Assembly: GCA_030598925.1 (NCBI GenBank)
Contig: JAUVPB010000004.1
Span: forward strand, 1-32,737
Source: Actinomycetes bacterium
Lineage (GTDB): Bacteria > Actinomycetota > Thermoleophilia > Gaiellales > Gaiellaceae
Reading direction: 5' to 3'
DNA length: 32,737 bases
Shown: one piece after another, positions 1 through 32,737 of the stretch
Numbering within the stretch: the first letter of the stretch is position 1
Layout of the letters: the number at the start of each line of letters is the position of its first letter
Notes under the pieces: model-generated
The model's database searches: none
Seen by the model: the letters and a program-made list of their open reading frames with translations, nothing else
What the model was told of the DNA's origin: nothing
Made by a program: the position numbers and the translations under genes

Positions 1-354
1 CAGTCTCCCGTCGGTCTTATCGATCAGGGAGGTGAGCGAACGGCTCCGGGCAGCGGCGTCCTCGTTCACGAGCAGCGGAGTGACCGCGGCGAGATAGATG
101 GCGAACGCGCTCATGGTCAGCCCGACGATGAGAACCGAGCCTGGAAGCTCAAACCAGAAGCCGAGCCCTGTCGCGATGAGGACCACGGGTGCGAACGTCA
201 CGAGCGCCAGCGCGAACGGCGTCAGCCCGTGTCGCTGAACTGCGGCCACAGCGTCGGCCAAGACCTCGCCGATCGACCACCCTCCTCGGCGTTCGCGTCG
301 AGTGCGCTCGGCCGGCACCAGCTCCGGTTCGCTTCGCGGTCGCTCGTCGGACAC
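1..354 (-). CDS. Small two-helix membrane protein, 3' end outside window
   Basis: This frame is absent from the ORF track because it runs off the left edge. It is open from a GTG at 354 down to base 1 (118 codons). The first ~40 residues are charged and Arg/Glu-rich (start [11 protein letters not shown]). Two hydrophobic stretches follow: one around [20 protein letters not shown] and one around [20 protein letters not shown] charged tail (EDAAARSRS) comes next, so it looks like a small integral membrane protein with a cytoplasmic N-terminus. I see no family signature. The GTG has no good Shine-Dalgarno, so the start is uncertain. It diverges from the acyl-CoA synthetase at 445. Function unknown. 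Confidence 0.6.
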
Positions 355-428
355 AACGGGCTGTTCGGCGCACCGGCGGCGACTCCTTCCGCGGTCGCGG
401 TTGCCCGCACCAAGCCTGGCGTCGCCGC

Positions 429-434
429 TACCGT
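429..434 (+). promoter_or_regulatory. Possible -10 element (TACCGT) of the acyl-CoA synthetase
   Basis: TACCGT fits the TANNNT actinobacterial -10 pattern and ends 10 nt before the ATG at 445. No convincing -35 is visible. It is one of several such hexamers in this window placed just before a start codon. Confidence 0.3.
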
Positions 435-444
435 TGTCAACGAG

Positions 445-2073
445 ATGCGGCCAGGCTCCTACGCTCACGGGACGTCGGATCTGCCCCTGAGTGGCGAGAC
501 GATTGGCCAGATGTGGGACGACGTTGTCGCGAGCAACCCGTCGGATGAGGCGCTCGTGTCGATCCACCAGGGAATTCGCTGGACGTATACCGAGCTCAAC
601 GATCGGGTCGAGCGGTGCGCGAGGGCGCTCCTTGCCGCCGGCGTCAGCAAGGGTGATCGCGTGGGCATGTGGTCGCCAAACAACGCTGAATGGATCGTCC
701 TGCAGTTCGCGACCGCGAAGGTCGGCGCGATTCTGGTAAACGTCAACCCCTCGTACCGATCACACGAGCTGGAGTACGCGCTCACCCAGTCGGGAACGTC
801 GCTCCTGTTCCTGGCAGCCGGCTTCAAGAAGGTCGACTACCGCGAGGTACTCGGTGCGATCGAGACGCCGGGTGTGAGGGAGCGCGTCCATCTGGATACG
901 GGCTGGGAAGAGTTCCTCGCCCGCGCGGATGCTGTCCCCGAGACCGACCTGCGCGAGCGTGAGGCAGCGCTGCAGTCGGATGATCCGATCAACATCCAGT
1001 ACACGTCAGGGACGACCGGTTTTCCCAAAGGCGCGACCCTCTCTCACCACAACATCCTCAACAACGGGCTGTTCATCGGGGAAATCCTCGGTTACGGGCC
1101 CGCCGATCGTGTGTGCGTTCCGGTGCCCTTCTATCACTGCTTTGGCATGGTTATCGGCACGCTCGCGATCGTCACGCATCGGGCCACTGCGGTATTACCC
1201 TCGGAAGCATTCGACCCCCGCGCGGTACTCGAGGCAGTCGAGCAGGAGCGCTGCACGTCTCTATATGGCGTCCCGACGATGTTCATCGCTGAGCTCAACG
1301 ACCCCGACTTCTCGTCGTTCGACCTATCGAGTCTGCGCACGGGCGTGATGGCGGGCTCGCCATGTCCGATCGAGGTGATGAAGCGCATCAGAACCGAGAT
1401 GCACATGGGCGAAGTCACGATCTGTTACGGCATGACCGAGACATCGCCGGTCTCGACGCAGACACTGCGGACTGCCCCGATCGAGAAGCAGGTCACAACG
1501 GTTGGGACCGTGCACCCGCATGTCGAGGTCAAGATCGTCGACCCGGAGACAGGGCAAATGGCCGAGCGTGGACAGACCGGTGAGTTCCTCACCCGCGGCT
1601 ACTGCGTGATGCTGGGCTACTGGGGCGACGATCAGGCGACCAGTGCGGCGATCGACGATGCCAACTGGATGCACACCGGCGACCTCGCGACGATGGACGA
1701 GGAGGGATACGTCAGCATCGTCGGCCGCTCGAAGGACATGATCATCCGCGGTGGCGAGAACATCTATCCGCGGGAGATCGAAGAGTTCCTCTACACCCAT
1801 CCAGCCGTCGAAGACGTCCAGGTCGTCGGTGTCCCGGACGAGAAATACGGGGAAGAGGTGTCTGCCTGGGTCGTCGTCAAGGAGGAAGAAGCTGTAAGCG
1901 AGGAGCAGCTGCGTGAGTACTGCCGTGAGCGGATCGCTCGGTTCAAGGTCCCCCGCTACATTCGCTTCGTCGACGAGTTTCCGATGACCGTCACCGGCAA
2001 GATCCAGAAGTTCAAGATGCGGGAACACGAGATCGCCGAACGCGATCTCGCGCCTGCCCACGACGAGCGGTGA
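445..2073 (+). CDS. AMP-forming acyl-CoA synthetase (FadD/ACSF2-like)
   Basis: Activates a carboxylic acid, probably a fatty acid, to its CoA thioester through an acyl-AMP intermediate. The 542-residue length is typical of the ANL superfamily. The P-loop-like A3 motif [12 protein letters not shown], the A5 motif YGMTETSP, the A7/A8 region with [11 protein letters not shown] and the hinge [16 protein letters not shown] are present. The A10 catalytic lysine motif TGKIQK closes the protein. The sequence [10 protein letters not shown] resembles the ACSF2 medium-chain branch. The ORF track extends to 229, but that stretch overlaps the divergent minus-strand gene and has no family similarity, so the ATG at 445 is chosen. 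The stop overlaps the Nudix start by 4 nt (GTGA), implying translational coupling. Substrate chain length cannot be read from the sequence. Confidence 0.93.
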
Positions 2074-2555
2074 CCGAGGCCGACGAGCTTCTCGTTGTCG
2101 TCGATGAAGACGATCGCGTGCTCGAAAACAGGCGTCGAGCCGAATGCCATGCCGACCCGACGCTCCTGCATCGCTCGACGCACGTCGTCGTCGAGTGCGC
2201 CGGCGGCCTGCTGCTCCAACGTCGCGGCTTCGACAAGGACAAGGCCGCGGGGTTGTGGGATTCGGCCTGCTCTGGCCATGTGCGGCCGGGCGAGAGCTAC
2301 CTCGACGCGGCTGTCCGGGAGCTCGAAGAGGAGCTCGGCATCGTCGCCGAGCCAGAGTTTCTCGGGACGTGCCGGGTCACGGGCATCGGCGAGACGGAGC
2401 TGTGCGGCGTCCACTGTCTCGTTCACGGCGGACCTTTCGTGTTGCGACTGCCGGAGCTTGCGGGTATCTGTGTGTTCGGGCGGGATGAGTTGCCGAACGA
2501 GCTAACGCCGGCTCTCGAGCGGGTGCTCGAATGGCTGGCTACGCGCTCGACGTAG
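2070..2555 (+). CDS. Nudix hydrolase, IPP-isomerase-like subgroup
   Basis: This is a 161-residue protein starting with GTG inside the upstream stop (GTGA overlap). The full Nudix box G-x5-E-x7-REL-x-EE-x-GI is present at about residues 69-91 (GHVRPGE, then RELEEELGI). The preceding LWDSACSGH resembles the isopentenyl-diphosphate isomerase / YfcD-type Nudix group more than the mutator type. Such proteins hydrolyse or rearrange diphosphate substrates using Mg2+ bound by the box glutamates. It is co-expressed with an acyl-CoA ligase, but no common pathway is obvious. Calling it a true IPP isomerase would go beyond what is visible. Confidence 0.85.
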
Positions 2556-2585
2556 ATACCGGTCGCCAGGGTGGCGCTTGCCGCC

Positions 2586-2591
2586 TAACAT
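2586..2591 (+). promoter_or_regulatory. Possible -10 (TAACAT) of the peroxiredoxin gene
   Basis: TAACAT matches TANNNT and would place a transcription start around 2598, leaving a short leader that contains the GGAGG ribosome binding site at 2616-2620. No clear -35 is seen. A small perfect hairpin (CGCCA-GGG-TGGCG, 2564-2576) precedes it but lacks a T-run. Confidence 0.3.
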
Positions 2592-2625
2592 GTCGTTCCG
2601 ACGATTCTCGACCCTGGAGGTTCTC

Positions 2626-3288
2626 ATGGCACTTCGGATCAACGACGTAGCTCCGGATTTCAGTGCGGAGACCACAGAGGGTCCCATCAACTTCCACGAT
2701 TGGATCGGCGACGGCTGGGCGATTCTCTTCTCGCATCCGAAGGACTTCACGCCCGTGTGCACGACGGAGCTCGGCACGATGGCCGGGTTGAAGCCGGAGT
2801 TCGAGAAACGAAACTGCAAGATCCTCGGGATCAGCGTCGACGCCGTGAGCGACCACGAGAAATGGTCGAGGGACATCCAGTCGGCCACAGGAAACGCAGT
2901 CAACTACCCGCTCGTCGGCGACCCCACGCTCGATGTGGTCAAGCAGTACGACATGCTGCCGGGCGATGCCGGCGACACCGCTGCCGGGCGCACGCCGATG
3001 GACAATGCGACGGCACGATCGGTGTTCCTGATCGGTCCTGACAAGAAGATCAGGGCAACCCTGACGTATCCGATGAGCACGGGCCGCAACTTCGCCGAGA
3101 TCCTGCGACTGCTCGACTCCGTTCAGCTGACGGCAGCCGAGAAGGTCGCCACGCCTGCGAACTGGCAGAACGGCGACGATGTGATCATCGTTCCGGCGAT
3201 GTCGGACGAGGACGCGAGGGAGAAGTATCCCGACGGCTGGGAGTCACCGCTCCCGTACATCCGGGTCGTACCGCAGCCTGGGCGCTAG
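2626..3288 (+). CDS. 1-Cys peroxiredoxin (Prx6 subfamily)
   Basis: A cytosolic thiol peroxidase that reduces H2O2 and organic hydroperoxides. The 220-residue length and long C-terminal domain (with VIIVPAMSDEDA and a YIRVV end) are typical of the Prx6 group. The peroxidatic cysteine is Cys45 in DFTPVCTTELG. One other cysteine, Cys64 in RNCKILG, is not at the usual resolving position, so an external reductant is likely. GGAGG at 2616-2620, five bases before the ATG at 2626, fixes the start against the longer ORF beginning at 2578. The gene is convergent with the phosphodiesterase; the two stop codons lie 3 nt apart. Confidence 0.95.
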   Translation: MALRINDVAPDFSAETTEGPINFHDWIGDGWAILFSHPKDFTPVCTTELGTMAGLKPEFEKRNCKILGISVDAVSDHEKWSRDIQSATGNAVNYPLVGDPTLDVVKQYDMLPGDAGDTAAGRTPMDNATARSVFLIGPDKKIRATLTYPMSTGRNFAEILRLLDSVQLTAAEKVATPANWQNGDDVIIVPAMSDEDAREKYPDGWESPLPYIRVVPQPGR

Positions 3289-3291
3289 CGC

Positions 3292-4908
3292 CTACTCGTA
3301 GCCGAGGTCGCGCAGCCGCTCGACGATCTGCGCCTCTTCTGCCGTGCTGTACGCGCGGTCGTCGTCGCCCGCGCGCGCGTCGGCCTCGACGTCGGCGGCG
3401 TCCTCAACGTCGAGGATCTCGTGGAGCGCCTCACCGTCCATTCCTGGTGCGGCGAGACCGGCGAGCGCGAGCAGCGTAGCCGGGAGCTGAACGATGCTCG
3501 CTCCGGTGGGGAGTTCGGCCGCGCGAATGCCCGGGCCGGCGGCGGCGAACACACCCGTCTGGCCGTGATGGCCCGAGTACCCGTAGAAGTTCTCCGGATC
3601 GAGGTGATCGTGCACGTCAAATGCCTGCGCCCACGTGCGGCGTGACGACTCGACGTGGATACGCTCGTCGCGCGGCAAGATCACAAGGTCCGGCGCCTTG
3701 TCGACGTGAGCTCCGTGGTAGATGTCGTCGCGGCGGTGAACCGCGAATGCCGGCCCGTCGCCCTCCGGGTGTGGGATCGCCGCGAGTTCGTCTGCGAGGC
3801 GCTTCGCGTAGTGCGGGTCGTCGCGAGCGCCGGACGTCTCGCCGAGGAAGATCTGGCCGCCGGTAGCGAAGCAGTAGGCGCGCGTCTTGGCGAAGTCGAC
3901 CTCGGAAAACACGCGGTCGGGACGCGGTCGCGGCACGCCAGGAACGGCGTCGAGGGCGGCTCCGTACCAGCGGGTCGTGCGTGCGAGACGCTGGTCGACC
4001 TTTGACGCGTAGTCGAGGCGCGTGCCCTTCCAGCCCTGCAGCGAGCGCTTCCTGTACTGGAGATGCCCGTTCTCGGCCAGCCACTGGTTGGCGTGAAAGG
4101 TCCAGTAGATCGGCTTCATGCCGTGATCCGAGAGCATCACGGCAGTGACCGGCTCCCCGAAGCGCTCCTCCGCCTCGTCGATCAAGTCGCCGCACGCGCG
4201 ATCCACGGCCTCGTAGATCTGCACGAGCTCGTCGCCGGCGAATGCCGGGTCGTGTGCCGGATGATTCGCGTCGAGTCGGTGGTAGCCGAGGTGGCCCGCG
4301 TGATCGGCGCTCATGAAGTTGACGCAAAGCAGCGACAGGTCGGGCTCCTGCTCGAGCGCGATCCGGCAGATGTCGGCGGTTTGCTCGACGTGCTTGTGCA
4401 GCTTGCGCGCGTAGTCGTCGAAGTCTTCCCACCAACGCTCCGACATCGGGTGGTGCGCCGTCAGGTAGTCCGGGTGCACCGCGTGCACACGCTCGCGCAT
4501 TCGCGGCGGCGTGATCGCTGGCTGCTCGGGTCCGCCGTAGCCCGTGACCACTACGCCGGCAATGTCCTCCGGCGGGTAGGTGAACGGGATGCTGATAAAT
4601 GCCGATCGAATGCCGGCGCGCCCCAGGTAGCGCCACAGAGGCGTTCCCGAACGACTCGCGGCGCTCTCGACCCGTTGACGGTCGCGGTTGGTGTTGCTCG
4701 CGAAGTTGAAGATGCCGGGCCCGCCCGGTTTCAGGCCGGTCAGGAACGACGACCACGCGGTCGGCGTGACCGCCGGAATCGTCGACTCGAGAGGACCGAA
4801 TGTTCCCTCGCGAGCCAACCGGCTCAGAGTTGGCATGCGTCCCTGCTGAACGAGCACGCTGATCAGCTCGTGATCGCCGCCGTCGAGACCGAGAACGAGC
4901 GTTCTCAT
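3292..4908 (-). CDS. Alkaline phosphatase superfamily phosphodiesterase/nucleotide pyrophosphatase
   Basis: A 538-residue member of the type I phosphodiesterase / nucleotide pyrophosphatase group, two-metal hydrolases of phosphodiesters or phosphomonoesters. The N-terminal VLGLDGGD holds the first metal aspartate. TPTAWSSFLTG (about residues 48-58) carries the Thr nucleophile. SDHGM and GHHGQTG supply further Asp/His metal ligands. There is no signal peptide on the chosen start. ATG 4908 is preferred because the family begins directly with this strand; the ORF's extra 63 upstream residues are unlike the family. It lies 67 nt downstream of the glycosyltransferase on the same strand, so it probably shares its transcript. 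The context of glycosyltransferase and sulfotransferase suggests a glycan- or lipid-linked phosphate substrate, but that is inference. Confidence 0.88.
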   Translation of the reverse strand: MRTLVLGLDGGDHELISVLVQQGRMPTLSRLAREGTFGPLESTIPAVTPTAWSSFLTGLKPGGPGIFNFASNTNRDRQRVESAASRSGTPLWRYLGRAGIRSAFISIPFTYPPEDIAGVVVTGYGGPEQPAITPPRMRERVHAVHPDYLTAHHPMSERWWEDFDDYARKLHKHVEQTADICRIALEQEPDLSLLCVNFMSADHAGHLGYHRLDANHPAHDPAFAGDELVQIYEAVDRACGDLIDEAEERFGEPVTAVMLSDHGMKPIYWTFHANQWLAENGHLQYRKRSLQGWKGTRLDYASKVDQRLARTTRWYGAALDAVPGVPRPRPDRVFSEVDFAKTRAYCFATGGQIFLGETSGARDDPHYAKRLADELAAIPHPEGDGPAFAVHRRDDIYHGAHVDKAPDLVILPRDERIHVESSRRTWAQAFDVHDHLDPENFYGYSGHHGQTGVFAAAGPGIRAAELPTGASIVQLPATLLALAGLAAPGMDGEALHEILDVEDAADVEADARAGDDDRAYSTAEEAQIVERLRDLGYE

Positions 4909-4975
4909 GCGAGCGCTGACCGCACGCGGCGCGATCGCAAACGCCAAGGCACGCATCCCGGGCGCACGGCTCGAA

Positions 4976-6112
4976 TCATGCCGCGCGCTGAGTCTGGTGT
5001 GTTGCGACGAGCTCGCGGTACAGGCTCTCGAGCAGCGGCCCCGGCTGAGGCAGCTTCTCGCGGACGACGCGCTCGTTCCGTCCGCCGTAGCGGGCACGCA
5101 ACTCGGGATCCGCCAGCAACTTGGCGATCGCCCTCGCCGTCGCGTCGACGTCTTTGACGGGAACGATCTCGGCGCCGTTGCCGTCCTCCAGCCACTCGTC
5201 CATCGACCAGGTTGGGGCTGCGACGACCGGGAGCCGTGACGCCATCGCCTCCGTCAGTGAGGCTGGCGTCGAGTCTGAGTCGGCGATGGTAACGGCCATG
5301 TCCGCTGAGGCCACGTACGTGGGCAGGTCCTCGATCTCAGCACGTTCGATTCGTACGCGGTCGCCAATTCCAAGCTCCTCGATCAGCCGTTCGATGCGCG
5401 GGCGCTCGGGCCCACCTCGGGCGCAGAGCAGGAGCCGCGCATTCGGAACGTCGCCGGCCACACGCGCAAAGGCCTCCACCAGCACGTCGACGTACGTATA
5501 CGGACGGAAGTTGCGCAACGACAGGACGATGAGTGCATCGTCGGGCCAGCCGCGCGCTCGGCGGAAGTTAGCGTCGCGATTGTGCACACCAAAACGGTCG
5601 GTCTCGGCGTACCAGATGATCTCCTGCATACGGCTCGGGTCGGCTCCGAGCTCGACCGAGGCCTTGGCGCAGGCCTGCGAGTTGACCACGAAGTAGTCGG
5701 CCGCCTGGATTGCCGCCTGGGCCCGCTTGCGCCCCTGGCGCCGCTCGTGCGCATCGATAAACACGTCGCGACTCCATGGGCTGAGGACGAACGGATGGCG
5801 GCCGGCCTGTGAAGCCCAGTAGCCGTAGGGCAGCATGTAGTGCCCGTGCACGAGGTCGATATCGAGGCGATCCGCAAGCGCGGCGATCGCCGGGCCGAAT
5901 CGCGCGCGCCGCAGGCCGGGGACGCGGGTGAGTGGCTCGAGCGTCGTCACGTCGTAGAGATTCAGGCCTTCCCGCTCCTCGGCCCGCTCGTTCATCCGGT
6001 TGCCGACGAGATGGACCTCGTGGCCGAGCTCCGCCAGCCGGCGGCCCCAGCGAATGACGTTGAGCGACCGGAGGTCGGCGACTCCAAGCAGGCGTAGTGG
6101 TCGGTCGGACAC
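4976..6112 (-). CDS. GT4-family glycosyltransferase
   Basis: A 378-residue retaining glycosyltransferase with a GT-B fold. The N-terminal acceptor domain opens with LLGVADLRSLNVIRWGRRLAELGHEVHLVG, including the HGHYMLPYG segment. The C-terminal donor domain contains LSLRNFRPYTYVDVLVEAF, IERAEIEDLPTYVASADM and the E-x7-E-type region STPASLTEAMASRLPVVAAP that binds the nucleotide sugar. It starts at a GTG (6112), not at the ORF-track start, because the family begins at RLLGVADLRS and a TAGAAT -10 sits 8 nt upstream. That arrangement suggests a leaderless mRNA. It diverges from the sulfotransferase. Donor and acceptor sugars are not predictable; a surface polysaccharide or glycolipid is likely. 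Confidence 0.9.
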   Translation of the reverse strand: MSDRPLRLLGVADLRSLNVIRWGRRLAELGHEVHLVGNRMNERAEEREGLNLYDVTTLEPLTRVPGLRRARFGPAIAALADRLDIDLVHGHYMLPYGYWASQAGRHPFVLSPWSRDVFIDAHERRQGRKRAQAAIQAADYFVVNSQACAKASVELGADPSRMQEIIWYAETDRFGVHNRDANFRRARGWPDDALIVLSLRNFRPYTYVDVLVEAFARVAGDVPNARLLLCARGGPERPRIERLIEELGIGDRVRIERAEIEDLPTYVASADMAVTIADSDSTPASLTEAMASRLPVVAAPTWSMDEWLEDGNGAEIVPVKDVDATARAIAKLLADPELRARYGGRNERVVREKLPQPGPLLESLYRELVATHQTQRAA

Positions 6113-6120
6113 AGCCGCGA

Positions 6121-6126
6121 ATTCTA
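6121..6126 (-). promoter_or_regulatory. -10 element TAGAAT, leaderless start of the glycosyltransferase
   Basis: On the minus strand TAGAAT ends 8 nt before the GTG at 6112, so the predicted transcription start falls on or next to the start codon. No Shine-Dalgarno is present. No clear -35 is visible. Confidence 0.42.
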
Positions 6127-6218
6127 GACACGCACCGCCCCTCGCCCAGCCCCGTCCGTGTGCGACGCACACGCGGCGTCGCACCTGGACGAGAGGAGTG
6201 GGCCGTGCGAGGCGCTGC

Positions 6219-6224
6219 TAACGT
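6219..6224 (+). promoter_or_regulatory. -10 element TAACGT, leaderless start of the sulfotransferase
   Basis: TAACGT ends 8 nt before the ATG at 6233, mirroring the TAGAAT arrangement on the other strand of the same 120-bp divergent spacer. There is no Shine-Dalgarno immediately before the ATG. Confidence 0.42.
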
Positions 6225-6232
6225 CCGGCGCG

Positions 6233-7183
6233 ATGAACGCTCGAGCCGCCGCAGTTCCGCGGACGCTGTGGGCGCGCGCGCGTCGAACAGCCAACCGATC
6301 GATACTGCAGCGCATCGAGCTGCTCGGTGCCGACGGCTCTACCGCCCCGCTCGAGCACAAGCCGGTTCTCGTCATTGGTGCGCCGCGATCCGGCAGCACG
6401 CTGCTCTACCAGTTGCTGATCCAGCGCTTCGACGTGACGTACCTCGGGAACAGGCATTGCGCGTTCTTTGGCGCGCCGTCGCTCGTCGAACGCTTCGGCG
6501 GTCGAACCGCGAGCCCTCCGATCGACTACGGGTCCAGGCACGGCCTGACGTCGGGGGCATGGGGCCCGAGCGAGTGCGGCCCATTCTGGTACCGCTTCTT
6601 CCGTAAGTCTCCGCAGTTCGTGCCACTAGCCGAGGCCCGGCCCGAGGACCTCGTGCGTCTGCGCGCGGCGTTCCGCGCGCTCGGCAACGCGGGCAGACGG
6701 CCGCTCGTCTTCAAGAACCTGCTGTGCGCGCTGCGCCTCGAGCCGATCGCCGCCGCGCTTCCCGAGGCGCGCTTCGTCGTGATCCGCCGCGACCCGTTCG
6801 AACACGCCCGCTCGATTCTCGTGGCCAGGATGCGCGCGAACGGCGAGGCGCGGTCCTGGTGGTCGGCCGAGCCGCCGGGGTGGGAAGAGCTGCGCGAGCT
6901 CGGGCCCCCCGACCAGGTGCTCGGGCAGATCGAGGCGATTCACTCGACGATCGACGACGCCCGAGAGGAGCTCGGGCCCGAACGGTTCTACGACGTGACG
7001 TACGAGCGGCTGATCGAGGATGCGCCGGCGACGCTGACTGCGATCAGCGAGCACGCGCGGGCTGAGGGGATCACGCTCGAGCCTCGCGGTGAGGTGCCTG
7101 CCGCCTTTCCCCGCACCGCGGCCGGCGAGCTGCCGCAGGAGCTCGAAGAAGCTCTGGTCGTGTCGATGAGCGCGAGACATTGA
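6233..7183 (+). CDS. Sulfotransferase family protein (PAPS-dependent)
   Basis: A 316-residue protein with the 5'-phosphosulfate-binding loop IGAPRSGSTLL at about residues 48-58. A 3'-phosphate-binding segment VVIRRDPFEHARSI lies near residues 182-195. Both are diagnostic of sulfotransferases that move sulfate from PAPS to a hydroxyl or amino group. The KNLLCALRLEPIAAALPEARF run between them also fits the family. The ATG at 6233 is chosen because the upstream extension in the ORF track shows no family similarity and a -10 hexamer sits inside it. The stop overlaps the next start by 4 nt (ATTGA). Next to a glycosyltransferase, the acceptor is probably a glycan or glycolipid (inference). Confidence 0.9.
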   Translation: MNARAAAVPRTLWARARRTANRSILQRIELLGADGSTAPLEHKPVLVIGAPRSGSTLLYQLLIQRFDVTYLGNRHCAFFGAPSLVERFGGRTASPPIDYGSRHGLTSGAWGPSECGPFWYRFFRKSPQFVPLAEARPEDLVRLRAAFRALGNAGRRPLVFKNLLCALRLEPIAAALPEARFVVIRRDPFEHARSILVARMRANGEARSWWSAEPPGWEELRELGPPDQVLGQIEAIHSTIDDAREELGPERFYDVTYERLIEDAPATLTAISEHARAEGITLEPRGEVPAAFPRTAAGELPQELEEALVVSMSARH

Positions 7184-8136
7184 CCGAGCGCGAACAGTAC
7201 GACGCGCTGGTAGCCGGCTCGCCCCAGGGGTCGGTCTTCAGCGCGAGCTGGTGGCTGGACGCCGTCGCTGCCGGCGCTTGGCAACCCCACGTGGTCGAGG
7301 AGGGCGATCTGATCGCGGCGTGGCCGACGATCGTCCGTTCGAGCCGGTGGGGGCCCGTGCATCTCGGCGCGCCGCTCAGCCCCTTCCTCGGGCCGCTGCT
7401 GCCTGAGGCCGACGGCGGAAAGCGGCGCTGGACAACGGCCGAGAAGAGCCTCGAACTTCTCCTCGACGCGCTCGCGCCGTACGCGCACCTCGAGGCACGG
7501 TGCCATCCGAGCTTCAACTACTGGACGCCTCTCGCGTGGCACGGCTTCTCGCAGACGACGAACTACACGTGGCGGCTGCACGACCTGAGCGATCTCGGCG
7601 CGGCCGAGGCAGCGATGCGGCCAAACATTCGTGGTGATATCCGCAAGGCGCGCAAGCAAGGCGTCGAGGTAACGCAGGAGGGCGTTGCCGAGTTTCTCGA
7701 GCTGCACGCCGCCTCGACGCAGGGGCTAGAGCAACTCGCGCTCGACACGCGACACACGCTCGAACGCGTCGATGAGCCGGCCCGCGAGCGCGGGTCCCGC
7801 CGTGTTCTCATGGCGCGCGGGGTCGACGGCAAGGCCCATGCCGGCGGCTACTTCGTCCAGGACGAGCGCGCCGTCTATTACCTCGCTGGCGCAAGTGACG
7901 CGACGCTGCGCTCGAGCGGAGCGACCTCCCTTCTCATCTGGACGGCGATCGAGTTTGCCGCCGAGTTCGGGTTGGCGTTCGATTTTGAGGGCTCGATGAT
8001 TCCGAGTATCGAGCGCTTCTTCCGCGCATTCGGCGGGGCGCCAACTGCCTACTCGGTCGTGCGGCACACTCCGCGCGCTGGCCTGCGGGGTGAGCGTGCG
8101 CTCAAGCGCACGCTACGTCGTGTCTCGCGACGCTAG
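7180..8136 (+). CDS. FemAB/BioF2-like GNAT-fold acyltransferase
   Basis: A 318-residue protein resembling the Acetyltransf_6 (GNAT, BioF2-like) / FemAB group, which transfers acyl or aminoacyl groups to surface polymers or their precursors. Recognisable parts are the substrate-side MRPNIRGDIRKARKQGVEV and the C-terminal GATSLLIWTAIEFAAEFGL followed by DFEGSMIPSIERFFRAFGG, where the G-S-M-I-P and F-x-x-x-F-G-G pattern is typical. It starts at a TTG within the sulfotransferase stop (ATTGA), so it is translationally coupled. Its TAG overlaps the convergent stop of the transglycosylase gene in a shared CTAG. The transferred group is unknown. Confidence 0.85.
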   Translation: MTEREQYDALVAGSPQGSVFSASWWLDAVAAGAWQPHVVEEGDLIAAWPTIVRSSRWGPVHLGAPLSPFLGPLLPEADGGKRRWTTAEKSLELLLDALAPYAHLEARCHPSFNYWTPLAWHGFSQTTNYTWRLHDLSDLGAAEAAMRPNIRGDIRKARKQGVEVTQEGVAEFLELHAASTQGLEQLALDTRHTLERVDEPARERGSRRVLMARGVDGKAHAGGYFVQDERAVYYLAGASDATLRSSGATSLLIWTAIEFAAEFGLAFDFEGSMIPSIERFFRAFGGAPTAYSVVRHTPRAGLRGERALKRTLRRVSRR

Positions 8137-8651
8137 CGAAGTCCGAGCTTCGCCGAGCAGGAAGGCCATGCACCCCAGCCGGCAGCTCGCCGAAGACGCT
8201 TCGCCGCACGAATCTGCTGGTACGGCGCTGCTTGCCACGCGAACTTGGGATAGCTGTTGCGGCGGTACGAGTTCCAGGTCTGCGGGTGGAACTGGAGTCC
8301 ACCATCGTAGATCGCGGAGCCGTTGTAAGTCCAGACGCCTCCCGACTCGCAGTCAGCGAGGCGTGTCCACACGCTGTCGGGGTGTGGTGTGAGCCCGCGT
8401 GCCTTCTTGCGCCGCTGGGTCCAGATGATCAGCGCCTCTAACCTCACTGCCCTGTTGTCGACCGTACGGTAGGAGAAGTCCGTCCTGTACATGCGTCGAC
8501 CGATAGTCCGGCGTATCTGGTTGGTCTCCTTGCGCAACTGGTCGATCTCCTGGACCATGGACGGTAGGGCGGGGCGACGAGCGTCGGCGTCGGCGGCTCC
8601 CAGCAACGCGCCGGCGAGTACAAGCGCTGCAATTAGTGTCGCCTTCCTCAT
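8133..8651 (-). CDS. Secreted Rpf-like transglycosylase
   Basis: A 172-residue exported protein. Residues 1-25 form a signal peptide (MRK, hydrophobic core, cleavage near ADADA-R). A charged stretch around 32-50 may be a short coiled coil. Residues 95-172 are a transglycosylase-like (resuscitation-promoting-factor) domain with WTRLADCESGG, whose Glu102 matches the catalytic glutamate, then YDGGLQFHPQTW and the closing GWGAWPSCS. Such enzymes cleave peptidoglycan and in actinobacteria promote regrowth from dormancy. The ORF track's TTG at 8654 is one codon upstream; the ATG at 8651 sits better behind AAAGGGGG. Transcribed alone. Confidence 0.9.
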   Translation of the reverse strand: MRKATLIAALVLAGALLGAADADARRPALPSMVQEIDQLRKETNQIRRTIGRRMYRTDFSYRTVDNRAVRLEALIIWTQRRKKARGLTPHPDSVWTRLADCESGGVWTYNGSAIYDGGLQFHPQTWNSYRRNSYPKFAWQAAPYQQIRAAKRLRRAAGWGAWPSCSAKLGLR

Positions 8652-8864
8652 CAAAGCCCCCTTTCGTCCGTGAAACCGACCTCGGTGGGCCGGGCTGCGT
8701 CGAATGTCGTGGAATCGCCGCTCAGATCGCGCCTGGGCGGTTGCGAGGCGGGAAACGACTCCTCGCGTTGTCCGCGGCTATTCTGCACGGCTTTTCCTGC
8801 GATGTCGAGCCGGAACCGCGATGCGGCACGAAGGTTTGACAGACAATTTCCGTTTTGTTGACGT
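8652..8864. other. 213-bp intergenic spacer
   Basis: This lies between the start of the Rpf-like gene and the stop of the HyuAB fusion, both on the minus strand. It should hold the Rpf promoter and leader. I find the ribosome binding site but no convincing -10/-35, riboswitch core or terminator with a T-run. Short ORFs here are shadows. Confidence 0.5.
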
Positions 8865-11800
8865 CTACTCGGCGCCGCCGAGCTGGTCGCGCAGAGCGGC
8901 TGTCGCTTCCTCGTCGACCGTCATCGTCGGCTCGTCGACGACCACTCCGTAGGCGGCGCGTGCCTGCTCGACCGTGTGGAACCCGTCGAGCACGTCGTCG
9001 AGTACCTGGGCGGGCGGGCGCTCGAGCGGGTCGCCGTAGCCGCCAGAGCTCGGCACCACGATCTCCACACAGTCGCCCGCAGCCATACGGAAGTTCGTGA
9101 ACTTCGACGGCCAGTCTTCCTCGCCGGCCTCCCCGGGATTCTTGCGGGTCGACGCGAGCTGGCCCTCGTGGCCGCCGAAGATACCCCAGGGTGGGTCGCC
9201 GTAGAAGCGCTCGCCCTCGCTCGCGATGATCGTGTCGACGAGAAACCGATTGACCCGGACGGTGCCGATACCACCACGCCAGCGGCCGGGGGCTGCGGGT
9301 TCGTTGCGTAGCTCGTACCGCTCGGTCCTCATCGGGAACCGCCACTCGAGCTCCTCGATCGGATTGTTGCGCGTGTTGGCTACGAGCGAGTCGACCGAGT
9401 CCCAGCCGTCAGCGCCTTCGCGCCCACCGTGCGAACCTTCGTTCACCTCCAGATACACCCAGTACTCGTCCTCATCCGGATCGAAGCCGCTGTAGGAGAA
9501 GAACGTCGTCGCGGCGGAGTTCCCGGCCGTGATCTTCTCGGGAATGACCGGCGCCAGAGCCTGCAGCGTGAAGTCGACCATTCGCTGGATCTGGCAGAAG
9601 CGCGCCTTCGTCGCACGCGGAAACCGCGGGTTGAAGATCGATCCTTCCGGCGCGATCACGTTGACGGGCGCGAGCATGCCCTCGTTCTGGGGTACGAAGA
9701 CGTCGTACGTCGCCTCGTCGAGGAAGATCGTTCTCACGATGTACGTGGCAGCGCTCATGACCGCGCCCATGTAGGGCGAGTTGAACGCCGTCTCGGTCTC
9801 GCTGCTCGAGCCTGTCGTGTCGATCGTCAGCGTGTCGCCCTCGATGATGACCTTGATCTTCACCGGCAGGCGCGTGCCGTAGTTCTTCCCGTCATCGTCC
9901 ATCCACCCGACCGGCACGTCGTACTCGCCGTCGGGGACCTTGGCGATCTCCTGCCTCAGCATGCGCTCCGAGTAGTCGAGCCAGTCGTTCGCGGTGCCGA
10001 GAACCGTGTCCTTGCCGTAGCGGCGAATCAGCTCGACGAACCGCCGCTTGCCGCGCTCGCACGCGGCGATCATCGCCTCGATGTCACCCTTGTTGTGTGT
10101 CGGGGTGCGGACGTTCGTGAGCATCGAGCGCCACGCGCCGTCCTGTCGCTCTCCCTTCGAGGAGAGCTTCAACGCGTCCCAGATCTGGCCCTCGGCCCAC
10201 ATGTCGACGAGGTCGATCGCCATGCCTGGATACGCGCCCCCGATATCAAGCAGGTGCGCTGACGCGCCCGAGAACGCAACGAGCTCTCCCTCCCAGAAGA
10301 TGGGCACGACGATGCCGATGTCGGGCGAGTGCGTCGCTCCCTTGTAGGGGTGGTTGTGCGCGATCACGTCACCGTCGTGGATGTCCTCGCCGAGCTCTTT
10401 GATCACCCCCTTCACGATCTTCGGCATCGCGCCCATGAACATCGGCGTCGAGTCGGACTCCGCCAGCTCGTTGCCCTCGCGGTCGAAGATTCCGGCGCCA
10501 AGGTCCTCGGACTCACGGATGATCGAGCTGTAGGACATGCGGAAGAGGATGCTCGACATCTCCATGGCAATCGACTGGAATGCGCCACCGACCACGCGCA
10601 TGAGAACGGGCGTAGCGAGGCCGGCCCCGTGCCCGCCGGCTGCGCGGTCGTCGGCTCGGGTGCAGTCGACAACGATGTTTCCGTGTCGATCGATCGTCGC
10701 GACAAGCCCGGGCGGCACCACGGTCGTCGAGTCGTATTGCTGGATGATCGCCGGGCCAATGAGCTCGTGCCCGGCGCTCAGCGCCTCGCGAGCGAAGAAC
10801 GGCGTCCGCAACGTTCGCGGCTCGCCGTCCACCTCGAATATGACGTCGGCCTCGTTCTTCGCGACGGGTGAACCGGACGCCGGCTCGGTTTCGGGCCAAT
10901 CGAGCGGGGGGACGAGGCCGACCGCCATCACGCGCACGTTGACGATCTGAATCTTCGCGTCGAAGCGTTGTCCGTACTCTCGCTCGTGTGCCGTGTGGAA
11001 CGACATCTCTGTGGCCGCGATCCACTCGTCGTCGATCGCCCCGGACGGCACTTCGCACCGAACCTCGTAGCCCTGGCCCACGTACCGGCAGTCCGCGAAT
11101 CGTGTGACGACTGCGCGCTCACCGGTGTAGCCATCGCGTATTAGCAGGTCGTCAGCCTGGCTCTCGAGCGCGTCGAGCGTTCCGGCGAACCCGGTGGCGT
11201 CGAGCCGGTCGAGCCGTTCCATTACCGTCGCGACGAGCTCGTGCAAGACGTCCGTGGCGAGCAGTCCTGTCGCCGACGTGATGCCTGGATGGGGCGGCAC
11301 GAGCACACGCGGGATGTCGAGCTCGAGCGCGATGTCACACGCGAACAGGGGTCCTGCTCCGCCGGCCGCCACCAGCGTGAAGTCGCGCGGGTCGTAGCCG
11401 CGGCGGACCGAGTTCAGTTCAATCGACTGCGTCATGCCGAACTTCTGGACCTGCAGCAGGCCGAGCGCGGCCTCGGTGGTGCTGATGCCGAGCGGCTCCG
11501 CCACGCTGGCCAACGCTTGTTCGGCCTGGTCGCGGTCGAGCGGCATCTGTCCGCCGAGGAGCCCTTCGGCGGGGAGGCGTCCGAGCACGAGCTGCGCGTC
11601 GGTCGATGTCGGCTCCTTGCCTCCGCGGCCGTAACAGGCGGGGCCGGGCTCAGCGCCGGCGCTCTGTGGCCCGACCCGAAACACGCCGCCGCGGTCGACG
11701 TACGCGATCGAGCCGCCGCCGGCGCCGATCGTGTCGACGTCCACCATCGGCACCATCGCGTGGTAACCACCGACGGTCGTGTCGACGAGGTGCCGCATTC

Positions 11801-12719
11801 GCAGCTCGCCGCCGGGGGCGACGCCGATGTCGGCGGAGGTACCGCCGATGTCGAGCGTGACGACGTTCTCGTAGCCGGCCATGCGACCTGCCCAGATGCC
11901 ACCGATCAGGCCCGCGACGGGTCCTGACGTCAGCAGCGACACGGGCCGTGCGCTCGCAACCTCGGCGCCGACGGTGCCGCCGTTCGATTGCATGAGCTGG
12001 AGGTCGTGGGCGAACCCGGCCGTCTCGAGAGCCTCGGCGAGCCTGCGGATGTACTCAGAGACGCGTGGCCCGATGAACGCGTTCAGGCAGACGGTTGAGA
12101 AGCGCTCGTACTCTCGATACAGGGGGAGCACCTCGTGCGAGACCGAGCGATATGCCTCCGGGAACTCCTCTTCGAGAATGGTCGCGATGCGCTGCTCGTG
12201 TTCCGGGTTCAGGTAGGAATGGAGCAGGCAGACGGCGACCGCGTCCACACCGGCAGCCTTGAGCTCCCGCACGCGGTTACGGGCCTCCTCGTCGTCGAGC
12301 GGCGTCAAGACGTCGCCCCGCGGGGTCGTGACGCGCTCGCTGACGGTGAGCCGGTTTCGGCGCCGCACGAGAGGGCTGCTCTGCCACGGCAGCTCGCAGT
12401 GCAGCGAGAAGTTCTTTGGCCGCTTGTGGCGCGCGATGTGCAGGATGTCGCGCATGCCCTCTGTGGTGATCAGGCCGACGTTCGCGCCGTCGCGTTCGAG
12501 CACGATGTTCGTCGCCACCGTCGTCCCGTGCAGGACCGCGTCGATCTCTGCGAGCGACAGACCCTGCGCTTCGCAGAGCCGCTGGATGCCGGCGACCGTG
12601 CCCCGCGCCGGATCGTCGGGCGTCGAAGGCACTTTGTCGACCCGGATGGCTCCGGCCTCCTCGTCCACGAGGATCAGGTCGGTGAACGTTCCACCTACGT
12701 CAACACCGATCCGCTTCAT
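8865..12719 (-). CDS. Fused hydantoinase/oxoprolinase A-B protein (HyuA-HyuB in one chain)
   Basis: A 1284-residue ATP-dependent hydantoinase/5-oxoprolinase-type enzyme, which opens a lactam or hydantoin-like ring with ATP. The N-terminal ~690 residues are HyuA: DVGGTFTD nucleotide-binding strand, GTTVATN, DIGGTSADIG, TIGAGGGSIAY and SAGAEPGPACYG. After a Gly/Ala linker (AAGGHGAG) HyuB begins at GGAFQSIAMEM and continues through HNHPYKGATHSPDIG, the glycine-rich GRWRGGIGTVRV and PSSGGYGDP. Bacteria often encode these as two genes; one chain matches the eukaryotic OXP1 layout. ATG 12719 is preceded by GAGGAG with 7-nt spacing. It diverges from the amidohydrolase across 250 bp. The exact substrate cannot be inferred; the HyuB half also resembles acetophenone-carboxylase-type subunits. 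Confidence 0.92.
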   Translation of the reverse strand: MKRIGVDVGGTFTDLILVDEEAGAIRVDKVPSTPDDPARGTVAGIQRLCEAQGLSLAEIDAVLHGTTVATNIVLERDGANVGLITTEGMRDILHIARHKRPKNFSLHCELPWQSSPLVRRRNRLTVSERVTTPRGDVLTPLDDEEARNRVRELKAAGVDAVAVCLLHSYLNPEHEQRIATILEEEFPEAYRSVSHEVLPLYREYERFSTVCLNAFIGPRVSEYIRRLAEALETAGFAHDLQLMQSNGGTVGAEVASARPVSLLTSGPVAGLIGGIWAGRMAGYENVVTLDIGGTSADIGVAPGGELRMRHLVDTTVGGYHAMVPMVDVDTIGAGGGSIAYVDRGGVFRVGPQSAGAEPGPACYGRGGKEPTSTDAQLVLGRLPAEGLLGGQMPLDRDQAEQALASVAEPLGISTTEAALGLLQVQKFGMTQSIELNSVRRGYDPRDFTLVAAGGAGPLFACDIALELDIPRVLVPPHPGITSATGLLATDVLHELVATVMERLDRLDATGFAGTLDALESQADDLLIRDGYTGERAVVTRFADCRYVGQGYEVRCEVPSGAIDDEWIAATEMSFHTAHEREYGQRFDAKIQIVNVRVMAVGLVPPLDWPETEPASGSPVAKNEADVIFEVDGEPRTLRTPFFAREALSAGHELIGPAIIQQYDSTTVVPPGLVATIDRHGNIVVDCTRADDRAAGGHGAGLATPVLMRVVGGAFQSIAMEMSSILFRMSYSSIIRESEDLGAGIFDREGNELAESDSTPMFMGAMPKIVKGVIKELGEDIHDGDVIAHNHPYKGATHSPDIGIVVPIFWEGELVAFSGASAHLLDIGGAYPGMAIDLVDMWAEGQIWDALKLSSKGERQDGAWRSMLTNVRTPTHNKGDIEAMIAACERGKRRFVELIRRYGKDTVLGTANDWLDYSERMLRQEIAKVPDGEYDVPVGWMDDDGKNYGTRLPVKIKVIIEGDTLTIDTTGSSSETETAFNSPYMGAVMSAATYIVRTIFLDEATYDVFVPQNEGMLAPVNVIAPEGSIFNPRFPRATKARFCQIQRMVDFTLQALAPVIPEKITAGNSAATTFFSYSGFDPDEDEYWVYLEVNEGSHGGREGADGWDSVDSLVANTRNNPIEELEWRFPMRTERYELRNEPAAPGRWRGGIGTVRVNRFLVDTIIASEGERFYGDPPWGIFGGHEGQLASTRKNPGEAGEEDWPSKFTNFRMAAGDCVEIVVPSSGGYGDPLERPPAQVLDDVLDGFHTVEQARAAYGVVVDEPTMTVDEEATAALRDQLGGAE

Positions 12720-12969
12720 AGTCCGTCTCCTCGAGCTTCGGCTGGCTGGCGTGCGCACGCTATCGATCAGGCTGCGTCAATGGGTCGACGTACCGTCGTG
12801 TTGGTGTCTCCGAGCCGTCGCCAAGTCATCGATCGTGAGTACGATCTCGCCCACGCGTCGACGCGCGCGTGTGTCGTTGCGCAGCGAGGGCGCGTACGGG
12901 AAGATCTTTACCGAGCTCGGCCAACGGGAGGCGATTGCGAGTCGCTTGAGGAAGAGGAGGCATCGGCTC
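12720..12969. other. 250-bp divergent spacer between HyuAB and amidohydrolase
   Basis: It holds the ribosome binding sites of both flanking genes and presumably both promoters. The amidohydrolase frame stays open through the proximal part from a possible GTG near 12835, giving a basic, unfamiliar N-terminal extension, so a longer start is possible. I see no clear operator, repeat or terminator. Confidence 0.5.
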
Positions 12970-14091
12970 ATGTGGAACGGAAACCTTGTCATCGACGCGG
13001 TCGCTCACGCGTATGACTTCGTCGATTCGAACCGAATGGATCACTGCTCGCCCGAGGAGTACGCCGGCCTGATCAAGTTCGTCTACGATCTCGGGCACGG
13101 ACCGCTCGAGTCGCGCGAGCCCGGCTACCTCCTGAACGACGAGGAGTGGTCTGCGGGCTGGACTCCCGAGGAGCTGGCGAGCGTCTACTTCGAGGAATCC
13201 GACGTCGACGTAGTGGTCTACCACGGGGTCGAGATCGCCGCCTACTTCAAGCGCGGGTCGTCTCCGTGGCAGATCGGCGTCGAGCTGAAGAAGCTCTATC
13301 CCGATCGGGTCTTGCTCTATGCGCCGGTCGACCCGCTGAAGGGGCTGGGTGAGCTCGAGACGATGGAGCGCCTCATGGAGGAGGCGCCGATCAACGGCTT
13401 CAAGTTCTACCCCTCGAACGGCATGATCGATCACGAGCGAAACAGGGCGATGACGACGATGTACGACGATCCCGAGAAGGCCTTCCCGTTCTTCGAGAAG
13501 GGCCGCGAGCTCGGGGTCAACGTCATGGCGATCCACAAGGCGTGGCCGGTCGGCCCGGGGCCGCTCGACAAGGACAAGATCGACGACGTCAACAGCGCCG
13601 CGGTGGCGTTTCCGGATCTCATCTTCGAGGTCGTCCACTCCGGCTGGGCGTTTCTCGAGGAATGCGGCATCCAGCTGATGACGCACCCCAACATCTGGGC
13701 GAACCTCGAGGCCGTGGCGAACTTTGCCGTCCGCCAGCCGCGCCGGTTCGCGCACGTCATCGGCACCCTCATGCGCTACGGCGGCGACGATCGAATCATG
13801 TGGGGCACCGGTTGCCCGCTCGGTCATCCGCAGCCGATGGTCGAGGCATTCGCGAACTTCCAGATGCCCGAGGACTTGCAGGAAGGCTACGGCTACGTGC
13901 CGCTCAGCGATGAGACCAAAGCGAAGATCTTCGGCGGCAACATGGCGCGTCTGCACAGCCTGGACGTGGAAGGGATCAAGCGGTCGACTGCGACAGACGA
14001 CTGGGCGGAGCGGCGCCGCGTGTACGTCGAGGCTCCTGACGGTCCGTGGCGCGATCTGCGCAAGCGCGTCGAGGCAGGCGTCGCCGCGTGA
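12970..14091 (+). CDS. Amidohydrolase_2-family protein with altered metal-ligand motifs
   Basis: A 373-residue TIM-barrel protein of the ACMSD/LigW-like amidohydrolase group. The order of segments fits: VIDAVAHAYDF at strand 1, NGFKFYPSNGM, MAIHKAWP (His189), FEVVHSGWAF (His223) and the strand-8 segment IMWGTGCPLGHPQ, then a C-terminal ETKAKIFGGNMARLH. Two canonical ligands are missing: the strand-1 HxH reads V-A-H and the strand-8 Asp of GTD/GSD reads Gly281. It may bind one metal differently or be non-hydrolytic. AGGAGG ending at 12960 supports ATG 12970. The stop overlaps the DUF59 start (GTGA). From memory, similar amidohydrolase/DUF59 pairs occur beside actinobacterial propane-type diiron monooxygenases, but none is in this window. 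Confidence 0.85.
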   Translation: MWNGNLVIDAVAHAYDFVDSNRMDHCSPEEYAGLIKFVYDLGHGPLESREPGYLLNDEEWSAGWTPEELASVYFEESDVDVVVYHGVEIAAYFKRGSSPWQIGVELKKLYPDRVLLYAPVDPLKGLGELETMERLMEEAPINGFKFYPSNGMIDHERNRAMTTMYDDPEKAFPFFEKGRELGVNVMAIHKAWPVGPGPLDKDKIDDVNSAAVAFPDLIFEVVHSGWAFLEECGIQLMTHPNIWANLEAVANFAVRQPRRFAHVIGTLMRYGGDDRIMWGTGCPLGHPQPMVEAFANFQMPEDLQEGYGYVPLSDETKAKIFGGNMARLHSLDVEGIKRSTATDDWAERRRVYVEAPDGPWRDLRKRVEAGVAA

Positions 14092-14495
14092 GCCCCCACA
14101 GTCTCGCCGGTCGCGTTCGCTCTGCCGTCAACGACGTTCCCGATCCGTGTTCCGTCTCGCAGGGCGTGCCTACCGGCCTCGTAGACATGGGGCTCCTCTG
14201 TGCGATTGACGTCGAGCCCCCGGTCGATGGCCGAAGCAGCGTCACCGTGCGTCTGCGGTTGACGGGCCCCGGCTGCCTGTACGCGATCTACTTCGAGCGC
14301 GAGATCCGCGAGCGAGTCGAAGCCATGCCGGATGTCCGACAGATCGAGATCGACTTCAGCCCGGAGTTCGACTGGTCGCCCGACGACATCGCGCCTCACG
14401 TGCAGGAGCAGCTGAGAGAGCGCCGCGAGCGGCTGATCGCGCAGCTGCCTGTCCGCGGCGACGGACTTGCACCCGCGCCCGCGTCGCGCGCCTAG
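14088..14495 (+). CDS. DUF59 / MIP18-family protein (PaaD-type)
   Basis: A 135-residue protein with the MIP18/DUF59 pattern: a VPDPCSVS start, GLVDMGLLCAIDV, then VRLRLTGPGC with the conserved Pro-Gly-Cys. Family members (PaaD, SufT-like, metal-sulfur cluster assembly factors) help mature or insert Fe-S clusters in partner enzymes. The start is a GTG inside the amidohydrolase stop, so the two are translationally coupled and probably act on the same target. The C-terminus is charged (QLRERRERL) and ends in an Ala/Pro tail. The protein does not look like part of a complete SUF operon; no sufBCDS is nearby. Confidence 0.82.
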   Translation: MSPHSLAGRVRSAVNDVPDPCSVSQGVPTGLVDMGLLCAIDVEPPVDGRSSVTVRLRLTGPGCLYAIYFEREIRERVEAMPDVRQIEIDFSPEFDWSPDDIAPHVQEQLRERRERLIAQLPVRGDGLAPAPASRA

Positions 14496-14522
14496 GCCCG
14501 ACGGTGGCGGCGGCCGCGGTGG

Positions 14523-15461
14523 CTAGAAGGTAGCCGAGCGCGCGCCGCTCGCGATCAGCAGCAGGATCACGATCGCCAGCACGATTCGATAGATCACGAA
14601 GCCGGTGAAGCTGTGCCGACGCACGAGTCCCAGCAGGGCGTGGATGGCGAATAGGCCGCTGCCGAATGCGGCGATCGTCCCGACGACGAACGGCCCCACC
14701 CAGCCGCTGGGCAACTCCCCGAATCCGACGTCTTTGACAGCCGTGTAGATGACGGCGGCCACCGAGACCGGTACCAGGAGGAGGAAGGAGAAGCGGGCCG
14801 CGGTGTCGCGGTCGAGCCGGAGCGCACGCCCGGCAGAGATCGTGATGCCTGAACGTGAGACGCCGGGCATCAGCGCCAGGCACTGCAGTAGGCCGACCAC
14901 GACGGCGGTCTTCATCGTGAGGTCGCTGAACTTGCGGTCCTGAGGTCTGCGGTCGGCCAACCAGAGCACGACGCCGAAGACCGCTAGCAGGATCGCAATC
15001 TGCCACGGCTCGCCGAGGTGGCTCGAGATCTTGTCGGCGAACAGGCCGCCGACGATGAGCGCCGGGATTGTGGCGATCGCGACAAACCAGGCAATCCGCT
15101 CGTCTGTCGTCTTGATGGTGCGCGTGCGGAGCGTGCCGAGCCAGGCTGCTGTCAGCCTGGAAATGTCGGTCCAGAAGTACATGATCACCGCGACCGTCGT
15201 GCCGATGTGAAGCGCAACGTCAAACGTCTGGTTGAACGCGTCGTTGTCCTCGAGGAACGTCCATTCGGCGAGCCAGGGCACGAGAATCAGATGGCCCGAG
15301 GACGAGATCGGCAGCAGTTCCGTGAGGCCCTGGACGATGCCGAGCGCAAACGCCTGCCAGTTGGACAGAGCAGTTGCTTCTTCGGCGAAGCCGGCCGCAG
15401 CTAATACAAGTGCGATGAGTATCGCCGCGGCCGCTATCGCGTACGTACGGACACGGCCCAC
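14523..15461 (-). CDS. uppP: Undecaprenyl-diphosphatase UppP (BacA)
   Basis: An integral membrane phosphatase that converts undecaprenyl pyrophosphate to the monophosphate, recycling the lipid carrier for peptidoglycan and other surface polymers. The 312-residue length is slightly longer than usual because of an N-terminal hydrophobic segment (residues 6-25) before the core. Signature motifs are QGLTELLPISSSGHL (residues 44-58) and PGVSRSG in the second half. Several transmembrane helices are evident. The GTG start at 15461 has no Shine-Dalgarno but a TACGAT -10 lies 10 nt upstream. It is convergent with DUF59 (27 nt between stops) and divergent from the cytochrome c gene. Confidence 0.96.
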   Translation of the reverse strand: MGRVRTYAIAAAAILIALVLAAAGFAEEATALSNWQAFALGIVQGLTELLPISSSGHLILVPWLAEWTFLEDNDAFNQTFDVALHIGTTVAVIMYFWTDISRLTAAWLGTLRTRTIKTTDERIAWFVAIATIPALIVGGLFADKISSHLGEPWQIAILLAVFGVVLWLADRRPQDRKFSDLTMKTAVVVGLLQCLALMPGVSRSGITISAGRALRLDRDTAARFSFLLLVPVSVAAVIYTAVKDVGFGELPSGWVGPFVVGTIAAFGSGLFAIHALLGLVRRHSFTGFVIYRIVLAIVILLLIASGARSATF

Positions 15462-15470
15462 CGCAGTCGA

Positions 15471-15476
15471 TATCGT
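15471..15476 (+). promoter_or_regulatory. -10 element TATCGT of the cytochrome c gene
   Basis: TATCGT lies 11 nt before the GTG at 15488, giving an almost leaderless transcript. It overlaps the uppP -10 on the other strand within a GATATCGTA core. Confidence 0.35.
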
Positions 15477-15477
15477 A
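15472..15477 (-). promoter_or_regulatory. -10 element TACGAT of uppP
   Basis: On the minus strand TACGAT ends 10 nt before the uppP GTG at 15461. It shares five bases with the plus-strand TATCGT, so both promoters would be back to back and mutually exclusive. Confidence 0.35.
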
Positions 15478-15487
15478 CTGCTCGCTC

Positions 15488-16078
15488 GTGTCGAACGGAG
15501 AGATCATCATCTCGGTGGTCACGGCCGTCCTGGTCGTGTTTAGCCTCGTCGTGTCGACCGTGATCCCGAAGGGGGATCCAAACTTTCCAGGGCGACGCAA
15601 CCTCGTGACCTTCACGCTCGTGTGTCTCGTGCTCGTTGGCGGCACGCTCGCGGCCGTTGAGGTCTACGGCGCGGAAGATCACGTCGCTGAGGCAGCGGAG
15701 GTAGCTGGCGAGGACGAGCCTGCCGGAGAACCACCGGCGGGCGAGAGCGGCGGAGCCGAGCCCGAACCGGGCGAAGCGGAGTCTCCTCCGCCCGACGAGG
15801 AGGCAGGCGAGGCGCCGCCGCCGGCCGGCAGCGGCGGCGATCCGGTGGCAGGGAGCGAGATCTATGCCTCCGCCGGTTGCGGCAGCTGCCATGTACTTGC
15901 CGATGCCGGCTCGACGGGCGCGATCGGACCGAACCTCGACGAGTCGCCGCCGTCCTTCGAGCTCGTCGTCGATCGTGTTACGAACGGCGCCGGCGCGATG
16001 CCGTCGTTCAGCGGTCAGCTGAGTGCCGCCGAGATCGATGATGTCGCCGCGTATGTCGTGGCCGCTACATCCGGCTAG
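15488..16078 (+). CDS. Membrane-anchored c-type cytochrome
   Basis: A 196-residue protein with two N-terminal transmembrane helices (about 5-25 and 38-60) joined by a basic loop. A Pro/Glu/Ala-rich linker (62-118) and a small cytochrome c domain follow. The heme site is CGSCH at 131-135, and the likely axial methionine is Met171 in GAMPSFSG. IGPNLD between them is typical of class I cytochromes c. The basic loop suggests both termini are outside, placing heme on the external face, where it could shuttle electrons to a terminal oxidase. The first helix pair resembles an oxidase-subunit-II-like anchor but no CuA site exists. The start is GTG; convergent with tRNA-Ser (8 nt). Confidence 0.88.
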   Translation: MSNGEIIISVVTAVLVVFSLVVSTVIPKGDPNFPGRRNLVTFTLVCLVLVGGTLAAVEVYGAEDHVAEAAEVAGEDEPAGEPPAGESGGAEPEPGEAESPPPDEEAGEAPPPAGSGGDPVAGSEIYASAGCGSCHVLADAGSTGAIGPNLDESPPSFELVVDRVTNGAGAMPSFSGQLSAAEIDDVAAYVVAATSG

Positions 16079-16086
16079 GTTTGAAG

Positions 16087-16177
16087 CGGAGAGGGTGGGA
16101 TTCGAACCCACGACCCGGGTCTACCCCGAGTACGCGATTTCCAGTCGCGCTCCTTAGGCCAACTCGGACACCTCTCC
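16087..16177 (-). tRNA. tRNA-Ser (anticodon GGA)
   Basis: The minus strand begins GGAGAGG and ends CCTCTCC followed by G73, forming a perfect 7-bp acceptor stem. The anticodon arm CGCGA-CTGGAAA-TCGCG gives anticodon GGA, reading UCC/UCU serine codons. GGTTCGAATCC is the T loop. The long variable arm expected of a class II tRNA is present around CTCGGGGTAGACCCGGG. The total of about 91 nt fits serine. The CCA end is not encoded. Confidence 0.96.
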
Positions 16178-16181
16178 GGGT

Positions 16182-16198
16182 CCGGCGGGTGCCGCCGG
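16182..16198. repeat. Perfect 7-bp hairpin directly upstream of tRNA-Ser
   Basis: CCGGCGG-GTG-CCGCCGG is a perfect inverted repeat with a 3-nt loop, 4 nt before the 5' end of the tRNA (on the tRNA's strand). No T-run follows, so it is not a standard terminator. It would lie in the tRNA precursor leader if transcription starts upstream. Confidence 0.6.
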
Positions 16199-16357
16199 GT
16201 TCCTATGGTTGCACACGAGCTGCGGCGGCCGGCGCCAGCGGCGCGCTCAGGCCGGCGCGGGGCTCGATCGCAGCCCAGCCGAAAGGCGCACGTGGCACGA
16301 TAGGCGCGGGTTCGGGCGCACTTGCGCGGTCGAGCCGCTGCTCGGAAGGAGGGCGAT

Positions 16358-19792
<3,435 letters not shown>

Positions 19793-20090
19793 GTACGCCC
19801 TGCGTCGGCTGTCCGAGCCCGCGTTTCGAGCGATGGTCGAGTACTGCGCGGTTCCGTGGCAGACCGGAGCGTTGCCCGCCAAGACCAAGGAGCTCATCTA
19901 CATCTCGGTCGACTCGACGCCGACGCATCGCTATCTGCCGGGCTTGCGCTTCCACATCGGCAACGCGCTCGAGCTGGGCGCCACACGCCGGGAGATCCTG
20001 GACGTGGTCGAGATCGCGGCGGCAGCGGGTCCCGCGCACGGTATCGAGTAGGGAGGCTCGGGCCGCGGCGGTGCGCCAGGAGCGGAGGCG

Positions 20091-21716
20091 CTAGGAGCCG
20101 ATTCGCTTAGCCTTGATAACGATGCCTGCCGCCTCTCGATCCCAGGTGTCGTCGGTCATGCCCTGCTTTCGGAGCTCGACCTTGCGAATCTTCTCAGTCG
20201 GCGTCAGCGGGAGCTCGCTCACCGAGCGGAAGTAGCGCGGCACCATGAAGTGGGCGACGCGCGGCCTGAGGAACGAGACCACATCCTCGAAGTCGATCGT
20301 CTTGCCTTCTGCCGGCTGCAACACGGCGAGAATCTCGTCCTCGGCGTACTCGCTCCTCGTCGCGATCACCGCCGCTGCGGCGACGTCCGGATGGGCGGAT
20401 AGCTCAATCTCGAGCTCCAGCGATGAGACGAACTCGCCCCGCCGCCGGATCGCGTCCTTGATGCGGTCGACGAAGTAGTAGTCGCCGTTCTCGTCGACCC
20501 GACCGGCGTCGCCCGTGTGGAACCAGCCGTTGCGCCATGCTGCGGCGGTCGCCTCCGGCATGTTGTTGTACCCGTGGTTCATGCCCCACGGCGCGTCGCA
20601 GCGCACGACGAACTCGCCGACCTCGCCAACTGGTACCTCGCAGTGGTTCTCGTCGACGAGCCGCACCTCGGCGCCGTCTCGGAGCCGCCCGCAGGTGCCG
20701 GGAATGGTCGGCGTAGGGCCCGAGACGATGGGGGTGCAGATCTCGGTCATGTTGTAGATCGAGCGCACCTCGACGCCGAAGCGCTCGGCGAATGCCGGCA
20801 CGTCGTCGACCACCGGGACCATGAACATCAACCTCATCGGATGGTCGGCGTCGTCGGGCGATGGTGGTTGCGCCTCGAGAAACGCGGCCATCGCGCCTAG
20901 GAGGAATACGACTGTTGATTCGGTGTCGCGAACCTGCTGCCAGAAAGTGCCCGTCCGAAACCGCTCGATGAAGGCGATCGAGCCGCCCCGGAGCAGCATC
21001 GAGTTGAACAATCCCGTCCCACCCATGTGGTAGATGGGCAGGTTGATCATGTACCGGTCGTCGCTAGTTAGGAACGGCCACGTCGGAGGACCGAACATCG
21101 AGTAGGAGTGCATGTACGAGGACAGCGCCCCCTTCGATGGACCTGTCGTGCCGGACGTGTACCAGACGCCCTGCGTATCCCACGGCTCGATCGGGCGGTC
21201 GAGCTCGAGCGCCTTCTCGTCGACGGGCGTGTCGGTCAAGATCGATCCGTCGTGCGCCTGGAGACCCGGGATTTCGGGCCCGCGGCCGCCGAGGTGGACG
21301 ATCTGCTCGAGTTCAGCCAGCTCGACCTCGGAGAAACGCTCCACGAGCTGCGCGTGGGTGACGACGATGCTGGCGCCGGAGTTCCTGATTACGTGCGCGA
21401 GCAGATTCCCCTTGTACGCCGGGTTGGCCGGAATGTAGACCGCGCCGAGGTAGTTGAGCCCGTACCAAACAGCGATCGCCTCCGGCGAGCTGGGCAAGAA
21501 CGAGAGCACGTGCCCGCCCGGCTTGACGCCGAGCTCGCGGAAGCCGGCTGCGTGGCGCTTCGCGATCGCGAGCATCTCCGCATACGTCCACTCGTCGCCA
21601 CTCGCGAAGCGAATGAAGACCCGCTCGGGCTGCTCGGACCCGTGGCGCTCGAGCAGATATCGCAGCACGACTTCGTCTCGTGGCGGGATCCGAGGATCGG
21701 CTTGGTCCGACGTCAA
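20091..21716 (-). CDS. AMP-dependent acyl-CoA ligase (CaiC/FadD-like)
   Basis: A 541-residue ANL-superfamily ligase that adenylates a carboxylic acid and transfers it to CoA. The A3 motif is WYTSGTTGPSKGALSS and A5 is IYNMTEICTP. The hinge region is WFHTGDAGRVDENGDYYFVDRIKDAIRRRGE, and TPTEKIRKVELRK carries the C-terminal catalytic lysine. Its best resemblance is to crotonobetaine/carnitine-CoA ligases and related short polar acyl-CoA ligases. The TTG start at 21716 is supported by AAGGAG about 6 nt upstream. It diverges from a broken enoyl-CoA hydratase gene, a pairing common in acyl-CoA catabolic loci. The true substrate is unknown. Confidence 0.9.
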   Translation of the reverse strand: MTSDQADPRIPPRDEVVLRYLLERHGSEQPERVFIRFASGDEWTYAEMLAIAKRHAAGFRELGVKPGGHVLSFLPSSPEAIAVWYGLNYLGAVYIPANPAYKGNLLAHVIRNSGASIVVTHAQLVERFSEVELAELEQIVHLGGRGPEIPGLQAHDGSILTDTPVDEKALELDRPIEPWDTQGVWYTSGTTGPSKGALSSYMHSYSMFGPPTWPFLTSDDRYMINLPIYHMGGTGLFNSMLLRGGSIAFIERFRTGTFWQQVRDTESTVVFLLGAMAAFLEAQPPSPDDADHPMRLMFMVPVVDDVPAFAERFGVEVRSIYNMTEICTPIVSGPTPTIPGTCGRLRDGAEVRLVDENHCEVPVGEVGEFVVRCDAPWGMNHGYNNMPEATAAAWRNGWFHTGDAGRVDENGDYYFVDRIKDAIRRRGEFVSSLELEIELSAHPDVAAAAVIATRSEYAEDEILAVLQPAEGKTIDFEDVVSFLRPRVAHFMVPRYFRSVSELPLTPTEKIRKVELRKQGMTDDTWDREAAGIVIKAKRIGS

Positions 21717-21758
21717 AGCTACTCCTTTTCTCGTCCGGCCGTGGCCACGAGAAGGCGT

Positions 21759-21764
21759 AGATTA
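21759..21764 (-). promoter_or_regulatory. Possible -10 (TAATCT) of the acyl-CoA ligase
   Basis: TAATCT on the minus strand lies 42 nt upstream of the TTG start and leaves room for a short leader with the AAGGAG ribosome binding site. TTAGTC 18 nt further upstream is a poor -35. Confidence 0.3.
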
Positions 21765-21806
21765 GTCTGAACGCGCCGCACCGACTAACGGACCCGAGAA
21801 GTTGCG

Positions 21807-22400
21807 GTGACTGCGAGCGCACACGTGTCGTTCCCGGAGGACGGCGTGGGGCTAGTGCTGATGCGCAACCCTCACGGAGGAGCTTGAGCGCGGGCCCCTC
21901 ATCTCGATCTCGTGCAATCAGGCTCAGGCCTGGGGCGGGGGCGCGGAGATCTCGTGGGCGTGCAACCTCCGCACGGCTGGGCGCTCGGCCACCTACGCGC
22001 AGATCGAAAGCGTTCTCGGCGTGGTGCCTGGAGCGGGCGGAACGGTGCGGTTGGCGAGGCTCGTCGGGCAATCGAAGGCGATGGAGATCTTGCGGGCCGG
22101 AGAGCCTCGCCCGGCAAAGGAGCTGACGCGGGTCGGCCTCGTGAACCGCCTGTGCGAGGACGATGAGCTGCGCGCCAGGACGACCGAATGGGCGGCGCTG
22201 ATCGCGACTCGTCCTCGGAAAGCGTTGCAGGCGTGCAAGAGCGGGATCCTCCAGGCCTGGGACGTCGACTACGAGAACGCGCTGCGTCTCGAGGGCTACA
22301 ACTTCAACTCGACGATGTCTGACGAGACGCTCGAGCGCGTGCTCGCAATCCAGGCCGCGTACGACGCCGGCGGCGACTCGTGGGAGGCGTACGGCCTCGA
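21807..22400 (+). pseudogene. Enoyl-CoA hydratase/isomerase remnant (internal deletion plus frameshift)
   Basis: Frame 3 from the GTG at 21807 reads VTASAHVSFPEDGVGLVLMRNP, a normal crotonase N-terminus, and stops at a TGA at about 21885-21887. The next frame, with no start codon, continues at once with LTEELERGPLISISCNQAQAWGGGAEISW, i.e. the crotonase segment around residue 90-110, then CNLRTAGRSATYAQIESVLG and VVPGAGGTVRLARLVG. About 60-75 residues expected between the two parts, including the first oxyanion-hole region, are absent. The end (VDYENALRLEGYNFNSTM) drifts away from the family, and the frame runs on into the antiporter gene on the other strand until 22638. A single functional protein looks impossible. 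The 3' boundary is approximate. Confidence 0.75.
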
Positions 22401-22476
22401 ACGAGCGTGGAGTCCCGTCGCGCTGCCGCGCAGCTCTCGCAATGCAGCTCTCCGCGGCAGCTTCCCGACCCCGGCG

Positions 22477-23787
22477 TCAGGAGTGTGGCCCACTCATGTC
22501 GCTGTCCATTGCGGTCGTCCGCGTCGGCATCTCCACGACCTCCTTCATCTCCGGTGCGTCTTCTTCCATCTCCTCCATGCCGCGGCCATAGCGTTTGGCA
22601 GCTGGGCCTGCGGTCATGCCGTGCAAGAACACACTTAGGAGCACCGTTATGGTCATGACGGCGAAGATCTCGGCTCGCCCGTCCAGCATCGCGTCGTCTT
22701 CGAGCACGACCAGGGCCAGGATGATCGAGGCCAGGCCGCGGGGCCCGAACCATCCGAGAAAGGCGATCGTCCGCGCCTCGAGCCCGGTGCCGATCATCGA
22801 GATCGCGACCGGGAGCATGCGCACGATGGTAAGAGCCAGGAGGGCAAACACGACCATCTGCCACGAGACCTCGGGGATGATCTTGGTCGCGAGTGCGCCG
22901 AAAATGAAGAAGACGGCAAGGCTGAGCAGCTGGCCCTCGTCTTCGGCGAAGTCGGCGACCATCCCGCCGAGGTCGCGAACGGCCGAGCTGGCTGCGAGTC
23001 CAGCGACGAACGCGGCAATGAAGCCGTTGCCGCCGACTACCTCGGCGCTGGCCCAGGCGATCACCGCAAGTGCGGCGATTCCGAGCTGCTGGTAGACGCC
23101 CGCCATCCAGCCGGCTCGGGATGCTGCTTCGATCAGTAGTCCGCCCACGACGCCGACGCCCACTCCAAGCGCAACGCCGTATCCGATCTGCTCAACGGCG
23201 AACCGGATCCAGAAGCCGGTCTCTCCGACGGTCGCCTCGACAGCCGCCAGGGCGATGAATAGCGTGAGAAAGGGCACGGATCCGCCGTCGTTCAGGCCGC
23301 TCTCGACGTTGAGTGCTTCGCGTATCCGAACTGGTATCAGCCGGCTCGATACGACGACCTGGCCGAGCGCGGCGTCGGTTGGCGCGAGCACCGCACCAAC
23401 GATCGCGGCCTCCCAGATGGTCAGGCCAGCGAGCAGCACCCCGGCCAACACGGCACCAAGCGCAATGGTGAGCGGTAGCCCGATCACGAGCAGCCGGCCA
23501 GGCAGCTCCGCGTTTCCGCGCAGCACGCGCAGGTTCATTCTCGCGGCATCGGCAAAGAGCAGCAGGACCAGCGTGAGCTCGAAGAACGTGAGCACGAACT
23601 CGTTGCCGATCGCGAACTCATACGACCCCTCGTGCAGCTCCAGGCCGAAGTCGACAACGCCGGACCAGCCGAGCAGGAGGCCCGCGCCGACGAACACCAT
23701 CGGCGCAGTGACCGCGGTGCCCGCAACGCGCCGCGAGACCAATCCGTACAGGACGATGATCGCCGCGATGATCCCTAGCTCAACCAT
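22477..23787 (-). CDS. CPA1-type cation/proton antiporter
   Basis: A 436-residue integral membrane protein with about 12 transmembrane segments, exchanging Na+ or K+ for H+. The family signatures are GAVLAPTDAALGQVVV (the TM5 aspartate region), NVESGLNDGGSVPF and FGPRGLASIIL. A polar, acidic cytoplasmic tail (MEEMEEDAPEMKEVVEM) ends the protein. ATG 23787 is chosen because the membrane region starts right there; the ORF track's 54 extra residues are Arg/Pro/Ala-rich and unlike the family. Upstream Shine-Dalgarno is weak (GGTGGA). Its 3' end overlaps the open frame leaving the hydratase remnant. It diverges from the epimerase at 23928. Confidence 0.92.
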   Translation of the reverse strand: MVELGIIAAIIVLYGLVSRRVAGTAVTAPMVFVGAGLLLGWSGVVDFGLELHEGSYEFAIGNEFVLTFFELTLVLLLFADAARMNLRVLRGNAELPGRLLVIGLPLTIALGAVLAGVLLAGLTIWEAAIVGAVLAPTDAALGQVVVSSRLIPVRIREALNVESGLNDGGSVPFLTLFIALAAVEATVGETGFWIRFAVEQIGYGVALGVGVGVVGGLLIEAASRAGWMAGVYQQLGIAALAVIAWASAEVVGGNGFIAAFVAGLAASSAVRDLGGMVADFAEDEGQLLSLAVFFIFGALATKIIPEVSWQMVVFALLALTIVRMLPVAISMIGTGLEARTIAFLGWFGPRGLASIILALVVLEDDAMLDGRAEIFAVMTITVLLSVFLHGMTAGPAAKRYGRGMEEMEEDAPEMKEVVEMPTRTTAMDSDMSGPHS

Positions 23788-23913
23788 GGTCCACCGGGCT
23801 CGTGGGGCTTCGCCATCAGGGCGTGATTCTGCCGCATCGGTCGTCGGGCAGGCCGGGCCGGAGTCAAAGGGGCGGGCCCGGCCCGAGTCAAGGGCCAGGC
23901 CCAGCCTCGCTGC

Positions 23914-23919
23914 TAGCCT
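23914..23919 (+). promoter_or_regulatory. -10 element TAGCCT, leaderless start of the epimerase
   Basis: TAGCCT ends 8 nt before the GTG at 23928 and there is no Shine-Dalgarno. It supports GTG 23928 over the ORF-track start at 23802. Confidence 0.42.
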
Positions 23920-23927
23920 GTCGCGCG

Positions 23928-24857
23928 GTGTCGGCTGCCCAGCGCACACTTGTCACCGGCGGGGCCGGGTTCATCGGCTCGCACGTCGTCGATCTGTTGC
24001 TGGCAGAAGCGCACGATGTGCTCGTCGTCGACGACCTGTCGGCTGGGAGCGAGGCGAACGTGAGCGATCGTGCGGCGTTTACGCGCCTCGACATCCGGGA
24101 CGCCGTGGCCCTCGCGGCACTCGCGGCCGAGTTCGCGCCGACCGGTGTTTGCCACCTCGCTGCGCAGGCGAGCGTCACGGCGTCGGTTCGGGATCCCGGC
24201 CACGACCTCGCGGTCAACGTCCTGGGCACGCTCAACGTGCTGGAGATCGCGAGAACGAGTGGTGCGCCGGTCGTTTTCGCGTCGACCGGGGGCGCGCTCT
24301 ACGGTGACGACGCGCCGCTTCCGACGACCGAATCGTACGCACCCGAGCCTCTCTCGCCCTATGGGGCCGCGAAGCTCGCTGGCGAGGCGTACGTTGCGAC
24401 GTGGTCTCGCTTGCACGGCCTCGCCAATGTGATCCTGCGGCTGGGCAACGTCTACGGGCCCAGGCAGGACGCGCACGGGGAGGCGGGTGTCGTCGCGATC
24501 TTCTCGGAGCTGCTTAGAGGCGCGAAGCAGCCGACGGTCTACGGCGACGGCACGCAGACACGGGACTACATCTACGTCGCCGACGTCGCGGGCGCCTTCG
24601 TGGCGGCGCTGGCGGCCGGAAAATCCGGAGTCTTCAACGTGGGCACAGGCGTCGAAACCGACGTCCTCACGTTGCTCGCCCACCTTCAGGATGCCGCGGA
24701 CACCGCGATCGAGCCGGCGCTCGCGCCGCTTCGACCCGGTGAGCTCCGCCGGAGCGCCCTCGACTCCTCGGCGCTCACGCGTGCCCTGGGCTGGCGGCCG
24801 GAGTTCGATGTGGGTCGCGGCCTCGCGACCACGTACCGTTACTACGCTGACGCGTGA
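23928..24857 (+). CDS. NAD-dependent sugar-nucleotide epimerase/dehydratase (GalE-like)
   Basis: A 309-residue extended SDR protein acting on a nucleotide sugar, most like UDP-glucose 4-epimerase. The NAD motif is VTGGAGFIGSHVVDLL. HLAAQASVTASVRDP, STGGALYGD (catalytic Ser/Thr) and SPYGAAKLAGE (the YxxxK pair) follow. RLGNVYGPRQ and GDGTQTRDYIYV are typical of GalE-type epimerases. It is shorter than E. coli GalE (338 aa), like many actinobacterial homologues. The GTG start is preferred since the preceding 42 residues are Arg/Gly/Pro-rich and hold the putative promoter. The gap to serA is only 40 nt. Confidence 0.92.
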   Translation: MSAAQRTLVTGGAGFIGSHVVDLLLAEAHDVLVVDDLSAGSEANVSDRAAFTRLDIRDAVALAALAAEFAPTGVCHLAAQASVTASVRDPGHDLAVNVLGTLNVLEIARTSGAPVVFASTGGALYGDDAPLPTTESYAPEPLSPYGAAKLAGEAYVATWSRLHGLANVILRLGNVYGPRQDAHGEAGVVAIFSELLRGAKQPTVYGDGTQTRDYIYVADVAGAFVAALAAGKSGVFNVGTGVETDVLTLLAHLQDAADTAIEPALAPLRPGELRRSALDSSALTRALGWRPEFDVGRGLATTYRYYADA

Positions 24858-24897
24858 CACAGGGCGGCGAGAACCAGCCGCACGCTGGTCAACACCG

Positions 24898-26100
24898 ATG
24901 AAGATCCTGTTCGCCGACACGTTCCCGGAGTCACAACTCGAGCAGCTGCACGCACGCGGCTACACGTGCGAGCTTCGCGCTGAGCTGACGCCCGCCTCCC
25001 TGCGTGAGGCCGTCGTAGGTTTCGACGTTCTGGTCGTTCGAAGCACGCCCGTCGAGCGAACGGTGCTCGAAGCGTCGGGGCTCCGGATGGTCATCCGGGC
25101 CGGCGCGGGCTACAACACGATCGACGTGGCCGCGGCTTCGGACAGCGGCATCTACGTCTGCAACGTTCCCGGCAAGAACGCGGTTGCGGTTGCCGAGCTT
25201 GCGTTCGGACTTCTGCTCGCAATCGATCGCAACATCCCAGACAACGTCGCTGATCTGCGTGCAGGTCGCTGGAACAAGGCGCGGTATCAGAAGGCGGCGG
25301 GTCTGCTCGGCCAGCGGGTCGGCGTCGTCGGTCTTGGCGCGGTCGGTCTCGAGTTCGCAGAGCGCGCGTGCGCCTTCGGGATGGAGGTGCACGCCGTCGA
25401 GGGTCCAACGCGGGCGCCGGCCACCCAGGCTCGCCTCGACGCGATCGGTGTCACGTACCGCCCGGATCTCGCGACGTTGGCCGCGACCTGTGACGTGCTT
25501 TCCTTCCACGTGCCCGCCGTCGCAAGCACCCGGGGGCTGGTCGGAGAGGAGCTCCTGGGTCACGTCCGGCCGGGTGGGGTGATCATCAACACCTCGCGCG
25601 GCGACGTTGTCGATGAACCGGCGCTGCTGGCGGCAATCGAGAGCAAGGATCTTCGCGCTGGTCTCGACGTCTATTGCAACGAGCCGGCTGAAGGTGAGGC
25701 CGAGCTTGTCTCCGAGCTCGCCCAGCACCCGCGTGTCTACGGGACGCACCACATCGGCGCGTCGACCGAGCAGGCGCAGCGCGCGATCGCGGATGCGGTG
25801 GTCGAGATGCTGATCGCGTTCGAGGCCGGTGACGTGAGAAACGCTGTCAACCTCGATCCGCTGCGCGGCTCCTCCACCCTCGTGGTGCGCCACGACAATC
25901 GAGTCGGTGTGCTCGCCGCCGTGCTCCGGGCGCTCCGGAGCGCTGGCATCAACGTCGAGCAGATGGAGAACCGCATCTTCTCGGGTGGCAACGCCGCTGC
26001 CGCAACGATTCAGATCAGGGGCACCGTTGACGAAGATCTCCGCTCCGAGCTCGAAGGCCTCGATCAGGTGATCGGGATCTCGATCGAGCAACGGCGGTAG
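24898..26100 (+). CDS. serA: D-3-phosphoglycerate dehydrogenase with C-terminal ACT domain
   Basis: Oxidises 3-phosphoglycerate to 3-phosphohydroxypyruvate with NAD+, the first step of serine synthesis. In 400 residues it has the substrate-side RAGAGYNTID (68-76), the NAD motif VGLGAVG (144-150), NTSRGDVVDE with catalytic Arg234, the NEP glutamate (262) and the GTHHIGAST histidine (about 284-285). Residues ~326-400 form an ACT domain (VGVLAAVLRALRSAGINVEQ), which in relatives binds serine for feedback inhibition. The intermediate ASB domain of long actinobacterial SerA is absent. The ORF track's upstream extension is a shadow of the epimerase gene. Followed by serC after 27 nt. Confidence 0.95.
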   Translation: MKILFADTFPESQLEQLHARGYTCELRAELTPASLREAVVGFDVLVVRSTPVERTVLEASGLRMVIRAGAGYNTIDVAAASDSGIYVCNVPGKNAVAVAELAFGLLLAIDRNIPDNVADLRAGRWNKARYQKAAGLLGQRVGVVGLGAVGLEFAERACAFGMEVHAVEGPTRAPATQARLDAIGVTYRPDLATLAATCDVLSFHVPAVASTRGLVGEELLGHVRPGGVIINTSRGDVVDEPALLAAIESKDLRAGLDVYCNEPAEGEAELVSELAQHPRVYGTHHIGASTEQAQRAIADAVVEMLIAFEAGDVRNAVNLDPLRGSSTLVVRHDNRVGVLAAVLRALRSAGINVEQMENRIFSGGNAAAATIQIRGTVDEDLRSELEGLDQVIGISIEQRR

Positions 26101-26127
26101 CGTCGACTCCGTACGCTGAAGGGCTCG

Positions 26128-27207
26128 ATGGCCGTCTTCAACTTCTCCGCCGGTCCCTCCACTCTGCCACGCTCGGTGCTCGAGGAGGCGCGCGACGAGC
26201 TCGTCGACTACGGCGGCAGCGGCGCGTCGCTGGTCGAGCTGAGCCACCGCGGGCCTGAGTACACAGCCGTGCACGAAGACGCCATCGCGCTCGCGCGCAG
26301 CGTCTTCAGCGTTCCCGAAGATTTCGCCGTGCTCTTCCTGCAGGGAGGGGCAACGCTTCAGTTCTCGATGGTGCCGATGAACTTCCTCGGCGAGGGCCGA
26401 TCGGCCGCGTACGTCATCTCGGGAGCCTGGGCCAAGAAGGCCTTCGCCGACGCCCAGCTCTACGGCACCGCGTATGGGGCGTGGGACGGAGACCGCGGCG
26501 GCTACGACCGGATGCCGCGCCCCGAGGAGCTCGAGCTGGCTCCAGACACGCGCTACCTCCATGTGACGTCGAACGAGACGATCGGTGGGATTCAAATGTT
26601 CGATTGGCCCGAGGCGGGCGCCCCTCTCATCGCCGACATGTCCTCGGACGTGATGAGCCGACCCATCCCCTGGCGGTTATTCGACCTCGTGTACGCAGGT
26701 GCGCAGAAGAACCTCGGCCCGGCGGGCGCGTCGATCGTGTTCGTTCGCGAGGCCGCGCTCGAGTCGACGAACCGCGAGCTTGGCGCCTACCTGCGCTACG
26801 ACCTGCACCGCGACGGCAATTCGCTCTTCAACACGCCGCCTGTCTTCTCGATCTGGCTGATCGGCAAGGTGCTGCGGCGGTTGGTCGAGCAGGGCGGGCT
26901 GGCTGCCGTCGCGACGCTCGGACGCCGCAAGGCGGCCCTGCTCTATGACGCAATCGACGGAAGCGGCGGCTTTTACACGAGCCCTGTTCAGCGTGACAGC
27001 CGCTCGCTGATGAATGTCGTGTTCAACGTCCCTGGTGAGCAGCTCGAGCAACGGTTCCTGTCTGCTTGCAGCGATGTTGGACTCGTGGGTCTCAAGGGCC
27101 ATCGAAGCGTCGGGGGCGTACGGGCATCGCTCTACAACGCGATGCCGCTCGAGGGTGTCGAGGCGCTCGTTGCGGTCATGTCCGAGTTCCAGGCCGAGAA
27201 CTCGTGA
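26128..27207 (+). CDS. serC: Phosphoserine aminotransferase
   Basis: A PLP enzyme that converts 3-phosphohydroxypyruvate and glutamate to phosphoserine and 2-oxoglutarate. Hallmarks in the 359-residue protein are the N-terminal FNFSAGPSTLP, the phosphate-cradle LSHRGPEY, LFLQGGATLQFSMVPMN and the PLP lysine Lys194 in YAGAQKNLGPAG. SNETIGGIQ matches the family's PLP-binding segment. GAAGGG upstream of the ATG may serve as ribosome binding site, and TACGCT 10 nt upstream could be a -10. The stop overlaps the DUF1015 start by 4 nt (GTGA). Confidence 0.97.
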   Translation: MAVFNFSAGPSTLPRSVLEEARDELVDYGGSGASLVELSHRGPEYTAVHEDAIALARSVFSVPEDFAVLFLQGGATLQFSMVPMNFLGEGRSAAYVISGAWAKKAFADAQLYGTAYGAWDGDRGGYDRMPRPEELELAPDTRYLHVTSNETIGGIQMFDWPEAGAPLIADMSSDVMSRPIPWRLFDLVYAGAQKNLGPAGASIVFVREAALESTNRELGAYLRYDLHRDGNSLFNTPPVFSIWLIGKVLRRLVEQGGLAAVATLGRRKAALLYDAIDGSGGFYTSPVQRDSRSLMNVVFNVPGEQLEQRFLSACSDVGLVGLKGHRSVGGVRASLYNAMPLEGVEALVAVMSEFQAENS

Positions 27208-28460
27208 CGGGCAAAGGCGGCGCACTCGCCGCATCGGTCAGAGCGACCGCTGCGTACCTACCGCGACCCGGGCTCGCCGCAACCGTCCTGGCGCCGCCAT
27301 ACGACGATCCGGCCGCGCCGTCGGCGGGCGGGGACGACGCGGGCAACCCGCTGGGGTTCCTCAATGAGCTCCGCTCGGAGATCGATGCTCCGCAGCACAC
27401 GGACGCTCGCAGACAGGAGATGCTCGCGGAGACTGTCACGCAACTCCACGCGCTGCTGGACAGCGAGGTCTTCGACCTCTATGGACCGCCGGCGTTCTTC
27501 GTGTGTCGGCTCGCGCTGGACGGCCACGTTCAAACAGGGATCGTCGCCGATGTCGCGCTCGACGCCTACGACCGTGGCCTCGTCAAGGTTCACGAGCTGA
27601 CGCGCAGGGGGCAGGAGGACAGGCTTATGGAGTACATGAGCGCCGTCCGCGCGAGCTTCCTTCCCGTTTTCCTGATCCACCGACCCGCTGTGTCGGTGGA
27701 CGCCGTGATCGCCGACATCGTCGACCGCTCTCCGACGATCGACGTCGAGACCGAGGATGGCCTGCTCCTGACCGTGTGGGCCGTCAGCGATCCCGCCGAG
27801 GTCGCCGTCGTACAAGCCGCGTTGGGTGAGCTCGACGCTCTCTACGTGGCCGACGGCCACCATCGCACGGCCGCCGCGTCGAGATTCGCTGCCGCCTGCG
27901 TGGACGCCAACCCCGACCATCGCGGCGACGAGCCCTACTCACACATGCTCGCGGTCCTGTTCTCGTCGGACCAGCTGGTCATCCAACCGTACGACCGGTG
28001 CGTCACCAGCATCGGCGAGCGATCGCCCGAGGAGCTCCTGCACCAGCTGCGCATGACGTTCGCCGTGGAGGAGCTACAGGTCGTGCCGCGAGCTCCGGAG
28101 GCAGGTGAGTACCTGATGCGGCTAGCGAACCACTGGTACCGGGTCACCGCGCCCCACGACCTTCGTGATCAGCCCGGCGTGGCCGGCCTCGACGTCAGCA
28201 TCCTGCACGACCAGGTGATTGGCCCGGTCCTCGGGATCGAGGATCTGCGGACCGATCCGAGAATCGAGTTCGTGCCGGGCACGAGAGGCGCGGACGAGCT
28301 GGCGCGCCTCTGTCGTGGCCCCCTCGCAGTGAGCTTCGCGCTCCACCCGATGTCTCTTCCCGAGCTGATGGAAGTCGCCGATCGGGGCGAGCTCCTACCG
28401 CCCAAGTCGACCTACTTCGTGCCGAAGTTGCGCTCGGGTCTCATCGTGCGGCTGCTCTGA
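27204..28460 (+). CDS. DUF1015 family protein, serine-operon member
   Basis: A 418-residue DUF1015 protein. It shows the family hallmarks YVADGHHRTAAASRF (D217-G-H-H-R) and the C-terminal PPKSTYFVPKLRSGL. The opening LAATVLAPPYDD is also typical. The biochemical role is not established to my knowledge. D-G-H-H-R resembles the active-site motif of ParB-like domains, including those of free-serine kinases such as archaeal SerK and SbnI, so action on serine or phosphoserine is a reasonable hypothesis. It is translationally coupled to serC (GTGA overlap), and no serB is in the window. Starts upstream in the ORF track are serC shadows. Confidence 0.9.
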   Translation: MTGKGGALAASVRATAAYLPRPGLAATVLAPPYDDPAAPSAGGDDAGNPLGFLNELRSEIDAPQHTDARRQEMLAETVTQLHALLDSEVFDLYGPPAFFVCRLALDGHVQTGIVADVALDAYDRGLVKVHELTRRGQEDRLMEYMSAVRASFLPVFLIHRPAVSVDAVIADIVDRSPTIDVETEDGLLLTVWAVSDPAEVAVVQAALGELDALYVADGHHRTAAASRFAAACVDANPDHRGDEPYSHMLAVLFSSDQLVIQPYDRCVTSIGERSPEELLHQLRMTFAVEELQVVPRAPEAGEYLMRLANHWYRVTAPHDLRDQPGVAGLDVSILHDQVIGPVLGIEDLRTDPRIEFVPGTRGADELARLCRGPLAVSFALHPMSLPELMEVADRGELLPPKSTYFVPKLRSGLIVRLL

Positions 28461-28487
28461 GCCTGACCGTCACGTTCCGGGCTCTGC

Positions 28488-28493
28488 GAGAAT
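28488..28493 (+). promoter_or_regulatory. Weak -10 candidate (GAGAAT) before the GNAT gene
   Basis: GAGAAT departs from TANNNT at the first base, but a TGC precedes it (extended -10-like) and it lies 8 nt before the ATG at 28502, the same spacing as other leaderless candidates here. Confidence 0.25.
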
Positions 28494-28501
28494 CAGCTCG
28501 C

Positions 28502-29116
28502 ATGTGGTCCGAGTTCGAGCTCGTCGGTGAGACCGTGCGGCTGCGGCCGCTTGTGCACGGCGACATCGACGCCCTCGTCGCTGCCGGAACTGAGTCGCGG
28601 GAGCACTACGGCTACACGATCGTGCCCGATGGGACCCAGCCGGCTCGGGCCTACGTCGACCACGCCCGGCGCATGACCGAGTCCGGCGCTCGGCTGGTGC
28701 TCGCGACGATCTGGAACGATCGGATCGTCGGCAGCACGAGCTTCATCGGCATGGAGCCGTGGCCGTGGCCGGCCCGGAGTCCGTTGCAGCGGGAAGGTCG
28801 GCCAGACTCGGTCGAGATCGGTGCCACGTGGCTCGCCGCATCCGCACAGCGCACCCGGTGCAACACGGAGGCGAAGTTCCTGATGCTCACGCATGCGTTC
28901 GACGTGTGGGACGTGCACGCCGTTCGCTTCCGCACCGATGAGCGAAACGAGCGGTCGCGCCGCGGCATCGAGCGTCTCGGCGCGACGCTGGAAGGCGTGA
29001 TTCGTGCAGACTATCCCGCGCAGGATGGGCGGCCCCGCAACTCTGCCAGCTACTCGATCGTCAAGGACGAATGGCCGGCCGTCGCGGAGCGCCTTCGCCA
29101 GCGCCTCGCGTCCTAG
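28502..29116 (+). CDS. GNAT N-acetyltransferase, RimJ/RimL type
   Basis: A 204-residue acetyltransferase of the RimJ/RimL-like GNAT branch, using acetyl-CoA to acetylate a protein N-terminus or small amine. The start ELVGETVRLRPLVHGDIDAL is the usual beta1-alpha1 opening. VEIGATWLAASAQRTRCNTEAKFLM matches beta4 and the acetyl-CoA-binding region, where the normal Q/RxxGxG/A is here QRTRCN. VRFRTDERNERSRRGIERLGATLEGV is the typical late core. It starts 41 nt after the DUF1015 stop. Substrate unknown. Confidence 0.9.
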   Translation: MWSEFELVGETVRLRPLVHGDIDALVAAGTESREHYGYTIVPDGTQPARAYVDHARRMTESGARLVLATIWNDRIVGSTSFIGMEPWPWPARSPLQREGRPDSVEIGATWLAASAQRTRCNTEAKFLMLTHAFDVWDVHAVRFRTDERNERSRRGIERLGATLEGVIRADYPAQDGRPRNSASYSIVKDEWPAVAERLRQRLAS

Positions 29117-29258
29117 CGCGCGAACTAGGCAGGGCGCACGCGGACGAGGCAGGGCTGCGAACTGGGCAACCCGCGGTCGCGTAATGTTCGATATGCAGAA
29201 CCGGCCGAGTTGGTACGGTCGCTGAGTGGACACCGCGTCGCTAGATGGAGGTGGAACG

Positions 29259-29702
29259 GTGGAGACGATCGTTGTTGGGGTCGACGGTTCGTCGGGCGCT
29301 GATCAGGCCGTGCGGTTCGCTGCGGACGAAGCGCGCTTGCGGGGCGCTTTGCTGCGACTCGTCACCGCATGGCATGTGCCGGCCGTGGCGTATGGAGGTA
29401 TTGGGGTCGCGGTGGTCGACGCTGGAGCCGAGTACGAGGAGGAGGCCAAGCGCTCACTCGAGGGCAAGGTGGAGCGGCTCGCCTCGGAGCTGGAGGGGAT
29501 CCAACTCGAGCAGGTGGTCCGGGAGGGTCGGGCCGCGAGTGCTCTCGTGGAGGAGGCGGCAGATGCGGACCTCCTCGTGGTGGGCTCCCGTGGGCATGGC
29601 GGGTTCATCGGCTTGTTGATCGGCTCGGTCTCGAGCGAGTGCGCGCACCACGCGCCGTGCCCGGTCGTGATCGTTCCGCCCCTCGAGTCCAGCGACGACT
29701 GA
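29259..29702 (+). CDS. Universal stress protein (UspA family)
   Basis: A 147-residue single-domain USP. It opens with ETIVVGVDGSSGADQAV and carries the ATP-binding pattern G-x2-G-x9-G-S in GSRGHGGFIGLLIGSVSS, followed by APCPVVIVP. ATP-binding USPs respond to starvation, hypoxia or other stress. The ORF track starts at 29226, but GGAGGTGG about 5 nt before the GTG at 29259 and the family alignment favour the later start. The 142-bp spacer upstream contains imperfect direct repeats of GGCAGGGC. It is convergent with the trehalose synthase pseudogene. Confidence 0.92.
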   Translation: METIVVGVDGSSGADQAVRFAADEARLRGALLRLVTAWHVPAVAYGGIGVAVVDAGAEYEEEAKRSLEGKVERLASELEGIQLEQVVREGRAASALVEEAADADLLVVGSRGHGGFIGLLIGSVSSECAHHAPCPVVIVPPLESSDD

Positions 29703-29806
29703 GCACGCAGCCGCGTCGAGCCCCCCAAGCAGCCACGCTCACTACCCCGCTGGATGGCTTCGATGATGTTGACCCGGAACGCTCGCCGGGCGACCGCGAC
29801 GAGTAG

Positions 29807-31255
29807 CTAGCTCGTCTCGCCGAACAGGTTCGCGTATTGCTCGAGGTGCCTGTCGCCAAGGAGTTCGGATACCGCTCGGTCCCGGGCGCTGCGGCCCAGC
29901 GTCTCGGCGAGGTCGCCGTCTCTCAGGAGGGTCTCGATATTCGCCGCGAATCCGGCGAGATCTCTCGGGTCGTCGATCAGAAGCCCATGTACGCCGTGGC
30001 TGATCTGATCCACGATGCCGCCCACCGCGCTGGCCGCGATCGGTCGTGCCTTCCACATGGCTTCAGCAACCGTCAGTCCGAAGCCTTCGGCGACGCTCTT
30101 CTGAGCGATCACAGAAGCGTGCGCTGGAGTGCGTTGACGATTGCGGCGGCCTCGTCCGGGTCAACCATCGGCACGCGCGGGAGGCGGACACGGTTTCTGG
30201 CCTCCAGCGGAAGCGCGCGCCAGCGTGCCGCACAGTCATCGAAAACCTTCGCCGCCTCGGGGTCGTCCGTCACGCCGGCCACGGCCGGGCCCGCGAGGAC
30301 GAGGTGGGCGCCCAGCTGCGGGTCGACGTGTTCGGCGAAGGCTTCCATCACGCCGGGCATGTCCTTCATCTCGTCCCAGCGGGAGACCTGGGCGACAAGG
30401 GGGGCGTGCAGCGCCGGTGGCGGTCCGCTTCGCAACACGTCAACCCGGCGCCGGATCTCGCCGGGCGATCCGTCGCGCCGGGCGAAGGGAACGACGGGCG
30501 CAGCATCTGAGCCCTCGAGGAGACCGACGTAGCCGAGGACCAGCCGAACATTGCGAGCCGACATCGGCTGATTCTTCGCCGAGAAAGGATCGATCGACGG
30601 CGGGATCACATGGAGGCGTGCGTCGTCGACCCATGGCGGCGCGAACGAGGCGCGCGTGAACACGAACGCGTCGAACTCCTCGACGTACGGGCGGATGAAC
30701 TCCCAGCACCGCCGTGTCCATTCGTTGGGCGCGTCGACGCCGATGTGGCAGCGCCATACGACCTGTGCTCCAGCAGATCGGAGCGCGCTGGCGGTACCGG
30801 CAGTTTGCGGGTCGTGGAGCAGAACGAACTCGCCCGGAGCGACCAGTGATACGAGCGCGTCGCTATTCCATCGTAGGACGCTCTCATAGTGGCTTCGCTC
30901 ACCGACTCCAAGATCGCCGCCGTCGCCGGGCGAGCCGTAGAGGCCGTTGTGAATCCGCTTGGTGACTGCGAAGAACTCGGGTCTCCTTCGATCACAAGCC
31001 AACGCGTAGCGACGCCGGCGCCGCGCGCATACGCGAGCAGGGTCTGCAGCATCTCGGCCACGCCGCCACCGACGGCGGTCGAGTTGACGTTGAAGACAAC
31101 GCGGCCGTCGAGCGCGCTGCGTGATGCTTCGGCGACCGCCTCGAATGGGCCATTCGTTCCGGGCCGATCAGCGGCTCGGGCCGTGCAGGGTCGAGCGCCT
31201 GGATCTCGACGTCCTGGATCGTCGCGGTGTGCGGTGTGCGGGCCGGTCCGGTCAC
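29807..31255 (-). pseudogene. Trehalose synthase (TreT-type glycosyltransferase), split by three frameshifts
   Basis: Read across three -1 shifts, the locus gives one continuous GT4 protein of about 482 residues like trehalose glycosyltransferring synthase (trehalose from glucose and NDP-glucose). The N-terminus from GTG 31255 ends in LIGPER. After a shift near 31147-31149 come SRSALDGRVVFNVNSTAVGG and GVAEMLQTLLAYARGAGV up to LVIEGD. After a shift near 30979-30981 the ORF resumes at PEFFAVTKRIHNGLYG and runs to AAIVNALQRT. After a shift near 30120 the final domain follows (IAQKSVAEGFGLTVAEAMWKARPIAASAVGG). Each join is repaired by adding one base, two of them in short G runs. It may be a pseudogene or sequencing error. 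Its 5' end lies 28 nt after the narK stop. Confidence 0.85.
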
Positions 31256-31283
31256 GCGCCCGAGAGCGCGCGAGACGGAATAC

Positions 31284-32606
31284 TCAGCAAGGCTTCTCAG
31301 CTCCTCGCCGCGCGTAGTACCACCAGGTGATGCCGAGGTTGATCACGTAGAAGGCGGTGAGGCCGATGAAGAATGGCACTGGGTCGCCCTTGGCGCTGAG
31401 AGTCGCGGCTACGAGGACGGCGAAGACGAAGGGCCCGTAGGCGGCCATGGCTGCCGTCCAGCCGATGACGCCGCCTGCTTGTCGTGGTGGGAAGATCATT
31501 GGCATTTGTTTGAAGGTGGATGCGTTGCCGATGCCGGAGAACAGGAATAGGCCGAGCATGAACACGACGAACCAGCCGAAGCCGTCTGTCGAGGCGGGTG
31601 TGACGAAGAAGCTGATGCCGATCGCCGAGATGATCAGCCCGATTGCGGAGAGTTGCGTGACGCGTGCGCCGCCGAACTTGTCTGAGACGGGCCCGGCGGC
31701 GACTCGCGCGATCGAGCCGACGAGTGGGCCGAGGAACGCCCACGCCAACGGGTCGGGTGCGTTGTCGAAGTCGCCGTAGAGTTCTTTGATCAGCAGCGGG
31801 AAGACGGCGGAGAGGCCGGCGAAGGAGCCGAACGTCATGACGTAGAGGGAGGTCATGAGCCAGGTGTGTTTTTCGCGGAAGATGTCGAGTTGTTCGCGTA
31901 CGTTGGCGTGGACGGGCACGCTGCGTAGTTGCCACCAGGCGAGTAGTGCGAGCAGCAGGACGAGTGGCATCCAGATGAAGACGGCGTTTTGTAGGTGCAC
32001 GGTGTCGCCGTCTTCGTCGATTTGGGTGCTGCCGACGAGGGCGATCCCGATGATCCAGGGCGTGATGAACTGCACGAGGCTGACGCCGAAGTTGCCGATT
32101 CCTGCCTGTATGCCGAGCGCGGTGCCTTGTAGTCGTTTCGGGAAGAACAGGCTGGTCGAGGGCATGAACGAGGAGAAGTTGCCGCCACCGAGGCCGGCGA
32201 GGATCGCGAGGACCATGAACAGCCAGTAGGGCGTGTTGGTGTTCTGGATCGCGAAGAACCAGCCGAGCAGCGGAATCAGCAACAGCAGGCTGGAGATCGC
32301 GACGACGTGTCGTGTCCCGTAGATCGGGATCAGGAACGTGTGGACGATCCGTAGCGTGCCGCCGGCCAGGCCGGGCATCGCGGCGAGCCAGAACAGTTGC
32401 GTGGTCGAGAGGTCGAAGCCGATGTCGTCGAGTCGCACCACGAGGGCGCTCACGACGAACCAGACGACGAAAGCCATCACCAGGTTGGAGGTCGTTATCC
32501 ACGTCGTCTTCCAGGCGATCGCCTTGCCCTTGCTCTCCCAGAACGGCTCGTCCTCGGGCTCCCAGCGCTCGATCCAGGTGTTCGAGTCTTGTCGCTTCAC
32601 ATCCAT
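31284..32606 (-). CDS. narK: Nitrate/nitrite transporter, MFS (NarK family)
   Basis: A 440-residue major facilitator protein with about 12 transmembrane helices. The diagnostic nitrate signature AGLGGGNFSSFMPSTSLFF is followed by FPKRLQGTALGIQAGIGNFG; the second signature region lies at GIGNASTFKQMPMIFP. Members import nitrate or exchange it for nitrite. The N-terminal extension before helix 1 (WIERWEPEDEPFWE) is typical of this branch. Codons end in A unusually often (CTA, CAA, GAA, AAA, even ATA) compared with neighbours, hinting at transfer from another genome. ATG 32606 is used; the Shine-Dalgarno is weak. A truncated membrane-protein gene lies 36 nt upstream on the same strand. Confidence 0.94.
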   Translation of the reverse strand: MDVKRQDSNTWIERWEPEDEPFWESKGKAIAWKTTWITTSNLVMAFVVWFVVSALVVRLDDIGFDLSTTQLFWLAAMPGLAGGTLRIVHTFLIPIYGTRHVVAISSLLLLIPLLGWFFAIQNTNTPYWLFMVLAILAGLGGGNFSSFMPSTSLFFPKRLQGTALGIQAGIGNFGVSLVQFITPWIIGIALVGSTQIDEDGDTVHLQNAVFIWMPLVLLLALLAWWQLRSVPVHANVREQLDIFREKHTWLMTSLYVMTFGSFAGLSAVFPLLIKELYGDFDNAPDPLAWAFLGPLVGSIARVAAGPVSDKFGGARVTQLSAIGLIISAIGISFFVTPASTDGFGWFVVFMLGLFLFSGIGNASTFKQMPMIFPPRQAGGVIGWTAAMAAYGPFVFAVLVAATLSAKGDPVPFFIGLTAFYVINLGITWWYYARRGAEKPC

Positions 32607-32642
32607 GAGCCAGCTTTCTCTCGTTGCAGTCGGAGCGACCCG

Positions 32643-32737
32643 TTAGATCTCGACCGGGGACGCGTGATGGAGGATTCGCCGTACGACGATATGCAGCCAG
32701 ACGAGGCTCGCGCAGACGAACACGAACAGGACGAGGA
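32643..32737 (-). CDS. C-terminal end of a membrane protein, 5' end outside window
   Basis: The last 31 codons of a minus-strand frame run in from the right edge: a hydrophobic helix (LVLFVFVCASLVWLHIVV) and a short basic tail ending ASPVEI before TAA at 32643-32645. It precedes narK by 36 nt, so the two may form an operon with nitrate-related function. The family cannot be told from this piece. Confidence 0.55.
   Translation of the reverse strand, partial: LVLFVFVCASLVWLHIVVRRILHHASPVEI

Follow-up and report, generated by a model that had tools for sequence, protein, structure and literature searches.

A conserved gene pair of an amidohydrolase-fold protein with an altered ligand set and a two-cysteine DUF59 partner

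The active sites of amidohydrolases lie at the C-terminal ends of the barrel strands. In ACMSD, gamma-resorcylate decarboxylase and LigW, a strand-1 pair and a strand-8 Asp hold one metal, and we know of no dedicated DUF59 partner for any of these enzymes. Barrels of the same family, PF04909, can also be dinuclear oxygenases, as exemplified by AibH2, PtmU3 and SfbO (the AROs), and AibH2-like proteins are paired with a small Rieske protein, AibG in the case of AibH1H2 (PMC7782822, PMC10401708, PMC10811679). The ARO ligands follow the pattern Asp-x-His, His, Glu, Asp-x-x-His (D25, H27, H211, E265, D337 and H340 in AibH2), the partner is a Rieske ferredoxin, and these papers describe no DUF59 partner for them. 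DUF59 proteins themselves (PF01883) are best known from SufT and CIA2 (MIP18), which have a general role in Fe-S maturation and carry a single conserved cysteine. Their motif, DPE-X26-31-T-X2/3-C, places D, E, T and C on shared solvent-exposed loops that form a pocket in several structures; SufT with its one cysteine does not bind an Fe-S cluster, and carriers have two or more cysteines (PMC9045647, PMC4982691).

Genes for the two folds have been seen together in monooxygenase operons of the mim/prm type. At three such loci in our collection (L125, L131 and L142) the gene order is monooxygenase alpha, reductase, beta, MmoB, amidohydrolase, DUF59, GroEL, in agreement with the pairs that the initial annotation had described, and the operon figure of PMC9213486 marks the same amidohydrolase and DUF59 genes. 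Text searches of the literature on the amidohydrolase/DUF59 pair returned no functional paper.

The window analysed here is the whole stretch of 32,737 nucleotides, positions 1 to 32,737 of contig JAUVPB010000004.1 (assembly GCA_030598925.1, forward strand). It holds an amidohydrolase-fold gene that overlaps a DUF59 gene, with the following features.

8865-12758, minus strand: HyuA-HyuB fusion, 1297 aa, divergent from the pair (profile match)
12955..12960, plus strand: ribosome-binding site AGGAGG, 9 bases 5' of the ATG (sequence)
12970..14091, plus strand: amidohydrolase-fold protein of group A, 373 aa, ATG start (Pfam Amidohydro_2, PF04909, E 8.9e-21)
13000..13002, plus strand: Val11, where the first His of the PF04909 HxH is expected (alignments)
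13006..13008, plus strand: His13, the second His of HxH, invariant in group A (alignment of 89)
13222..13224, plus strand: His85, last residue of strand 2, candidate new ligand, invariant in group A (alignments, model)
13534..13536, plus strand: His189, at the end of strand 5, invariant in group A (alignment, model)
13636..13638, plus strand: His223, directly past strand 6, invariant in group A (alignment, model)
13708..13710, plus strand: Glu247, directly past strand 7, candidate new ligand, invariant in group A (alignments, model)
13810..13812, plus strand: Gly281, at the usual site of the strand-8 Asp ligand/base (alignments)
13825..13827, plus strand: His286, after strand 8, invariant in group A (alignments)
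14088..14091, plus strand: GTGA overlap of the amidohydrolase stop and the DUF59 GTG start, 4 bp (sequence)
14088..14495, plus strand: DUF59 partner of the DPC type, 135 aa (PF01883, E 7.6e-6)
14148..14150, plus strand: DUF59 Cys21 of DPC, Glu in ordinary DUF59 (80/80 partners)
14274..14276, plus strand: DUF59 Cys63 of T-x3-C, the usual reactive cysteine (80/80 partners)
14523-15461, minus strand: BacA family gene, convergent on the pair (profile match)

With the HyuA-HyuB fusion divergent on one side and the BacA family gene convergent on the other, the pair stands alone as a two-gene unit. The initial annotation had described a divergent HyuAB fusion and an amidohydrolase overlapping a DUF59 gene at GTGA, and both descriptions hold; the PF01883 match scores 26.6 bits against a cut-off of 23.5. 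The fusion itself has as its best NCBIfam matches caprolactamase alpha and acetophenone carboxylase gamma, followed by caprolactamase beta, all well under cut-off.

Homologues were gathered by a whole-protein search of the host phylum, tblastn of plasmid records and a scan of 84,980 prokaryote species. The amidohydrolase relatives split into three well-separated groups and a small fourth. Group A comprises 89 sequences, including that of the window, to which the others are 34-63% identical; group B (e.g., L005, L012, L020 and L039) shows 37-43% identity to the window protein; group C (L003, L033, L043, L124, L125, L127 and L129-L131), which takes in the mim/prm-type proteins, shows about 27-33%; and group D (L126, L140 and L141) is a rhizobial set. 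Branch support in the maximum-likelihood tree is 97 for A (with L028), 100 for B and 99 for C. The hosts of group A belong to the Actinomycetota, the Alpha-, Beta- and Gammaproteobacteria and the Myxococcota, together with one cyanobacterium, one Bacillus and haloarchaea; the named ones are from lineages that we take to be aerobic.

What sets group A apart is its putative metal site. The window protein reads VIDAVAH on strand 1 and MWGTGCP on strand 8, and the claim that two of the usual ligands are gone from V-A-H and GTGC can be extended to the entire group: position 11 is Val, Thr, Ile, Ala or Ser and position 281 is Gly in 89/89 sequences, the window included, so that the classical mononuclear set (HxH, strand-5 His and strand-8 Asp) occurs in none of them. 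In the joint alignment of groups A-D, the divergent L028 has Ala in place of Gly281. Nine residues are invariant across all 89 members (His13, His85, Lys145, His189, Lys190, His223, Glu247, Gly281 and His286), among them the two histidines, His189 and His223, that had been listed as retained. Glu247 was part of one of the two peptide patterns with which the species were scanned, which makes the count for this residue partly selected, and the same Glu is also present in loci from the whole-protein search (L007, L009, L027, L028, L034-L038 and L040-L042). The fixed strand-8 motif is [TS]G, not TGC: the loss of the Asp noted initially stands, and Cys282, present in just 28/89 sequences, can be rejected both as part of the pattern and as a substitute ligand.

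The sister groups fill these positions differently. Taking the commonest residue at columns 11/13/85/189/223/247/281/286 of the joint alignment (window numbering), group A reads V,H,H,H,H,E,G,H; group B reads V,H,(M or Q),H,H,A,E,H; group C reads H,H,Q (mostly),H,H,A,D,variable; and group D reads A,H,C,H,H,P,E,H. Group C thus holds the textbook ligand set (HxH, strand-5 His, strand-6 His and strand-8 Asp), and in groups B and D the first His is missing and strand 8 has Glu. At position 85 the sister groups have Met, Gln, Leu, Cys and the like, and at position 247 Ala or Pro. Judged from these alignments, group A has apparently given up two usual ligands and taken on two candidate ones, His85 and Glu247; ligands shifted to other residues were what the initial annotation had named as evidence against its own interpretation, and the alignment fits such a shift. 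Decay into a pseudogene can be dismissed, as the two genes are open, overlapping and conserved and the same residues are gone in all homologues.

The predicted structure puts the candidate residues near the ends of barrel strands. An AlphaFold2 model built from 57 aligned group A sequences (pLDDT 95.8, pTM 0.94) is a (beta/alpha)8 barrel, which together with the profile match places the protein in the amidohydrolase superfamily family PF04909. The first seven strands end at residues 12, 85, 120, 146, 189, 222 and 245, and the eighth begins shortly before 279 or ends there; His13, His85, His189, His223 and Glu247 lie at most two residues from the C-terminal strand ends, and His286 is in the loop past strand 8. 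The His/Glu candidates would accordingly be expected close together at the barrel mouth in this model. A Foldseek search of the PDB returned 3irs, gamma-resorcylate and 2,3-dihydroxybenzoate decarboxylases, LigW and ACMSD, most of them at TM about 0.5-0.6 and the ACMSD, gamma-resorcylate decarboxylase and LigW matches with prob 1.00; 2dvt is among the structures matched. When the 57-sequence profile was compared with solved structures, 3irs was the sole convincing match (E 8.8e-6); ankyrin (DARPin) matches from a single-sequence search of solved structures were set aside as chance. Relative to ACMSD, gamma-resorcylate decarboxylase and LigW, the fold, the second His of strand 1 and the strand-5 and strand-6 His are retained, whereas the strand-1 pair and strand-8 Asp that hold their metal are not.

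The second gene of the pair is almost always there. A profile of small proteins found a DUF59 gene adjoining, or less than 1 kb from, the group A gene in 86/88 other loci, so that the proposed conserved linkage of the two genes is upheld. The overlap between them is usually 4 or 8 bp; the DUF59 gene is upstream in L064 and L067 and about 950 bp downstream in L046. At L120 the DNA record stops 165 bp past the group A gene, and in the draft genome of L045, whose protein is 58% identical to that of the window, a search for a DPC-type DUF59 found none. There the unpaired group A gene lies between dapB-like and dapA-like genes (7352-11007). At L075 the DPC-type DUF59 profile matches a second time near the first pair (2591-3148, minus strand).

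Like SufT and CIA2 (MIP18), these partners have the PF01883 domain and a D-P-x .. T .. C motif, but they differ in that the motif is DPC..T..C in 80/80 (the T in 79/80), with the ordinary DPE..T..C found in none, and in that they are linked to one enzyme. Asp19, Pro20, Cys21, Gly35, Cys63 and Trp96 are invariant in 80/80, giving two invariant cysteines where ordinary DUF59 proteins have one; DPE is retained by both generic DUF59 genes of the genome that the window comes from. The exchange of Glu for Cys should set a second thiol beside the reactive one, and the partner may on this basis bind an Fe-S cluster via its two cysteines. Evidence on contact between the two proteins comes from L060, where the two genes share a reading frame and a single stop codon separates them; with the stop read as Ser, the resulting 491-residue chain was modelled by AlphaFold2 (pLDDT 94.7, pTM 0.84). 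From the pTM formula we estimate that a chain with the DUF59 part unplaced would give about 0.71-0.75, and a value of 0.84 corresponds to a mean error of about 7 A for the DUF59 part, linker and tails included. The pTM of a fused chain is an indirect measure, and it lends mild support to a predicted docking of DUF59 on the barrel.

Partners of this kind accompany the sister groups as well. In group B, a six-frame profile search placed DUF59 directly upstream in 21/22 loci, the 22nd beginning at a contig end, and the protein is of a DPCC type with a second cysteine motif. The DUF59 of group C is longer and of the DPE type; most loci have it downstream, L043 upstream. In group D the place of DUF59 is taken by a NifU-type CxxC protein, possibly one Fe-S-type partner replaced by another. 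On the Shinella, Ensifer and Pararhizobium plasmids that carry these last loci (L126, L140 and L141), an A-x-H / GSE amidohydrolase is followed by the NifU-type CxxC protein. No DUF59 or NifU-type gene neighbours the ordinary PF04909 paralogues L128 and L002. The latter, from the window's own genome (contig C308), is a PF04909-like protein whose strand 1 (IDITINPFTP) has no HxH and whose strand 8 keeps GTD.

The recurrence of DUF59 or NifU-type proteins across groups A-D implies that an Fe-S-type partner stays with the barrel even as the barrel's ligands, and the very fold of the partner, change. Barrels that lack the first His (A, B and D) have partners with two or more cysteines, and the intact barrel (C) has the partner with one motif cysteine. 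Since each change took place once or twice on the tree, this correspondence is suggestive rather than a replicated correlation; group A in particular arose once, so there is no independent replicate for the joint change in enzyme and partner. Group B offers the nearest parallel, in that the first His is gone and the Fe-S-type partner has two or more cysteines, and differs (VxH + GSE) in having a strand-8 Glu, neither His85 nor Glu247, and a DPCC-type DUF59 upstream.

We consider that the pair has about an even chance of being a catabolic metalloenzyme of two components, whose metal site has been relocated and which has its own Fe- or Fe-S-handling partner. The barrel would be a functional enzyme in which His85 on strand 2 and Glu247 on strand 7 have taken over from the lost strand-1 His and strand-8 Asp; together with His13, His189, His223 and His286, the two would make up a His-rich site that has one carboxylate. 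DUF59, as a dedicated partner with a second cysteine gained in its pocket, would bind Fe or an Fe-S cluster and dock on the barrel, to which it would either deliver the metal or remain attached as a cofactor-bearing subunit. Such a module might serve aerobic small-molecule catabolism, with the substrate varying from genome to genome. The neighbourhoods are in keeping with this proposal: SDR dehydrogenases (27/89 loci), CoA ligases (27) and GMC oxidoreductases (15) recur, a Rieske oxygenase and its reductase are found at about 10 loci each, mostly in Streptomyces, and P450, FAH hydrolase, alpha/beta hydrolases, acyl-CoA dehydrogenase and HbpS-like proteins are also seen. Only DUF59 is general among the neighbours of the 89 loci, and judged by gene content group A looks like a catabolic step used in differing pathways.

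An alternative that we hold to be unlikely is that the barrel is a redox enzyme, in which O2 is activated at a relocated Fe/Mn site that receives its electrons from the two-cysteine DUF59 (or NifU), much as AibG is paired with AibH1H2. The lineages of the named hosts, which we take to be aerobic, and the catabolic neighbours would fit such a role. AibH2, PtmU3 and SfbO set a precedent for a PF04909 oxygenase with a small Fe-S protein (PMC7782822, PMC10401708, PMC10811679), and the likeness to group A extends to a departed metal site, a catabolic context and, for the AibH2-like proteins, a small Fe-S neighbour. The ARO ligand set is, however, absent from group A, which has Val-x-His, His223 and a Gly with a His five residues on, and so differs at three of the four strands, the equivalence of AibH2 E265 with strand 6 being read from spacing. 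Small Rieske genes (a Rieske motif in an ORF of <250 aa within 4 kb) were found at 0/89 group A loci, and there is no conserved dedicated reductase. We know of no precedent for DUF59 as an electron carrier. Group A is thus not a member of the AROs and may, by analogy, have a comparable working mode. It is likewise improbable, though conceivable by the same analogy, that group A represents a new class of amidohydrolase-fold redox enzymes, combining a His-rich Fe/Mn site with a DUF59- or NifU-fold Fe-S electron donor or shared-cofactor subunit; that such a class would be analogous to, and independent of, the AibH2/Rieske oxygenases is a tentative suggestion of the same low standing.

The initial annotation had raised the idea of a maturation or scaffold module. 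A catalytically dead barrel and DUF59 would then help in the assembly of some other metalloenzyme, for instance a diiron monooxygenase, and we regard this as distinctly unlikely. It draws on the related group C pairs, which sit between diiron monooxygenase genes and groEL (also PMC9213486), and on DUF59 proteins being maturation factors (PMC4982691, PMC9045647). The group C pair does belong to the same PF04909 subfamily with the same DUF59 pairing, but its HxH..H..H..D is intact, its DPE-type DUF59 is longer and has one motif cysteine, and it often adjoins diiron monooxygenase and GroEL genes, unlike group A. The window pair falls outside it, in a separate clade with other ligand columns and a short DPC-type DUF59. 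Group C retains the full classical ligand set, and the mim amidohydrolase makes up about 3% of the proteome, an enzyme-like level, though the GroEL-like MimG is similarly abundant (PMC7176365). In group A, a full, invariant and partly new His/Glu set at the predicted barrel mouth would be unexpected in a dead barrel, which disfavours a scaffold.

Nor does a client emerge from gene content. No client is common to the group A neighbourhoods: GroEL and diiron oxygenases are absent from the recurrent neighbours of the 89 loci, no diiron monooxygenase or GroEL gene forms an operon with the window pair, and no PF02332 monooxygenase was found in the window's genome (83% complete) by a search that was positive on a control plasmid. 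The suggestion that the pair serves an unlinked oxygenase thus finds no backing in group A, which has no oxygenase or GroEL partner. HyuAB, the other proposed client, can be discarded, as hyuB lies within about 8 kb in just 7/89 loci, mostly 5-8 kb off. A group C amidohydrolase/DUF59 pair on the Rhizobium sp. N324 plasmid (L127, 1158-8797) is also divergent from an aminotransferase-hyuA-hyuB cluster.

Finally, a cofactor-free enzyme that has lost its metal and relies on acid-base catalysis by His and Lys, with an unrelated role for DUF59, agrees with the absence of two classical ligands and with the existence of PF04909 enzymes that have no cofactor (PMC10811679), but is highly unlikely because it leaves unexplained both the simultaneous gain of His85 and Glu247 and the near-universal Fe-S-type partner.

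The pair is a real, conserved two-gene module. Its gene pairing, residue swap, phylogeny and predicted fold are results of this analysis; the bound metal and its identity, the docking, the role of the cysteines and the reaction are predictions. Most of the over 100,000 proteins of PF04909 (PMC10811679) are annotated as amidohydrolases by default, and in group A the usual ligands are replaced in a fixed pattern. A metalloenzyme with a dedicated cofactor-handling partner would yield a concrete prediction of what amidohydrolase/DUF59 pairs are for, among them the unexplained pair of the propane and acetone monooxygenase operons. A further suggestion is that DUF59 genes of this kind, annotated as "iron-sulfur cluster assembly protein", encode the dedicated partner of a specific enzyme, which this label hides.
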